Origin: Synechococcus sp. LTW-R
GTDB lineage: Bacteria > Cyanobacteriota > Cyanobacteriia > PCC-6307 > Cyanobiaceae
NCBI RefSeq assembly: GCF_014217875.1
Contig: NZ_CP059060.1
Span: 806,001-870,000, forward strand
Length of the DNA: 64,000 nt
Direction of reading: 5' to 3'
A model generated the notes under the pieces. The model was not told the origin of the DNA and made no database searches. It saw only the letters and a list, made by a program, of their open reading frames with translations. Below, one piece after another: positions 1-64,000 of this stretch. Numbering within the stretch: position 1 is the first letter of the stretch; every line of letters starts with the position of its first letter. A program made the position numbers and the translations under genes.

Positions 1-2
1 AG

Positions 3-1916
3 TGCATCCTGCAGCGCAACACCACCAGCCTGCTGGCGCAGGTGGAGCAGCAGAACGACACCCTCGTCGCGGTCCCACTGGACGATCGCCTGCTGACCGC
101 CATCAACCTGCCGGCCGGCGACAGCGAACACCTCAAACCCGCCACGGAAGCCGTGGTTGAGGTCAAGTTGGACCGCTACCCCGTCGGCCAACTTCCCCCT
201 GAAGGCCATGTGGCCCGCAGCCTGGCGGTCAACGCCGGCCCCAAGGCCGACCTGGACCTCTTGCTGACCAAGCACGGCCTGCGGGAGTTGCCGGCGGCGC
301 CCAAGGCCAGTGCCAAGGCCCCCGACCTCAAAACCCGGGATGACCTAACCGCCCTCCCCACCCTGCTACTGCAGCTGTGGGGTAGCGCCGATGCACCGCT
401 CCTTCCGGCGGTCTCCTTGGAGCCCCTGGAGAACGGTCAGCGCCTCTGGGTGCACGCCCCGGCCATCGCCGAGCGCGTCAGCTTTGGTAGCGCCCTCGAT
501 CTCTTCCTGCGGGACCGCAGCGAAGCCCTCTGCGTGGGGGACAGCTGGCTGCCGTTGCTCCCCAGCGCCACCACCAAGGCGGCGGCCTTTAAGGCTGGGA
601 CCCCGGCGGCGGCCCTCTCGGTCGCCCTCGACCTGAACGCCGAGGGGCAGCTGGAGCACTTCCGCTTCTGCCGCAGCACCATCTCGGCCGATGGACTGGT
701 CGATGCCAAGGCGCTCCAGGCCCTGGCCGATCGCAAGCCCAAGGCGCGCACCACCCCTGCGGCCCTGAAAGGACTGAAGGATCAGCTCCCCCTGCTGGAG
801 CAACTGATCGCCCTGGCCCAGACCCTCAGGCAAAACCGCCTCGACCAAGGATCCATCGATCTCGACCTCGGCATCCCGAACCTGGAGGGACTGGCTGAAC
901 TCGCGATTCCTGAACCGGATGAGCGTCGCCAGGGCTGGATGGTTCAACTCGACCCCGCCCTCTCCACCGCGGGGCTCTTGCGGGAGATGGTCCTGCAGGC
1001 CCACCGGGCCTTTGGCCGCCACATGGCCGCCCTCGAGCTACCGGCCATCTACGCAGTCAATGCCGCCCCGGAAGCCGAGGCCCTCAACGACGTGGCCAAG
1101 GCGGCCCTCGCCCTCGAGATTCCCCTTGAACTGTCCGCCGATGGCAACGCCAGCGCCCAAGAACTGGCTGTGGCCTTTGCGGCGAGCGATCGCTCCCGGG
1201 TGCTCCTGCAGCAATTGCGGGATCCGCTCAAACCGGTGAGCCTCAGCACCGAGGCCGGCGGCAACACCCTGGCGGGCGAAGAGCAGGCCTATGCCCCCTG
1301 GTGCTGCGCGGCCCTGCACTACGCCGACCTCTGGAACCAACACCTCCTGGTGCTGCTGCTGAGCGAAGGCAAGGATCGCCCCTCCGTTCGGCACAAAACC
1401 CGGGTCGACATCGCCTCGGATGCCAGCCATGGGGTGATCGACTGGCCCCTGCTGACCGCCAGTCAGCTCTCCCCCGTTGAAGAGGGGCTGAGCGGAACCC
1501 TCCTGAACCGCCTGAATGAGCGCAGCCGCTTCGTCAGCGAGCTCCAGGGGGATGCCCTGGCCATGGCCCAGGCACGCCAGGCCGAGCCCCTGGTTGGTCA
1601 AACCCTGAATGGGGTGATCAGCGGGGTCCAGAGCTACGGCTTCTTCGTCGAGGTGCCCCCCTCCCATGTGGAGGGGCTGGTGCACGTGAGCTCCCTGAAG
1701 GACGACTGGTACGAGTACCGCTCCCGTCAGAACAAGCTGGTGGGGCGCAAGAACCGCCGCGCCTACATGCTCGGCGACCAGGTCGAGGTCACCATCCAGA
1801 AGGTGGATGTGCTGCGCCATCAAATCGATCTCGCCGTGGTGCTGCCGGAGGGCTACGAAGAGTTCTCCCCCGATGACGCCGATGCGGGCGACGGCGACGC
1901 CAGCAGCGAGGACTGA
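3..1916 (+). CDS. RNB-family (RNase II/R-like) protein, 5'-truncated, catalytic motifs degenerate
   Basis: The reading frame is open from the window edge, so the true start lies upstream; a GTG at 42 is internal. The middle resembles the RNB domain: GQRLWVHA, then GSALD, then ALSVALDLNAEG match the order of blocks in RNase R. A C-terminal S1 domain lies at about nt 1590-1840 (GVISGVQSYGFFVEV, VEGLVHVSSL). Canonical enzymes bind two Mg ions with a D-x(5)-D-x-D-D cluster. Here that segment (nt 390-416) reads DAPLLPAVSLE, keeping one Asp and one residue shorter. The usual SPIRRY segment reads AALHY (about nt 1300-1325). I infer an RNA-binding pseudoenzyme rather than an active exonuclease. It is followed 3 nt later by ubiX. 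Family assignment is firm; loss of activity is an inference from motifs. Confidence 0.85.
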   Translation, partial: CILQRNTTSLLAQVEQQNDTLVAVPLDDRLLTAINLPAGDSEHLKPATEAVVEVKLDRYPVGQLPPEGHVARSLAVNAGPKADLDLLLTKHGLRELPAAPKASAKAPDLKTRDDLTALPTLLLQLWGSADAPLLPAVSLEPLENGQRLWVHAPAIAERVSFGSALDLFLRDRSEALCVGDSWLPLLPSATTKAAAFKAGTPAAALSVALDLNAEGQLEHFRFCRSTISADGLVDAKALQALADRKPKARTTPAALKGLKDQLPLLEQLIALAQTLRQNRLDQGSIDLDLGIPNLEGLAELAIPEPDERRQGWMVQLDPALSTAGLLREMVLQAHRAFGRHMAALELPAIYAVNAAPEAEALNDVAKAALALEIPLELSADGNASAQELAVAFAASDRSRVLLQQLRDPLKPVSLSTEAGGNTLAGEEQAYAPWCCAALHYADLWNQHLLVLLLSEGKDRPSVRHKTRVDIASDASHGVIDWPLLTASQLSPVEEGLSGTLLNRLNERSRFVSELQGDALAMAQARQAEPLVGQTLNGVISGVQSYGFFVEVPPSHVEGLVHVSSLKDDWYEYRSRQNKLVGRKNRRAYMLGDQVEVTIQKVDVLRHQIDLAVVLPEGYEEFSPDDADAGDGDASSED

Positions 1917-1919
1917 ACG

Positions 1920-2558
1920 TTGAGCGACAACACCGCCCAGGCAGCGCTGCTGCCGATTGTTCTGGCGGTGTCCGGGGCCAGCGCCCAACCGCTCGCGGAG
2001 CGGGCGTTGCAACTGCTGCTCCAGGCCGGTGAATCCGTCGATCTCATCGTCAGCCGCGGTGCCATTGGCGTCTGGCAGGCGGAATTGGGGGTGCGGGTCC
2101 CGACGGACCCCTCAGCCCAGGAGCGCTTTTGGCGGGAGCGCTGCGCATGCGACACCGGCGAACTACGCTGCCACCGCTGGAACGATCAATCCGTGTCGAT
2201 TGCCAGTGGCAGTCACCGCACCCGCGGCATGGTGATCCTGCCCTGTTCGATGGGAACCGTCGGCCGGATCGCTTCGGGGGTAGCCACGGACCTGATGGAA
2301 CGCTGCGCGGACGTCCATCTCAAGGAGGGACGGCCCCTGGTGATCTGTCCGCGGGAAACCCCCTGGAACCTGATCCACCTGCGCAACCTGACCGCCCTCG
2401 CTGAGGCCGGCGCACGGATCGCGCCCCCGGCCCCGGCTTGGTATCACCAGCCCCAGTCCCTTGAGGAGATGGTGGACTTTTTGGTGATCCGCGTGTTCGA
2501 TTGCCTCGGTTATGAGCTTGGCCAGCTGCAGCGCTGGACCGGGCCGATCCAGCCCTGA
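1920..2558 (+). CDS. ubiX: Flavin prenyltransferase UbiX
   Basis: The 212-aa length and the opening [16 protein letters not shown], the [16 protein letters not shown] block and the [13 protein letters not shown] block are typical of UbiX/Pad1. The family joins dimethylallyl phosphate to FMN, making the prenylated flavin used by UbiD decarboxylases. In cyanobacteria this would serve decarboxylation in plastoquinone-type quinone synthesis. The start is a TTG three bases after the previous stop, with no better ATG, so the pair is probably co-transcribed and coupled. The protein is soluble, with no signal or membrane segment. Confidence 0.9.
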
Positions 2559-2575
2559 GGCCTCCCACCGCCCCT

Positions 2576-3109
2576 GTGTTGAAACGAGTCCTGCTGCTGC
2601 CGCTGCTCTCGCCCGTCCTGGCGATGCTCGTGGTCGGGGCCATCAACCCGAAGCCGCCGGTCACGGTGCGCGTGCTCACCTGGACATCACCAGCACTGCC
2701 ACTGGGTCTCTGGCTCGCCGGGGCCTCCTGCCTGGGCGCAGGCCTGAGTGCGGCCGGTGCGGCGCTGACGCTGCAGGGGGGCGCCCCTGAAATCCTGCCC
2801 CGGCGCTCGGTGCGGCGACGGGCTGAACGGGAGGTTTGGGACGAAGAACCGACTCCCAGGCCACGTCGAACGGCCGAACCCAGGGAGGACTGGGACGCCG
2901 GGGCGGCCCCCGAAGCCGCAGCACCCTGGGCTGGCCCCAGCCGAGGGGCGGCCGAACCGGCTCCAACCGTCTCGGTGCCCTTCCGCGTGATTCGGAAGGG
3001 CCAACAAAGCGCCAGCAATGAACCCGCAAGGGCGACCGCCACCACGACTGCTGCTGTGAGCACGGCTGATCCTGACGATTGGGGCAGCAGCGGCGCTGAG
3101 GAGTGGTGA
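2576..3109 (+). CDS. Small membrane protein with basic/acidic low-complexity tail, unknown function
   Basis: This 177-aa protein starts at GTG 2576, 17 nt after ubiX. Two hydrophobic segments (about residues 4-22 and 40-65) form a hairpin anchor. They are followed by an Arg/Glu/Pro-rich tail (RRSVRRRAEREVWDEE and further) that looks disordered and ends with a short acidic stretch. No enzyme motif is visible. The design of a membrane hairpin with a soluble tail is common in cyanobacterial thylakoid or envelope proteins of unknown role. Its place between ubiX and the DUF2996/acsF genes suggests a conserved photosynthesis-linked neighbourhood, which is inference only. Confidence 0.7.
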   Translation: MLKRVLLLPLLSPVLAMLVVGAINPKPPVTVRVLTWTSPALPLGLWLAGASCLGAGLSAAGAALTLQGGAPEILPRRSVRRRAEREVWDEEPTPRPRRTAEPREDWDAGAAPEAAAPWAGPSRGAAEPAPTVSVPFRVIRKGQQSASNEPARATATTTAAVSTADPDDWGSSGAEEW

Positions 3110-3153
3110 GCACTCCCTAGAGTCAGCGAACGTCTGGATTGAGGCCTTCGCCG

Positions 3154-3582
3154 GTGACCGATTCCGCCCAACCCGCAGCGAAGGCCGCAGACGCCAAACC
3201 CGCCAAGCCGGCGAAGCCCCCCGCCCCGGAGGACAAGCCCTTCGCCGAATTCGTCCCGAATCTGCTGATTCCGGCGCTGGCCAAGGAGATCGAGGCCTAT
3301 GGCGGCCCGAACTGCGAGCTCAGCTTTGAGCAGGGTCCGATGCCCGTGGTGGGCAGCAGCTGCTGGCAGGTCAAGGGCACCCTCCCCAGTGGTCGTCGCT
3401 TCTGGCTGTGCTTTACCAGCGACTCCATTAGCTCAGCCAAAACCATTGCCCTCGCGGAATCCGGAAGCGAGCCGAGCCTGCTGGAGTCGTTTTTGATTGA
3501 CGAGAAAAAAATGACCCAGGCGCTCCTGGTCTCCCGTTTGGTGCAGCGCCTCAACGGCCAGAAGTGGCTGGGGGCGAACTAA
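3154..3582 (+). CDS. DUF2996 family protein
   Basis: The protein has an Ala/Lys/Pro-rich N-terminal 30 residues, then a compact domain (FAEFVPNLLIPALAKEI ... GSSCWQVKGTLPSGRRFWLCF ... LLESFLIDEKKM) that I recognise as DUF2996, a family found in cyanobacteria and plastids. I chose GTG 3154, which gives 142 aa; a TTG at 3139 in the same frame would add five residues. Neither has a clear Shine-Dalgarno. The function is not established. It lies directly upstream of acsF, but a gap of about 80 nt may hold a separate acsF promoter. Confidence 0.8.
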   Translation: MTDSAQPAAKAADAKPAKPAKPPAPEDKPFAEFVPNLLIPALAKEIEAYGGPNCELSFEQGPMPVVGSSCWQVKGTLPSGRRFWLCFTSDSISSAKTIALAESGSEPSLLESFLIDEKKMTQALLVSRLVQRLNGQKWLGAN

Positions 3583-3660
3583 GTCTGCGAGTGATGAAGG
3601 CGGTCAACGGGCTGGCACCAAAGCCGCTTACGATGGTCTTTGCTCCGCTCAAGCTGCCCG

Positions 3661-4758
3661 ATGGTGCCTCCCACCGCCGTTGCCTCACCTGACGCCGCAA
3701 CAGCCATCGGCACGCCCAATGCACCGGCCACCAAGGATCCGGTCAAAGACACAATCCTGACTCCGCGGTTCTACACCACGGATTTCGAGGCCATGGCGGC
3801 CATGGACCTCAGCCCCAACGCCGATGAGCTGGAAGCCATTTGCGAGGAGTTCCGCAAGGACTACAACCGCCACCACTTCGTTCGCAACGAGGAGTTCGAA
3901 GGCGCGGCCGACAAACTCGATCCCGAGACCCGCAAGGTCTTCATCGAGTTCCTCGAGCAGAGCTGCACCTCCGAGTTTTCTGGTTTCCTGCTCTACAAGG
4001 AACTGAGCCGTCGGATCAAAGAGCGCAACCCGCTGCTCGCCGAGTGCTTTGCCCACATGGCCCGCGATGAAGCCCGCCATGCCGGCTTCCTGAACAAGTC
4101 GATGAGCGACTTCGGACTGCAGCTCGACCTGGGCTTCTTGACCGCCAATAAGGCGTACACCTACTTCAAGCCCGAATACATCTTCTACGCCACTTATCTG
4201 AGCGAGAAGATCGGCTACTGGCGCTACATCGCGATCTTCCGCCACCTCGAGAAGAATCCCGACTGCAAGATCTTCCCGATCTTCAACTTCTTCGAGAACT
4301 GGTGCCAAGACGAGAACCGCCACGGCGACTTCTTTGACGCCCTGATGAAGGCTCAGCCCAAGAGCGTGACCGGCCTGCGTGCCCGCCTCTGGTGCCGCTT
4401 CTTCCTGCTGGCCGTCTTCGCCACCATGTATGTGCGTGACGTGGCCCGCAAGGAGTTCTATGAAGCCCTTGGCCTCGATGCCCGCGAATACGACAAGTAC
4501 GTGATCGCCAAGACCAACGAGACCACCGCTAGGGTCTTCCCGGTGGTCCTCAACGTGGACCATCCGAAGTTCTACACGCGTCTTGAGCGCCTGGTGCGCA
4601 ACAACGACAAGTTGAGCGCGGCCGATGAAGGCAACGCGCCGGCCCCCCTCAAGGCCCTGCGCAAGCTGCCCTACTGGGTCGCCAACGGTGCCGAGATGGC
4701 CAAGCTCTTCTTCACGAACCCGATCCGCAGCGAGAACTACCAAGCCGCCGTGCGCTGA
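3661..4758 (+). CDS. acsF: Mg-protoporphyrin IX monomethyl ester oxidative cyclase (aerobic, AcsF/ChlA)
   Basis: The enzyme forms the fifth ring of chlorophyll using O2 and a di-iron centre. The 365-aa protein shows the carboxylate-bridged di-iron ligands: an ExxH-type pair around [10 protein letters not shown] and a second at [11 protein letters not shown], each preceded by its Glu helix ([19 protein letters not shown]). Length and sequence match cyanobacterial AcsF closely. I chose ATG 3661 (MVPPTAV); a TTG 21 nt upstream is in frame but less likely. A strong terminator follows at 4792-4822, so acsF ends this transcription unit. With chlH at 48304 it makes two chlorophyll-pathway genes in the window. 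Confidence 0.97.
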
Positions 4759-4791
4759 AGCCGTCCCTGCTTCGGCATGCCCTTCAGGGAG

Positions 4792-4822
4792 AGGCCCTGG
4801 TCGCTTCGGCCAGGGCCTTTTT
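4792..4822 (+). terminator. Rho-independent terminator of acsF
   Basis: A 9-bp perfect stem (aggccctgg 4792-4800 paired with ccagggcct 4810-4818) with a 9-nt loop is followed by a T run. It starts 34 nt after the acsF stop and precedes tldD, separating the two units. Confidence 0.9.
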
Positions 4823-4874
4823 GCTAGGACCGTGATGGCCGGCTGCCGTCCATGCCCAACCGTCGATAACCCGC

Positions 4875-6314
4875 GTGATTGCCTCCGTTCCCTCCCACGC
4901 AGAGCTGCTGCTCGGCCCCTTTGATCAGCGTTGGAGTCCCCGCCTGGAGGCCCTCTTGGCCCTGGGCAAAGCCGCCGGCGCTGACCTGGTTGAAATCTTT
5001 CTGGAACGCACCGATCACCTCGGGGTCCTCGCTGAGCAGGACACGATCACGAGCGTGACCCCCGCCTTTGGCATGGGCGCCGGCATCCGGGTCTTCCGAG
5101 ACCAACAGGATGGCTTCGTCAGCACCAATGACCTCAGCGAGGCCGGACTGACCACGGCGCTGACCCAGGCCCTGGGAATGTTGGGACTGGATGTCAGTGG
5201 GGCAGGTCGCAGTGGGTTTGACGGCCTGCCGGCGATCCGGGACTTCGCGCTGGACAAGGGGCTCTGGCTGAGCAGCTGCCCGGAGCTGACCGAGACCACC
5301 CAGAAACTGCTCGACGGCACCGCGCAGCTAGAGCAGAAGGGCAAGCATCTGCAGGCCCGCCGCGGCAGCTACGCCCGGGACTGGCAGGAGGTGATGGTGG
5401 CCGCCAGTGACGGCACCTTCGGACGGGACATCCGTCTGCACCAATCAGTCGGCCTCAATGTCCTGGCTGCCGATGGTGATCACCGCGCGGGGGTGGGCCG
5501 GCGCTACGGCACCTCGGACCGCCCGGATGATTTGCGTCAGTGGGACGTGGCCCAGGCCGCTGACGAGGTCTGCACGAGCGCCGGGAACATGCTCTACGCG
5601 GACTACGTCGAAGCCGGTCAGATGCCAGCGGTGCTCGCCAACCGCTTCGGCGGTGTGATCTTCCACGAGGCCTGCGGCCACCTGCTGGAGACGACCCAGG
5701 TGGAGCGCGGCACCACCCCCTTCGCCGAGAAGGTCGGCGAACCGATCGCCCACGAGGCTGTGACCGCCATCGATGAAGGGCTGACGGGGGGCGCCTTTGG
5801 CTCCCTCTCTATGGATGACGAGGGTCAGGAGGCCCAGCGCACGGTCCTGATCGAGAACGGCGTCCTCAAGCGCTTCCTGAGCGACCGGGCCGGCGAGCTG
5901 CGCACGGGCCACGCGCGCACCGGCAGCGGCCGCCGCCAGAGCCACACCTTTGCGGCCGCGAGCCGCATGCGGAACACCTACATCGCGGCAGGTCCCCATC
6001 AACCGGAGGACCTGATCGCCTCAGTGGACCGCGGCCTCTACTGCAAATCCATGGGCGGCGGCAGCGTCGGCCCCACCGGTCAGTTCAACTTCGCCGTGGA
6101 GGAGGGCTACCTGATCGAGGACGGCAAGCTCACCAAGCCGGTGAAGGGGGCCACCTTGATCGGCGAAGCCAAGGAGGTGATGCCACGCATCTCCATGTGC
6201 GCCAATGACCTGGAACTGGCCGCAGGCTTCTGCGGCTCGGTGAGCGGCAGCATCTTCGTGACCGTCGGACAACCCCACATCAAGGTCGACTCCATCACCG
6301 TGGGGGGCCGCTGA
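4875..6314 (+). CDS. tldD: TldD family metalloprotease subunit
   Basis: TldD and TldE form a heterodimeric zinc protease; in other bacteria it processes peptide modulators such as microcin precursors and CcdA. The 479-aa protein carries the TldD metal site HEACGH (about residues 262-267) with the downstream Cys/Gly-rich block [20 protein letters not shown] 4875 is the first plausible start after the acsF terminator. tldE starts 1 nt after the stop, as expected for obligate partners. No precursor-like RiPP gene lies beside it, so the substrate cannot be read from context. Confidence 0.93.
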
Positions 6315-6315
6315 C

Positions 6316-7689
6316 ATGAGCAACACCAACGCAACCCTCAGCGCCGAACACCTGCGCAGCCAACTGGCAGGCATCGCCAGCCAACACGGCATCCGCCAGT
6401 GGGACCTGGGGGCGGCCTGCAGCACGGACACCTCCGTCCAGGTCGACCGCGGCGAACCCAAGCAACTGAAAGGAGCCCAGCGCAGTTCGATCACGATCCG
6501 CGTCTGGAACAGCGACGGTCTGGTGGGCACCACCAGCACCTCCGACCTCTCCCCGAGCGGACTGGAGCGGGCCCTCTCCGGCGCCCGGGATGCCGCAGCA
6601 TTCGGCAACGCCCTGGAGACCCCGGCCTTCTCGCCCCTGGCGACAGCGCCGCTGACCGCCCTGGATCAACCGCTGCATCAACCCCAGGGCATTCTCAAAT
6701 TGCTCGAGCAGCTCAAGGCCGCTGAGCAGGACCTGCTCGGTCGCCACCAGGCCATCAGCACCGTGCCCTACAACGGCCTGGCGGAGCGCAGCAGCGAGCG
6801 CATCTACCTCAACAGCGAGGGGGCCTGCCGCCAGCAGCAGCTGACCACCGCCAGCATCTACCTCTACGCACGAGCCGAGGACACTGGCCGTAAACCGCGC
6901 AGCTCCGGTGCTGTTCGCCTGGCCTACGGCGCCTCGGACCTCGACATTGCCGGCTGCATCGACGAGGCTGCCGAGCGCACCATCAGCCACCTGGACTACG
7001 CCCCGGTGGAGACCGGCCGCTACACCTGCGTCCTCAGTCCCGAGGCCTTTCTGGACCTGATCGGCGCCTTCAGCAACCTCTTCAACGCCCGCTCGGTGCT
7101 CGATGGGGTCAGCCTCAGCCAGAAGGACTCCATCGGCCAGAGCCTGGCGGTGCCCTTCCTCTCCATCCACGACAACGGCTTGCACCCGGGCAACATCGGC
7201 GCCTCCAACTTCGACGGCGAGGGGACCCCGACCCGCAAGTTGGCCCTGCTTGAGGGGGGCGTTCTGAAGAACTTCCTCCACTCCGAAGCCACCGCACGCG
7301 CCTTCGGCGTGGAGCCCACCGGCCATGCGGGCCTCGGCGCCAAGGTCTCGGTCGGACCGGATTGGTTTGAGATTGGGCCCACCCCCGGCAGCACTGGCGG
7401 CCAGAGCGGCCTGGATCGCTTCAAGGCCGACCAACCGATCATCTGGATCGACTCCCTCTCGGCCCTGCACGCGGGGGTCAAGGCCAGCCAGGGCTCCTTC
7501 TCGCTGCCCTTCGATGGCTGGCTGATCCAAGGCGGCGAAACCCGCTCGATTGAGGCCGCCACCGTGGCCGGCGACATCCGCCAGGTGTTGAGCGCCATCG
7601 TCGGCTTTGAGGGCGACGCCAAGGTCACCCCCGATGGGCTCTGTCCGATGGTCTGGGTGGAGGGGCTATCGATTACCGGCGAGGGCTAA
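6316..7689 (+). CDS. tldE: TldE/PmbA family protease subunit
   Basis: This is the partner subunit of TldD. At 457 aa it has the paralogous fold but lacks the HExxxH metal site seen in the gene before it, as usual for TldE. Recognisable blocks include EDTGRKPRSSG, the SEATARAFG segment and the C-terminal FSLPFDGWLIQGGE. ATG 6316 lies 1 nt after the tldD TGA. fmt begins 9 nt downstream, so tldD-tldE-fmt is probably one unit. Confidence 0.9.
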   Translation: MSNTNATLSAEHLRSQLAGIASQHGIRQWDLGAACSTDTSVQVDRGEPKQLKGAQRSSITIRVWNSDGLVGTTSTSDLSPSGLERALSGARDAAAFGNALETPAFSPLATAPLTALDQPLHQPQGILKLLEQLKAAEQDLLGRHQAISTVPYNGLAERSSERIYLNSEGACRQQQLTTASIYLYARAEDTGRKPRSSGAVRLAYGASDLDIAGCIDEAAERTISHLDYAPVETGRYTCVLSPEAFLDLIGAFSNLFNARSVLDGVSLSQKDSIGQSLAVPFLSIHDNGLHPGNIGASNFDGEGTPTRKLALLEGGVLKNFLHSEATARAFGVEPTGHAGLGAKVSVGPDWFEIGPTPGSTGGQSGLDRFKADQPIIWIDSLSALHAGVKASQGSFSLPFDGWLIQGGETRSIEAATVAGDIRQVLSAIVGFEGDAKVTPDGLCPMVWVEGLSITGEG

Positions 7690-7698
7690 CGAGCAGTG

Positions 7699-8730
7699 AT
7701 GCGGATCCTCTTCTGGGGTACCCCGGCCTACGCCGTGAGCAGCCTTGATGCGCTGGTTGATGCCCGCCACGAACTGGTCGGTGTGGTCACCCAACCGGAC
7801 CGGCGGCGGGGGCGCGGAAAGGCACTGGTGCCTTCCCCAGTCAAGGCTCGGGCCGTGGAGCTGGGTCTGCCCGTCTTCACGCCCGAGCGGATCCGCAAGG
7901 AACCCGACTGCCAGCAGCAGCTCGCCGCGCTCGGGGCTGATGTCTACGTCGTCGTCGCCTTTGGCCAGATCCTGCCGAAGGAGGTCCTCCAGCAACCGCC
8001 CCTGGGCTGCTGGAACGGCCACGGCTCGCTGCTGCCCCGCTGGCGCGGCGCCGGTCCAATCCAATGGAGCCTGATCGAAGGCGACGCCGAGACCGGCGTC
8101 GGGATCATGGCGATGGAGGAGGGTCTCGACACCGGCCCGGTGCTGCTGGAGCGTGCAATCTCGATCGCCCTACGCGAGAACGCCCACCAGCTGGCCGAGC
8201 GTCTGGCACGCCTCACCGGTGAGCTCCTGGTGGAGGCCCTGCCCTTGATCGAAGCCGCGGGCCCCGGTCCTGAAGCGGAGCGCCTCGCACGGCTGGGGGT
8301 CCGGACACAGCCGGACGAGGGCATGACCTACGCCCGCATGCTCACGAAGGAAGACGCCCAGATCGATTGGTCGGCGTCCGCCCTTGCGATCCACCGCCAG
8401 ATCATGGGGCTCTACCCCGCGGCCACGAGCAGCTGGAAGGGGAAGCGGCTGAAGGTGCTCTCCTCTGAACCCCTGATCAAACGCCTGAAGCAGGACCTCA
8501 GCCCAGAGGCCCAGGCCCTGGCGGAGCGGTGGGGACTCAACGCGGGGGAGAGCTCCAGCCATACACCCGGGACCGTGCTGGAGTGCGTTGATTCCACGGG
8601 GTTCGTGGTGGCCAGCTCGGGCTGTCCCCTCTTGATCCGCGCGGCGCAGCTGGAAGGGAAAAGTGCCAGCCAGGGCACCCAGCTGCTGCAGCAACTCGCT
8701 GCAGTCGCCGGCGACCGACTGGGGGACTAG
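7699..8730 (+). CDS. fmt: Methionyl-tRNA formyltransferase
   Basis: Fmt formylates the initiator Met-tRNA with 10-formyltetrahydrofolate. The 343-aa protein opens with RILFWGTPAYAV and has the catalytic Asn/His segment NGHGSLLPRWRGAGPI, with Asp in EEGLDTGPVLL. Most family members read NxHxS here, and this one keeps both catalytic residues. The C-terminal tRNA-binding domain is present. I chose ATG 7699 over the GTG just before it. Its TAG stop overlaps the stop of the convergent J-domain gene in a shared CTAG. Confidence 0.95.
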   Translation: MRILFWGTPAYAVSSLDALVDARHELVGVVTQPDRRRGRGKALVPSPVKARAVELGLPVFTPERIRKEPDCQQQLAALGADVYVVVAFGQILPKEVLQQPPLGCWNGHGSLLPRWRGAGPIQWSLIEGDAETGVGIMAMEEGLDTGPVLLERAISIALRENAHQLAERLARLTGELLVEALPLIEAAGPGPEAERLARLGVRTQPDEGMTYARMLTKEDAQIDWSASALAIHRQIMGLYPAATSSWKGKRLKVLSSEPLIKRLKQDLSPEAQALAERWGLNAGESSSHTPGTVLECVDSTGFVVASSGCPLLIRAAQLEGKSASQGTQLLQQLAAVAGDRLGD

Positions 8731-9515
8731 GCCACCAGGAACTGATAGGCGTCGTTCACGCGCCGAAAGGCCTCCGCCGTCCCGCCCACATCGGGATGGT
8801 GCTGTTTCACCAAGCGTCGATGGGCCTGCTTGATCGCCTGCTTGGAGGCCCCCCACTCCAACCCCAGCACGGATAGAGCCGCCACCCGTTGCGGGTCCCG
8901 TCCGCGGTCGCCAGTGCTGCCGTTGCTGGACTGCTGCTGGCGGTCCGTGCGGCGCTGATCGCTGCGCGTCCTGCGGTTGTTGCTCTGACGCGAGCCCTGC
9001 CGCTGGCGCAGCTCCAAAACCACCCGCTGGGGGTCGTCATCGAGCCATTCGATCGCGCTCACGCCGTAAAGGGCAAAGGCCGCCAAGACGGCACAGCGCT
9101 TTTTGTTGAACGGGGTGGCCATCGCCCCATAGAGATCACGGCCCAAACCGGGCACCAGGTGATCGAGGCGCTGCTGCAGGTTCAACTGCGGCAGAAAGCT
9201 GCTGCGGTTCAGCTGCTCGATCAACTGCTCAAGACCGCTCTGCCGCAGCACGGTCCAGCCCTTCTGCTCCGCCAGGGCCGCCCCCCAACGCTCCACCTGG
9301 GCGGAGGTCACCAGCGCTTGCGGTGGCGGAGGGTCCTGCCGCCACCAATGCTGGCGGCTCGGTTCCGGCCGCTGGCGCAGCAACTCGAGCTGCCGCCGCA
9401 GCTGGCGCACCTCGCGTCTGAGGGCTTCGTTCTCTTGGAGCAGCGCGTCCACGTTGCTCGTGACCCGCTGCTGCGGGCGCGGCTCTGCGGACCAGCGCCT
9501 GGGATCAAACCCCAC
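8727..9515 (-). CDS. J-domain (DnaJ-like) protein with N-terminal coiled coil
   Basis: The 262-aa protein begins with a predicted coiled coil (about residues 20-50, rich in Glu, Leu, Arg and Gln), has a central region with RNA-helicase-operon company but no known domain that I recognise, and ends with a compact J-domain carrying the HPD tripeptide (KQHHPDVGG). J-domains stimulate Hsp70 ATPase. The C-terminal position of the J-domain differs from classical DnaJ, and no zinc-finger domain is present. GTG 9515 is the likely start. It lies 6 nt after the helicase gene, so the two are probably co-expressed. Confidence 0.85.
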   Translation of the reverse strand: MGFDPRRWSAEPRPQQRVTSNVDALLQENEALRREVRQLRRQLELLRQRPEPSRQHWWRQDPPPPQALVTSAQVERWGAALAEQKGWTVLRQSGLEQLIEQLNRSSFLPQLNLQQRLDHLVPGLGRDLYGAMATPFNKKRCAVLAAFALYGVSAIEWLDDDPQRVVLELRQRQGSRQSNNRRTRSDQRRTDRQQQSSNGSTGDRGRDPQRVAALSVLGLEWGASKQAIKQAHRRLVKQHHPDVGGTAEAFRRVNDAYQFLVA

Positions 9516-9521
9516 GCCGGC

Positions 9522-10946
9522 TCAAGGGCGGCGCGAGGAGGAGCGTGCCGCGGGACGCCCACCGCGGCTGGCACCTGCCCGTAGTCCACGGCTCGGACCA
9601 CCACCACGGTTGCCGCCGCCACCACGGCTGGAGCGCCCGCGGCCGCCGCTGAGATCCAGGGGAGGAGCGGAGAGCACCGTGGGCTCAAAGCCCGGAATCT
9701 CCTGCTTGGGGAGCTTCTTGCCGGTGAGCCGCTCAATCGCCCGCAGCAGCTCGTGCTCTTCTGCGGCCACCAGGGAGACGGCGTGGCCGCTGTGGCCAGC
9801 CCGACCGGTGCGACCGATGCGATGGACGTAATCCTCGGCCTGGTTCGGCAGGTCCAGGTTCACCACATGGGGCAACTGGTGAATGTCGATGCCGCGGGCG
9901 GCGATGTCGGTGGCCACCAAGACCCGGAGCTCACCGCTCTTGAACCCCGCCAAGGCACGGGTACGCGCTCCCTGGCTCTTGTTGCCGTGGATCGCCGCCG
10001 CCGCCATGCCCTCAGCCGTGAGGCGATCGGCGACGCGATTGGCCCCGTGCTTGGTGCGCGAGAAGACGAGCACCTGCTGCCAGTCATTGCTGGCGATCAG
10101 ATGGCAGAGCAAATCCGCCTTACGCCCCATGTCACAGGGGTGAAGGATGTGCTCGACCGTGGTCGCCGTGCGGTTCTCAGGGGTGACCTGGAGCTGAACG
10201 GGGTCGTGGAGCAACCCCGTCGCCAAGCGACGGATTGAGGCTTCGAAGGTGGCCGAGAAGAGCAGGTTCTGGCGCTTGGCGGGCAGCAGGCGCAGGATTT
10301 TTTGGATGTCGCGGATGAAGCCCATGTCGAGCATCCGGTCAGCCTCATCGAGCACCAGGATTTCGACGCGATCCAGGCTGATCGCCCCCTGCTGCACCAG
10401 GTCCATCAGGCGACCCGGCGTCGCCACCAGCACATCGGCGCCGGCCTGCAGGCGGGTGATTTGGGGGTTGATCTTGACCCCGCCGAACACGACGTCGGAA
10501 CGCAGGTCCAGATGGCGGGAGTAGGCCTTGACGTTGTCGGCCACCTGGGCCGCCAGCTCCCGAGTCGGGGTCAGCACCAGCGAGCGCACAATCCGGGCGC
10601 GGGCATGGGGGCCGTGGCGGAGCCGCTCCAGCATCGGCAGGGTGAAGCCAGCGGTCTTACCCGTGCCGGTCTGGGCGGCCGCCATCACGTCGCGGCCGGC
10701 CAGCACCGCTGGAATGCACTGCTGCTGAATCGAGGACGGCTGGCTGTAGCCCTTCTGCAGCACCGCCTCGACGATCGGTCGCCCCAGACCAAGGGCGGTG
10801 AAGGGAGACTCCGCGAGCTGCTCCTCATCCACAGGGGGCAAAGCCACGGGGGCCTCGGCCGCCGCCTGGGCAGTGGTCGGCAGCCGCTTCACCGGAGCGG
10901 GCCGGCGCCGACGCCGGGGGGAACGATCGGGGGAGGAGATAAGCAA
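9522..10946 (-). CDS. DEAD-box ATP-dependent RNA helicase (RhlE/CrhR-like)
   Basis: All helicase motifs are visible in order: Q motif with [11 protein letters not shown], Walker [48 protein letters not shown] and [10 protein letters not shown]. The C-terminal 60 residues are Gly/Arg/Ser-rich ([15 protein letters not shown]), an RNA-binding tail. The start appears to be TTG 10946; no ATG lies upstream. It sits in a minus-strand run downstream of the 216-aa unknown gene and directly upstream of the J-domain gene. Cyanobacterial homologues act in cold or redox-responsive RNA remodelling, but the physiological role here is inference. Confidence 0.93.
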
Positions 10947-10971
10947 ACCTCGCGAAGCTTCACCCTACGGC

Positions 10972-11622
10972 TCAGGACTCGGTGTACAGCTGCCGGGCCC
11001 GATCCAGGGTGAGCTGCACCTCGGCATCGCTGAGCACCGAGGCTTCCGGCCAGGACTCTTCCAGCCAAGCCCGCAGCCGCGGTAGCTCTTCGAGAAAGAA
11101 GGTCTCCTGGGCGGCAAGAACCCGAAACTTCAGAAACTCCAGCAGCCGTGCGCGCAAGCGGGCGACGGGAACGAGCTGGCAGCGGAGCGGATCCACCGCC
11201 AGCTCCAGCGCGGCTCCAAGCTTGAGCTCGGGCAAGGGGGGTGCCAGCAACTCCAGGCGGCCGTCCCGCTGGAAATGGCGCACCTTGGTCTCGGGGTGGG
11301 GGTAATAGATCCAGCCCTGCCGCGGCTGCTCCTCGCCATGGCGCAACAGAACCCGCCAAAACGAGAAGGTCTCAGGGGGGTGGAGCGGCGTCCAATCCAA
11401 CTGCTCAAAGCACCATTCGGGCTGGCTCAGGGCCCAGCGACAACCCGGGAAATCCAAGTTGATCGTCCCCGCAAAGCAATCGCTGAGGTCCAAGCCGCGC
11501 TGCAAAAACAACGGGGACTGCAGGGCAATCGTTCCAGCCGGATAGGGGCTCTCACGCGCTGAGCCCGAGGCCACCCCATGGCCTTGGGCCACGGTGCCGC
11601 GATGCCAGATCCACTCCGTCAC
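10972..11622 (-). CDS. Conserved protein of unknown function with possible riboflavin-kinase-like (DUF120) fold
   Basis: This 216-aa soluble protein starts at GTG 11622, overlapping the stop of the DUF6464 gene as GTGA. The N-terminal 150 residues contain GTVAQGHGVASG, then AGTINLDF and GWIYYPHPETK. That order recalls CTP-dependent riboflavin kinases (DUF120), where G-x-GxG precedes a PGTLN motif, but the match is by eye and weak. The C-terminal third is helical and acidic. The 3' end lies 26 nt before the helicase gene. Confidence 0.65.
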   Translation of the reverse strand: MTEWIWHRGTVAQGHGVASGSARESPYPAGTIALQSPLFLQRGLDLSDCFAGTINLDFPGCRWALSQPEWCFEQLDWTPLHPPETFSFWRVLLRHGEEQPRQGWIYYPHPETKVRHFQRDGRLELLAPPLPELKLGAALELAVDPLRCQLVPVARLRARLLEFLKFRVLAAQETFFLEELPRLRAWLEESWPEASVLSDAEVQLTLDRARQLYTES

Positions 11623-11969
11623 GGCACGTCGCTGCGGGCACTGTGGTGGGCACAGCGCTCACAGGGGCCAGCGGGCAGCACCGCGCAGCGCAGCAGCGGC
11701 GAGCGGGCATTGAAGCTGCAACTGGGATCACCAATCACCCAACGGCCCTCCCACCAGCGAGCATCCGCAGGACGGCGTTGCGCTTTGACCTGCAGGGCGA
11801 TCGAGCTCAGCTCGTAGCGCCCGCCGCGTAATTGATAGCGGTGGTGGCGCTGCATCACCAGGTAGCTCCGATCGGGGAGTTCCAACCAACGGCCGGGGTG
11901 GGGCACCTCCTCCAGCTCGAGCCGATCAATCAGTTGGTTGCTGCCGGCCTGCCGCAATTCGACGCGCAT
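11619..11969 (-). CDS. DUF6464 family protein
   Basis: The 116-aa protein starts at ATG 11969 (MRVELRQAG), 6 nt after the TerC-like gene; longer upstream extensions would run into that gene. It shows LPGRS-like strands (WLELPDRSYLVMQRHHRYQ), then a C-terminal Cys set (GDPSCSFNARSPLLRCAV, then CERCAH). I recognise the layout as DUF6464, a cyanobacterial family. The four cysteines could bind a metal, which is inference. Its stop is translationally coupled to the next gene. Confidence 0.8.
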   Translation of the reverse strand: MRVELRQAGSNQLIDRLELEEVPHPGRWLELPDRSYLVMQRHHRYQLRGGRYELSSIALQVKAQRRPADARWWEGRWVIGDPSCSFNARSPLLRCAVLPAGPCERCAHHSARSDVP

Positions 11970-11974
11970 CGCTC

Positions 11975-12700
11975 CTAGCCCTCGGCCTCCGCGTCGCTCA
12001 CGCGGTTGGAGAAACCCCAGGCGAAGAGCAGCGCCACGATGCCCAAGAGCGCCCATTCCGGCGGAACAACCTGCGGGGCCGCCAGACGCAACAGCAGGCG
12101 GATCCCCACCAAGCCGACCGCCAAATACCCCGCCGCTTCCAGACGGGTGTAGACCTCAAGCCAGCGGATAAAGAGCCCGGAGGTGAGCCGCAGAGCCACC
12201 ACGCCAAGAACCCCGCCGGTCATCACCAACAGCAGGTTGTCGCTGACGGCCACCGCCGCCGCGACGCTGTCGAGGGAAAAGGCCAGATCGGTGAGCGCCA
12301 GGGTGACCACCACGCCGGACAGGCCCGTCTGGGCCGCCTCAGCGCTGGAGTCATCGGCTGGCTCGTCGTCCTCCGCGTCCGCCTGACGCAAATTGGTGAC
12401 GCAGAGCCACAGCAGGTAGCCCGCCGCGAGCAGCTGGAGCGGCCAAAAGTCCAACACCCACTGGGCCGCCGCGATCAAGACCAGGCGGAAGACCAGAGCC
12501 AAACCCAAGCCCAAATTCAGGGCCTGCCCTTGGAGCTTCGGATCATGCAGCCGGCGAGAGATCGCCGCCAAGGCGATCGCATTGTCGGCGGAGAGGACCG
12601 CCTCCAGGGCCACCAGGAGCGGGAGCAGCACCAACAGCTCACCCCATTGATCCGCCGCCTGGATCAGGGGTGAAAGGGATGGAATTGACTCCGCTTCCAT
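11975..12700 (-). CDS. TerC family integral membrane protein (probable metal exporter)
   Basis: The protein is 241 aa with about seven hydrophobic segments. It shows two TerC signature acidic motifs, EAVLSADNA near the start and LAFSLDSVAAA in the middle, separated by an acidic cytoplasmic loop (DAEDDEPADD). TerC/Alx/YkoY proteins export Mn or support loading of exported metalloproteins. ATG 12700 follows a gap of only about 60 nt from the divergent gene, too short for a yybP-ykoY manganese riboswitch. It heads the five-gene minus-strand cluster ending with the J-domain gene. Confidence 0.9.
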   Translation of the reverse strand: MEAESIPSLSPLIQAADQWGELLVLLPLLVALEAVLSADNAIALAAISRRLHDPKLQGQALNLGLGLALVFRLVLIAAAQWVLDFWPLQLLAAGYLLWLCVTNLRQADAEDDEPADDSSAEAAQTGLSGVVVTLALTDLAFSLDSVAAAVAVSDNLLLVMTGGVLGVVALRLTSGLFIRWLEVYTRLEAAGYLAVGLVGIRLLLRLAAPQVVPPEWALLGIVALLFAWGFSNRVSDAEAEG

Positions 12701-12762
12701 TCAGTTGCTGCAGAGGATTCCAAGGCCCGCCAGTCTAGAAACGCCGCACCGAGGTCCCGAGC

Positions 12763-13575
12763 ATGGAGAGCAGCCTGTCCTTCCGGGCACGTCTGGTGCA
12801 TGCCGAGGCCGGCAAGCGTGTGGTCCAGCTCAGTGCCTGGCGGGGATCCAGTTGCCTCGGGAGCGCGCTTGGCGAAGCGGAGAACGCCGAGCTCGCTGAG
12901 GACAGGGCCCTCGAAAAACTGCAAACCCGGCTCGGCCATCAACCCTCAGCCGAGGCGGCCGCACCGAGTCCGCAGGAGGTTGAAGCGCCACCGGTGCGCC
13001 ACCCCGTGGTGCGCCGTTCTCCGGCCGACGAGCCGGTTGCTCCAGCCGCGGAGGCAAGACCGACGCCGGATGCGCCTCCGGCAGCACCCGCAGAAACCGT
13101 TCAGCCAAGTCTCTCGACGCCACCGGCGGTGGAGCCGCAGGAACCCGTGGCAGACCCCGAGGACTGGAGTGATGAGCTCGCCGAGATCGAGGTGCAGCTC
13201 AAACGCCTGGGCTGGGACCGGACCCAAGAGGGGACTTACCTGCAGCGGGCTTTTGGCCACCCCAGCCGCAACCGGATCACCAGCTACGCCGACCTGGCGT
13301 CCTACGTCCGCAGCCTGAGGGTTCTCGAACCGGGCAACGACCCAGCGTCCGCGGCCATTCCTCTGCGGCGCCGTGATCTGCTCGAGCAGAGCGACAGCCT
13401 TCTGGCAGCCCTGCAATGGGATGCCAACCGCGGCCGCCAAGCCCTCGAGCAGCAGTTCAAACTCAGCAGCCGTCAGCAACTCAGTGACGAGCAGCTCTTG
13501 GCGTTCAACATGCAGCTCGAGACCACCCTCATCGGCTCCGGCAATGCCGCGCCAGCAGCTCCCATCCCAGGTTGA
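12763..13575 (+). CDS. Hypothetical protein with Pro/Ala-rich linker
   Basis: The 270-aa protein has an N-terminal domain of about 60 residues (FRARLVHAEAGKRVVQL ... ALGEAENAELAEDRALEKL), a long Pro/Ala/Glu linker (about residues 62-125) and a C-terminal helical domain (EIEVQLKRLGWDRTQEG, then YADLASYVRSL). No catalytic motif or membrane segment is seen. I do not recognise a named family; a repeat of it would be expected in related Synechococcus. Its last 47 nt overlap the convergent HExxH gene. Confidence 0.75.
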   Translation: MESSLSFRARLVHAEAGKRVVQLSAWRGSSCLGSALGEAENAELAEDRALEKLQTRLGHQPSAEAAAPSPQEVEAPPVRHPVVRRSPADEPVAPAAEARPTPDAPPAAPAETVQPSLSTPPAVEPQEPVADPEDWSDELAEIEVQLKRLGWDRTQEGTYLQRAFGHPSRNRITSYADLASYVRSLRVLEPGNDPASAAIPLRRRDLLEQSDSLLAALQWDANRGRQALEQQFKLSSRQQLSDEQLLAFNMQLETTLIGSGNAAPAAPIPG

Positions 13576-14271
13576 GCTGCTCCTGGTTGGCGTAGGCCTC
13601 CTCCTCCAGCAGTCGCTGTTCCCGGGAGACCTTCGCGTAGAGGGGCTGCTGAAGACTGCGGCGGCCTGAGGCGCTCAAGCTGCGGCTGAGGCCCAGCAGC
13701 CGCGGGCGGGCGTAGAGCGAGCCCCCCTTGCAGCTCTGGGCGACGTGAATCGCCTCATGGTTCAAGACCCGCGCGAAGTTCACCGTTCCTTTGGAGGCCA
13801 CGTCCGGACGAAGCCGCAGCTCACCCCGACGCGGGTTCCACTCACCGGCCGCCCCCCTTTGTTTGGGCTGACGCACCACGATCACCACGCCGCTGCGCTC
13901 GAGCTGCTGCAGCAACACCCCAATCGCATCCCGCTCACTCCGGTAGCTGGGGGGTTGGCGATCAGCTGACGCAATTGCGCTATGGACAGGGGCTTCTCGC
14001 CAGCCCGGCGCCGATAGGTGATGCGCTGCCCGCCACCCGGTAGACGCTCCAATCGGGGGCGCCAAAGTCTATCGGCCTGATCCAGCCGCTGAAACAAGGC
14101 CCGCTCAGTGGAGGTCGTCAGCTGCCAGTTGAGCGGCAGGGTCAGCTCCGCCGCCGTTTCCCCGCCACTGGCCTCCTCTTGGGGGGCATCACCATCGCGC
14201 TGCAGCCAACTCAGACCCGCACCGGCGAGGAGCAGCACCGCCAGGGAGAGCCAGAGGGGACGTCCTCGCAT
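13529..14271 (-). pseudogene. Frameshifted gene for a membrane-anchored HExxH putative zinc metallopeptidase
   Basis: Two minus-strand frames each hold half of one protein. The first (14271 to about 13950) encodes an N-terminal membrane anchor ([16 protein letters not shown]) and ends in ... QLIANPP. The second continues as SYRSERDAIGVLLQQL and contains HEAIH at 13745-13759, an HExxH zinc motif, then many Arg and Leu. They meet at a run of six G on the plus strand (13949-13954); seven would join them into about 247 aa. This is either a true inactivating mutation or a base lost in sequencing. Its start lies 65 nt from the divergent mfd start. The peptidase role is inferred from HExxH only. Confidence 0.75.
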
Positions 14272-14336
14272 CGCTGGAGCCGGCCTCAGCTGCTCACCAT
14301 TCTCTTGCCAAGATGGGCAGCTGTGCTTTGAGCCCC

Positions 14337-17300
14337 ATGCCCCTCTCCGCCCTGGTGCGCCAACTGCAGCAGGTGCCCCTCAGTGGAGAGGTGCTGCAGC
14401 GGTGCGCCCGGGACGAGCGGCTGCGGCTCTCCGGGGCAGGACGCGGAGCCCGCGCCTTGATCAGCAGTGTCCTGGCGGGCTGCGCCGAAGCCCCGCTGCT
14501 GGTCGTGGTGCCCACCCTGGAGGAGGCCGGCCGCTGGGCAGCGCTACTGGAACTGATGGGCTGGAGCAGCGCCCAGCTTTATCCCACGAGCGAGGGCAGC
14601 CCCTACGAGCCCTTTGATCCCACCAGTGAGATCATCTGGGGACAACTCCAGGTCCTCAGCGAACTTCTGGATGCCGGCAGCCGCTGCGCGATCGTCGCCA
14701 CCGAACGCTCCCTGCAACCGCACCTGCCGCCGCCGGCGGCCCTGCAGGCCCAGTGCCTCAGCCTGCGCAAGGGGGATGAATTTGACCTCGAGGCCCTCGG
14801 CGAAACCCTGACCCGTCTGGGTTACGAGCGGGTCACGAGCATCGAACAGGAGGGCAGCTGGAGCCGTCGCGGCGACATCGTCGACGTCTTCCCGGTCAGC
14901 TCCGAACTTCCCGTCCGTCTGGAATTCTTCGGCGAGGAACTTGAGAAGCTGCGGGAATTCGACCCCGCGAGCCAGCGTTCCCTCGATCCGCTCGAGGTGG
15001 TGCGTCTCACCCCGAGCGGCTACGGCCCCCTGATCGCGGATGCCCTGCGCGAGGGCATGCCGGAGGGCCTTGACCAACTGCTCAGCCCCGAAGCCAGCGA
15101 GCAACTGCTGGAAGGGGGCACCCCGGAGGGGATGCGGCGGCTGATGGGCCTGGCCTGGAGTGAGCCGGCTTCGCTGCTCGACTACCTGCCCGAAGGAACC
15201 CTGATTGCCATCGATGAGCGGCGCCATTGCCTCTCCCACGGCCAGCAGTGGTTTGATCACGCGGTCGAGCACCACGCCGAGGTCTGCGCTGAGCTCGGTT
15301 TCGAGCTGCCGGCCGTCCTGCACCGCAGCCCCGAAGACGCCCTGGCGGCGGCCGAGGGCTTCCAAGGCTTTGACCTGGCCGAGCTGCAGGAAAGCGACAA
15401 CCACCCCAACAACTTCGATCTCTCCAGCCGGCCAGTGCCGGCCTACCCCAACCAATTCGGCAAGCTCGCCGAGCTGATCAAAGGCTTCCAGAAGGAGAAG
15501 GCCCGGGTCTGGCTGCTCTCCGCCCAGCCCAGCCGCGCTGTGGCCCTGCTGGAGGAGCACGACTGCATCAGCCGCTTTGTCCCCAACCCGGCCGATCACC
15601 CGGCCATCGATCGGCTGATCGAACAGAACACCCCCGTCGCGCTCAAGACGAAGGGCACCGCCGAACTCGAGGGCCTGCAATTGCCGGCCTGGAAGTTGGC
15701 GTTGATCACCGACCGGGAATTCTTCGGTCAGCACTCCCTGGCCGCCAGCGGCTACGTGCGGCGCCGGCGCAAGGCCGCGAGCCGAACGGTCGATCCCAAC
15801 AAGATGCGCCCAGGGGATTTCGTGGTGCACCGCAACCACGGCATCGGCAAGTTCCTGAAGCTCGAGAAGCTTGCGATTGGCAGCGAGGCCCGCGATTACC
15901 TCGTCGTCCAGTACGCCGATGGCCTCCTGCGGGTCGCCGCCGACCAGCTGGGCAGCCTCGGCCGCTACCGCGCCACCAGCGATAGCCCGCCGGACCTCAA
16001 CCGCATGGGTGGCACCGCCTGGAACAAGGCCAAAGAACGCGCCCGCAAGGCCGTGCGCAAGGTCGCCCTCGACCTGGTCAAGCTCTACGCCGAACGGCAC
16101 AAGGCCCCCGGCTTCGCCTTCCCCGTGGATGGCCCCTGGCAGAACGAACTCGAGGATTCCTTCCCGTACGAGCCCACACCGGATCAGGTCAAGGCGATTG
16201 CCGATGTCAAGCGGGACATGGAGCAACCCCAGCCGATGGACCGCCTCGTGTGCGGTGATGTCGGCTTCGGCAAAACCGAGGTGGCGATCCGGGCGATCTT
16301 CAAGGCCGTGACCGCCGGCAAGCAGGTGGCGATGCTCGCCCCGACAACCGTTCTGGCGCAGCAGCACTGGCGTTCACTCTCCGAGCGCTTTGCCCCCTAT
16401 CCGATCAAGGTCAGCCTGCTCAACCGCTTCCGCACCACCACTGAGCGCAAGGTGATCCAAGAGGGGCTCGGTGAAGGCACCGTGGACGTCGTCGTCGGCA
16501 CCCACCAATTGCTCGGCAAGGGCACCCAGTTCAAGGAGCTTGGGTTGCTCGTCGTTGACGAGGAGCAGCGCTTTGGCGTCAACCAGAAGGAAAAGATCAA
16601 GGCCCTGCGCAAGGACGTCGACGTCCTGACCCTCTCCGCAACCCCGATCCCGCGGACGCTCTACATGAGCCTCTCGGGGGTCCGCGAGATGAGCCTGATC
16701 ACGACGCCACCGCCGTTGCGTCGGCCGATCAAAACCCACCTAGCCGCCCTCGACGAAGAGGCCGTGCGCAGTGCGATCCGTCAGGAGCTCGATCGCGGCG
16801 GTCAGATCTTTTACGTCGTCCCCCGGGTGGAGGGCATCGAACAGGTCGCCGAAGGGCTGCGCCAGATGATCCCCGGCCTACGGCTCCTGGTCGCCCACGG
16901 TCAGATGGCGGAAGGCGAACTGGAGAGCGCCATGGTGGCCTTCAACGCCGGCGAGGCGGACCTGATGCTCTGCACCACGATCGTGGAGAGCGGCCTGGAC
17001 ATCCCTCGGGTGAACACGATCCTGATTGAGGACGCCCATAAGTTCGGCCTCGCCCAGCTGTATCAGCTGCGCGGTCGCGTCGGCCGCAGCGGCATCCAGG
17101 CTCACGCCTGGCTCTTCTATCCAGGGGACGCCTCCTTGAGCGATGCGGCCCGGCAACGCCTGCGGGCCATTCAGGAGTTCGCCCAGCTGGGCAGCGGCTA
17201 CCAGCTGGCCATGCGCGACATGGAGATTCGCGGCGTCGGCAACCTGCTGGGGGTCGAGCAGAGCGGCCAGATGGAGACGATCGGTTTTGACCTCTATATG

Positions 17301-17888
17301 GAGATGCTCCAGGAATCCCTCGCGGAAATACAGGGCCAGGACATCCCCGCGGTAGATGACACCCAGATCGATCTGCAGCTCACCGCCTTCATCCCCGGCG
17401 ACTGGATCAGCGACAACGACGAGAAGATGGCGGCCTACCGGGCCGCGGCCGACTGCACGAGCCCCGATGGCCTCATCCAGCTGGCGGCCGACTGGGTGGA
17501 TCGCTACGGCGCCATCCCCGCACCGGTCATCTCCCTGCTGCAGCTCATGGAGCTGAAACTGCTGGCGAAGCGCTGCGGCTTCTCCCGAATCAAACCGGAG
17601 AAGCCCAACATCGCCCTCGAGACGCCTATGGAGGAGCCGGCCTTCCGCCTGTTGCGCCAGGGCCTCCCCCAACACCTGCACGGCAGGCTCGTCTATCAGG
17701 CCAGTTCCGGCAGCACCGCCAAGGTGCTGGCCCGGGGCCTGGGGGTCCTGCCGATGGAGAAGCAGGTCGAGGAACTGATGAACTGGCTCAAGCAAATGGT
17801 CGAGCAGATCCCCGGGGCCGATGGGCTGACCGACGCCCAACGGGCCGAGCAGCTCAAGGCCAAAAACGAAGCCGTGCTGGCGGTTTAG
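14337..17888 (+). CDS. mfd: Transcription-repair coupling factor Mfd
   Basis: Mfd removes stalled RNA polymerase from damaged template and recruits UvrA. The 1183-aa length fits. Visible in order are the UvrB-like N-terminal part ([11 protein letters not shown]), the RNA-polymerase-interacting domain ([16 protein letters not shown]), the helicase core with Walker [40 protein letters not shown] and QLRGRVGRS, then the TRCF C-terminal domain. I chose ATG 14337 (MPLSALV); an in-frame ATG at 14313 would add eight residues. Confidence 0.97.
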
Positions 17889-17964
17889 GCCTGCCGCGGC
17901 CCAAAGATGAGCGAGCGGCGCAAAAGTCCGTTACAATCTTAATGAAGCAACGTAACGTACGCTC

Positions 17965-18153
17965 ATGGGTCCCGGCCTCGGCGAAGTCATTGATCTCGGA
18001 ACCGGCTTCGGCGGTGGTCTGAGCCTGATCTCCGGGCTCATCAGCCTCGTGGCTCTCGGGGTGTTTGCAGTGCTCCAGTCGGACACCGGCAATGACGATG
18101 ACGACTCCACCCCGGGCGGTGGTCTGATGCAACCAGTGGGCAGCGCCGCCTGA
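17965..18153 (+). CDS. Small single-pass membrane protein
   Basis: The protein is 62 aa, with a Gly-rich N-terminus (GLGEVIDLGTGFGGG), one hydrophobic helix (LISLVALGVFAVLQ) and an acidic tail of five Asp. It has its own unit: a TACAAT -10-like box at 17932-17937 lies 28 nt before ATG 17965, and a strong terminator follows at 18178. I do not know its function. The size and topology recall small thylakoid proteins, but no chlorophyll-binding motif is present. Confidence 0.7.
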   Translation: MGPGLGEVIDLGTGFGGGLSLISGLISLVALGVFAVLQSDTGNDDDDSTPGGGLMQPVGSAA

Positions 18154-18177
18154 CTCCAGTCAGCACTGTTTTCTTCG

Positions 18178-18205
18178 GCCTGCGGCCTAAGCCGCGGGCT
18201 TTTTT
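18178..18205 (+). terminator. Rho-independent terminator after the small membrane protein gene
   Basis: A 9-bp stem with one G-T pair (gcctgcggc 18178-18186 with gccgcgggc 18191-18199) has the tetraloop ctaa and is followed by six T. It also separates the plus-strand gene from the convergent ctp gene. Confidence 0.92.
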
Positions 18206-18216
18206 ATGGCTGGCCC

Positions 18217-19569
18217 CTACTGAACCGGTGCCGCTAAGGCGGCGGGGACGTTGGCACTGGCGGGGTTGTAGGGACGTGACTTGGTCAGGCTGCCGTCGGC
18301 CTTCACCTGCTTGAGCAGGGTGGACTCCGCCACGCGGTACTGGCTGTCCTTCTGGGTGCCCAGGTCCTCCAAGCGCAGGCTTTGGATCTCGCGGGCGCTG
18401 AGCTTGGCGCGCACATCGGGATCAATGCCGTGCTTGTGGATATCCCGGCCGCTGGGGGTGAGGTACTTGGCGATCGTGACCGTCATCCCCGATCCATCGA
18501 TCAGGCCGCGCACCGATTGGACGAGGCCCTTGCCGAAGGTGGTCTCGCCGACAAGGACCGCGCGGTGGTTGTCCTGCAGGGCGCCGGAGAGAATTTCGCT
18601 GGCGCTGGCTGAACCCTCATTGACCAGCACCACGAGGGGAAGCCCGGTCAGGGCGCGACCCACCGCCCGCTTGGTGTCCTGGATGCCATCGCGTGTCTTC
18701 GTCGAGACAATGACGCCCTCGTTGAGCCATTGACGCGCAATCGCGATGCTGGCCACCAGCAAACCGCCAGGGTTACTGCGCAGGTCGAGCACGTAGCCCT
18801 GGACCTGCTGCTTCTCGAGATCCTTCAACGCCTCCGCCATGTCCTTGGCGGCATTGGCGTTGAACTGCTTCAGGCGGATGTAGCCGATCTTGGTGCCATC
18901 GGCACTGGTGTTGACCTGAGTATCGACCGCATGCAGCTCAATCCGAGCCCGCACCAGAGGGGTATCGAGCAGCTTGCCGTTGCGGCGCAGCTGCAGGGTT
19001 ACCGTGCTGCCGGGCTTCCCTCGGATCAGCTTGACGGCATCCTCGGTGGTCATCCCCTTGGTGCTCTTGCCATCGATCGCCGTGATGACGTCCTTCGGCA
19101 TCACCCCAGCACGGGATGCGGGAGACCCTTCGATGGGACTGACGACGGTGAGCTCTTTGGTGTCCTTATCGAGGCTCAGCTGAATACCGACCCCGGAGAG
19201 TTCCCCCGAGGTGTCGATCTGCATCTCCTTGAACTCACGCGGATCGAGGAAACGCGTGTAGGGATCGTCCAGGGTCGCCAACATGCCCCGGATCGCCTCA
19301 TAGCTCTCCTTAGTGCTGCCGTAACTCTTGGAGAGCACCTGGCGACGCAGGTCTTTCCACTTGTCCGTGGTGTATTTGCCGTTGGTATCGAGATAGTCCC
19401 GGAAGACGATCTGCCAGGTCTGATCAATAACTTCCTTCGGGCTGTCGCTCACCAGCGAGGCCGAACCCGGAAGCAGCAGCGGCGGCAGACAGATGGCCCC
19501 AACCGCTCCGGCGCCGGCGAGAACAATCAAGGCGCGATGACGGGAGCGGCTGCCGCGGGGCTGAGTCAT
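18217..19569 (-). CDS. Carboxyl-terminal processing serine protease (S41, CtpA/B/C type)
   Basis: The 450-aa protein has an N-terminal signal/anchor (ALIVLAGAGAVGAICLPPLLL), a PDZ domain (about residues 115-200, SGVGIQLSLD ... KGMTTEDAVKLIRGKPG) and an S41 protease core with the catalytic Ser in NEGSASASEI and Lys in ETTFGKGLVQ. Cyanobacterial Ctp enzymes act in the lumen or periplasm, and one of them matures the D1 protein of photosystem II. Which paralogue this is cannot be settled here. I chose ATG 19569 (MTQPRG); ATG 19602 is an alternative. It lies downstream of ispG. Confidence 0.92.
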   Translation of the reverse strand: MTQPRGSRSRHRALIVLAGAGAVGAICLPPLLLPGSASLVSDSPKEVIDQTWQIVFRDYLDTNGKYTTDKWKDLRRQVLSKSYGSTKESYEAIRGMLATLDDPYTRFLDPREFKEMQIDTSGELSGVGIQLSLDKDTKELTVVSPIEGSPASRAGVMPKDVITAIDGKSTKGMTTEDAVKLIRGKPGSTVTLQLRRNGKLLDTPLVRARIELHAVDTQVNTSADGTKIGYIRLKQFNANAAKDMAEALKDLEKQQVQGYVLDLRSNPGGLLVASIAIARQWLNEGVIVSTKTRDGIQDTKRAVGRALTGLPLVVLVNEGSASASEILSGALQDNHRAVLVGETTFGKGLVQSVRGLIDGSGMTVTIAKYLTPSGRDIHKHGIDPDVRAKLSAREIQSLRLEDLGTQKDSQYRVAESTLLKQVKADGSLTKSRPYNPASANVPAALAAPVQ

Positions 19570-19670
19570 CAAGGCGCTCCTGACACCGGGAGATGGCTTC
19601 AACGTAGCTCCAGTTCTCCAACCGCAGTTGGCGTGAAAACCGGAGAAATCTGCGGGTTAACCGAGGGGCC

Positions 19671-20894
19671 TCAGGGGTCCACCCAACGGCCGTCTTCCTT
19701 GATCAAGGCAATCAAGGCCTCCACGCCTTCGGCCTCGGGAACACGACGGATCTCGTCGCGGCCGCGGTAGAGAGAAATCACGCCGGGGGTTTTACCGACG
19801 TAGCCATAGTCCGCATCGGCCATCTCGCCGGGGCCATTGACGATGCAGCCCATCACGGCGATGTCCAGACCGGTGAGGTGGGCGGTGGCGTTGCGCACCT
19901 TGTTGAGGACGTCCTCCAGGTTGAACAGGGTGCGCCCACAGCTGGGGCAGCTGACGTACTCGACCATGGTCTTGCGCAGACCCAGGGACTGAAGGATCGA
20001 GTAACAGACAGGGATTTCCTTCTCCGGTGCCTCGGTCAGGGACACCCGAATCGTGTCGCCAAGACCATCGGCCAAGAGGGTCGCAATGCCCGCGGTGCTC
20101 TTGATGCGGCCGTAGTCCCCATCCCCGGCCTCCGTTACACCCAGGTGCAGGGGGTAGTTGAACCCTTCGGCGTCCATGCGGTCCGCCATCATCCGGTAGG
20201 CGGCCAGCATCACGGGAGCCCGTGAGGCCTTCATCGACACCACGATGTTGTGGAAGTCGAGGCGATCACAGATCCGGATGAATTCCAGGGCGCTCTCCAC
20301 CATCCCGAGGGGGGTGTCGCCATAGGTGAACAGCATCCGCTCCGCCAAGGAGCCATGGTTCACGCCAATGCGCAGCGCCTTGTCCTGGTCCTTCAGCAGG
20401 CTGACCAGCGGTTCGAAGGTCTCGGTGATGCGCTCACCGATCTGAGCGATCTCCTCGGGGGTGAATTCGGTGCGGTTCGGATCAGGCTTGTCGAAGACGA
20501 AAAGACCCGGGTTGATCCGGACCTTGTCGACATGGTTCGCCACTTCCAGGGCGATCTTCATCCCGTTGTGGTGGACATCCGCCACCAGCGGCACGGGCTG
20601 GTAGGTGTCTTCCAGGCGTTTGCGGATCTCGCCCATCGCCTTGGCGTGGGCCAGGGACGGCACCGTGACGCGCACGATTTCGCAACCCGCTTCATGCAGG
20701 CGGCGGATCCCCGCGGTGGCCCCCTCGATGTCGAGGGTGTCCTCATTGATCATCGACTGCACCACAACGGGGTGCTCGCTGCCGATCCAGAGGTCGCCGA
20801 CGCGAACACTGCGGGTCTGGCGACGGCGAATGACCGTGTCGTAACGGGAGGACAGCTGCCCCGCCTCGGGCGTTGCGGTTAAGGAGGCAGTCAT
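19671..20894 (-). CDS. ispG: 4-hydroxy-3-methylbut-2-enyl diphosphate synthase IspG (GcpE)
   Basis: This is the penultimate enzyme of the MEP isoprenoid pathway, a [4Fe-4S] protein that in cyanobacteria takes electrons from ferredoxin. The 407-aa protein shows [26 protein letters not shown] and the cluster cysteines SCPSCGRT plus [13 protein letters not shown] 20894 (MTASLTA) gives the usual length; longer in-frame readings reach into the intergenic region. It lies between the uracil-DNA glycosylase and ctp genes in one minus-strand run. Confidence 0.96.
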
Positions 20895-20931
20895 GGCAGC
20901 AGCGTTGGGCAGGCCGGTTGGGGCAAGCCTG

Positions 20932-21531
20932 TCACAACGGAGCGTCCAATTGGGCCAAGCGGCGCTGCACATCCTGCAGGTCCTGCCAGGTGAGCCACTT
21001 GGGTGCCCCCCGCTCCTTGGAGGGGTTGCGCAAGAGATAGGAGGGATGAAAGACCGGCATCAGCCAGCGGCCCTCCCACTGGCGCCACTGGCCGCGGATC
21101 TTGGTCATCCCACCCTTGATTCCGAGCAACCCCTCCACGGCCGTTGCCCCAGCCAAAAGGATCACCGCCGGATCCACCAGGGCGATCTGGCGATCCAACC
21201 AGGGCTTGCAGGACGCCATCTCCAGGGCCGTGGGCTTGCGGTTCTCCGGCGGACGGCACTTCACGATGTTGCAGACATAGGCATCGCGGTTGCTGTCGAT
21301 GCCGACGCTCTCGAGCATCCGATCCAGCAGCTGCCCCGAGCGCCCCACGAAGGGCTGTCCCTGCTCGTCCTCTTGGGCACCGGGCCCCTCGCCGATCACC
21401 ATCAGTCGAGCCTTCGGGTTGCCGCGGCTCACGACGACTTGGCTGCGGCTGCTGCCCAACTTGCAGAGGCGGCAGGCATCGCAACTCTCCTCCAAGGCCG
21501 CCAGATCCTGTTCAAGGGAGGTGGCCGTCAT
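20932..21531 (-). CDS. Uracil-DNA glycosylase, family 4 (Fe-S type)
   Basis: The enzyme excises uracil from DNA. The 199-aa protein has the family 4 features: CDACRLC near the N-terminus (two of the four cluster cysteines), motif [24 protein letters not shown] (further cysteine context) and motif [12 protein letters not shown] 21531 was chosen; an upstream in-frame start would overlap the VOC gene. ispG follows after 37 nt. Confidence 0.93.
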
Positions 21532-21541
21532 CGCCCTGCAG

Positions 21542-21931
21542 TCACTCGCGCGCCTCTCTAGCAATCAGCAGCAGCGCATTGCCTTCGGGATCGTTCAGCC
21601 AGGCCTCCCAACCAAAGGACTCCTGGCGCGCAGGCTCCAGCAGCTGAGCCCCGTGCTCCTGGGCCCTGATGATCGCGGCCCCCAGTCCCGTCTCACCGCC
21701 AATGAGCTGGAGGGCCACGGCCAGACGCCCCCGCTGCCGGGGCAGGGGCCGAGAGCGACTGGGGGCATAGACCTCGAGCCAGAGGGATCCCGGCAAGGGC
21801 ACCCTCCAATGGGACGCGCTCAATCCCGGCGCCGCGGCGGCGCCACAGACGTGGCCGTAGAAGCGGGCCAAGGCCGCGGGGTCATCGGCCGCCAACACGA
21901 GGCCAACCGTCGGAGATGGTGCAGCTGACAT
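21542..21931 (-). CDS. VOC/glyoxalase-like superfamily protein
   Basis: The 129-aa protein has the vicinal-oxygen-chelate layout: a strand then AALARFYGHVCG, a middle strand pair, and a C-terminal FGWEAWLNDPEGNALLLI in which DPEGN is the usual DPxGN signature. The substrate cannot be told. The metal ligands seem incomplete, as in many resistance or regulatory VOC proteins. ATG 21931 is 82 nt from the divergent aminotransferase gene. It is the first gene of the VOC-udg-ispG-ctp cluster. Confidence 0.85.
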   Translation of the reverse strand: MSAAPSPTVGLVLAADDPAALARFYGHVCGAAAAPGLSASHWRVPLPGSLWLEVYAPSRSRPLPRQRGRLAVALQLIGGETGLGAAIIRAQEHGAQLLEPARQESFGWEAWLNDPEGNALLLIAREARE

Positions 21932-22012
21932 CGAAAGGGGGCCTGGCATGCGGCAGGATGCACAACATCACCGGTAAGCCGCAAGGCACTACCCCCTGAC
22001 GTCGCTGCTCGA

Positions 22013-23194
22013 ATGCCGCGCCCGTTGAAACTCTCCGCCCGGGCCCAAGCGCTGCAGCCCTCGTTGACGCTGGCGATCACAGCCCGCGCCAAGGCCCTAA
22101 AGGCCGACGGGCGGGACATCTGCAGCCTGGGCGCCGGCGAACCGGATTTCGATACCCCGGCATTCATCCGCCAAGCCGCGGCCCAGGCCCTTGAGAGCGG
22201 TCTGACCCGCTACGGCCCCGCCGCCGGCGAACCGGCCCTGCGGGAGGCCATCGCCCAAAAACTGACCCAGGAGAACCAGGTCCCCACGAGCGCCGACCAG
22301 GTCCTGGTGACCAATGGGGGCAAGCAGGCTCTCTACAACCTCTTTCAGGTGTTGCTCGAGCCCGGCGATGAGCTGCTGCTCCCCGCTCCTTACTGGTTGA
22401 GCTACCCGGAGATGGCGCGGCTGGCTGGGGCCTCGGTTCGCCTGATCCCGAGCTCCGCCGGCGAAGGCTTCCGGCTGGATCCCGAGCGACTGGAAGCGGC
22501 GATCACGCCGGCTAGCAAGTTGCTAGTCCTCAACAGCCCCGGCAACCCCACCGGCACGGTGCTCAGCCGCAGCGACCTCGAAGCGATCGCCGAGGTGCTC
22601 CGCCGCCATCCCCAGGTGGCCGTGGTCTGCGACGAGATCTACGAATTCCTGCTGGCTCCAGGCCACAGCCACCACAGCTTCGCGGCCGTTGCCCCCGACC
22701 TGGCCCATCGAGTCTTCACAGTGAATGGCTTCGCCAAGGGCTGGGCGATGACGGGCTGGCGGATCGGCTGGTTGGCCGGCAACAGCCCTGCACTCAAGGC
22801 CGCGAGTGCCCTGCAGAGCCAGAGCACCAGCAATGTCTGCACCTTCGCCCAATACGGGGCCCTGGCGGCGGTGACCGGCTCCCGCGAGTGCGTGCAGACC
22901 ATGGCTGCCCAATTCAGCCATCGGCGTCAGCTGCTCAGCGATGGCCTCCAGGCCATCAACGGCGTCCAACTCTTGCCGCCCCAGGGGGCCTTCTACGCCT
23001 TCCCCAACATCAGCAGCAGCGGCCTGGACTCGATGGTCTTCTGCGAACGCCTGCTCGAAGAGCAGGGTTTGGCGGTGGTGCCCGGTGGCGCCTTCGGCGA
23101 CAACGACTGCATTCGCCTGTCCTGCGCCGCCTCCGACGCCACGATCGAGGACGGCCTGGCCCGGCTGCGGCGCTTCATCGAAAGCCTCTCGTAG
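22013..23194 (+). CDS. PLP-dependent aminotransferase, class I/II (aspartate aminotransferase-like)
   Basis: The 393-aa protein has ARAKALKADGRDICSLGAGEPDFDTP at its start (shown in two parts: ARAKALKADG and GAGEPDFDTP), the PLP-binding Asp in CDEIYEFLL, the Schiff-base Lys in VNGFAKGWAMTGWRIG and the Arg that binds the substrate carboxylate in CIRLSCA. This fits the AspC/prephenate-aminotransferase subgroup (AAT I-gamma). In cyanobacteria such enzymes may serve aspartate or arogenate synthesis. ATG 22013 is clear. The phn-like operon follows after 30 nt. Confidence 0.92.
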   Translation: MPRPLKLSARAQALQPSLTLAITARAKALKADGRDICSLGAGEPDFDTPAFIRQAAAQALESGLTRYGPAAGEPALREAIAQKLTQENQVPTSADQVLVTNGGKQALYNLFQVLLEPGDELLLPAPYWLSYPEMARLAGASVRLIPSSAGEGFRLDPERLEAAITPASKLLVLNSPGNPTGTVLSRSDLEAIAEVLRRHPQVAVVCDEIYEFLLAPGHSHHSFAAVAPDLAHRVFTVNGFAKGWAMTGWRIGWLAGNSPALKAASALQSQSTSNVCTFAQYGALAAVTGSRECVQTMAAQFSHRRQLLSDGLQAINGVQLLPPQGAFYAFPNISSSGLDSMVFCERLLEEQGLAVVPGGAFGDNDCIRLSCAASDATIEDGLARLRRFIESLS

Positions 23195-23224
23195 CAAAAT
23201 CGTGGATTGCTCTGCAATCCATCG

Positions 23225-24175
23225 ATGACCATCCGTTTCAACGGCCGAGAACGTTGGGCCGCCGCGGCCGTGGGCGTCTCGCTTGCGCTGTTGCCGGTGG
23301 CCGCCCCTCTGCCCTTGAGCAGTGCCGTCACCCCCGCAGCCGTCGCACAGACGAGCAAACCCGTGCTGCGGATCGGTGCCATTCCCGATCAGAAGCCCGA
23401 GAAGCTGAACCGGCTCTACGGATTGGTCGCCAATGAACTCAGCAAGCAGCTGGGTGTGGACGTCAAATATGTCCCCGTCACGAACTACGCCGCGGCGGTC
23501 AGTGCCTTCCGCACCGGCAATTTGGATCTGGTCTGGTTTGGCGGCCTGACCGGCGTCCAGGCCAGGTTGCAGAAACCCGGCTCCCAGGTGATCGCCCAAC
23601 GCGACATCGACGCGAAATTCCAATCGGTCTTCATCGCGAACAGCAAGAGCCAGCTGAAACCGATCAGCAGCATCAATGGCCTGAAGGAGCTCAAGGGCAA
23701 GCGCGTCACCTTCGGTTCCCAGAGCTCCACCTCAGGACGCCTGATGCCCCAGTACTTCCTGGCGCAGGCCGGGGTGAAACCGAGCCAGTTCGCCGGTGGA
23801 GCGCCTGGCTTCAGCGGCAGCCATGACGCCACCGTGGCCCTGGTGCAGAGCGGCGCCTATGACGCCGGCGCCCTGAACAAACAGGTCTGGGAAGCGAACC
23901 TGGCCAGCGGCAAAGCCAACAAGGCGAAGGTCTACGCGATCTGGACCACCCCCGGCTACCCCGACTACCACTTGATCGCCCAGTCCGACCTGAACCAGCG
24001 CTTCGGCGCCGGCTTCACGGGCAACCTGCGTCAGGCGATCTTGAGCTGGCGCACTAGCAACCCTGAGCAAAAGGCGATCCTCGAGCTCTTCGGGGCCCAG
24101 CGCTTCATCGGGGCGAAGGCCAGCGATTACGCCAAGATCGAGCAGGTGGGCCGGCAGATCGGCAAGATCCGCTGA
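23225..24175 (+). CDS. ABC transporter periplasmic binding protein, PhnD/putative selenate type
   Basis: The 316-aa precursor has a signal peptide (ERWAAAAVGVSLALLPVAA, then AVAQ|TSKP). The mature protein shows PhnD-type features: IGAIPDQKPEKLNRLYG, VDVKYVPVTNYAAAV, LDLVWFGGLTGVQA and GKRVTFGSQSSTSGRL. Relatives bind phosphonate, phosphite or possibly selenate oxyanions. The wording of these motifs fits the family annotated as putative selenate binding, but that is memory rather than a search. ATG 23225 was chosen. It opens a gene run with two microproteins, an ATPase and a permease. Confidence 0.85.
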   Translation: MTIRFNGRERWAAAAVGVSLALLPVAAPLPLSSAVTPAAVAQTSKPVLRIGAIPDQKPEKLNRLYGLVANELSKQLGVDVKYVPVTNYAAAVSAFRTGNLDLVWFGGLTGVQARLQKPGSQVIAQRDIDAKFQSVFIANSKSQLKPISSINGLKELKGKRVTFGSQSSTSGRLMPQYFLAQAGVKPSQFAGGAPGFSGSHDATVALVQSGAYDAGALNKQVWEANLASGKANKAKVYAIWTTPGYPDYHLIAQSDLNQRFGAGFTGNLRQAILSWRTSNPEQKAILELFGAQRFIGAKASDYAKIEQVGRQIGKIR

Positions 24176-24202
24176 ATCCAGGAGCAGAATGCGGGGATCG
24201 GC

Positions 24203-24451
24203 GTGATCACCGCGTTGTCCACAACCCTGCTGACTGACCTGCTGCTGCTGGTGGCTGGCCTGCTGCTTTGGCAGCGCAGCTGCAGCGATGGGGATGAGGT
24301 CTGGGTGCTCTTTCTGCGCTCGATCGCGGCCATCGATCTGGCGGTGATCCTCTTGAGCAATGGGGTTCTCTGGCTGGAGATCCCCTTGCTCGTTTTGGTC
24401 TTTGGCCTGCCGTCGGTGGCCAAACTAGAAAAACGGGAGGGTCGCGGATGA
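24203..24451 (+). CDS. Small two-helix membrane protein inside the ABC operon
   Basis: The 82-aa protein has two or three hydrophobic helices (LLTDLLLLVAGLLLW, AAIDLAVILLSNGVLW and LLVLVFGLPSV) and a charged end (KLEKREGRG). It resembles antiporter accessory subunits only in size, and I do not assign it. It starts with GTG 24203, 27 nt after the binding-protein gene, and overlaps the next gene by ATGA, so it belongs to the operon. A transporter accessory role is inference from position. Confidence 0.65.
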   Translation: MITALSTTLLTDLLLLVAGLLLWQRSCSDGDEVWVLFLRSIAAIDLAVILLSNGVLWLEIPLLVLVFGLPSVAKLEKREGRG

Positions 24452-24534
24452 ACCCGCGCGGCCCCGACGTCATTGAACTCACCCTGGTGGGCCTGATCCT
24501 GGCCCTGATGGTGTTCCGCTTCACCCAGACCTAA
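24448..24534 (+). CDS. 28-residue membrane microprotein
   Basis: The reading frame starts at ATG 24448, overlapping the TGA of the 82-aa gene, and ends at TAA 24532-24534. It encodes MNPRGPDVIE followed by one hydrophobic helix (LTLVGLILALMVF) and a short tail. The ATPase gene starts 8 nt later. The tight overlap and the transmembrane character support a translated gene, but no homologue is recognised. Confidence 0.5.
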   Translation: MNPRGPDVIELTLVGLILALMVFRFTQT

Positions 24535-24541
24535 CGGCCCC

Positions 24542-25291
24542 ATGCCTGCACCCGTCCTGGAGTTGAGGGGTGTCCGCGTCAACGGACGCCAGCAGCCCAG
24601 GCTCGATCGGATTGACCTGAGCGTTCAGCCCGGGGAGCGGATTGCCCTATTGGGTCCAAGCGGTGCGGGCAAGAGCACACTGCTCGCGGTCGCCAACGGG
24701 CTCCAAGCGATGGATCAAGGGCAGGTGCTCTGGTCCGGTGAGCCCATCGCGAAGCGCGCCCGGCTGAGGCGACGGCAACAGCGGCAGATCGGAACGCTCT
24801 GGCAGGACCTGCGCCTGATCGACGAACTCAGCGTGCAACAGAACCTGAACTGCGGCCGCCTCGCCCAGTGGGGCTGGCCCCGGGCCCTCCTCAACTTGCT
24901 CCTGCCCCTGGAGACCGAGGCCTGCAGCGCGTCCCTGCGGCAACTCGATCTGGATCCAAGCCTGCTGAACCAGTCGGTGGCGGACCTGTCAGGCGGCCAA
25001 CGGCAACGGGTCGCCATCGCACGGCTGCTACGGCAGGACCCCGTGCTCTGGCTCGCCGATGAACCCCTCTCCAGCCTGGATCCACGGCTGGCCAAGGAGC
25101 TGCTCACCCTGCTGCTTCAGCAGACCGAGGCACCGAGGGCGCTGGTGATGAGCCTGCACCGCCCCGATCTCTTGGCGGGCTTCAGCCGCGTGATTGGTCT
25201 ACGGGAGGGGCACATTCTCTTCGATGTCCCCAGCAGCGCCCTCGAAGACGAGGCCCTGCAGCGCCTCTACGCCGGCACACCCGCCCCTTGA
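24542..25291 (+). CDS. ABC transporter ATP-binding protein, PhnC-like
   Basis: The 249-aa ATPase has Walker A GPSGAGKST, Q-loop GTLWQDLRLI, signature LSGGQRQRVAIARLL, Walker B VLWLADEPLSSLD and a switch His in SLHRPDL. It matches the PhnC subfamily in length and in the helix that follows the Q-loop. The stop overlaps the start of the permease as TTGA. It would energise uptake of the oxyanion captured by the upstream binding protein. Confidence 0.88.
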   Translation: MPAPVLELRGVRVNGRQQPRLDRIDLSVQPGERIALLGPSGAGKSTLLAVANGLQAMDQGQVLWSGEPIAKRARLRRRQQRQIGTLWQDLRLIDELSVQQNLNCGRLAQWGWPRALLNLLLPLETEACSASLRQLDLDPSLLNQSVADLSGGQRQRVAIARLLRQDPVLWLADEPLSSLDPRLAKELLTLLLQQTEAPRALVMSLHRPDLLAGFSRVIGLREGHILFDVPSSALEDEALQRLYAGTPAP

Positions 25292-26823
25292 AAGTCTCGG
25301 CGCCCCTACAGGTTCTGATCCCCGCCGCGGTGATCCTGCCCCTGGCCCTCGTGCTGCCCGGTCTGTGTCATGGCGGGGGCTGGGAGCTGATCGGGGCCTT
25401 CGCCGCGGCGGCCCTGCAGCCCTCACTGGATCCAGTCGTCCTCGACTCCCTATTCAGGGGGCTGGGGATCACGGTCGGGGTGGCCCTGGTGGGTTGGGCC
25501 CTGAGCCTGCTGCTGGGGCTGGTGTTGGGACTGGCGAGCTCACGCCTGGTCTGGACGACGCTGCTGGGAGGCGCATGGCCCGCGGAGCTGCTGCGCCGGC
25601 TGCTGGCCCTACCTCGCTCGATCCATGAACTGATCTGGGGCCTGCTGCTACTGCAGGTGCTCGGACTGCAGCCGGCGGTAGCCGTGCTGGCGATCGTGAT
25701 CCCCTATGGGGCCCTGGTGGCCCGGGTGATCAGCGATCAACTCGATGCCCTGCCGGATCAACCCCTGCACGCGCTCCTGGCCTCGGGCAGCAATGGCCCG
25801 GCGGCCTTGATCAGTGCGATCGCGCCTCCGCTGTTGCCGGGGGTGATCAGCTACGGCGGTTACCGGCTGGAGTGCGCCCTGCGCAGCGCCACCCTGCTCG
25901 GGGTCTTTGGCCTAGGAGGCCTCGGCAATGAACTCCTTCTGACGCTCCAGTCCCTGGAATTCCGCGAGCTCTGGAGTGGCCTCTGGCTCCTGCTGGCGGT
26001 GATGCTCGGCCTGGAGGGCCTGATTCGGGCCCTACGCCAACGCTGGGGCATGGCCAACCGTTTTGGCCGCAGCCCGGCGGGGGTCGGCCGTCGGGGCCAA
26101 GAACTCCTGCTGCTCCTGCTGGCGCTGGTGCCCCTCTTGATCGTCATCGGCCGCAGCCTGGGCATCGATCCCGCGGCCCTGCTCCAGTGGCAAGCACTGC
26201 CCCCCATGGACCTCAGCCACTGGCGGGAGGCCTTGGCCCTGCCCTGGGGACGCTTAATCAGCAACACCCTGGGCCTAACCCTGCTGGCGGCCTGCCTGGC
26301 GGTGGGGGGCGCGCCCCTGCTGCTCCTGCTGGTGGCCCCCTGGCGGATTGGGCAGTTGCTGCTGAGGCTGCTCTGGGCGCTGGGGCGGCTGTGGCCACCC
26401 CCGCTCACGGCGCTCTTGTTGCTCTTTGTTTTCAAGCCCGGCATCTGGACGGCCGCGCTCGCCTTGGGCTTCCACAACCTGGGAATCCTGGGTCGGCTGT
26501 TGCTGGAGGGGGCGGAGTCCTGCAGCGACGCTCCGGAGGCGTCCCTTCTCGGCCAGGGCGTGGGGCCACGGGTCGCCTTGCTCTACGGACGCTTCAGCGG
26601 CCTGGCCCGCTCCTACCTGTCCTACGGGGCCTACCGCAGCGATGTGATCCTGCGGGAGACGGTCGTGGTTGGCCTGATGGCGGGCACCGGCCTGGGGTCA
26701 CAACTGCAGGAAAGCCTGAGTTCCTTTGCCTGGGATCAGATCGCCCTCTTGCTGGTGGTCTATGCGGCCTTGACCCTGGTGGGAGAAGATCTGAGCGATC
26801 GCGCCCGGCGGCGCCTGCTCTAG
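25288..26823 (+). CDS. Fused double-permease of PhnE type
   Basis: This 511-aa protein is about twice the length of a usual PhnE. Two permease halves are visible, each with six or so hydrophobic helices and an EAA-like loop: ASGSNGPAALISAIAPPLLPG in the first half (written as ASGSNGPA and APPLLPG), and GVGPRVALLYGRFSG in the second. The halves join around residue 260. A TTG start at 25288 overlaps the ATPase stop. A single-chain dimer fits a PhnE-PhnE arrangement seen in some phn clusters. Confidence 0.85.
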   Translation: MKVSAPLQVLIPAAVILPLALVLPGLCHGGGWELIGAFAAAALQPSLDPVVLDSLFRGLGITVGVALVGWALSLLLGLVLGLASSRLVWTTLLGGAWPAELLRRLLALPRSIHELIWGLLLLQVLGLQPAVAVLAIVIPYGALVARVISDQLDALPDQPLHALLASGSNGPAALISAIAPPLLPGVISYGGYRLECALRSATLLGVFGLGGLGNELLLTLQSLEFRELWSGLWLLLAVMLGLEGLIRALRQRWGMANRFGRSPAGVGRRGQELLLLLLALVPLLIVIGRSLGIDPAALLQWQALPPMDLSHWREALALPWGRLISNTLGLTLLAACLAVGGAPLLLLLVAPWRIGQLLLRLLWALGRLWPPPLTALLLLFVFKPGIWTAALALGFHNLGILGRLLLEGAESCSDAPEASLLGQGVGPRVALLYGRFSGLARSYLSYGAYRSDVILRETVVVGLMAGTGLGSQLQESLSSFAWDQIALLLVVYAALTLVGEDLSDRARRRLL

Positions 26824-26829
26824 CCCTCC

Positions 26830-27507
26830 ATGGTCTTGGCCGTTCCCCGCAAGTTGATCGTGCTCGGGGACAGCGGCGTCTACGGCTGGGGGGATCCCGA
26901 AGAAGGGGGCTGGTGCGAGCGGCTGCGGCGCCACTGGATGGGCCTGCCGGGCGGACCGGTGCTCTACCCCCTCGGCGTCCGCGGCGATGGACTGGAGCGG
27001 GTGGCCGCGCGCTGGACCAGTGAATTCGCCTGCCGGGGGGAACTGCGGCGGCAGCAGCCCCAAGGGATCCTGCTCTCGGTCGGCTTAAACGACACCGCCC
27101 GGGTCGGGCGCCGGGACGGGCGCCCCCAACTGGACCCTGAAGCCTTTCTCTTTGGCCTGCAGCAGCTTCTCAAACAACTGCAAACGGCAGCACCGCTGCT
27201 GGTGCTGGGGCTGACCCCGGTGGATGAGCACGTGATGCCCTATGCCGATCTGCTCTGGTACGGGAACGAGCAGATCCTTCAGTACGAGGGGCTGTTGGAG
27301 GAGGCCTGTATGGAGGCCGACGTTCCCTACCTGCCGCTGTTGGAGTCCTTGATGGCGGATCCGGCCTGGCTGCAGTGGCTCTCCCCCGATGGAATCCACC
27401 TCAACAGCGAAGGGCACCGTGAGATCTACGAACGGGTACACCGCTGGGGCCCGCTCTTGAGCTGGGCGGACCTGCAGCCCACCAGCGCCCCAACCCCCCT
27501 CGTCTGA
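26830..27507 (+). CDS. SGNH/GDSL-type hydrolase
   Basis: The 225-aa soluble protein has the SGNH blocks: LGDSGVYGWG (Ser nucleophile), a Gly in LGVRGDG, GLNDTARVG (Asn) and PDGIHLNSEGH (Asp-His). No signal peptide is visible. The substrate could be an ester, lysophospholipid or O-acetyl sugar. ATG 26830 lies 6 nt after the permease gene, so it may be in the same operon, though a direct link to transport is not shown. Confidence 0.85.
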   Translation: MVLAVPRKLIVLGDSGVYGWGDPEEGGWCERLRRHWMGLPGGPVLYPLGVRGDGLERVAARWTSEFACRGELRRQQPQGILLSVGLNDTARVGRRDGRPQLDPEAFLFGLQQLLKQLQTAAPLLVLGLTPVDEHVMPYADLLWYGNEQILQYEGLLEEACMEADVPYLPLLESLMADPAWLQWLSPDGIHLNSEGHREIYERVHRWGPLLSWADLQPTSAPTPLV

Positions 27508-27585
27508 GGGAAATCAGACCCCCTCAAGGGTGAGCCAGCCAGCGGCCCAAGCCGTTGAGGCTGAGGACAGAGCAATGGATCCGCC

Positions 27586-28338
27586 ATGGCCGTCCAAGAC
27601 CAACAGCAGTGGCTCTTGAGCCGTTATCTCAAGGACCCCAACCCCGAACATCGCAACGCCGTCGCCGCCGCCAACCTGCCCCTGGTCTGGAAGGTGGCCC
27701 GCCGTGAAAGCGAACGCAGTGGGCACAGTTTTGAGGACCTGGTGCAAGAGGGCGTCAGCGGCCTGATCAAGGCGATCGAACGCTTCGATCCCAGCCTGGG
27801 TAACACCTTGAGCACGGCCGCCGTGCCCTGGATTCGCGGAGCGATGCGCCACTACCTGCGGGATCGCTGCCGCGTCATCGGTGGAGCCCGAAGTGTGATC
27901 GAACTGCTCCAACGGGGAGCGACCCTGCAACGTCGCCGCGAGCTGCAGGGGCTCGAGATCTTGGATGACAGGGCTATGGCCGAGGCCCTGGGCTGCTCGC
28001 TGCAGCGCTGGCAAGAGGCTCAGGCCCTGCAGGCCTGTTTACGGATCGCGAGCCTGGATCAACCCGGAGCGGGCCCGGAGCCAGACCTGCCGCTGGTGGA
28101 GCAGCTGAGCGACCAGCAGGCGCCCGCTCCCTACGGCTGGCTGGAGCGCTGTGAGCTGCGCCGCCGACTCTGGAGAGGGCTGAAGACCTTGAGTGCCCGC
28201 CAACGCAGGCTGGTGCTGGCCCGGGTGCTGCAGCAACGCAGCTGGCAGGAGCTCGGGGCCAGGGCCGGACTGAGTGCCCGAGCCGCCCAACGGCATTACC
28301 AGCAGGCCTGCGCCCAAGTCCGCCAGCAGCTGGCGTAA
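27586..28338 (+). CDS. RNA polymerase sigma factor, group 3 (SigF-like)
   Basis: The 250-aa protein has sigma region 2 in FEDLVQEGVSGLIKAIERFDP and TAAVPWIRGAMRHYLRDR (split for length: FEDLVQEGVSG, AIERFDP, VPWIRGAMRHYLRDR), which resembles the cyanobacterial group 3 SigF. Region 4 is a helix-turn-helix near the end (LSARQRRLVLARVL ... GLSARAAQRHYQQA). The middle linker is Arg/Gln-rich. An alternative sigma factor next to a transport operon suggests stress or starvation regulation, but its target promoters cannot be read here. ATG 27586 is clear. Confidence 0.85.
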   Translation: MAVQDQQQWLLSRYLKDPNPEHRNAVAAANLPLVWKVARRESERSGHSFEDLVQEGVSGLIKAIERFDPSLGNTLSTAAVPWIRGAMRHYLRDRCRVIGGARSVIELLQRGATLQRRRELQGLEILDDRAMAEALGCSLQRWQEAQALQACLRIASLDQPGAGPEPDLPLVEQLSDQQAPAPYGWLERCELRRRLWRGLKTLSARQRRLVLARVLQQRSWQELGARAGLSARAAQRHYQQACAQVRQQLA

Positions 28339-28398
28339 AGCGCAGACGTTGGCGGTACAGACGGTATGGGCGGATGAACCGATTCGCTGATCGCCGCC

Positions 28399-29357
28399 TC
28401 AGTCCAGCTCCTCGATGTGCAGCGCATGGCTGGCCATGAACGCCAGAGCTTCCGCTCTGTCGAAGACGCTGCCCGTCGCTGAGGTGCTGCGCACGCAGCT
28501 GGCCCCCATCGCACTGCCCCAGCGAAGACAGCCCCGGAGATCCTGGCCATTGAGATGGCCGGCGATGAACCCAGCATCAAACGCGTCGCCGGCACCGGTC
28601 CCCCCCCCCTGAATGTCGTGGGGTAGGCGTCACTGCGTAGACGCAAACCGTGCTGCATGACATGCACGCCTTGTTCGCCGCCCGTGATCACGACGGTGCT
28701 GACTCCTGCATCAAGGAACGTCCGTGCCTGATCCCAAGGGTCCGTGGATCCGGTCAGCAGAGCCGCTTCATCCGTGTTGGGGAGAACGACATCGGTGTAG
28801 GGCAAAAACCGAGTCACCCTCTCCATGGCCGCCGGATCGTTCACCTCAATCACATCCAGCACAACCAGGGCGCCATTGGCGCGTGCCCGGCGCAATCGGT
28901 GCAGGGTCTCCTCGGTTTCCAACGCATCCAGCATCAGAAAACCACCGATGTAGATGACCCGGGAGGATTCGATCAGTTCTGCCGGCACCATGGCCTGGCT
29001 GAACAAGCGGTTGGCACCAACGGCTGCGATAAAGCATCGGTCATCACCGTCCACGTTGATCACCGCTGTTGTGGCTGTTGCTGCATCAGCGGTGCAGTGG
29101 ATGCCGTTTGTGTTGACGCCAGCGTGATCCAGGGTGTGGATCAGATAGCGGCCGAAAACATCGTCCCCAAGACAACCTCCGACGCCAACCGTGATGCCGA
29201 GGTGGGCGAGGTCGTAGGCCGCATTCGACGCACATCCCCCGAGACTGAGATCCATCCTCCTGGTCTCCACCAACTGACCGGGTTTCGGCAGCGTCTCGAT
29301 CGGATCGCAGACCAAATCCGCACACAGCAGACCAAGGCAGAGGCAATCAAGCGTCAT
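28399..29357 (-). pseudogene. PfkB-family carbohydrate kinase, frameshifted at a poly-C10/G10 tract
   Basis: The N-terminal 236 residues read LGLLCADLVCDPIE, GGCASNAAYDLAHLG (PfkB motif 1) and VVITGGEQGVHV. Then ten G on the coding strand (28600-28609) shift the frame. In the other frame the protein resumes TGAGDAFDAGFIAGH, the PfkB motif 2 with the catalytic Asp, and ends EELD* at 28399. Adding one G (or removing two) restores about 319 aa, the usual length, and stops before the sigma factor gene instead of overlapping it. Sequencing error, a null allele or phase variation are all possible. The sugar or nucleoside substrate is unknown. GC looks lower than in neighbours. Confidence 0.8.
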
Positions 29358-29459
29358 GGGCTGGTTTCAAGGCGCGGGAAGTGGTCGATGCCCGGCGGGG
29401 GAGCTGCCGTTGATCGCGAGGCTGGCCACTCGCGAGCTGGCCAATGCCTTGAAGCGCGC

Positions 29460-30224
29460 TTAGGCCAGTGCCAGGCGCACGGCCAAGCCCATGGCCAGCA
29501 GGGCGGCGATCAGGGTCTGGAGCGCATTGACCAGTTCATTGCTCAGCCAGGGGAGACGGTCCTGGACCGTCGCGCCAATCAGGCTCTCGATCAAGGTCGC
29601 CGCCAGACCCACCAGGGTCACCAGCAACCAGGTGGCGCCGCCCTGGATCAGACCCAACTGCAGCATCAGCATCGCCATCAGGGCACTGCCACCAGCACTC
29701 GCCAGCGTCCCCTCCAGGCTGATCGCCCCTTCGGTGCCAGGGGGGACCGGTTGGAAGCGCGTGATGGAGACCGTGCGGCGGCCCCAGCGCTTGCCGATCT
29801 CACTGCCGCAGGTGTCGCCCAACTTGGCGGCGAAGCTGGCCGCAAAGCCGATCTTCAACAGGATCACCGGCGTCATCGGCCAGACACTGAGGACCGCGAG
29901 GGCCGCGCCCGTGGCCGCCGATCCCCAAACGTTCTCAGGACCGCGCCGGCCGCCGCGTCCCTCCGCGAGGCCCTGCTCCTGCTTGCGCCGGTAGCCCAAT
30001 CGGGTCACCAAAGACCCCAAGGCCAAGTAGAAGGCGACCGCCAGCCAACCCGGCCAATCCAAGCTGCCGAGCAGGAGGGTGCCCAAGATCCCGGCATGGA
30101 CCCAACCGGAGCGGGTGAGCAGCGGCAGGCGCTGGGCCGCGGCGATCAGCACCCCGTTGATCAACAGGGCCGCCAGCCAATGCTGCAACCGCTCGGGGCC
30201 CAGCAAGATCTGCAGATCGAGCAT
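29460..30224 (-). CDS. DUF92 integral membrane protein, VTE6-like phytyl-phosphate kinase
   Basis: The 254-aa protein has about six hydrophobic helices with the conserved loops GDTCGSEIGKRWGRRTVSITRF and GTEGAISLEGTLAS (given as GDTCGSEIGKRWG and GTEGAISLEGT), typical of TIGR00297/DUF92. Plant VTE6 phosphorylates phytyl phosphate, recycling chlorophyll phytol into tocopherol and phylloquinone. Homologues in cyanobacteria are expected to do the same, which fits a chlorophyll-bearing organism. ATG 30224 was chosen; GTG 30257 would add eleven residues. The start lies 128 nt from the divergent 132-aa gene. Confidence 0.85.
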   Translation of the reverse strand: MLDLQILLGPERLQHWLAALLINGVLIAAAQRLPLLTRSGWVHAGILGTLLLGSLDWPGWLAVAFYLALGSLVTRLGYRRKQEQGLAEGRGGRRGPENVWGSAATGAALAVLSVWPMTPVILLKIGFAASFAAKLGDTCGSEIGKRWGRRTVSITRFQPVPPGTEGAISLEGTLASAGGSALMAMLMLQLGLIQGGATWLLVTLVGLAATLIESLIGATVQDRLPWLSNELVNALQTLIAALLAMGLAVRLALA

Positions 30225-30351
30225 CCCTGGGATCAGCCACTCCCTCCAGAAGAACACAACTGCTGGAACTTCTGTTGCACTGCCCTACGGGCGCTGTTCA
30301 GATGCACCGCCTACAGCGGATAATCCTTCAAACGGTCACTTAACCGGCGCC

Positions 30352-30750
30352 ATGGTGTTCAACCGCAAGGGCAGCTTCTTCCTGCAGCTCGATGAGAAGG
30401 CTGCTGAAACGCCTGCGGTTGTGGCCCCCGTCACCGAAGCCCCAGCCAAGGCCAAGACGGCGAGCAACACGGAAGCCAAGGTTGAGGTGAAGGCGGCCGC
30501 GGCTCCTGCAGCTGCTGCTGTCAAGAGTGAGTCCGCCGCGGCTCCTCAAGCTGCTGCCATGCAAACCACCGCGGAAGCCATCGCCGCTGAACTCGCTGCC
30601 GAGCAGGCCGCCCGTCCCATCCAAACCGACTCCACCTTTGCCCCCGAGTGCGTGACCGCTGGGGGGGCGCTGCCCATGCGCCGCCGCCGCGCAGGAGCCA
30701 ACATTGCGGGCTTCCGCGACATGGCCAGCGGCATGTTTGGGAAGAAGTGA
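30352..30750 (+). CDS. Conserved Ala-rich protein with basic C-terminal motif
   Basis: The 132-aa protein begins MVFNRKGSFFLQLDE, continues with an Ala/Lys/Glu/Val-rich low-complexity stretch (about residues 24-90) and ends with a conserved-looking block: STFAPECVTAGGALPMRRRRAGANIAGFRDMA (split as STFAPECVTAGGALP, MRRRRAGANI, AGFRDMA). The block suggests a small conserved domain attached to a flexible spacer. No function known. ATG 30352 is the first in frame after the divergent promoter region. Confidence 0.75.
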   Translation: MVFNRKGSFFLQLDEKAAETPAVVAPVTEAPAKAKTASNTEAKVEVKAAAAPAAAAVKSESAAAPQAAAMQTTAEAIAAELAAEQAARPIQTDSTFAPECVTAGGALPMRRRRAGANIAGFRDMASGMFGKK

Positions 30751-30761
30751 TCTAAGGATCG

Positions 30762-31508
30762 CTAGACCCCGCAGCGCTCCGCGCGGGCGCTCGCTAAAGT
30801 AGATAATCCACTGACGCAGGCCGTTGAGCTGCGCAGGATGCGAGGCCCCAGATCCACGGGCTTCCATCCCGCCGCCTCAGCAGCCTCCTCTTCGTTGGGG
30901 GACCAGCCCCCCTCCGGACCACAGGCCAACCAAAGGCTGGGGAGGCTCTCGAGCGGCAGTCCCGCAAGAACCGGCCCCAACAGCGGGAGCTCCGTCTGCC
31001 GCGTGGTCATCCAGAGCCCCTGGGCCCCGGGACCCTTCAGGGCAAGGAGCTGAGCGAGCTCCATTGGCTCCTCAATGACCGGGGACCAAAGACGCTCGCA
31101 CTGCTCAGCCGCCTCAGCGGCAATGCTGCGCCAACGCTCAGCGCGCAGGTTCCCTTTAACCGCCGTTCGCTCGCAGAGCAGCGGGATGAAGCGATCCACC
31201 CCCAGCTCAACGGCCATCCGGACCACCAGCTCAAAATCCCGCTTCACCACCGCCGCCGCCAGCACCAAGGAGGGGACCGGCGGTTGGTGCTGCTCGAGCG
31301 GCGCGGTCAGGTCCTGCTCCAGCTGGGCAGAACCGTCTTCCTGCAGCACGGCAGTCCAGAGGCCCCCCTGTCCGTTGATGACCGCAAAGCGATCCCCGGA
31401 CCCAAAGCGCAACACCCGGGTGAGGTAACGCTCCTCCTCACGGGTCAACGCGACCAGCGGAGCCAGACGCTCCGGTGCGATCAGCAGCCGGCGCAGCTCC
31501 CGGGCCAT
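30762..31508 (-). CDS. rsmE: 16S rRNA m3U1498 methyltransferase RsmE
   Basis: This SPOUT-class enzyme methylates U1498 of 16S rRNA. The 248-aa protein has the N-terminal PUA-like part (RRLLIAPERL, RVLRFGSGD), the SAM knot ACGPEGGWSPNEEEAAEAAG and LGPRILRSST near the end, all typical. GPEGGW replaces the commoner GPEGGF. ATG 31508 is preceded after 5 nt by the DUF3531 stop, so the two are co-transcribed. Confidence 0.93.
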   Translation of the reverse strand: MARELRRLLIAPERLAPLVALTREEERYLTRVLRFGSGDRFAVINGQGGLWTAVLQEDGSAQLEQDLTAPLEQHQPPVPSLVLAAAVVKRDFELVVRMAVELGVDRFIPLLCERTAVKGNLRAERWRSIAAEAAEQCERLWSPVIEEPMELAQLLALKGPGAQGLWMTTRQTELPLLGPVLAGLPLESLPSLWLACGPEGGWSPNEEEAAEAAGWKPVDLGPRILRSSTACVSGLSTLASARAERCGV

Positions 31509-31513
31509 CGGCG

Positions 31514-31972
31514 CTACGCGTCCGGAACGCCGACGGGGAAGAGGCTCTCGGGATGCTCCTCCACGGGCCAGTCCTCATTGGCGCCACCAATGAGCAATTC
31601 CTCGATCTGGACGACATCCGAATCGATCTGACGCAGGGTATTGATCAGGACATCGATCGCAAAGCCGTCGCTGGTACCCAGGTCCATCCAGCAGCGGGCC
31701 CAGGCGCCCTGGTATTCGATTTCGCCCATGTTGTGCATCAGTGCTGGCATGGCGCGCTCGGCCGTGTCGGCGTCGTAGCCCATCCAGCTGACCTCGGCGC
31801 CCTCCTCATGGACCTGGAGGTTCTCAGCGTTGAAGCCGCCCAACTTGCCCAGAAAGAACCAGCTGTCCAGGGTGGTTTCGATGTATCCCCGCTCCCCCTG
31901 GCCCGGGGGATTGCTGAAGCGCAACCAGATCCAGCAATTGAAGGGGTCAAATTCTCGAAAACGAATCTCCAT
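31514..31972 (-). CDS. DUF3531 family protein
   Basis: The 152-aa acidic protein starts at ATG 31972 (MEIRFREFDPFNCW) and contains WLRFSNPP, LDSWFFLGKLGGFNAENLQV (LDSWFFLGKLGG shown as the key part), GYDADTAERAMPALMHNMGEIEY in parts, and a Trp-rich core. I recognise DUF3531, found in cyanobacteria and plastids. No catalytic motif. Upstream in-frame readings extend into the ABC gene and are rejected. Confidence 0.85.
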   Translation of the reverse strand: MEIRFREFDPFNCWIWLRFSNPPGQGERGYIETTLDSWFFLGKLGGFNAENLQVHEEGAEVSWMGYDADTAERAMPALMHNMGEIEYQGAWARCWMDLGTSDGFAIDVLINTLRQIDSDVVQIEELLIGGANEDWPVEEHPESLFPVGVPDA

Positions 31973-32040
31973 CGCAGCGACCGCAGCAGGGCTTGCTCCC
32001 ATCAAACATGCTGGGGGCACCTCACGGCCATGGGCCAGCA

Positions 32041-32685
32041 ATGCTTGAGCTCGACGCGCTCCGCTACCACGCGGCAACGGCACCCGAGCCCGTCCTGCGG
32101 GGGGCCAGCCTGCGGATCGAGCCCGGGCAGATCGCGCTGGTGGCGGGCCGCAGCGGCTCCGGCAAGTCGACCCTGCTGGAGCTGATCTGCGGCTTGGCGG
32201 ACCCCAGCCAAGGGGTGATTCGCTGGCATGGCAAAGCAATCAACGCCCGCCAGCGCCGCTGGCTCTGCGGCCTCGTCTTTCAGTTCCCCGAACGCCACTT
32301 CCTGGGGCTGACCGTCGGCCAGGAACTGCGCCTGGGCCAGCGCCGCCTGCCGAGCGAAAAAGCAGAGGCCGTCCTGCAGCAGGTGGACCTTAGTGGCCTG
32401 TCCTTCCAGCAGGCGCCCGAGGAGCTCAGCGGCGGCCAGCAACGGCGCCTGGCGATGGCCGTCCAACTGCTGCGGGACCCCAAGGTGCTGCTGATGGATG
32501 AACCCACCGCTGGGCTGGACTGGTCGGTGCGCTCAGAAATCATCGAGCTCATCGGCGAACTCAGCCGCGATCGCATCGTGCTGATCGTGACCCACGAACC
32601 CGAACTGTTCGAGTCCCTGACCCAGCCAGACCAGCGCTGGACCCTGCGCGATGGGCAACTCCAACCCGCCCTCATCCCCTGCTGA
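32041..32685 (+). CDS. ABC transporter ATP-binding protein (energy-coupling-factor-like)
   Basis: The 214-aa ATPase has Walker [12 protein letters not shown]-loop [12 protein letters not shown], signature [17 protein letters not shown] and Walker [14 protein letters not shown] with switch His in VTHEPEL. The FPExHFL loop and the length resemble EcfA/CbiO ATPases of vitamin or metal uptake. No permease or S-component lies nearby, so the partner is unknown. ATG 32041 was chosen. hslO follows 37 nt after its end. Confidence 0.85.
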
Positions 32686-32722
32686 AGCGGCTGCATACAG
32701 TGCCCCGAGCAATGGCCTCGGT

Positions 32723-33640
32723 ATGGCAGATCGGTTGGTGCGCGCAACAGCGGCAGGTGGAGGCATCCGCCTGGTGGCTGTCAGCACCAGCACGACGGTT
32801 CGCTACGCCCGCCGCCGCCACAACCTCTCCTTCCTGACCACCGCGCTGCTGGGCCGGGCCATGACGGCTGGCCTACTGCTGGCCAGTTCCATGAAGGTCA
32901 GCCATGGGCGCGTGAACCTGCGGATCTCCTCCGATGGCCCCCTGAAGGGCTTGATGGTGGATGCCGGACGGGATGGGACCGTGCGCGGCTATGTCGGGGC
33001 CCCGGACCTGGAACTCGATCTGGTGGACAGCGCCGATGGTGCCCATCAGTTCGACTTCAAGCAGGCCACCGGGACGGGCTATCTCCACATCGTCCGAGAC
33101 CTCGGGGAAGGGGAGCCCTTCAGCTCGACCGTCGAACTCGTCAGTGGAGGCATTGGTGATGACGTCGCCTCCTACCTGCTGCACTCTGAGCAGACCCCAT
33201 CGGCGGTCTTTGTCGGCGAGCGCATCGACAGCACGGGTGTAAAGCACGCCGGTGGCGTCCTGGTGCAGGTGCTGCCCAAGGCCGCCCGCGAACCGGCGCT
33301 GGTGGCGCTGCTCGAGGAACGCTGCCGAGAGATCGAGCACTTCAGTGACCGCCTCGCCGCCTGCGAGGGCAACCTTGAAGCCCTGCTCCAGGACATCTTC
33401 CCGGACCTCGATCCCAAGCTCCTCGAGGACGCCGAGGCCAGCCAAGACATCACCTTCCACTGCCCCTGCAGCCGCAAGCGCAGCGTCAATGCCCTCAAAC
33501 TCCTGGGCCGCGACGAGCTTTCGCAGATGCTCAGCGAAGACGGCAGGGCGGAACTGACCTGCCATTTCTGCAACGAGGTCTACGACATCCAAGGCGCAGA
33601 GCTGCAGGAGCTCATCGACGAGCTCTCCCCCGCCGCCTAA
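32723..33640 (+). CDS. hslO: Redox-regulated chaperone Hsp33
   Basis: Hsp33 is a holdase activated when a zinc-bound Cys centre is oxidised. The 305-aa protein begins [17 protein letters not shown], has the [16 protein letters not shown] core and [21 protein letters not shown] (split as [19 protein letters not shown]). The zinc cysteines sit in FHCPCSRKR and [10 protein letters not shown], the CxC...CxxC pattern. ATG 32723 gives the usual length. It suits an organism with photosynthetic oxidative stress. Confidence 0.94.
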
Positions 33641-33719
33641 CGGCTGAAGAAGTGTCCTCAGGCCAGCACTAGAGCCGCCCGACCGGAGCTGTAACAGGGT
33701 TGTGCTGCAGGTGCTGGCG

Positions 33720-33878
33720 ATGACCTGGTTTCCCCACTGCCTGAACTGCAGTCACTTCCGGCTCAGCAGCTCCAACCAGAGCGGTTGCTGCCGCCTCTGG
33801 GCTATCACGATTCCGGCGGGATCCGCACGGACCCTGCGCTGCCACGGCTGGATCCGCCTGGGGGAGAAGGCGAACTAG
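33720..33878 (+). CDS. Small Cys-rich protein (52 aa), possible zinc ribbon
   Basis: The reading frame runs from ATG 33720 (GTG 33711 also in frame) to TAG 33876-33878. It encodes MTWFPHCLNCSHF, later GCCRLW, and a third Cys in TLRCHGW. The CxxC then CC and C pattern could bind zinc. The stop is shared with the convergent CPP1-like gene in a CTAG palindrome, exactly the arrangement seen at fmt. That supports a true gene end, although the ORF is too short to be sure. Confidence 0.45.
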   Translation: MTWFPHCLNCSHFRLSSSNQSGCCRLWAITIPAGSARTLRCHGWIRLGEKAN

Positions 33879-34567
33879 GCGATCAGCAGGGCGCCCAGGA
33901 GCAACAGCAGCAACGCCGGCAGGCTCTGCACCTGATGGGCATCCAGGGGAAGTCCCAGGGGCAGGCTCGGATCCAACACCTGCAGCAGCAGAGCACCGAG
34001 ACCAAGGCCCAAGCTGAGCAGCAGCACGCTGAAGCCCACGGCCTGCAGGAACCGACGGTTGCGCCGCTGCAGCAGCACCACGCTGAACAGGGTGGCGAGG
34101 GCGAGGACCAGCTCAGCCGATGAGGCCGGGGTGAATAGCAGCAGCAGGGTCAAGGCCGCAAAGCCACCCAGCGGCAGCCAGCGCTGTTGCCCCTCCGCCA
34201 GCTCCAGGCTCGGCAGCGAGAACGAACTGGAGGGAAGGGACGCCTTCGGCAGAGCAGGGAGCTTGGGCAGGGAAGGCAGGGAGGGACGCGCGGCAGCCGC
34301 GGCGGCCGGCGCCTTGGCCTCGCGCGCGGAGGCATTCAAGGCTGCGGTGCTGACCTTGCCCTGCTGCCGCTCCTTGAGGCGGTCCATCAGCACGGCGTCG
34401 TAGGCCGCCTCCAACTGAGCCCTGGCCTGGGGGTTCTCACCCACTTCCTCCAGCCGCGCCTGCTTGGCAGCCTGAACCGCCTCGAAGCTGGCGCCGGTCT
34501 CAATGCCCAGGCGCTCGTAGGGACTGGGCTGGGAACCGGTCGAGGAGGAGTCAGGACCCTGGTTCAT
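33875..34567 (-). CDS. CPP1-like (DUF3353) membrane J-like protein
   Basis: The 230-aa protein starts with a degenerate J-like helix (SPYERLGIETGASFEAVQAA, given as SPYERLGIETG and SFEAVQAAKQ), lacking the HPD. A Pro/Leu/Ser linker follows, then four hydrophobic helices. This is the layout of CPP1/DUF3353, the plant chaperone-like protein of POR, which stabilises protochlorophyllide oxidoreductase. Cyanobacterial homologues are expected to support light-dependent chlorophyll synthesis. ATG 34567 is the start, 38 nt after the small gene upstream. Confidence 0.88.
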   Translation of the reverse strand: MNQGPDSSSTGSQPSPYERLGIETGASFEAVQAAKQARLEEVGENPQARAQLEAAYDAVLMDRLKERQQGKVSTAALNASAREAKAPAAAAAARPSLPSLPKLPALPKASLPSSSFSLPSLELAEGQQRWLPLGGFAALTLLLLFTPASSAELVLALATLFSVVLLQRRNRRFLQAVGFSVLLLSLGLGLGALLLQVLDPSLPLGLPLDAHQVQSLPALLLLLLGALLIA

Positions 34568-34604
34568 GCCACCGAGCGCCGCAGGAAATCACTCCCGAGC
34601 GTAG

Positions 34605-34829
34605 TCAGAACAGGGGCTCGCTGGACTGAAACCCCTGCTGGCCGAGCAGCAGGGAGCGCTGGTATTCAGCCTCATCGAGCTGGAGCCAGCAGCGGCGCTT
34701 CAGCAGGGGCATCTGCGGCGGCAGATGGCTGCCTTCACGCATCTCGATGCCCATGCCGCCACGGACAAAATTCACGTAATCGTTGCCCCCATCTGTCCTG
34801 GGGCGAACCAACCAGAGAGAACCAGGCAT
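34605..34829 (-). CDS. Small conserved hypothetical protein
   Basis: The 74-aa protein (ATG 34829) has GSLWLVRPRTDGGNDYV, GGMGIEMREGS and LLKRRCWLQLDEAEYQ. It looks compact and globular, with no membrane segment. Its position just upstream of the CPP1-like gene (37 nt) on the same strand suggests co-transcription. No family recognised. Confidence 0.65.
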   Translation of the reverse strand: MPGSLWLVRPRTDGGNDYVNFVRGGMGIEMREGSHLPPQMPLLKRRCWLQLDEAEYQRSLLLGQQGFQSSEPLF

Positions 34830-34907
34830 CAGCCAATCAGCCTGTGATATTTCGTTGCGCCGGATTCTGGCGCCCCATGAGAAGCAACCGCGAGCGCTCT
34901 CCGTGGC

Positions 34908-36545
34908 TCACAGGGCAATGGGCTCCACACCGCTCACCACAGGGGCCACGGCGCTGAGTTCGAGGTCGGGATGGTCCTCCGCCAGCTGGTTGAGGTTCCA
35001 GTCGTTCTTAAACAGCAGCACCGGGCGATCCCAGGCATCCCGCACGGTCTTGCAATTGAAGATCCGACCGACCTTCTCCAGCTCACTCCAGCCGCCAACG
35101 ACCCAGCGGGCCACCGAGAACCCGAGCGGCTCAAGCCGGGTCTGCACGCCGTACTCGCTCTCGAGGCGGTACTGAACGACCTCCAATTGCAGTTGGCCAA
35201 CGGCCGCCAGGATCGGATCGCGCTTGCTCTGGTCGGTGTCGTAGAGGATCTGCACCGCACCCTCTTCCCGCAGCTCGTTGACGCCCTTGCGGAAGCTCTT
35301 GAAAGCGGACGGATTCGGGTTGCGCAGCCAGGCAAAGATCTCCGGGCTGAAGCAGGGGATGCCCTCGTACTCCACCTTGGCCCCGAGGTACAGGGTGTCG
35401 CCGATGGAGAACATCCCGGGGTTGTTCAGGCCGATGACGTCACCGGGGTAGGCGTCCTCCACCACGGCCCGGTCCTGACCGAAGAGTTTCTGGGGACGGG
35501 ACAGACGAATGGTCTTGCCGGTGCGGGCGTGCTGCACCGTCATGTCCTTTTCGAACTTGCCGCTGCAGACCCGCACAAACGCCACGCGGTCGCGGTGACG
35601 GGGGTCCATGTTGGCCTGCAGTTTGAAGACGAAGCCGCTGAAGCCCGGTCTCACCGGTTCGATCTCGCCGGCGCTGCTGGAGCGGGGGGTGGGTTTTTGG
35701 GCCAGCTCCAAGAAGGCATCCAGGAACGGCCGCACCCCGAAGTTGGTCATGGCCGAACCAAAGAAGACCGGGCTGAGCTCCCCGGCGTGAACCAGCTCCA
35801 GATCGAGCTCGTTGCCGGCAGCCTCCAGCAGTTCCAGTTCCTCGAGGGCCGCCTCGAGCAGCTCCTCCTCAACCGAACCACGGGCTTCATCGACGCTGAG
35901 CACCTTCTCTTCCGAGGCCCGGCCACGCTCGGCCCGTTGAAAGAGGATCACCTCCTTCGTGCGGCGATCGATCACACCCCGGAAGCGATCCCCGCTACCG
36001 ATCGGCCAATTCACCGGCCAGCAGGCCAGACCCAAATCCTGTTCGATCTCATCGAGCAGCTCCAGCGGTTCGCGCCCGGGCCGATCCATCTTGTTGATGA
36101 AGGTGAAGATCGGGATGCTTCGCATCCGGCAGACCTCGAACAACTTGCGGGTCTGAGGCTCAAGGCCCTTTGCGGCGTCCTCAAGCATCACCGCGTTGTC
36201 CGCAGCCGCGAGGGTCCGGTAGGTGTCCTCGGAGAAATCCTGGTGACCGGGGGTATCCAGCAGGTTGACCGTGCTGCCGCTGTAGTCGAACTGCAGCACC
36301 GTTGAGGTAATCGAGATCCCCCGCTGCTTCTCCAGCTCCATCCAGTCGGAGGTCACCTTGCGTTGCTCGCCCTTGGCCTTCACGGCGCCGGCTTGCTGAA
36401 TCGCACCCCCGTAGAGCAGCAGCTTCTCGGTGAGGGTGGTTTTACCCGCGTCGGGGTGGGAAATGATCGCGAAATTGCGGCGGCGGGAGACGGCCTCCGC
36501 CAAGGCCTCGAGCTCAGGGGTGGTGCTCACGCTGCTGCTGGTCAT
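34908..36545 (-). CDS. prfC: Peptide chain release factor 3
   Basis: RF3 is a GTPase that recycles RF1/RF2 from the ribosome. The 545-aa protein has G1 [13 protein letters not shown]2 [11 protein letters not shown]3 [15 protein letters not shown] and G4 [10 protein letters not shown], followed by the RF3-specific domains (LTKKFGQD region here as [14 protein letters not shown], and [10 protein letters not shown] near the end). ATG 36545 is clear. It sits upstream of the small gene and after the methyltransferase gene on the same strand, with 22 nt between. Confidence 0.96.
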
Positions 36546-36567
36546 GGCGCCAGCCTGACAGGTGAAC

Positions 36568-37284
36568 TCACGGCAATTCCCCCCAGACCTCTAAGTAACG
36601 GTCATCCACCTCGGCGACCTGCAACATCTCCAAGCCCGAGCGCTGCAGCTGCTCCGTCACCTCAGCGGCCGTAAAGGCGGCATGCAAGGAGGCCAGGTAG
36701 TCGTGTTGCAGCACCGGCGGTGCCTCGGCCAGATAACGCTCCCGCAACGCCTCCGCGGCCTCGGGACTAGGGGGGCGGCGCAGGTCCTTCAGGTAGACAC
36801 GCGCCCCTGGAGCAGCCGCTTGGGCGATGGCCAGCCAGAGCATCAGCGGATCGTGCAAGTGGTGCAGGGTGCTGTTGCTCACCACGGCACTGCAACCCGC
36901 AGGCAGATCCGGCGATGGCAGGCAACGCTCCACAAAGGAGAGACGCCCAACCAGGTCTCCTTCCTGGTGCAGGCGGCGCTCAGCCAACTGGAGCATCGCC
37001 GCAGCACCGTCCAGGCCGATCACCACAGTGTCCGAATAGGCCCGGGCCAGACGAAAGCTGATGTTGCCTGGGCCGCAGCCCAGATCCAAGATTCGCCCCC
37101 CCAAACCACCGGGGAAGAGCTCGGCGATGCGCTCCACCAACGCCTGGTCACCTGCACTGAAGTCAGCCGCGGCATAGGCGGACGCCTGCTCAGGGGCATC
37201 CATCAATTCCGGTTCAGGGGTGCGCTGCATCCACGAGCCGACCAAGTCAGATTCAGTCTGACGAAAATTCCAGATTTTCCACAT
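36568..37284 (-). CDS. Class I SAM-dependent methyltransferase
   Basis: The protein is 238 aa with the Rossmann motifs: [18 protein letters not shown] (motif I), [14 protein letters not shown] (motif II acidic residue), and [13 protein letters not shown] (motif IV/V region). The N-terminal [10 protein letters not shown] is distinctive of this subfamily. The substrate is unknown; it could be a small molecule such as a quinone or tocopherol precursor. ATG 37284 is used, but ATG 37230 (MQRTPEP) is equally credible. prfC follows after 22 nt. Confidence 0.82.
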
Positions 37285-37329
37285 CCCAGTCCCCCACAGG
37301 CAGAAGGACGGCGAAACCCATTGCGCACC

Positions 37330-37370
37330 GCCACTAGTGGCAACGGCAACTTGCAGACCCCACCAGTGGC
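37330..37370 (+). promoter_or_regulatory. Tandem palindromic elements upstream of nrdJ
   Basis: Two copies of CCAC-N2-GTGG lie at 37331-37340 (embedded in the perfect 12-mer GCCACTAGTGGC, 37330-37341) and 37360-37369, offset by 29 bp. They sit 35-75 nt before the GTG of nrdJ. The spacing near three helical turns resembles paired operator sites such as NrdR boxes, but the sequence is not the AT-rich NrdR consensus. Regulatory role is inference. Confidence 0.4.
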
Positions 37371-37404
37371 GTTAAGGTGCCGGCACGCTTAGAGATCGAC
37401 GCCC

Positions 37405-39747
37405 GTGACCGTGTCAGTTCCTGGAGCCAGTGCCGCGAGCAGCACCAGCGCCCTGAACAGCCCCAGACCTGACTTTCCTGCGACTGCCCCTGCCGCGAAT
37501 CCGGTCTTCTACCGGACCTACAGCCGCAAAACCCCGAACGGCCGCGAAAGCTGGAACGAGGTCGCCGAGCGCAACCTCTCGGGCCTGCGCAAACTCGGCA
37601 ATCTGAACGAGGCAGAAGTGACCCTGCTGCGCCGGATGCAGCAGGAACAAAAAGCGCTGCCCTCGGGCCGTTGGCTCTGGATTGGTGGCACCCCCTGGAT
37701 CGAGCAGGAGGCGAACTTCTCCGGTTCCTACAACTGCACCTCCACCAACCTGGTGGATTGGGAAGCCTTCGGTCTGATGATGGACCTGGCGATGATGGGC
37801 TGCGGCACCGGCGCCATCATTGAGCCGCACCTGATCGAGCGGCTCCCCGCGGTCCGCAACACCCTCAAGGTCACCGGCGTCAGCGACATCGGCGTCACCC
37901 CTGCCGGCCAGCGCCAAGAGACCACAACTCACGAGATCAACGGCCAAACCGTCACAGTGAAGGTGGGCGACACCCGACGCGGCTGGGTGGACAGCTATCA
38001 GCTGCTGCTCAAACTCTGCAGCGACGAGCGCTTCGACGCGAGCACCCCGATTGAGGTCAGCGTGGACCTCTCCGATGTCCGCCCCGTTGGCGAGACACTG
38101 AAGGGCTTCGGCGGCATGGCCAATCCGGTCAAGCTCAAGGACCTCTACGGCCGCGTCGCCCAAATCCTGAACAAAGCCCAAGGTCGACAGCTGACCTCGG
38201 TGGAGTGCTGCCTGCTCATCGATGAAGCCGCCGTCACGATCGTGGCCGGCAACATCCGCCGCAGCGCCGGCATGCGCCAGTTCGCCGCGGACGACAGCGC
38301 CGCCTCCACCGCCAAGGACAACCTCTGGCAACAGGACAGCGACGGCAACTGGCGCATTGACCCCGAGCGCGATGCCCTGCGCATGGCGAACCACACCCGG
38401 GTCTTCCACAGCCGTCCCGACCGTCAGACCGTCCTCGAGGCCGTCACCAAGCAGTTCCACTCCGGCGAAGGCGCGATTCAGTTCGCCCCTGAAGCCATCG
38501 CCCGCTCCAACGCCGACCTGCTCTCCACCCCTGAGCTGCGCAAGGAGTTCATGGACGTCTACTGCGAGCAGGGACGGGAGGAAGCCGGCCGCTGGCTCAC
38601 CACCAACCACCCCGACCTGAGCCCCGAGGAGCTCGAGCATCGCCTCGGCCGCTATGGCCTGAACCCCTGCGGCGAAATCCTGGGGGCGGACTTCCACTGC
38701 AACCTCGCCGAGATCCACCTCAACCGGATCGATCCCGATGACCTGGTGGCCCAAGAGGAGGCCTTCACCGCCGGCGGCCTGGCCGTGGCCTGCCTGCTCA
38801 ACCACCGTTTCGAAGTGGAGCGCTACCGCCAAAGCCGCGCCTGGGACCCCATCGTCGGCGTGAGCTTCACCGGCTTGTTCGACTTCTTTGTCCATGCCTT
38901 TGGCACCCCCTGGCTGACCTGGTGGGAAGCCGGCCGCCCCGACAGCGAAGATGGCCGCGCCTTCAAGGCGAAGGAAGCTGAGTACCTCAGCCGCTGGAAG
39001 GAGATCGTCAACAAGGCGGTTTGGGACTACTGCGATCGCCACGGCCTGCGCCGTCCCAACCGCTGCACGACCGTTCAGCCCGCCGGCACCAAGAGCCTGC
39101 TCACCGGCGCATCCCCCGGCTGGCACCCCCCCAAGGCCCAGCGCTTCATCCGCCGGATCACCTTCCGCAAGAACGATCCTGTTGCTCTGGCCTGCATGGA
39201 CTACGGCTACTCGATCGTGCCGTCCCAGTCCGACAAGGATGAAGAAGGTCGCCTTCTGGATGACGCCTTTGATCCCCGCTGCACCGAGTGGCTGGTGGAA
39301 ATCCCCACCGAGGTGAGCTGGGCGAACATCCCTGGCGCCGATGCCGTTGAGATCAACAACTTCTCAGCGATGGCCCAGTTCGACTTCTACATGCAGGTGC
39401 AGCAGCACTACACCGCCCACAACACCTCGGCGACGGTGGAGTTCCGCGAGCACGAGATCGAACCGCTGACCGATGCGATCCACGCCGCGATCGACAACGG
39501 CCAGGGGTACATCTCCGCAGCCCTGCTGGCTCGCTTCGACGCCAACGCGACCTTCCCGCGCCTGCCCTTCGAGCCCATCAACCAGGCCACCTACGAAGAA
39601 CTCCAAGCCGCCGTGGTCAGCCGCCGACGCACCAACGATTTCTTCGAAGCCCTGCAGCGCTACGACGGCGGTGAATTGATGGAGGCCGGCCCCGCGGGCT
39701 GCGACTCCGACAAGTGCCTGCTGCCCCTGGCCAAGCCCGAGAACTGA
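37405..39747 (+). CDS. nrdJ: Adenosylcobalamin-dependent ribonucleoside-triphosphate reductase (class II, monomeric)
   Basis: The enzyme reduces ribonucleotides to deoxyribonucleotides using B12. The 780-aa protein has the N-terminal catalytic Cys in YNCTSTNL, the central radical Cys with Glu in LNPCGEILGADFHCNLAEI (parts LNPCGEI and FHCNLAEI), and a C-terminal DSDKCLLP. Class II is identified by the lack of an R2 subunit and by similarity to NrdJ. It starts at GTG 37405. The 120-nt upstream gap carries two palindromes (37330-37370) but no room for a full B12 riboswitch. A terminator follows at 39765. Confidence 0.95.
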   Translation: MTVSVPGASAASSTSALNSPRPDFPATAPAANPVFYRTYSRKTPNGRESWNEVAERNLSGLRKLGNLNEAEVTLLRRMQQEQKALPSGRWLWIGGTPWIEQEANFSGSYNCTSTNLVDWEAFGLMMDLAMMGCGTGAIIEPHLIERLPAVRNTLKVTGVSDIGVTPAGQRQETTTHEINGQTVTVKVGDTRRGWVDSYQLLLKLCSDERFDASTPIEVSVDLSDVRPVGETLKGFGGMANPVKLKDLYGRVAQILNKAQGRQLTSVECCLLIDEAAVTIVAGNIRRSAGMRQFAADDSAASTAKDNLWQQDSDGNWRIDPERDALRMANHTRVFHSRPDRQTVLEAVTKQFHSGEGAIQFAPEAIARSNADLLSTPELRKEFMDVYCEQGREEAGRWLTTNHPDLSPEELEHRLGRYGLNPCGEILGADFHCNLAEIHLNRIDPDDLVAQEEAFTAGGLAVACLLNHRFEVERYRQSRAWDPIVGVSFTGLFDFFVHAFGTPWLTWWEAGRPDSEDGRAFKAKEAEYLSRWKEIVNKAVWDYCDRHGLRRPNRCTTVQPAGTKSLLTGASPGWHPPKAQRFIRRITFRKNDPVALACMDYGYSIVPSQSDKDEEGRLLDDAFDPRCTEWLVEIPTEVSWANIPGADAVEINNFSAMAQFDFYMQVQQHYTAHNTSATVEFREHEIEPLTDAIHAAIDNGQGYISAALLARFDANATFPRLPFEPINQATYEELQAAVVSRRRTNDFFEALQRYDGGELMEAGPAGCDSDKCLLPLAKPEN

Positions 39748-39764
39748 CGCACTCCTACCTCGGT

Positions 39765-39799
39765 AGCCGCCCCCGGATCCCTCTGGCGGGCGGCTTTTT
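39765..39799 (+). terminator. Rho-independent terminator of nrdJ
   Basis: An 8-bp GC-rich stem (agccgccc 39765-39772 with gggcggct 39788-39795) is followed by a T run to 39799, 17 nt after the nrdJ stop. Confidence 0.88.
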
Positions 39800-39860
39800 C
39801 ATGGGCGCCCACACCCCAATCCTCAGCCACTTAACATTCGTTTACACGGGCTTTCGACTG

Positions 39861-40058
39861 ATGACGGCGCCGACCTCCTTGTCCTTGGAATCCAACTTCG
39901 AGCTCGAGCGCATCAAACGCTCCATCGATGCCATGGACGACCTCGAGCTGCTCAAGCACCTGGCCAAGCAAATGGCCGAGATGATGCACGCTCAGAAGCA
40001 CGTCACCAATCAGCTCATCGGCGGACGCAAGCGCCAAAGCTTCGGCTTCGACGCCTGA
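39861..40058 (+). CDS. Small helical protein (65 aa), unknown
   Basis: ATG 39861 opens a 65-aa protein with a long amphipathic helix (LERIKRSIDAMDDLELLKHL), followed by AKQMAEMMHAQKHVTNQLIGG. It is likely a helix hairpin. The frame extends upstream past the terminator, but ATG 39861 is the most credible start. It shares a short convergent gap of 4 nt with the minus-strand 56-aa gene. Small all-helical proteins like this occur in cyanobacterial genomes without known role. Confidence 0.7.
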   Translation: MTAPTSLSLESNFELERIKRSIDAMDDLELLKHLAKQMAEMMHAQKHVTNQLIGGRKRQSFGFDA

Positions 40059-40062
40059 ACCT

Positions 40063-40233
40063 CTACCCGGGCGCAGTCGACGAGAGCAGGTCTAACGAAA
40101 TAGCGACCTGCTCCAACAACTCGCAGCAACGCTCGTACTGATGGTCCGGGCTGAGACTGATCGGCAGAGTCTCGATCATGTCGGCCAGCTCCCGAGTACG
40201 CACAGCCAGCAGGTTGGTGGAAAGAACGGCCAT
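40063..40233 (-). CDS. Small hypothetical protein (56 aa)
   Basis: The frame from ATG 40233 to TAG 40063-40065 encodes MAVLSTNLLAVRTRELADMI, then ETLPISLSPDHQYERCCELL and EQVAISLDLLSS. The composition is plausibly helical and soluble, with a CC pair. It was found by reading the minus strand; the alternative overlapping frame gives low-quality sequence. It is convergent with the 65-aa gene. A 14-bp hairpin lies 44 nt before its start. Confidence 0.55.
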   Translation of the reverse strand: MAVLSTNLLAVRTRELADMIETLPISLSPDHQYERCCELLEQVAISLDLLSSTAPG

Positions 40234-40276
40234 CCATCAGGCGACCACGCGGTCGCTGCGCTCTAAACCAACCATG

Positions 40277-40315
40277 TCAACTCGTCTCAATGATCTCGCA
40301 CTTGAGACGAGTTGA
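40277..40315. repeat. Perfect 14-bp inverted repeat beside tRNA-Ser
   Basis: The arms are tcaactcgtctcaa (40277-40290) and ttgagacgagttga (40302-40315), with an 11-nt loop. On the plus strand the stem is followed by tttt (40316-40319), so it could terminate a plus-strand transcript. It stands between the minus-strand 56-aa gene and the tRNA, in AT-richer sequence than its surroundings. It may act as terminator, 5'-UTR hairpin or mobile-element remnant. Confidence 0.75.
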
Positions 40316-40360
40316 TTTTGCGGGCCCATGGAACAATGAGAAAGACCAAAGGTCGTCCCT

Positions 40361-40445
40361 GGAGGGGTGGTCGAGTGGTTGATGGCTCCGGTCTTGAAAA
40401 CCGGCGAAGTGAAAGCTTCCGTGGGTTCGAATCCCACCCCCTCCG
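40361..40445 (+). tRNA. tRNA-Ser (anticodon UGA)
   Basis: The gene folds as a class II tRNA of 85 nt. The acceptor ggagggg (40361-40367) pairs with cccctcc (40438-40444) with discriminator g. The anticodon stem ccggt/accgg brackets the loop cttgaaa, so the anticodon is TGA. A long variable arm (cgaagtgaaagcttcc) and T arm gtggg-ttcgaat-cccac follow. CCA is not encoded. Confidence 0.97.
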
Positions 40446-40670
40446 CTTTTCCCAACCGACTCAGCCCCAGGCAGCCTGAGCCTTCGCTGGCGCCGAAACT
40501 ACGCATTTTGCCGAGCTTGAGGGCCTGCGCAAGTGAGACAAGGGAATCTCAAGATTTCAGTGACAGTGCACGGCAGCACGAGCGAAGAGCCGAACCTGGT
40601 AAACGGCAATATTCGCAACACTTTTGGACCCGCAGGCTCGCTTCGATGGTGTCCCAGCGAACACTCTCCC

Positions 40671-40862
40671 GTGCGCTACGAACCTGGCACCAGCGAATGC
40701 CGCGTCCTGATCAACAGCAAGGAGCAGATCGAAACGATGCTCCTGACCTTGAGCAAGTTGGAGAACACCGAAGCCATTCGTGAGCAATTGCGCTCCGTCC
40801 ACGCCCAGCTCGAGGCACTGCACGATCAGGTGCGCGAACAACGCAGTTCCGTTCCTGCCTGA
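40671..40862 (+). CDS. Small conserved-looking protein (63 aa)
   Basis: I start the gene at GTG 40671, giving MRYEPGTSECRVLINSKEQI and then EQLRSVHAQLEALHDQVREQ, a coiled-coil-like tail. A longer version from GTG 40533 has a poor, low-complexity N-terminal 46 residues that I do not trust. The stop is at 40862. It precedes a secreted small protein gene by 42 nt. No family recognised. Confidence 0.55.
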   Translation: MRYEPGTSECRVLINSKEQIETMLLTLSKLENTEAIREQLRSVHAQLEALHDQVREQRSSVPA

Positions 40863-40904
40863 GCGTTGCTCTAATCGAAGTAGGCCTTCGATTCGGCCGC
40901 TTCC

Positions 40905-41252
40905 ATGGCAGCCGCTCCATTCCCCAGTCGCGTGCTCGTCCTGCTGGCTCTGCTCAGTGGGACGACGGGGGTCAGCGCGGCCCAGGAGGTAACCCTGGTG
41001 CCGCAGCAGCCGATCGAGCAGGCCGACGCCAGCCTGCGCACCCAGGGCTGGGAACCCGCCAAGGACCTGGCTCCGGAGCCCATGGATCGGCAGTTGGCCG
41101 GAAATCGCCTTCAAAGCCTGAGTGCCTGCTCTGGCACCGGTCAGGGCTTTTGCCGCTACGACTACCAGCGGGGAGTCGAGACCCTAGCCGTCATTACCGT
41201 TCCTGGCCCTGCGGCCCACGGCTTAGTGCTGCAGTGGATTCAGGGGCGATGA
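40905..41252 (+). CDS. Small secreted protein of unknown function
   Basis: The 115-aa precursor has a signal peptide (PSRVLVLLALLSGTTGVSA|AQ) and a mature part of about 90 residues with two Cys (SACSGTGQGFCRYDY) that may form a disulfide outside the cytoplasm. No catalytic motif. ATG 40905 is clear. A further tiny membrane gene follows. Confidence 0.7.
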   Translation: MAAAPFPSRVLVLLALLSGTTGVSAAQEVTLVPQQPIEQADASLRTQGWEPAKDLAPEPMDRQLAGNRLQSLSACSGTGQGFCRYDYQRGVETLAVITVPGPAAHGLVLQWIQGR

Positions 41253-41276
41253 TGCCCCGAGGCGCCACGAGCAACC

Positions 41277-41390
41277 GTGTTTGAAAACGACAAGCGTCCG
41301 CCTTGGTTGAACTGGCTGTTCCTCGGGATCTTCCTCTGGAGCTCCTGGCAGCTGGCCGGCTTCTGGTTCCAGCAGCTCCACGGCGGCTAG
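41277..41390 (+). CDS. 37-residue membrane microprotein
   Basis: GTG 41277 to TAG 41388-41390 encodes VFENDKRPPWLNWLFLGIFL, then WSSWQLAGFWFQQL (Trp-rich single helix). It follows the secreted protein gene by 24 nt and ends 1 nt before the convergent Ntn hydrolase gene. The clear single transmembrane helix with charged N-terminus supports a real small protein; confidence is limited by length. Confidence 0.5.
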   Translation: MFENDKRPPWLNWLFLGIFLWSSWQLAGFWFQQLHGG

Positions 41391-41391
41391 A

Positions 41392-42414
41392 TCAAGAGCG
41401 ATTCAGCAGATCCGAGACGTCGCCGGTCAGCGCCGGGGACTGAACGTCAAGGCGGCGCATCGGCCCACCGCCGCTGAAGCGCAAGCGGCTCAGCTCCACC
41501 CAGATCGGATAGGGATTGCGGGCCAGCTGAAAGGCGTAGCTGCCCTGATCGAGGTTCGCGATCACGGTCCACAGGGTCTGCCAGCTGTCCTCCGCCTGAC
41601 CGCCGGAATAATCCTCGGCGCCCGCCGGTACGGCGACGTTTTTCATCACCCCGTAGAGATTCGCCTCCGCCTCGTCGGGCGTTGAGGCCTTGGGCAGGGT
41701 GCTGAGGAAGGTCGAGGCGCGCACAAAACGGGAGGCGGGATCGACATCACCGGGGAGCGGCAGCGTTCCACCAAAGGGCCGGTAGCGCTTGAGGTTCTGC
41801 AGCTGCCAGGCCAGCGGTGGCTCGTTCGTCATCACCCGGGTCTGATTCCCCTGATGCACCACCATCCGGCCGCCGATGAACTCGACCACCGCAGAGCGTC
41901 CACGGCGATCCGCCATCGAAAGATGCAAGCCCCAATTGCGATCCAGGATTTGATCGGAGACGATCTGAACCTGTGCCAAGCCGGCAATCGCCTCCTCAAC
42001 CGTCGCGAAGTTGTCGAGCACAAACTCCGCCATCCGCAGGTTGGAGAGGACCGGCTTACCGCTGCTGGCGGAGCCGTAGTCACTGCCGGAGAGGTAGAGC
42101 AGGTTGACGTTCAGGCCCCGTTCATTCAGGCCATCGGCGAGGACGGTTCCCACACTCATCACCCCGACGCTGCCGTGCTTGACGCGCCAGCGCCTGGCAT
42201 TCGGAACGCTCGTGCTCACCAGACCACCGGCCTCCAGGCCGCGGGGCCGCAGCACCAGAGCCGCCCGGTCATCGAGATAGAGATCCATCGTGCGCCCGAC
42301 AACAGCCGACTGACCGTTGCTGTTGGAGAGCACACGGCTACAGGCCAGGGCCGCCGCTGGCGTGAAGGCCCCAAGCAGGAGCAACGCGATGGGCCACAAC
42401 CGACGGGTCGCCAT
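41392..42414 (-). CDS. Secreted Ntn hydrolase, choloylglycine hydrolase/penicillin V acylase family
   Basis: The 340-aa precursor has a signal peptide ending AAALA|C. Removal exposes Cys as the N-terminal nucleophile, followed by SRVL, GRTMDLYL (Arg/Asp) and LNERGLNVNLLYL (Asn), the pattern of linear-amide C-N hydrolases. Such enzymes cleave N-acyl amides, including bile-acid conjugates, penicillin V and acyl homoserine lactones. In a picocyanobacterium the likely substrate would be an N-acylated signal or lipid, which is inference. ATG 42414 was chosen; upstream sequence is not signal-like. Confidence 0.82.
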   Translation of the reverse strand: MATRRLWPIALLLLGAFTPAAALACSRVLSNSNGQSAVVGRTMDLYLDDRAALVLRPRGLEAGGLVSTSVPNARRWRVKHGSVGVMSVGTVLADGLNERGLNVNLLYLSGSDYGSASSGKPVLSNLRMAEFVLDNFATVEEAIAGLAQVQIVSDQILDRNWGLHLSMADRRGRSAVVEFIGGRMVVHQGNQTRVMTNEPPLAWQLQNLKRYRPFGGTLPLPGDVDPASRFVRASTFLSTLPKASTPDEAEANLYGVMKNVAVPAGAEDYSGGQAEDSWQTLWTVIANLDQGSYAFQLARNPYPIWVELSRLRFSGGGPMRRLDVQSPALTGDVSDLLNRS

Positions 42415-42460
42415 GGAGAAGCGCGGTGGAACGCTTCCCACAGGATGCTGAGAACGCCGA

Positions 42461-42856
42461 CTAGCGGCGACGTTTTGCCTTGACTGATTTGGGGGCTGGG
42501 GCCACCACGGCGCGCACGAAACGCACCAGTCCCCCCAACAAACAGAGCAGTGCCAACAGGGCGAGACCACCAAGAAGCAGCACCCCCAGCAACTGGAGGA
42601 TCCCCATCAACAGTTGGGAGAGCCCGCCGATCAGATGCGCCAAGGCGGTGCTCACCAGGAGCAGGCTGTCGAGATCAATCAGCTGAGGCAGCTGGAGCAG
42701 CAGCACCAGCAGGCCGACCCCGCCGGCCATCATCAAAACCGCCTCCAAGATCAGCCGAGGGCGGCGCTTGGCTTTGCGCTTGCGGAAGACAGGACGCTGG
42801 CGCTCAGCCGCTCCCGAGGCGCTCCCCACCACCCGCAGACGCCGCTGCCGTGTCAT
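42461..42856 (-). CDS. Membrane protein of unknown function
   Basis: The 131-aa protein has a basic N-terminus (RKRKAKRRPR), two long hydrophobic stretches (LILEAVLMMAGGVGLLVLLL and LLGVLLLGGLALLALLCLLGG) and a basic C-terminal tail (KSVKAKRRR). No family recognised. It overlaps the upstream 82-aa gene by ATGA, implying translational coupling. Confidence 0.7.
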   Translation of the reverse strand: MTRQRRLRVVGSASGAAERQRPVFRKRKAKRRPRLILEAVLMMAGGVGLLVLLLQLPQLIDLDSLLLVSTALAHLIGGLSQLLMGILQLLGVLLLGGLALLALLCLLGGLVRFVRAVVAPAPKSVKAKRRR

Positions 42857-43101
42857 GACTCCAACTGGTGTCCAGCGCCGAGCATCCAGCGCTCAAATTC
42901 GATCAAAACCAGCTCATTGGGGCAATCCACCAGGCTGAGGTCGCCCACGGTGCAATCCCCCTGACCGCCGTGGTGCAACGAGAGATGGAAGTCAGGACCG
43001 CTCAGACCGCACACTTCCGGATCGCTGCGAACGACCACATCCAGGCAGGCGCCCAGACGGGTGACACGACGACGCAATTCCGACCAGCTCAATGCGCTCA
43101 T
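42853..43101 (-). CDS. Small hypothetical protein
   Basis: The 82-aa protein from ATG 43101 reads SALSWSELRRRVTRLGACLDV, VVRSDPEVCGLSGPDFHL and ends LIEFERWMLGAGHQLES. It has three or four Cys and acidic patches but no known motif. Coupled by ATGA overlap to the membrane protein gene. Lies 36 nt after the DUF4335 gene. Confidence 0.65.
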   Translation of the reverse strand: MSALSWSELRRRVTRLGACLDVVVRSDPEVCGLSGPDFHLSLHHGGQGDCTVGDLSLVDCPNELVLIEFERWMLGAGHQLES

Positions 43102-43137
43102 CGCAATACAGCAAGTGTGGGGTGATTCAAACGGACG

Positions 43138-43734
43138 TCAACCGTCCTTCGCCGGGGGCGCCAGCTCGGGGGCAGTCTGGGCTGCCGGCTTCGGCGTCGG
43201 CAGCATCGCAATCAAGGCGGCACTGATCGCAAGAGCCGCCACGCCGGCCACCGGAGCCGCAAGCCGGCGGAGCAAGGGCTGACGGTGGCGCAGCTCCTTG
43301 CGCGCCAAGGGCTGCAGCGACGGCGTCTCAAACGGAAGCGCCAGGCGGGGGTCCAAGCGCAGCTGATCGAGGCAACGCACCAAGTCCGAAAGCTCGGCGT
43401 CATCCAGACGCAAGGTCAAGGGCGGCGTATTCGGCTGGCTGCTGCGCAACTCCAGCTGGTGGCCTGCCTCACCTGGGGCAATCGCCACCGGCGCATCCGC
43501 AGCACCAAAGGACTTGGGCACACCACTCAGAAGATGGCGGGCATAGGGAATGACAGCGCTCAGCAGCGCCTGGAGGTGTTCCCGCTTGCCCTCGAGTTCG
43601 GTCTGACCGGCCAGCCCCATCGTGAAGCCGGTCAAGATGCCGATCGTGCTCGCGTCCTGCCCGGCGGAGAGATCCGGCAGACCCTCGACGATCAAGCGGC
43701 AGCTGGTTTGTTCGTAGCGCGTGGTGAGTTTCAT
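43138..43734 (-). CDS. DUF4335 family protein
   Basis: The 198-aa protein starts at ATG 43734 (MKLTTRYEQTSCRLIVEGLP) and has a C-terminal hydrophobic helix (PVAGVAALAISAALIAMLP), giving a tail-anchored or single-pass topology. The pairing with DUF3038 just upstream is a known cyanobacterial gene pair. A TTG start at 43746 would add four residues. Confidence 0.85.
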   Translation of the reverse strand: MKLTTRYEQTSCRLIVEGLPDLSAGQDASTIGILTGFTMGLAGQTELEGKREHLQALLSAVIPYARHLLSGVPKSFGAADAPVAIAPGEAGHQLELRSSQPNTPPLTLRLDDAELSDLVRCLDQLRLDPRLALPFETPSLQPLARKELRHRQPLLRRLAAPVAGVAALAISAALIAMLPTPKPAAQTAPELAPPAKDG

Positions 43735-43742
43735 CTCAGTGA

Positions 43743-44279
43743 TCAAACAGCCGCATCAAGAAGACTGGCCCGCAGGCGCTCGAAGCCGCCCTCACCGGCG
43801 CAGAGCGCCATCGCCTGCACCAGCTCGCGGCTCAGGGCAGGTCCCTGCTCGGGATCCAGCAGACGCTGGACGCCACCGCGCCGGGGGTTGAGGCGCTCCA
43901 GCACCAGCTCCCGCAGGCGCGAGCGAAACAACTCCCAGCGCTGCGCATTCAGATCAGGGGGCTCGGCTGAGGAGAGCAGCGTGCGCAACATCGGATAGAG
44001 GCGCTCCGAGAGTGCCGTCAGGATGCGAATCAACGCATCCGTCTCCTCAGGCTTGAGGGACGCCCGGCGGGTGTTGCGGCGCAGGGGGTTGCTGCAGCGG
44101 CGCTTCCAGAGCTCCACCCGGTTCGGGAAGAGATCGGTAAAGCCCATCTCCTCGCTCAGCCAAACCATCGCCTCCCCGCCGTTGAGGTCCAGGGCCTCGG
44201 CGCAGAGGAGCATCAAATCCAGGCGCTCAATGCCGCGGCGGGACAAGGGGGTTTGCACGCTCGCTGGGGCTTCGGCCAT
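43743..44279 (-). CDS. DUF3038 family protein
   Basis: The 178-aa helical protein starts at ATG 44279 and contains [37 protein letters not shown] and [15 protein letters not shown]3038 is a cyanobacterial family of unknown function that neighbours DUF4335. The two genes are separated by 8 nt. apt is divergent, 40 nt away, so the promoters share a short region. Confidence 0.85.
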
Positions 44280-44318
44280 GGCTGCGATACTGCCAGCACT
44301 GGCGCTGATTCGTCGACC

Positions 44319-44843
44319 ATGACCTCTATCAACCTGCGTCAGCTGGTCCGGGAAATCCCCGATTTCCCGCAACCCGGGATCCTCTTTCGCGACATCATTC
44401 CGCTGATGCGCCAACCGGATGCCTGGCAGGAGGTCATGCATCAGCTCGGAGAGGTCTGTGATCGGTTGAAGCCCGACCTGATCGTCGGCATCGAATCACG
44501 GGGCTTCATCGTTGGCACCGCCCTGGCCACCGCCAAAACGATCGGCTTCAGCCCGGTGCGCAAACCCGGCAAGTTGCCCGGCGAAGTCATCGGCGTCGAC
44601 TACAGCCTTGAGTACGGCACCGACCGACTCGAGATCGTGCCCGATGGCTTCGAGAACAATCCCCGGGTGCTGGTCGTCGACGACCTGCTGGCCACCGGCG
44701 GCACCGCCGCGGCGTGCGCCCAGCTGGTTCAGCAGGTAGGCGGCGAGCTGGTGGGATTTGCCTTCGTCGTGGAACTGGCGGATCTGGGCGGAAAGAGCAA
44801 GCTCCCCGCCGGGGTCCCCGTGGACTCCTTGATCGTCTACTGA
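44319..44843 (+). CDS. apt: Adenine phosphoribosyltransferase
   Basis: Apt salvages adenine with PRPP to AMP. The 174-aa protein has [27 protein letters not shown] and the PRPP motif [16 protein letters not shown], all typical. ATG 44319 is clear. It converges with the DUF2949 gene, and a 24-nt palindrome lies just after its stop. Confidence 0.96.
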
Positions 44844-44847
44844 GGCA

Positions 44848-45060
44848 CTACAGGTGCAGGTCCTGCCACTGCAGGACCTGATCAAGCTGATCGAGGCTGA
44901 TCAGGCCAAAGCGCCAGAGCACCACCGGAAGGGGGGCCTGCTCGAGTTGGGACTGCTTAAGGCCCAAGCCCAATGCGTTCTCGCTCAGCCCAAGCGTGCT
45001 GCGGAGGAAGCGCAGCAGCTCGGGATGGGGAGGGGGTTGCGGCGAGGTGCAAATCACCAT
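44848..45060 (-). CDS. DUF2949 family protein
   Basis: The 70-aa protein (ATG 45060) reads PHPELLRFLRSTLGLSENAL, then LPVVLWRFGLISLDQLDQVL. I recognise the cyanobacterial DUF2949 family. Its last codons lie within the 24-nt palindrome at 44857-44880. No function known. Confidence 0.8.
   Translation of the reverse strand: MVICTSPQPPPHPELLRFLRSTLGLSENALGLGLKQSQLEQAPLPVVLWRFGLISLDQLDQVLQWQDLHL
44857..44880. repeat. 24-nt palindrome between convergent apt and DUF2949 genes
   Basis: The two 10-nt arms caggtcctgc (44857-44866) and gcaggacctg (44871-44880) are perfect complements with a cact loop. It starts 14 nt after the apt stop and overlaps the end of the minus-strand gene. No T tract follows, so it may be a weak bidirectional terminator or mRNA 3' stabiliser. 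Confidence 0.6.
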
Positions 45061-45073
45061 GCCGCCATCCTGC

Positions 45074-46234
45074 TTAGCTCCGCCAGAGGCGGCAAGGTCC
45101 GTCGCTCATCGCCCGCAGACTGAGCTGACGCATCCAGCCCCAACGCCCCAGGGCCTGCAGGGCCAAGCGTCGCACCAGCAGGAGTGGGGCGAAACGGTTG
45201 GAGAAGAGGCGCACCAGAGCATCGGTGGCCAGCAGCACCAACGCGATATCGAGCACACGGGCACGCCCGTAGGCCCTCGCTAAGGATCGAGGCCGCAGAC
45301 GCCCGTCACCGCACCGCCGGGCCAGACGGTGGAGCTGATCGACGTCGCGCCAGCAGAGGTTCAGGCCTTGGCCGCCAACGGGATGGCAGCGGTGGGCCAC
45401 CTCACCGACGACGATCGTGCCACGACGGGCCAGGGGCCAAGCCCACTCCAGGGCCACCGGAAAGGCCCGGGGCTGATCCAGGAGCACTTCCGCCTGGAGC
45501 TCTTCGGGCAAGGCGGCGCTGAGGGCATCAAGGAAAGCGACACCATCGAGCTGCTCCAACTGGCGCAGGCGCTGCAGCGGCGCACTCCAGACCAATTGGA
45601 AGGCATCACCCCCCAGGGGCAGGACCGCAAAGGGGCCTTCTGGGCGAAACAGCTCCCAGGCCTGGTCCGGGGCCGAGCCCCGCAGGCGCACCTGCACCGT
45701 CAGACAACCCTGGCGGTAGGGCCAGCCCCATTGCCGTATGCGGGCCGCCTGGCGGGTAGCCGAACGGTGACCATCGGCCGCTACCACGAGATCAACGCCG
45801 GCGGAGGGGGGCAGCGGCGGGGTGCCCAGGCTCTCCGCAATGGCTCCCTGCTGGCGGACGGCCTCAAGCAGAACGCGCATCAATTCCCGGTGCTGCAGGA
45901 TCCACCCCACCGGTTGATCGCCCTCCCCCAGCCAGGCCAGGTCGGCGCTCGTAAAGGGCACCTGCAGGTGGGTGGCCCGGTCGCAGAGCTCCAGCCGCCG
46001 AAACGGGGCGAGGGCTGGAGTGAGGGCCTGCCAAAGCCCCAGCCGCAGCAACAGCTCCCGGCTGGAATGGGTCAAGGCATAGGCCCGGTTGCGCGCCTGC
46101 AGGGCAGCGGCATCGAGGGGATCGCAGAGCTCCACCTGCCAGCCGGCTTCCACCAGCGCCAAAGCCGAGAGCGCTCCGGTGGGTCCGGCGCCATTCACCC
46201 GAGCGCGCAGGCTGGAGGGCTGTCTCAGGGGCAC
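45074..46234 (-). CDS. FAD-dependent monooxygenase, UbiH-like
   Basis: The 386-aa protein has the FAD-binding GAGPTGALSALALVEAG, the middle DG motif (LVVAADGHRSATR) and the second FAD motif VGEVAHRCHPVGGQGLNLCW (given as VGEVAHRCHPV and GGQGLNL). This is the UbiH/UbiF/COQ6 class that hydroxylates quinone rings; a plastoquinone or other quinone role is inferred for cyanobacteria. I chose GTG 46234 over TTG 46264. The hli gene lies 70 nt upstream on the same strand and could share its transcript. Confidence 0.85.
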   Translation of the reverse strand: MPLRQPSSLRARVNGAGPTGALSALALVEAGWQVELCDPLDAAALQARNRAYALTHSSRELLLRLGLWQALTPALAPFRRLELCDRATHLQVPFTSADLAWLGEGDQPVGWILQHRELMRVLLEAVRQQGAIAESLGTPPLPPSAGVDLVVAADGHRSATRQAARIRQWGWPYRQGCLTVQVRLRGSAPDQAWELFRPEGPFAVLPLGGDAFQLVWSAPLQRLRQLEQLDGVAFLDALSAALPEELQAEVLLDQPRAFPVALEWAWPLARRGTIVVGEVAHRCHPVGGQGLNLCWRDVDQLHRLARRCGDGRLRPRSLARAYGRARVLDIALVLLATDALVRLFSNRFAPLLLVRRLALQALGRWGWMRQLSLRAMSDGPCRLWRS

Positions 46235-46303
46235 GGAACGAACGGCACAAAAAAACCGCAACACGATTCTGTGCTGCGGCCTTCGTCAAACGAGAGAGGG
46301 AAT

Positions 46304-46558
46304 TCAGCCGAGACCCAGCAGGCCGTGGGTGAAGGACTCACCGCCCAGTGCCAGCTCGGTGGCGAGCAGGGCTATGAAGCCGAGCATGGCCATGCGGCCG
46401 TTCAGCTTTTCAGCGCGGTCATGGAAACCCCAGCCGCTCTCGGCGTCCACCACTTCCATGCGGGGCTCGGTGGCGAAGGCGTTGAGGCGGCCGCCGTCCT
46501 CTTCGGTGACGGTGGCGCCGCGGATCACTGCAGGGGCGGAAGGATTGGCTTGGGTCAT
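46304..46558 (-). CDS. hli: High-light-inducible protein (Hli/Scp)
   Basis: The 84-aa protein has one chlorophyll-binding helix with the signature [20 protein letters not shown]. Hli proteins protect photosystems and chlorophyll synthesis under excess light, binding chlorophyll and carotenoid. The N-terminal half is soluble and acidic (VTEEDGGRL), longer than the shortest hli proteins. ATG 46558 (MTQANPS) follows a clear promoter with repeated GTTACA elements. Confidence 0.95.
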
Positions 46559-46584
46559 CACGCGTCGCTACGGAACTTGACGCA

Positions 46585-46614
46585 ATTGTAACGCAATATT
46601 GCGCGATGTAACAA
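46585..46614 (-). promoter_or_regulatory. hli promoter with HLR1-like GTTACA repeats and internal palindrome
   Basis: On the minus strand, TTGTTA (46614-46609) and TACAAT (46590-46585) form -35/-10 boxes with an 18-bp spacer. Half-sites GTTACATC (46612-46605) and GTTACAAT (46592-46585) start exactly 20 bp apart, and a degenerate one (GCAATATT, 46602-46595) is in phase between. A 12-nt palindrome CGCAATATTGCG fills the spacer (46592-46603). HLR1 sites bound by RpaB have 10-bp-phased GTTACA repeats; assignment here is inference. Confidence 0.65.
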
Positions 46615-46618
46615 GCCC

Positions 46619-47266
46619 TTAGCGAAGCCGCTTGAGGCAGAGCTCCTCGAAGGCCGGGCGGAGCAAGAACGGGTACTCACCCACCCACAGCTTCATCTGG
46701 GGCAACCAAGCATCACTGAGGGCCCCGACCCGGGAGAAGTCCTTGCGCTCACTCAGCACCAGGCAACGCACGACCGCACCCCGGCGGATCTGCTTGTGCT
46801 TTTTGTTGTAGGGAAACCGAACACTGCCGAGGTAGCCGTCTTCGTCCTCTAGCTCCAAGCAGAGCCAGGTGCGGCGGTTCTCGACGGTCTCCAGGCGCCC
46901 CTGCTTGTCGGTGGTCTCCTGGCGACCCTCCACCAGTTCCTTCGTGTAGAGGTCGGCCACTTCCCCCTCAAAGATCGCGGCCGCGGGGTAACGGCGAAGG
47001 GTCGCATTCTTGCGGCTGGCCTCGACGATCGGCCCCCAGAGCACATACAGAAGGAACACCACCCCGACCATCAGCAGGATGGGGGAGGCCTGGCTGTTGA
47101 TGGCCACCCCCTGGCTGATCAACAGGCTGATCACGCCGCCGATGACCGAGATGAAAACCCGCTGCAGCACCTTCTGGGGGTTGCCGCTGCAGAAGTTGAA
47201 CTGAGGGCCAGTGGCCACCGCGGGGATCAGACGCGGCAGCTCTCCGGGGCGAAGCGGGATGAGCAT
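46619..47266 (-). CDS. Conserved membrane protein of unknown function
   Basis: The 215-aa protein starts at ATG 47266. Two hydrophobic helices lie at about residues 38-75 (VFISVIGGVISLLISQGVAI, then LLMVGVVFLLYVLWG). A soluble C-terminal domain follows (ATLRRYPAAAIFEGEVADLY ... WLPQMKLWVGEYPFLLRP). It is sometimes labelled a phosphate permease, but I see no permease motif. It lies 26 nt after dapB. Confidence 0.7.
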   Translation of the reverse strand: MLIPLRPGELPRLIPAVATGPQFNFCSGNPQKVLQRVFISVIGGVISLLISQGVAINSQASPILLMVGVVFLLYVLWGPIVEASRKNATLRRYPAAAIFEGEVADLYTKELVEGRQETTDKQGRLETVENRRTWLCLELEDEDGYLGSVRFPYNKKHKQIRRGAVVRCLVLSERKDFSRVGALSDAWLPQMKLWVGEYPFLLRPAFEELCLKRLR

Positions 47267-47292
47267 GGCGCCAGTGTCTGCTGCAGAGGGGA

Positions 47293-48147
47293 TTAGAGCA
47301 AGCGCTCCAGGCCGTAAACCAGGCCCTCCAACTGACGCACCTTGCGGGCCGTCAGCAACACGCCGGGCATGTAGGCCGAGCGATCGATCGTGTCGTGGCG
47401 AAGGGTATAGGTCTCGCCCGGGGCACCAAACATCACCTCTTGATGGGCCACCAGACCGGGAAGGCGGATGGAGTGCAGCCGCAGACCGCTCTCCCGCTGT
47501 CCGCCCCGGCAACCCGCCAGGGTTTCGTGCTCCTCCACCTGCAGCGGATTGAACGACTTGCCCAGGTCCTCCATCAACTCGGCCGTCTTGATGCAAGTGC
47601 CGCTCGGGGCATCGGCCTTGCGGTTGTGGTGCAGCTCGCTCAGCTCGGCGAAGTCATAGAAGCGGGCCGCCGCCGCAGCGGCCTGCTGCAGGAGAACCAT
47701 CCCAACGGAGAAGTTCGGAATCACGGCACCGCCCACGGACGCCTTGGCAGCAAATGCGGCTAGCTCACTGAGTTGTTCGGGGCTCAGGCCAGTGGTGCCG
47801 ATCACCGGATGGACCCCGTAGGCGATGGCGGCACGGGTGTGCTCGTAGACCACCGACGGATGGGTGAAATCCACGAGAACCGCGCCCTGGCCTGGTCCGT
47901 CATTGCGCACAGCCTGGCTGGCCTGGCAGAGGGTGCCCTCGAAGTCAGCGGTGATCGCCACCTCCAACTCCCCAAGGCCGAGCTCCAGACCCACATCCGC
48001 GCCTTCCTTATCGGGGGTGGTGTCGACCGCGCCCACCAGCTGGCAATCGGCGGCGGCGACAACGGTTTTGATCACCTCGGCACCCATCCGGCCCAAGGCG
48101 CCAGCCACCACAACGGAGAGGGGCTTGCTGGCGGGGGCCTGAGTCAT
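47293..48147 (-). CDS. dapB: 4-hydroxy-tetrahydrodipicolinate reductase
   Basis: DapB acts in lysine and diaminopimelate synthesis. The 284-aa protein has the NAD(P) motif [14 protein letters not shown], the catalytic [14 protein letters not shown] and the substrate block [15 protein letters not shown] 48147 gives the usual size; a longer in-frame reading upstream is not supported. It diverges from chlH across a 156-nt gap with no obvious shared operator. Confidence 0.96.
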
Positions 48148-48303
48148 CGGGAGAAGGGGACGGTGGCTCGAGCCTATGTCGCGCCAATACCACGCCTTCC
48201 GGGGTCGAGGAACCCCCCGAGAGCTCCTGTTACAGCAACGAAAGACCCTCGCGCAGCCAGCGCAGTCCTTCGTAGGCTCCTTCACATTGCTCAATCAGCG
48301 CGA

Positions 48304-51300
48304 ATGTTCACGCAGGTCCGCTCAGCTTCCCGCCGCGTCAGCCCCGCGGAGGTGAATGGCCGGGCCGTGATGAAAGCGGTCTATGTGGTTCTAGAGCCCC
48401 AGTACCAGAACGCGCTGACCCAAGCAGCCACCGCCCTCAACGACGCCAATGGCTCGATCGCCATTGATCTGAGCGGGTATCTGATCGAAGAGCTTCGAGA
48501 CCCTGATAACTACGCCGACTTCTGCGCCGATGTCGCTGAGGCCGATGTCTTCGTCGCCTCGCTGATTTTCATCGAAGACCTGGCCCAGAAGGTCGTCGAT
48601 GCGGTGGCTCCCCACCGCGACCGACTGAAGGCGGCTGTGGTCTTCCCCTCCATGCCGGAGGTGATGCGCCTGAACAAGCTGGGCAGCTTCTCGATGGCCC
48701 AGCTCGGTCAGAGCAAGTCGGCCATCGCCGGCTTCATGAAAAAGCGCAAGGAGGCCGGCGGCGCCGGGTTCCAGGACGCCATGTTGAAGCTGCTCAACAC
48801 CCTCCCGACGGTGTTGAAGTACCTGCCGGTGGAGAAGGCGCAGGACGCCCGCTCCTTCATGCTCAGCTTCCAGTACTGGCTGGGCGGTACCCCGGACAAC
48901 CTCCGGAACTTCCTGCTGATGCTGGCGGACAAGTACGTCTTCCCCCGCAACAGCGAGGACCGTCCCGAGATCCAAGTGGCTGATCCCGAGGTCTTCCCCG
49001 ACCTGGGCATCTGGCACCCCCTGGCTCCCTCGATGTTCGAGGACCTCAAGGAGTACCTCAACTGGAACGCCAGTCGCCAAGACCTGAGCGACAAAGCACG
49101 CAAGGGCCCCGTGATCGGCCTGGTGCTTCAGCGCAGCCACATCGTCACCGGCGATGAGGCCCACTACGTTGCCGTCATCCAGGAACTGGAGTTCCGGGGC
49201 GCCACAGTCATCCCCGTCTTCTGCGGCGGCCTGGACTTCACCAAGCCGGTCAATGCCTTCTTCTATGACCCGCTGAACCCCGACCAGCCCCTCGTGGATG
49301 GCGTGGTCTCCTTGACCGGCTTCGCCCTGGTCGGCGGCCCCGCTCGCCAGGACCACCCCAAGGCAATTGAGGTCCTCAAGAAGCTCAATCGCCCCTACAT
49401 GGTGGCGCTGCCCCTGGTCTTCCAAACCACCCAGGAGTGGGAAGAGAGCGACCTGGGTCTGCACCCGGTTCAGGTGGCCCTTCAGATCGCCATCCCCGAG
49501 CTCGACGGCGCAATCGAGCCGATCGTGCTGTCCGGCCGCGATGACGCCACCGGTAAAGCCCACACCCTGCAGGACCGGGTGGATGCCATTGCGGAACGGG
49601 CCATCCGTTGGGCCTCCCTGCGAATCAAGCCTCGCAGCGATAAGAAGCTGGCGATCACCGTCTTCAGCTTCCCCCCCGACAAGGGCAACGTCGGCACCGC
49701 GGCCTACCTGGACGTCTTCGGCTCCATCCACCGCTTGATGGAAGAGATGCGCGCCAAGGGCTACGACGTCAGCGGTCTGCCCCGCAACTCCAAGGAGCTG
49801 ATGGAGGCGGTCCTCCAGGACCCAGAGGCCCTCGAGGGTGCACCGGAACTGGCCATCGCCCACCGGATGAGCGTTGAGGAATACGAACGCCTCACGCCCT
49901 ACTCGGAGCGCCTCGAGGAGAACTGGGGCAAGCCCCCCGGCAACTTGAACAGCGACGGCACCAACCTGCTGATCTTCGGTCGCCACTTCGGCAACGTCTT
50001 CGTCGGCGTTCAGCCCACCTTTGGCTACGAGGGTGACCCGATGCGGCTGCTGTACTCCCGCAGTGCCAGCCCCCACCACGGCTTCGCCGCCTACTACACC
50101 TATCTCGAGAAGGTCTGGGGTACAGACGCGGTGCTGCACTTCGGCACCCACGGCTCCCTGGAGTTCATGCCCGGTAAGCAGATGGGCATGAGCGAGACCT
50201 GCTACCCCGACTCGCTGATCGGCGCCCTGCCGAACCTCTACTACTACGCCGCCAACAACCCATCGGAAGCCACCATCGCCAAGCGGCGGGGCTACGCCGA
50301 AACCATCAGCTACCTGACCCCTCCGGCTGAGAACGCCGGTCTCTACAAGGGCCTAAAGGAGCTGGGCGAACTGGTGGGCTCCTACCAGCAACTGCGTGAG
50401 AGCTCCCGCGGCGTCCAAATCGTCAATGCCGTGGTCGAAACCGCACGCCAGTGCAACCTCGACAAGGACGTTGAGCTGCCCGAGATCGATGCCAGCGAGC
50501 TGGACCTCGACGGCCGCGATGGCGTCGTCGGTGCGGTCTATCGCCAACTGATGGAGATCGAGAGCCGCCTGCTGCCCTGCGGTCTGCACACCATCGGCAA
50601 GCCCCCCACGGCTGAAGAGGCGATTGCCACGTTGGTCAACATCGCTGCTCTTGAGCGCGAGGAAGAGGGCATCCGCTCCCTGCCTGCCCTGCTGGCGGAA
50701 AGCAAAGGACGCACGATCGCCGACGTCTACCAGGGCAACGACGAGGGCGTGCTCGCCGATGTGGAGCTCAACCGCGTCATCACCGAAACCTCCCGCGCCG
50801 CCATCGGCGCCATGGTCAAGGCCGTCACCGGCAGCGATGGCCGGGTGACCCTGCGCCGCAACTTCGGTTGGTTCTACGACCTGCTCGAGCGCTTCGGCTT
50901 CAAGCTGCCCAGCCCCTGGCTGAGTGCCTGCAACGCCGCTGGCTTCCCCGACGTCGATCAAGCCGAGCTGGAGACGCTCTTTGGCTACCTGCAGTTCTGC
51001 CTTGAGCAGGTTTGCGCGGATTTGGAGATGGAGAGCCTGTTGAAGGCCCTCGATGGCGAGTACGTCCTCCCCGGCCCCGGCGGTGATCCGATCCGGAACC
51101 CCAACGTGCTGCCCAGCGGCAAAAACCTCCACGCCCTCGACCCCCAGGCCATTCCGACCCGGGCCGCCGTGGCCGCCGCCAAGGTGGTGGTGGACCGTCT
51201 GATTGAACGTCAGCGCGAGGAACAGGGCACCTGGCCCGAGACCATCGCCTGCGTGCTCTGGGGCACCGACAACATCAAGACCTACGGCGAATCGCTGGCC

Positions 51301-52308
51301 CAGATCCTCTGGTTCATCGGTGCCCGTCCGGTGCCCGACTCCCTGGGCCGGGTGAACAAGCTGGAGTTGATCCCCCTCGAAGAGCTGGGCCGTCCCCGCG
51401 TCGATGTTGTGGTGAACTGCAGCGGCGTCTTCCGCGACCTGTTCATCAACCAGATGGCCCTGATTGACCAGGGCGTGAAGATGGCCGCCGAGGCCGATGA
51501 GCCCCTGGAGATGAACTTCGTGCGCAAGCACGCCCAGGAGCAGTCCGAGAAGGAAGGCGTTTCCCTTCGGGATGCGGCGACCAGGGTGTTCTCGAACGCC
51601 AGTGGCAGCTACAGCTCCAACGTCAACCTGGCGGTTGAGAACAGCACCTGGGAAGAGGAGAACGAGCTGCAGGAGATGTACCTCTCCCGCAAGACCTTCG
51701 CCTTCAACGCCGACAACCCCGGCGAGATGAACCAGAAGCGCGAGATGTTCGAGTCGGTCATGAAGACCGCCGATGTCACCTTCCAGAACCTGGATTCAGC
51801 GGAGATCTCCCTCACCGACGTGAGCCACTACTTCGACAGTGACCCCACCAAGCTGATCCAAGGGCTGCGGGATGACGGCAAGGCTCCCTCAAGCTACATC
51901 GCCGACACCACCACGGCAAACGCCCAGGTCCGCTCCTTGAGCGAGACGATCCGCCTGGATTCACGCACCAAGCTGCTCAATCCGAAGTGGTACGAGGGCA
52001 TGCTCGATTCCGGCTACGAGGGTGTGCGTGAAGTCGCCAAGCGCCTGAACTTCACCCTGGGCTGGAGTGCGACCAGTGGTTCCGTGGACAACTTCGTCTA
52101 CGAAGAAGCCAACGAGACCTTCATCAACGATCCCGAGATGCGCAAGCGTCTAATGGATCTCAACCCCCACAGCTTCCGCCGCATCGTCGGCACGCTGCTG
52201 GAGGTGAATGGCCGGGGCTACTGGGAGACCTCCGACGAGAACATCGAACAACTCCAGGAGATCTACCAGGAGATCGAAGACCGGATCGAAGGCGTCAGCG
52301 AGGGCTGA
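48304..52308 (+). CDS. chlH: Magnesium chelatase subunit H
   Basis: ChlH binds protoporphyrin IX and carries out Mg insertion with ChlI and ChlD, committing the tetrapyrrole to chlorophyll. The 1334-aa protein runs from [12 protein letters not shown] through [19 protein letters not shown] (split [11 protein letters not shown]), [18 protein letters not shown] and DFFVHRKH-like C-terminal blocks (here [12 protein letters not shown] and [20 protein letters not shown] in parts). Length fits the family. I chose ATG 48304; the open frame extends upstream over dapB and is spurious. A terminator with a UUCG tetraloop follows. Confidence 0.97.
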
Positions 52309-52331
52309 GTTTCAACAAGACATCCACTCAT

Positions 52332-52352
52332 GCCCCTTCGGGGGCCTTTTTT
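52332..52352 (+). terminator. Rho-independent terminator of chlH
   Basis: The stem gcccc (52332-52336) and ggggc (52341-52345) closes a UUCG-type tetraloop (ttcg), then c and six T. It begins 23 nt after chlH and lies just before the end of the convergent folP gene. Confidence 0.9.
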
Positions 52353-52358
52353 ATTGGT

Positions 52359-53192
52359 CTAACGCCAGAGCGCATCCGCCATCCGTGTGACCTGGGCGAT
52401 GGCCGCCCCGTCATGAACGCGCACCACGTCGACACCAGCCGCGACGCAGCGCGCCACCACCGCCGCGGTTCCCCAGAGACGTGCCTTCGGCCGGGGCTCA
52501 TTCAGAAGAGCACCGATGAATCGTTTCCGGGACGGCCCCACCAACAGCGGGATGCCGTCGACCTTGAGCCGTTCGAGTCCCCGCAGGAGCTCAAGGTTTT
52601 GCTCGGTGGTCTTCGCAAAGCCCAGCCCCGGATCCCAGATCAGCTGGTCCTGGCGGATGCCGGCCGCCAAGGCCGTTTCCGTGGACAGGCGCAACTCCCG
52701 CAGCACCCCCGCAACGACACCAGCTGCGCCGTAATCAACGAGGCCATCCATCGTCTGGCTATCGCCGCGGGAGTGCATCAAGACGTAGGGGCAGCCGACA
52801 TCCGCCACCACCTTGAGGATCTCGGGATCTCGGCAACCGCCGCTGATGTCATTGATCCAATCCGCACCGGCTTCGAGGGCTGCTGCCGCGACGGAGGCGC
52901 GATAGGTGTCGACCGAGATCAGGGCCGGAAGCGACTCGGCGTCGATGGCCGCACGAATGAGACGCAGGCTGGGGAGCAGACGTCGCAGCTCTTCCGCTGA
53001 TCCGACATCCTCTGCATTGGGTCGCGTGCTCTGGGCGCCCAGATCAAGTACGGACACGCCAGCGGTGGCGAATCGCAGGGCCTGTTTCAGCGCTTGATCG
53101 GGATGATCGAACCTCCCCCCATCGCTGAAAGAATCGGGGGTGAGATTGATCACCCCCATCACCTGGGTGCGCTGGCCCCAGGAGCCCCCCAT
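52359..53192 (-). CDS. folP: Dihydropteroate synthase
   Basis: FolP joins pterin pyrophosphate and p-aminobenzoate in folate synthesis. The 277-aa protein has VMGVINLTPDSFSDGGRF, DLGAQSTRP, NDISGG and GPSRKRFIG near the end. ATG 53192 overlaps the tpiA stop by one base (TGATG), so the two genes are coupled. An extended upstream reading would pass through tpiA and is rejected. Confidence 0.96.
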   Translation of the reverse strand: MGGSWGQRTQVMGVINLTPDSFSDGGRFDHPDQALKQALRFATAGVSVLDLGAQSTRPNAEDVGSAEELRRLLPSLRLIRAAIDAESLPALISVDTYRASVAAAALEAGADWINDISGGCRDPEILKVVADVGCPYVLMHSRGDSQTMDGLVDYGAAGVVAGVLRELRLSTETALAAGIRQDQLIWDPGLGFAKTTEQNLELLRGLERLKVDGIPLLVGPSRKRFIGALLNEPRPKARLWGTAAVVARCVAAGVDVVRVHDGAAIAQVTRMADALWR

Positions 53193-53947
53193 CAGACGGG
53201 CTGGAAGTTCGCGATCCGAGCGAATCCTTCTGGATCCAGGGAAGCGCCACCGACGAGGACCCCGTCGATATCGCTTTGGGCCATCAGTTGATCGATGGTG
53301 GCGGGGTTCACGGAACCGCCGTACTGAACGACAACCTCGGGGTAGCCGACCCACTCGCGGATCAGGCCGCAGATGCGGTTGGCCTCACTGGCTTCACAGG
53401 TCTTGCCGGTACCAATCGCCCAGATCGGCTCGTAGGCCACGATCAGTTTGGAGTGATCGAGACCATCCACCCCCTGCTGGACCTGGCGGCGGATCACCTT
53501 CTCGGCCTCACCGGCTTCCCGCTGGGAGTCACTCTCACCCACACACAGGATCGGGATGATCCCGTGCTTCTGGGCGCTGCGGGCCCGCAGGTTGATCTGC
53601 TCGTCGGTCTCGCTGTAGTACTTGCGGGGCTCGCTATGGCCAACGATGGCGTGGCTGACGCCGTGCTCGAGCAGCATCCCGGCGGAGACCATCCCGGTGA
53701 AGGCGCCCTTCTCCTGCCAGTGGATGTTCTGAGCAGAAATCTGAATACCGCTGCCGGCCAGGGCACTGCTCAGGGTCGCGATGGCGGTGAAGGGCGGAGC
53801 CAGCACCACCTCGCGATCGCTGGGCAGGTTGGCCACCAGGGGCTTGAAGGCTTCCGCAAAGGCCTGCGCTTCAGCGCAGGTCATGTGCATCTTCCAATTG
53901 CCCGCGATGACAGCCTTGCCCACTGGGTTCTTCGGTTGATCAGCCAC
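53192..53947 (-). CDS. tpiA: Triosephosphate isomerase
   Basis: TpiA interconverts glyceraldehyde-3-phosphate and dihydroxyacetone phosphate. The 251-aa protein has GNWKMHMT (catalytic Lys), [10 protein letters not shown] (His) and [14 protein letters not shown] (Glu) with the GGSVNP phosphate loop. GTG 53947 is the start, 22 nt after the S4 gene. Confidence 0.97.
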
Positions 53948-53968
53948 CCAACCTAAAGCCTTGCGAGA

Positions 53969-54193
53969 TCAGGATTCTTCCGGGGGCTTCTCCACGACAT
54001 GGGTCTGTCCATCCAGCTCCACCCTGTCACCGGGCTTGAGCTTGCGGCCGCGCTGGGTCTCCTGAAAGCCATTAACCCGAACTTCTCCCCCCTGGATGCG
54101 CTGCTTGGCCTCACCACCGGTGAACACCAGGCCTTGCCACTTGAGGAATTGATCAAGGCGAATCGCTTCTGCCGCCGAAGGGGTACCGCTCAA
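53969..54193 (-). CDS. S4-domain RNA-binding protein
   Basis: The 74-aa protein is almost only an S4 domain: IRLDQFLKWQGLVFTGGEAK, then VRVNGFQETQRGRKLKPGD. Single S4 proteins bind structured RNA, often rRNA or tRNA, in translation quality control. The start appears to be TTG 54193 next to a T run; no ATG lies upstream. It heads a run with tpiA and folP. Confidence 0.82.
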   Translation of the reverse strand: MSGTPSAAEAIRLDQFLKWQGLVFTGGEAKQRIQGGEVRVNGFQETQRGRKLKPGDRVELDGQTHVVEKPPEES

Positions 54194-54217
54194 AAAAAGC
54201 GCTGATAGCTTGCCCCG

Positions 54218-55954
54218 ATGCTCGCACCCTCATCGGCCGGCTTCCGGCGTCTGCTGCCGCTGCTGAAGCCCCACCGCCCCGCACTGATCGCGGGTGGGGC
54301 TTGCATGCTCGTCTTTGTGGGCTGTTGGCCCCTGCTGGCCTGGCTGGCCGGTCAATTGATCCCCGCCATCGGTGCCGGGGAGTTCAACCGGGTGCTCCAG
54401 GTCATCGGCCTGGCTCTGGCGGTCTTCATGCTCCAGAAGGTGGCCCAATTCGGCCAGGACACCCTTTTGGCCGGGCCAGCCCTGCAGGTCAGCCAGGAAC
54501 TGCGGCGTCGGCTCTTTGCCCGGCTGCAGCGGCTCGATTTCGGAGTGCTTGAAAAACTCTCCGCCGGAGATCTGACCTACCGCCTCACCGAGGACGCCGA
54601 CCGGGTTGGCGAGGTCATCTACAAGACGATCCAGGACACCACTCCGTCGGTCCTCCAGCTGGTAGTGGTCTTCGGCTACATGGTCTGGCTGGACTGGAAG
54701 CTCTCGATCGGGACCCTGCTGCTGGCCCCCTTAGTGGCCGTGCTGGTCAGCCTGTTTGGCGCCAAGGTCATGGGCGCCGCCGAAAAGAGCCAAAAACAGG
54801 TCAGCGAACTCGCAGCCCTCTTGGGGGAGGCCATCTCCGGACTGCCGCTCGTGCGGGCCTTTGCCGCTGAGCCCTGGTTGCAGCAGCGCTTTGAGGTCGA
54901 GATCGACCTGCACCGCAGGGCCCGCTACCGCACCCAGAAACTCCTAGCCCTGCAGTACCCGGTCGTGGGCTTTCTGGAAGCCGCGGGCATCCTCGCGGTA
55001 CTGCTCATGGGTGCCGCCCGGATCCAAAGCGGTGACCTCGATGGCCAGGGCTTCAGCAGCTATGTCGCCGCCCTGCTGATGCTGATCGACCCGATCAGCC
55101 ACCTCACGACCAACTTCAACGAGTTCCAGCAGGGCCAGGCCTCGCTGAAGCGCCTGCGGGAAATCGAACGGGAAGCGGTCGAGCAACCCGATCGCCCCGA
55201 CGCCCAACCCCTGGGACGGGTCGCCGGTGAACTGCTGCTGGAGCAGGTCAGCTTTTGCTACGACCCCCAGCAACCGGTGCTGAAGGACCTCTCGCTCCAG
55301 GTCAAACCCGGCCAGGTCGTTGCCTTGGTGGGTCCCTCCGGAGCCGGCAAGAGCACCCTCTTCTCGCTGCTGCTGCGCTTCAACACCGCCCAGGGCGGCC
55401 AGGTGCTGCTGGACGGACGCAACCTGGCGGACCTCAAGGCCGCGGAATTGCGCACAGCCGTCGCCCTGGTGCCCCAACAAAGCGCTGTTTTCTCCGGCAC
55501 GGTCGCCGAGGCGATCGCCTTCGGCCGCCCCGCCAGCCGCGAGCAGATCCAGGCGGCGGCACGCCTGGCCAATGCCGACGGTTTCATCGAAGCTCTGCCC
55601 GGCGGCTACGACGCCCGGGTCGAGGAGCGGGGCAGCAACTTCTCCGGCGGCCAGCTCCAGCGTCTCGCCATTGCGAGGGCAGTGCTGGGCAACCCGGCCG
55701 TCCTGCTGCTGGATGAAGCCACCAGCGCCCTGGATGCCGAAGCCGAGGAAGCCGTCCAGCGGGGCCTGGATCAGGCCATGAAGGGCCGCACGGTGCTCGT
55801 CATCGCCCACCGCCTCTCCACCGTCCAGGAGGCTGACTCGATCCTGGTGCTCGAGAACGGCCAGATCGTCGACCAGGGCAACCACGATTTGCTGATCAGC
55901 CGGCCCGGCCGCTACCGGGACCTCTGCGAGCGCCAGCTGATTCGCGGTGCTTAA
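54218..55954 (+). CDS. ABC transporter, exporter type with fused membrane and ATPase domains
   Basis: The 578-aa half-transporter has six hydrophobic helices in the N-terminal 320 residues, then a nucleotide-binding domain with Walker A VGPSGAGKST, signature FSGGQLQRLAIARA (F replaces the usual L), Walker B LLLDEATSALD and His in IAHRLSTV. It resembles MsbA/HlyB-type exporters and functions as a dimer. Substrate is unknown; lipids or peptides are possible. ATG 54218 diverges from the S4 gene by 24 nt. A small unknown gene follows 9 nt later. Confidence 0.9.
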   Translation: MLAPSSAGFRRLLPLLKPHRPALIAGGACMLVFVGCWPLLAWLAGQLIPAIGAGEFNRVLQVIGLALAVFMLQKVAQFGQDTLLAGPALQVSQELRRRLFARLQRLDFGVLEKLSAGDLTYRLTEDADRVGEVIYKTIQDTTPSVLQLVVVFGYMVWLDWKLSIGTLLLAPLVAVLVSLFGAKVMGAAEKSQKQVSELAALLGEAISGLPLVRAFAAEPWLQQRFEVEIDLHRRARYRTQKLLALQYPVVGFLEAAGILAVLLMGAARIQSGDLDGQGFSSYVAALLMLIDPISHLTTNFNEFQQGQASLKRLREIEREAVEQPDRPDAQPLGRVAGELLLEQVSFCYDPQQPVLKDLSLQVKPGQVVALVGPSGAGKSTLFSLLLRFNTAQGGQVLLDGRNLADLKAAELRTAVALVPQQSAVFSGTVAEAIAFGRPASREQIQAAARLANADGFIEALPGGYDARVEERGSNFSGGQLQRLAIARAVLGNPAVLLLDEATSALDAEAEEAVQRGLDQAMKGRTVLVIAHRLSTVQEADSILVLENGQIVDQGNHDLLISRPGRYRDLCERQLIRGA

Positions 55955-55963
55955 CCTGGGTTC

Positions 55964-56350
55964 ATGACGGACCCGGGCCCCACCGCGAAGCCACTCGGTG
56001 AGATGCCCGTCTGGGAGTACCGGGTCATCCACATCAATGTGGATAACAACAACCCGCCGGCCCCACCGGACCCGAAGGTGGCCAGCGAGCGGATGGGCGG
56101 CAAGCTCAGCCCGGAATTCATCAGCCGGGAATTTCCGCAGCAGTACGGCCCCGAGCAACAGGCCAAGGCGAAGGCCGCCCCGAAGCATCCCGCCGAGCAG
56201 CTGCAGCACTTCCTGAACCTGCTGGGCAAGGAGGGCTGGGAGCTCACGACCACCACCCAGGTGGGTCAGTTGCTGATGTTCTTTTTCAAGCGACCGCTGC
56301 GGCCCCTGCCCAAGCAAATCCCACCGGCAGAGACCAAGAAAGACCCGTAA
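55964..56350 (+). CDS. Conserved hypothetical protein, DUF4177-like C-terminus
   Basis: The 128-aa protein has VWEYRVIHINVDNNN near the N-terminus, a Pro/Lys-rich middle and LNLLGKEGWELTTTTQVGQL near the end, followed by LMFFFKRP. The pattern strand ... LNxLGxEGWEL ... FFKR is like DUF4177. Function is unknown. Nine nt separate it from the ABC exporter gene. Confidence 0.7.
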   Translation: MTDPGPTAKPLGEMPVWEYRVIHINVDNNNPPAPPDPKVASERMGGKLSPEFISREFPQQYGPEQQAKAKAAPKHPAEQLQHFLNLLGKEGWELTTTTQVGQLLMFFFKRPLRPLPKQIPPAETKKDP

Positions 56351-56376
56351 GGTGACCCGGTCTACCGCCTTGTGTC

Positions 56377-56604
56377 GTGACCGACTCCGCCGCCCAGATC
56401 CCCCCCGTTCTGACCTTTGAGGGGAAGCGCTACGACCTCAACGCCCTGCCTGAGGAAGTCAAAGAGTTGGTGCGCGGCATGCAGGTTGCCGATGCCCAGC
56501 TGCGCATGCACGAAGACACCTTGAAGGTTCTCGCCGTCGGCCGTCAGTCCATGGCGATGCAGCTCAACGACAAGCTGCAGGGCGTCACCCCGATGGCCGA
56601 CTGA
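56377..56604 (+). CDS. DUF6447 family protein
   Basis: The 75-aa protein from GTG 56377 reads PPVLTFEGKRYDLNALPEEV, then VKELVRGMQVADAQLRM and KVLAVGRQSMAMQLNDKLQG. I recognise DUF6447, a small family. Its TGA meets the cysK TGA back to back in a TGATCA palindrome. No function known. Confidence 0.75.
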   Translation: MTDSAAQIPPVLTFEGKRYDLNALPEEVKELVRGMQVADAQLRMHEDTLKVLAVGRQSMAMQLNDKLQGVTPMAD

Positions 56605-57585
56605 TCAACCGACCGGCAGGCCGCTCTCGTTGAAGATCCCCGCGAAGAGGACCGAGCTGAGATAACGCTCGCCAGAGTCGGGGAGGACCACAACGATCGT
56701 CTTGCCGGCATTGGCTGGATCCTTGGCCAGGCGCAGGGCTGCCACGGTGGCGGCCCCGCAGCTGATGCCGGCCAGGATCCCCTCCTCTTTGGCGAGGCGG
56801 CGGGCCATCTCGACGGCCTCGTCATCCCCAACCTGCTCGACGGAATCGACCATGGCCAGGTCGAGGTTGCCGGGCACGAAGCCCGCGCCGATCCCCTGGA
56901 TCTTGTGGGGACCGGGCTGCAGTGCTTGACCACCTTTGGTCTGGCTGATCACCGGGCTGTTGATCGGCTCGACGGCGACCGTGTGCAGCGGCTTATTCAG
57001 GGTGTTCTTGATGTAGCGGCTCACGCCGGTCAAGGTGCCGCCGGTGCCGACGCCAGAAACAAAGACGTCGACGTTGCCGTCGGTATCGCTCCAGATCTCA
57101 GGGCCCGTGGTGTCGTGGTGCACCTGGGGGTTCGCGGGGTTCACGAACTGCTGCAGCAGCACGTAGCGATCGGGGTCGCTCGCCGCGATTTCCTTGGCCC
57201 GGTTCACGGCCCCGGTCATCCCCAGACGACCTTCGGTGAGCTCGAGATGGGCACCAAAGGCCGTCAGCAGCTTGCGCCGCTCCAGGCTCATCGTTTCCGG
57301 CATGGTCAAGGTGAGCTTGATCCCCTTGCTCGCAGCCACGAAGGCCAAGGCAATGCCGGTGTTGCCACTGGTGGGCTCGATCAGCTCCTTACCGGGACCC
57401 AGCAGACCGTCGCGCTCCGCTGCCGCCACCATCGCCGCACCGATTCGGCACTTCACCGAATAGGCCGGGTTGCGCCCCTCGATCTTGGCCAGCACCCGCG
57501 CACCACAGCCCTCGGTGATGCGGTTGAGCTGGACCAGTGGGGTGCGGCCGATCGTGAGGCTGTTATCGCTGAAGATCGCGGCCAT
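56605..57585 (-). CDS. cysK: Cysteine synthase A (O-acetylserine sulfhydrylase)
   Basis: The PLP enzyme makes cysteine from O-acetylserine and sulfide. The 326-aa protein has the PLP Lys in [14 protein letters not shown], the Asn/Gly loop [12 protein letters not shown] and the phosphate-binding [14 protein letters not shown] 57585 (MAAIFSD) was chosen. Downstream of the Hsp33 and SQR themes it supports thiol and sulfide metabolism, which is loose context. Confidence 0.96.
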
Positions 57586-57685
57586 GGGGCTTTGGGCTGC
57601 ACACACATCTGTTGCCGCACCCTAAGAACTGAGCAGGCAAATAGGGAAACCGTTTCTAAGGTTCGGTTGATTTTGTGATCGGGCC

Positions 57686-58177
57686 GTGCCCCCCAAAACC
57701 CTGCATCGCATCGCGGCCGTTCTGCTCTTTATGGCGGGGGTCACCTCGATCGCGCTGCCCTTCATTTCCGCGACCGCACTGACCCTGAGCATTGGCGTGA
57801 TCGCCGCGGTGGCCGGCGTCACCCAACTGCTCCGCCTCGGGCAGGCTGAGGACAGCAAAGGCAAGGTCTTCCGCCGCCTCTCTGGCCTGTTCTATGTGGT
57901 GGCGGGGATCTGGGTGGTGGCGTATCCCGTCGAGAGCGAAATCAGCCTGACCCTCTTCGTCGGTCTGCTTCTGATCTTCGAGGGAGTCATGGAGCTGGCT
58001 GCCGCCGCCGCCAGCCAGGCAGAAGCGCGGGGCCTGGTGCTGGCTGATGGTCTGGTGACCGCACTCCTGGGTGGCCTGCTGGTGGCCGAGTGGCCCAGCG
58101 ACAGCCTCTGGGCCGTCGGCACCCTCTTTGGGATCTCCCTGTTCTTCACTGGGTTCAGGCTGCTGACGGCTGAGTGA
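57686..58177 (+). CDS. HdeD/DUF308 family membrane protein
   Basis: The 163-aa protein has six hydrophobic helices in three hairpins (IAAVLLFMAGVTSIALP, LSIGVIAAVAGVTQLL, LFVGLLLIFEGVMELA), the usual HdeD layout, including the charged turn residues. HdeD in enteric bacteria relates to acid resistance; in cyanobacteria the role is unclear. GTG 57686 is the start. It overlaps the next gene by GTGA. Confidence 0.85.
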   Translation: MPPKTLHRIAAVLLFMAGVTSIALPFISATALTLSIGVIAAVAGVTQLLRLGQAEDSKGKVFRRLSGLFYVVAGIWVVAYPVESEISLTLFVGLLLIFEGVMELAAAAASQAEARGLVLADGLVTALLGGLLVAEWPSDSLWAVGTLFGISLFFTGFRLLTAE

Positions 58178-59400
58178 GCCCACCACCCCGTTTCATCGTT
58201 GTCGGAGCGGGGCCCGCTGGCTTGAGCCTGGCCCTGCAGCTGGCCGAAGGGGGAGCCGAGGTCGCGCTGATCGAAGCCAGCGAGCGCTTCAAGCGGCAAT
58301 TTCGCGGCGAAGCCCTGATGCCCAGCGGCCAACAGGCCCTGGCCCAGATGGGACTCCTGCCGCTACTGAAGGAGCTGCCGCAGCGCCCCTTGGAGGGATG
58401 GAGCGTCTGGCTGGAGCGGCGGCGTTTGTTTCGTGTCGCCGAACCCCTGGGCTCCCTGCAGCCCTGCACCCTGGTGCCCCAAGAGGCCCTCCTTGAGGCA
58501 CTGCTCGAGCGGGCGCGACGCTGCCCGCGCCTGCAGTGGCGACCCGGTCAAGCCGTTCGGCAGCTGCTGAAGCGGGGATCACGCATCAGCGGCGTCGAAC
58601 TCAGCAACGGCGAACAACTAGAGGCAGACCTGGTCATCGGCTGCGATGGACGCGGATCCCTACTGCGTCAACAGGCCGGAATCCAGCTCAAGTGCTTGGG
58701 AAAGCCGCTGGAGCTGCTCTGGTTTGAACTGCCCGGACCGATCCCCAAGGACTGCATCTGGGGGTTTCAAACCCTAGTGGCGGGCGGGCGGATCGGCAGT
58801 GCCTGCCTGAATGCCTCAGGGCATCTGCAACTGGCCTGGCTACTCAAGCCAGGGGAAGAGCGGGACAACCTCGCGTCTGAGGAGTGGGCGCAGCGGCTAG
58901 CCAACCTGGCGCCCGCCCCCCTGGCGCCGTTGCTCATCGAGCGTGGCGCAAGCCTGCGTGCCCCCGTGCGCTTCAAAGTGCAGGTCGGCATGGCCGAGCG
59001 CTGGCAGCAACCTGGCCTGCTTCTGCTTGGCGACGCCGCCCACCCGATGAGTCCGATTCGCGCCCAGGGGATCAACCTGGCCCTGCGGGACAGCGTGGTT
59101 GCAGCCGAGGCACTCCTTGCCGGCGATGATCTCGACGCGGCTTCAGCAGCGATCGAGCAACAACGCCGAACCGAGGTGAAGCGTTTGCAGCAGCTGCAAG
59201 AGGCTGAGGCCCGCCAAGGCCATCTCATCGGGTACAGCAGCCCGCTGCGCCATGGGCTGACACTGGCCCGCGGATTGATGGGGCCAGTTGCCCAACGGGT
59301 CTGGATGGCCCGGCAGCGGCCGCTCAGGGATGGCCTGCCTGAACAGCTACCCAAACCAAAACTCGCAGTGCCGCGGACTGGCAAAACCAACCGGAACTAG
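58174..59400 (+). CDS. FAD-dependent monooxygenase/oxidoreductase
   Basis: The 408-aa protein has the Rossmann FAD motif FIVVGAGPAGLSLALQLAEG, DG motif VIGCDGRGSLLRQ and GDAAHPMSPIRAQGINLALR (parts GDAAHP and AQGINLALR), typical of aromatic or quinone hydroxylases. The substrate is not clear. GTG 58174 overlaps the HdeD stop, so the two are coupled. A second member of the UbiH class is at 45074. Confidence 0.85.
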   Translation: MSPPPRFIVVGAGPAGLSLALQLAEGGAEVALIEASERFKRQFRGEALMPSGQQALAQMGLLPLLKELPQRPLEGWSVWLERRRLFRVAEPLGSLQPCTLVPQEALLEALLERARRCPRLQWRPGQAVRQLLKRGSRISGVELSNGEQLEADLVIGCDGRGSLLRQQAGIQLKCLGKPLELLWFELPGPIPKDCIWGFQTLVAGGRIGSACLNASGHLQLAWLLKPGEERDNLASEEWAQRLANLAPAPLAPLLIERGASLRAPVRFKVQVGMAERWQQPGLLLLGDAAHPMSPIRAQGINLALRDSVVAAEALLAGDDLDAASAAIEQQRRTEVKRLQQLQEAEARQGHLIGYSSPLRHGLTLARGLMGPVAQRVWMARQRPLRDGLPEQLPKPKLAVPRTGKTNRN

Positions 59401-59481
59401 CATTGATGCAGTGGTGCCACACCGGTCGGACAGAAGCCGAACGACACGATCACGTCGACGCCTAAGGAACACTGCAAGTCC

Positions 59482-59688
59482 ATGGAAAAGCGCCTGCTCA
59501 ACCTCCGGGAGTCCCGCGATGTCCTGCAACAACAGCGCCGGAAGATTCGCAAGGAGAGTCTTGCCAACAAACAAGCAAAACCCGCTCAGTTGAGCTCACT
59601 CTTCCAACCACCCAGTTCTTCTAAGGAACCCTCGACCATCGTTCACGTCTTGAACCGACTGGTGTCCAAGGTCAAAGAACGCCTCTAG
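59482..59688 (+). CDS. Small basic protein of unknown function
   Basis: The 68-aa protein starts at ATG 59482, with a weak Shine-Dalgarno (aagg) some 20 nt before. It is rich in Lys, Arg, Gln and Ser (LQQQRRKIRKESLANKQ), then PSSSKEPSTIVHVLNRLVSK. It looks soluble, helical and possibly nucleic-acid-binding, but no family is recognised. Codon use is slightly more AT-rich than neighbours. Confidence 0.6.
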   Translation: MEKRLLNLRESRDVLQQQRRKIRKESLANKQAKPAQLSSLFQPPSSSKEPSTIVHVLNRLVSKVKERL

Positions 59689-59718
59689 AGAGAGACACCC
59701 ACATTGGGTTGAGACAAA

Positions 59719-59748
59719 GAAAAAAGGCCAAGCACCGGCCCGGCCTTT
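59719..59748 (-). terminator. Terminator for glnN (minus strand)
   Basis: On the minus strand AAAGGCC and GGCCTTT (59748-59742 and 59729-59723) form a 7-bp stem, followed by a T run (the plus-strand a run at 59720). It lies about 150 nt downstream of the glnN stop. The plus strand has no T run, so it serves glnN. Confidence 0.7.
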
Positions 59749-59855
59749 CCTCCCCAGAACCGAAGTCCCGCGCGGAACGTAGAGAGAGCGCGTTCAGTTC
59801 GCTACAGAGAGAACCTAGAGATCACGGTCCACTCAGGTCGAGTTTGGGCGATCAA

Positions 59856-59884
59856 GCAGGAGCGCAGAGCGACTGCACTCCTGC
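59856..59884. repeat. Inverted repeat in the glnN 3' region
   Basis: A 7-bp stem (gcaggag 59856-59862 with ctcctgc 59878-59884) with a 15-nt loop starts 12 nt after the glnN stop. It lies in the 59749-59896 spacer. No T tract is attached, so it may stabilise the glnN transcript 3' end. Confidence 0.45.
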
Positions 59885-59896
59885 AGCTGTCGTGCC

Positions 59897-62065
59897 TCAA
59901 CGGACGAACAGCATCTCCTGGTAGGTGGGCAGGGGCCAGGCGGTGTCATCCACCAGTCCCTCGAGGGCATCGGCGGCTTCCCGCAGCTCGCCCATGCGCA
60001 CCATCAGCTGATCGGCGCAATGGCGCATGTGGGCCTCGGCGCCGTGGGGCGCGTTGCCCAGGGCGGTCTCCAGAGCGGCGGCGCGGTCCAGCAGCTGCTG
60101 GTTCAGAGCAGAGATCTGCTGCGCGATCGTCTTCGAGGGATTCAGACCGATGGCCTCCTGCTCCTGCAGGGAACCAGCCAGCTCGCCCAGGTAGGCGCTG
60201 ACGGCGGGGTAGAGCTGGGTGCGGGCGATCCGCACGGCCAGGCGGGCCTCCACCTCGATCGCCAGGCAGTACTGCTCGGAGTAGACCTCGAAACGGCTCT
60301 CCAGCTCAACGGGGCTGAGGACGTTGTGGCGGGAGAAAAGGTCGCGGATGGCGGGACGCTGCAGCACCGGCAGAGCATCCGCGGTGGTGCGCAGGTTCTC
60401 CAGACCGCGCTCCTTGACGGCCATTTCATGCCACTCGCTGGAGTAGCCGTCGCCGCCAAAGATCACGTTGCCGTTCTCCTTGGTGATCTGCTGCAGCACG
60501 GCCATGCTCGCCTGCTCGACGCTCTCGCCCTTGGCGGTGCGCGCCTCCAGCTGATCGGCGATCCAGGCCAGGGAATCGGCAAGAACCGTGTTCAGCACCA
60601 CCAGGGGGCCAGCCACGGATTGGCCGGAGCCGACGGCGCGGAACTCGAACCGGTTGCCGGTGAAGGCGAAGGGGGAGGTGCGGTTGCGGTCGCCGGCGTC
60701 CTTGGGGAACTCCGGCAGGCTGTCAATGCCCAGACGCATCATTCCGCCGGTGGCCGAGCTCTTGAGCTGACCGGCCTTGATCTGGTTGAAGACGTCCTCG
60801 AGCTGGCTACCGAGGTAGACCGAGATGATCGCCGGAGGCGCCTCGTTGGCACCGAGGCGGTGGTCATTGCTGGCGGTCGCAATCGCGGCGCGCATCAGCG
60901 GGCCGTACTGGTGAACGCCGCGGATGACAGCGCCGCAGAACAGCAGGAACTGCATGTTCTCGTGGGGGGTACTGCCGGGGTCCAGCAGGTTGCCCTGGGT
61001 GCTGTTGCCGATCGACCAGTTGACGTGCTTGCCGCTGCCGTTGACGCCGGCGAAGGGCTTCTCGTGCAGCAGGCAGGTGAAGCCGTGCTTTTTAGCCGTG
61101 CTCTTGAGCACGGTCATGATCAGCTGCTGGTGATCGGTCGCAACGTTGGCGGCCTCGTGCACCGGAGCGATCTCGAACTGGCCCGGGGCCACCTCGTTGT
61201 GGCGAGTCTTCGCGGGAACACCCAGGCGGTAAAGCTGATCTTCGACGTCCTGCATGAACACCTGAACCCGCTCGGGGATGGCGCCGAAGTAGTGGTCGTC
61301 GAACTGCTGCCCCTTGGCCGGAGGCGCGCCAAACAGACTGCGACCGGAGAGCTGCAGGTCAGGGCGGAGCGCCATCAGGGCGTTGTCCACCAGGAAGTAC
61401 TCCTGCTCCGCCCCGCAGCTGGAGTTGATCGGGGCGATCTCGGTCTCACCGAGCAGTTGCAGCACCCGGCGGGCCTGGCGGTTCACGGCTGCGTTCGAGC
61501 GCAGCAGTGGGGTCTTCTTGTCGAGGGCTTCCCCGGTCCAGGAGACGAAGACTGTGGGGATGCAGAGGGTCACCCCGTTGGGGGTGCGCATTAGCCAAGC
61601 CGGGCTGGTGGCGTCCCAGGCGGTGTAGCCGCGGGCCTCGAAGGTGGAGCGCAGGCCACCGTTCGGGAAGGAGGAGCCGTCGGGCTCACCCTGCACCAGC
61701 AACTTGCCGGTGAAAGCGCTGATGGCACGGCCATCACTCTTCGGGGTGATGAAACCGTCGTGCTTCTCCGCGGTCAGGTTGGTGAGCGGATAGAAGACGT
61801 GGGAGTAGTAGAGGGCGCCGCGGCTGGTCGCCCAGTCCTTCATCGCGTTCGCCACGGAGTCGGCGATGGAGGGGTCGATCGCACCACCTTCACGGATGGT
61901 TTTCTGGAGCGACTTGAACACCTGGCGAGGCAGGGCCTCCTTCATCCGAGCCAGGGTGAAGACGTCATCAGCCCAGATCTCATGCAGGGCTGAAGGCTTG
62001 GTCACCGCAGCGGGCTTGCGCCGCTGAATGGTCTGCAGGGCAGCAAAACGCTCAGCGCTTGGCAT
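59897..62065 (-). CDS. glnN: Glutamine synthetase type III
   Basis: GSIII condenses ammonia and glutamate as an alternative to GlnA. The 722-aa protein has [31 protein letters not shown] (parts [12 protein letters not shown]), [14 protein letters not shown] and [20 protein letters not shown] (parts [11 protein letters not shown]), all hallmarks of GlnN. Length fits the type III family. I chose ATG 62065; GTG 62071 adds two residues. An inverted repeat lies just upstream. Regulation by nitrogen status (NtcA) is expected but not proven here. Confidence 0.95.
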
Positions 62066-62074
62066 GGCCACTTT

Positions 62075-62091
62075 GGTATCAGAGTGACACC
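62075..62091 (-). promoter_or_regulatory. Inverted repeat upstream of glnN, possible NtcA-like site
   Basis: The plus strand ggtatca-gag-tgacacc is a 7-bp palindrome with one mismatch (6 of 7), 9-26 nt before the glnN start. Read on the minus strand it contains TGT-N8-TAC, near the NtcA consensus GTA-N8-TAC but not equal. So close to the start, it could be an operator or a 5' hairpin. Confidence 0.4.
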
Positions 62092-62113
62092 ATCATCGGG
62101 GACGGCCTGCCAG

Positions 62114-62356
62114 CTAGCGCAGGGTGCGCCAGTCGCCACTGGGGGTGCGGCGCTCAAGGCCCACGAACTGGGTCATCAATTGCTCCTGCAGCTCCGCAGG
62201 GAAGGCCGGATCAATCAGACCCTGATGGACCAGCCAAGCCAGTGCGGTGCTCTGGGCCAGCTCAACGCTCTCAAACAGGTCATCAAGCACCGGATGGGGC
62301 TCGCCGCCTCGATCCGTCAGCCGGAATTCCACGGGGAGGGGACGCAAGAGGGACAT
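62114..62356 (-). CDS. Small hypothetical protein
   Basis: The 80-aa protein starts at ATG 62356 (MSLLRPLPVEFRLTDRGGEP). It has HPVLDDLFESVELAQSTALAW, FPAELQEQLMTQFVGLERR and a C-terminal WRTLR. Soluble, helical and acidic, no family recognised. It lies 65 nt from the pirin gene and 48 nt from glnN. Confidence 0.65.
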   Translation of the reverse strand: MSLLRPLPVEFRLTDRGGEPHPVLDDLFESVELAQSTALAWLVHQGLIDPAFPAELQEQLMTQFVGLERRTPSGDWRTLR

Positions 62357-62421
62357 CGCCCCAACACTGGCGGCAACAGCTGATCCGTGCAGCAACGCAG
62401 AACACAGCCGCGCGTGTCCGG

Positions 62422-63114
62422 CTAACTCAGTTCAAAGAGCAGCAGATCCACCCCCGCCGCTCCAGCCTCAAGGGACGGCGGGGCCTCACCGGCCGCCAGG
62501 CCCAGGCCATCGCCGCGGCACAGGGGCTGGGGGGCCGCCAAGCCGCCGTTGATGATCTGAATCCAACTGGCGCAGCTGCCGCTAGCGGGCCAAGGCAGTT
62601 GGGTTCCGGCGTCCACCTGGGCCCGCCAGAGCCGAACGGGCCGATGGATCGCCATCGCCTCACCAGCGGCTTCCGGATCGATCAAGGCGGTCCAGCCCTG
62701 CTGCAGGGCGAAGGGTTTCTGTTCGTAGGCCGGGGCGATGCCGGCCGTGGCCGGTTCGATCCAGATCTGCAGCAGGCGGCAGGGGGCCTGCCCACCGTTG
62801 ACCTCGCTATGGACCACGCCGGTGCCGGCGCTCATGCGCTGCACCTCGCCGGCGCGCAGCACCTCGGCATGGCCCATGGAATCGCGGTGGTGCAACTCCC
62901 CCTCGACCATCACCGTGATGATCTCCATGTCCCGGTGCGGGTGCATACCAAATCCTTGGCCCGCGGCGATCACGTCATCGTTGATGACGCGCAGGGGACC
63001 AAAGCCCATCCAGGCCGGGTCGTAGTGGCTGGAAAAGGAGAAGCTGTGCCAGCTGTCGAGCCAATCGAGCTGGCTGTGAAAACGCTCAGCTGCGGAGCGC
63101 AACAGCGGGGGCAT
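62422..63114 (-). CDS. Pirin family protein (YhhW-like cupin)
   Basis: The 230-aa protein has HSFSFSSHYDPAWMGFGPLR, GFGMHPHRDMEIITVMVEGE (metal His-His-Glu cluster), RMSAGTGVVHSEVN and LLQIWIEP, typical of bicupin pirins with quercetinase activity. ATG 63114 overlaps the FMN reductase stop by one base (TGATG), so the genes are coupled. The in vivo substrate is unknown. Confidence 0.92.
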   Translation of the reverse strand: MPPLLRSAAERFHSQLDWLDSWHSFSFSSHYDPAWMGFGPLRVINDDVIAAGQGFGMHPHRDMEIITVMVEGELHHRDSMGHAEVLRAGEVQRMSAGTGVVHSEVNGGQAPCRLLQIWIEPATAGIAPAYEQKPFALQQGWTALIDPEAAGEAMAIHRPVRLWRAQVDAGTQLPWPASGSCASWIQIINGGLAAPQPLCRGDGLGLAAGEAPPSLEAGAAGVDLLLFELS

Positions 63115-63623
63115 CACTCAGGGGCTTGAAGCGTCTGCAGTCTGGCGAGCAGGTCCGCAATGCTGTCGTCTTGAGCTGGCTGGTTCTTGTTGCTGACCAG
63201 CTGACGACCAACGACGTGGGCTCCTAAGTGCGCCAGCTGGAGGCGCAGGGCGGTCATGACCGTGGTGCCACCGCCGCCGGAGTGGGTGGCGATCACCACC
63301 GGCCGGCCATTGAAGAGGGCACGGAAGTCGCTGCCCTGGACCGAGAGCCAAGCAATGGCGCTGGTGAGCACCGGCGGTATCGAACCGTTGTATTCCGGGG
63401 CGCAGATCACCCAGCGCGGGGTCTCCATCAGCGTATGCTGCAGCGCCGCAAGGGCAGCCGGAGTGCCCTGCTCCTGGGCCCGCGGGGTGAACAGCGGCAG
63501 AGCAACGGCGGTGAGATCCAGCACCTCAGCGCTGCGGCCTTGGCTGCGGGCGGTCGCCGCAAAGCGCTCCGCCAGCTTGAGGTTTTCCCCGTTGCTGGCG
63601 GCCAGGACGAGAACGTCAGCCAC
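63114..63623 (-). CDS. NADPH-dependent FMN reductase-like flavoprotein
   Basis: The 169-aa protein has VLVLAASNGENLKLAERFAA, APEYNGSIPPVLTSAIAWLS (FMN-loop, parts PEYNGSIPPVL) and ATHSGGGGT. This is the NADPH-dependent FMN reductase/ArsH-like flavodoxin fold, with the PEYN motif. The role could be quinone or chromate reduction. GTG 63623 overlaps the upstream stop by one base (TAGTG). Confidence 0.88.
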   Translation of the reverse strand: MADVLVLAASNGENLKLAERFAATARSQGRSAEVLDLTAVALPLFTPRAQEQGTPAALAALQHTLMETPRWVICAPEYNGSIPPVLTSAIAWLSVQGSDFRALFNGRPVVIATHSGGGGTTVMTALRLQLAHLGAHVVGRQLVSNKNQPAQDDSIADLLARLQTLQAPE

Positions 63624-64000
63624 TACTTCACCCCGGGGATGAAGCGGCGCTCGTGGTCACCACCCTTCAGCATCCGGTTCCAATAGACCCAGGGCAACAC
63701 CGCGGTCTTCATGACCCACATGCTCCAGCGCTCCTTGGTGGGATCCAGGGGGAAGGAGGGAACGGGCTGCTGCTCGTAGTTGAACTCGGCCATGATCGTC
63801 TTGCCGTAGCCGGTGATCAGCGGGCAGCAGCTGTAGCCGTCGTAGGAGCCCTGACCTTGGCCGCCTTCGAGCTGGGCCAGCAGGTTGGTCACCAGCACCG
63901 GGGCCTGACCGCGAACCGCGGCTGCGGTCTTGGAGTTGGGCATCCCGCTGACATCGCCAATGGCGAAGACGTTCGGGAAACGAACGTGCTGGAGGTTGTG
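63623..64000 (-). CDS. Sulfide:quinone oxidoreductase-like FAD flavoprotein, truncated by the window edge
   Basis: The C-terminal 125 residues are present: FPNVFAIGDVSGMPNSKTAA (parts FPNVFAIGDVSG), then VRGQAPVLVTNLLAQLEGG and GYSCCPLITGYGKTIMAEF. The FAIGD block binds FAD in this family, and the CC pair recalls the catalytic cysteines of SQR. The rest of the gene lies beyond 64000. It starts a coupled run with the FMN reductase and pirin genes, suggesting sulfide or quinone-linked redox metabolism. Confidence 0.85.
   Translation of the reverse strand, partial: HNLQHVRFPNVFAIGDVSGMPNSKTAAAVRGQAPVLVTNLLAQLEGGQGQGSYDGYSCCPLITGYGKTIMAEFNYEQQPVPSFPLDPTKERWSMWVMKTAVLPWVYWNRMLKGGDHERRFIPGVK

Follow-up and report, generated by a model that had tools for sequence, protein, structure and literature searches.

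Poly-G and poly-C tracts within open reading frames form contingency loci in Campylobacter and Neisseria, where the length of a tract sets the reading frame of the gene. Homopolymers are also sites of frameshift pseudogenes, in which a single short indel falls in the run. Indels in repeats of 3–8 bases, including G and C, were bypassed in a laboratory drift experiment, with functional protein as the product (PMC3812077). The locus described here could be compared with each of these cases. It encodes a PfkB-family sugar kinase (PF00294) and lies in the window, i.e., the whole 64-kb stretch of DNA analysed, which corresponds to bases 806001–870000 of the single-contig genome of Synechococcus sp. 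LTW-R (2,415,533 bp). The coding strand of the kinase gene carries a run of ten G (C10 on the forward strand), which is the sole G/C run of at least eight bases in the window. The features of the locus are listed in Table 1.

Table 1. Features of the kinase locus and its neighbours (positions in the window).
Feature	Position	Strand	Remarks
Insert of ~1.1 kb	28334–29460		carries only pfkB; lies between the convergent ends of the sigma-factor and DUF92 genes
Sigma-70-family factor gene	27586–28338	+	overlapped over 43 nt by the broken kinase ORF
PfkB-family sugar kinase ORF as assembled	28296–29357	−	353 aa; native reading up to about residue 251, frame lost past the run
Kinase remainder (other frame)	28399–28599	−	TGA stop at 28399–28401
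TGAGDAFDAGF (PfkB motif 2)	28567–28599	−	contains the catalytic Asp; not in the frame of the gene start
C10 run	28600–28609	−	C10 on the + strand, G10 on the coding strand of pfkB; site of the frameshift
DUF92 membrane protein gene	29460–30257	−	other neighbour of the insert

The kinase ORF starts at position 29357 and has its native reading through Phe-Arg-Gly-Gly at the run, after which the frame is lost. The run is located between PfkB motif 1 and the catalytic motif TGAGDAFDAGF, the frame of which begins immediately past it. The stop of the broken ORF, at 28296, falls within the adjacent sigma-factor gene. The frame is restored at other tract lengths: G8 gives a predicted kinase of 318 aa and G11 a kinase of 319 aa with one extra Gly, neither of which overlaps the sigma-factor gene. 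As assembled, the product matches the PF00294 profile over residues 4–236 only (profile positions 3–237 of 302, Pfam), and a match to the whole domain with an in-frame GAGD is lacking. The disruption of the frame is confirmed as real in the assembly. The original prediction, which was made from the letters alone, placed a C10 between the two motifs, held that one more G or two fewer would restore TGAGDAFDAGF, and expected both in-frame lengths to abolish the overlap with the sigma-factor gene; it was right on all of these points, and the position of the run was exact.

Homologues of the kinase gene were sought by DNA search in 25 genomes of the genus, LTW-R included. Besides LTW-R, the gene was found only in the MAG Synechococcus sp. 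HW_metabat.21 (G018), which belongs to the same genus and a different species, and it is missing from the 23 other genomes. The G018 copy has G8 at the equivalent site and an open frame of 318 aa. It encodes an intact kinase, which matches PF00294 almost end to end (profile positions 3–298, 3.2e-50). The best NCBIfam match is a 5-dehydro-2-deoxygluconokinase domain, with a score far below the cutoff (141.5 vs 300 bits). Three more distant homologues, one from another genus of the same family (G332, 58% identity) and two from Planctomycetaceae MAGs (46 and 44% identity), lack a G-run but show the spacing of G8. Since homologues lacking the run match this spacing, G8 was likely the original tract length in the lineage, relative to which G11 means one additional glycine. 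The run itself is present only in the near-identical G018 copy and is not kept in the other homologues. Variation of run length among homologues, suggested earlier as a check, is thus found as G8 in G018 against G10 in the window.

The site lacking the insert is clean in two other genomes of the genus (G020 and G023), where the sigma-factor and DUF92 genes converge and their aligned parts are separated by about 12 bases. The insert of the window is 99% identical to that of G018 (~0.9% difference), whereas the flanking genes are ~92% identical (~8% difference), and the level of divergence shifts within ~50 bases of the insert ends. This step in divergence means that the insert moved recently or was recently replaced in one of the two lineages. 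A classical mobile element with terminal repeats was considered and rejected, as no terminal repeats of at least eight bases were found within the 100–120 bases searched at each insert end. A phage-borne kinase was rejected as well: no relatives of the kinase were found in IMG/VR viral contigs, and phage records give only distant matches (25–29%). The pfkB gene is a recently moved, dispensable gene of lateral origin.

The kinase coding sequences of the window and G018 differ by four nonsynonymous and three synonymous substitutions; 20 nonsynonymous and 31 synonymous differences are found in the adjacent sigma-factor gene. One of the kinase substitutions places Cys instead of Arg at position 108 of the window copy, within the conserved GEDRRF stretch. 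The 3' part of the gene past the run differs from that of G018 by one synonymous substitution. These small numbers give no sign of strong constraint on the kinase, and the differences are too few to demonstrate relaxed selection.

A recent loss-of-function slip in a dispensable acquired gene is the first-ranked explanation of the broken frame, with a likelihood slightly short of even. On this reading, the PfkB-type kinase was acquired laterally and is not essential, and the G8 tract arose in its cyanobacterial copy, where Arg-Gly-Gly written as AGG GGG GGG provides the eight G. In LTW-R the tract would then have grown by two, from G8 to G10, via ordinary replication slippage. This would shift both the C-terminus and the catalytic TGAGD motif out of frame, and the kinase product is presumably inactive, judging by the motifs that it loses. 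Such a slip, occurring at a mutable site, could in principle be reversed, and no sign of its retention as a switch is seen. G10 is in this case probably the true length. An intact orthologue in G018 and a recognisable coding sequence downstream of the break are both present, as for a frameshift pseudogene. The recent slip is placed first since a real G10 needs nothing but slippage and the hybrid assembly makes the G10 consensus more credible. Ordinary decay or a sequence error is at least as likely as switching, because two further genes are frameshifted in the same assembly; an ordinary slip or a length error explains the break of the frame as well as switching does, and one of these two is the most likely cause.

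A technical error of length is possible and ranks second. The consensus would be wrong by one or two bases, with the true run being either G11 (intact, with the extra Gly) or G8. The assembly of strain LTW-R was produced with Unicycler from PacBio and Illumina data, and its G+C content is reported as 62.6% (PMC7771541); ~63% was obtained here in scattered loci and 65.5% in 172 kb of contiguous samples, which are somewhat richer than reported. The competence gene comEC is also frameshifted in this assembly, at a C9 run (genome positions 1217040–1217048), where seven or ten C would be in frame. In the three closest relatives its frame is open (~659 aa) and there is no run at that site. The comEC frameshift may mean that natural competence has been lost or that the run was miscounted. 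The C10 of pfkB and the C9 of comEC, the two long runs with frameshifts, would each be in frame with one more base, which is the pattern of an undercall. A third gene (window positions 13532–14271, ~250 aa), for the fragment of which no Pfam match was found, has lost one base near 13945 beside a C6 run and is intact in G018, G020 and G023. After inspection, these three were left as the mid-gene frameshifts of three sampled regions (172 kb in total, on which the frameshift density rests). Several apparent frameshifts in a three-way comparison, such as those at genome positions 1211778–1211850 and at window positions 21937 and 24542, were dismissed as artefacts of antisense or intergenic ORFs.

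Local assembly errors do exist, because a junk-like stretch is present elsewhere in the genome. This low-complexity sequence of ~3.3 kb near 2386600–2389900 consists of 84% purine with many G and A runs and interrupts a giant repetitive gene, the repeats of which also shift frame. The consensus here looks unpolished or spurious. A one-base undercall of G11 in pfkB, matching comEC, is a possible technical route; however, it requires an expansion of the true run from G8 by exactly three bases. A two-base overcall of G8 is unlikely because the other coding G8/C8 runs that could be judged appear to be in frame, with no clear exception in the inspected translations, and the G9 run of hflX is in frame too. 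This survey was approximate, being based on codon statistics and inspection without homologues. The combination of PacBio and Illumina data also lowers the likelihood of an error in G10 (PMC7771541). An assembly with frameshifted genes calls for checks at the level of reads.

Phase variation, proposed by the original prediction, is ranked third and is improbable. As a contingency locus, pfkB would be toggled between ON (G8, G11) and OFF (G9, G10) by slipped-strand changes in the length of its G tract. Such a mechanism is possible, because the tract is long enough to slip within the coding sequence and copies in both states are present, ON (G8) in the relative and OFF (G10) here, in 99% identical sequence. 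These copies, however, belong to two different species and not to one switching population, and the other homologues are devoid of the tract. The frame analysis of the prediction and the difference in tract length between lineages are upheld, but reversible switching is hypothetical. The gene, which lies on the recently moved insert, is predicted to encode a cytoplasmic sugar kinase and is neither a surface nor a restriction gene. No example of homopolymer phase variation in cyanobacteria was found in the titles and abstracts searched, which is weak evidence either way.

Rarity of the run had been taken as an argument for a switch, as ten-base G/C runs were supposed to be rare by chance. This did not withstand comparison with dinucleotide shuffles of the window, which contain 1.03 C10/G10 runs on average, and at least one such run in 51 of 100 shuffles; run rarity was dropped as evidence since the shuffles yield C10 equally often. 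What is not due to chance is the conserved kinase sequence that flanks the run in two frames. In this genome, long G/C runs are depleted and not enriched: five runs of at least eight bases were observed in the 172 kb sampled, where 23 are expected under a first-order model. Outside the junk-like stretch, the genome contains two runs of at least ten bases, the pfkB C10 and a G11 at 944561–944571, the latter in apparently non-coding sequence. Runs of this length are absent from the close complete genomes G020 and G023 and occur several times in other genomes of the genus.

A broader version of the switch, in which the tract of pfkB, possibly along with the C9 of comEC, would control sugar phosphorylation and competence by run-length slippage, is more doubtful still. 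Should the tract toggle, homopolymer phase variation would occur in a free-living picocyanobacterium; the literature searched gave no instance for this group. Toggling would also be relevant to how heterogeneous populations are in their use of sugar.

The last-ranked explanation is that the polymerase or ribosome slips on the run, so that some full-length kinase is made and the gene stays partly on; it has a precedent in the bypass of repeat indels in the drift experiment (PMC3812077) and is very improbable. A programmed frameshift or slippage site was rejected as the principal reading, since homologues do not conserve the tract.

Among the known systems, poly-G/C contingency loci share with pfkB a G tract of at least eight bases within the ORF, the length of which sets the frame. 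The pfkB tract differs from them in that it is not conserved, belongs to a single metabolic gene and is found in a genome poor in such tracts. As to the PfkB/ribokinase-family sugar kinases (PF00294), the intact relative in G018 is a member almost over its entire length, whereas the window copy has lost the frame of motif 2 and the C-terminus. Pseudogenes frameshifted at homopolymers resemble pfkB in the single short indel in the run and the almost unchanged sequence downstream; the break in pfkB differs in being very recent and in that it could revert by slippage. Read as a recent slip, the pfkB case shows how slippage can lead to the loss of a mobile one-gene insert.
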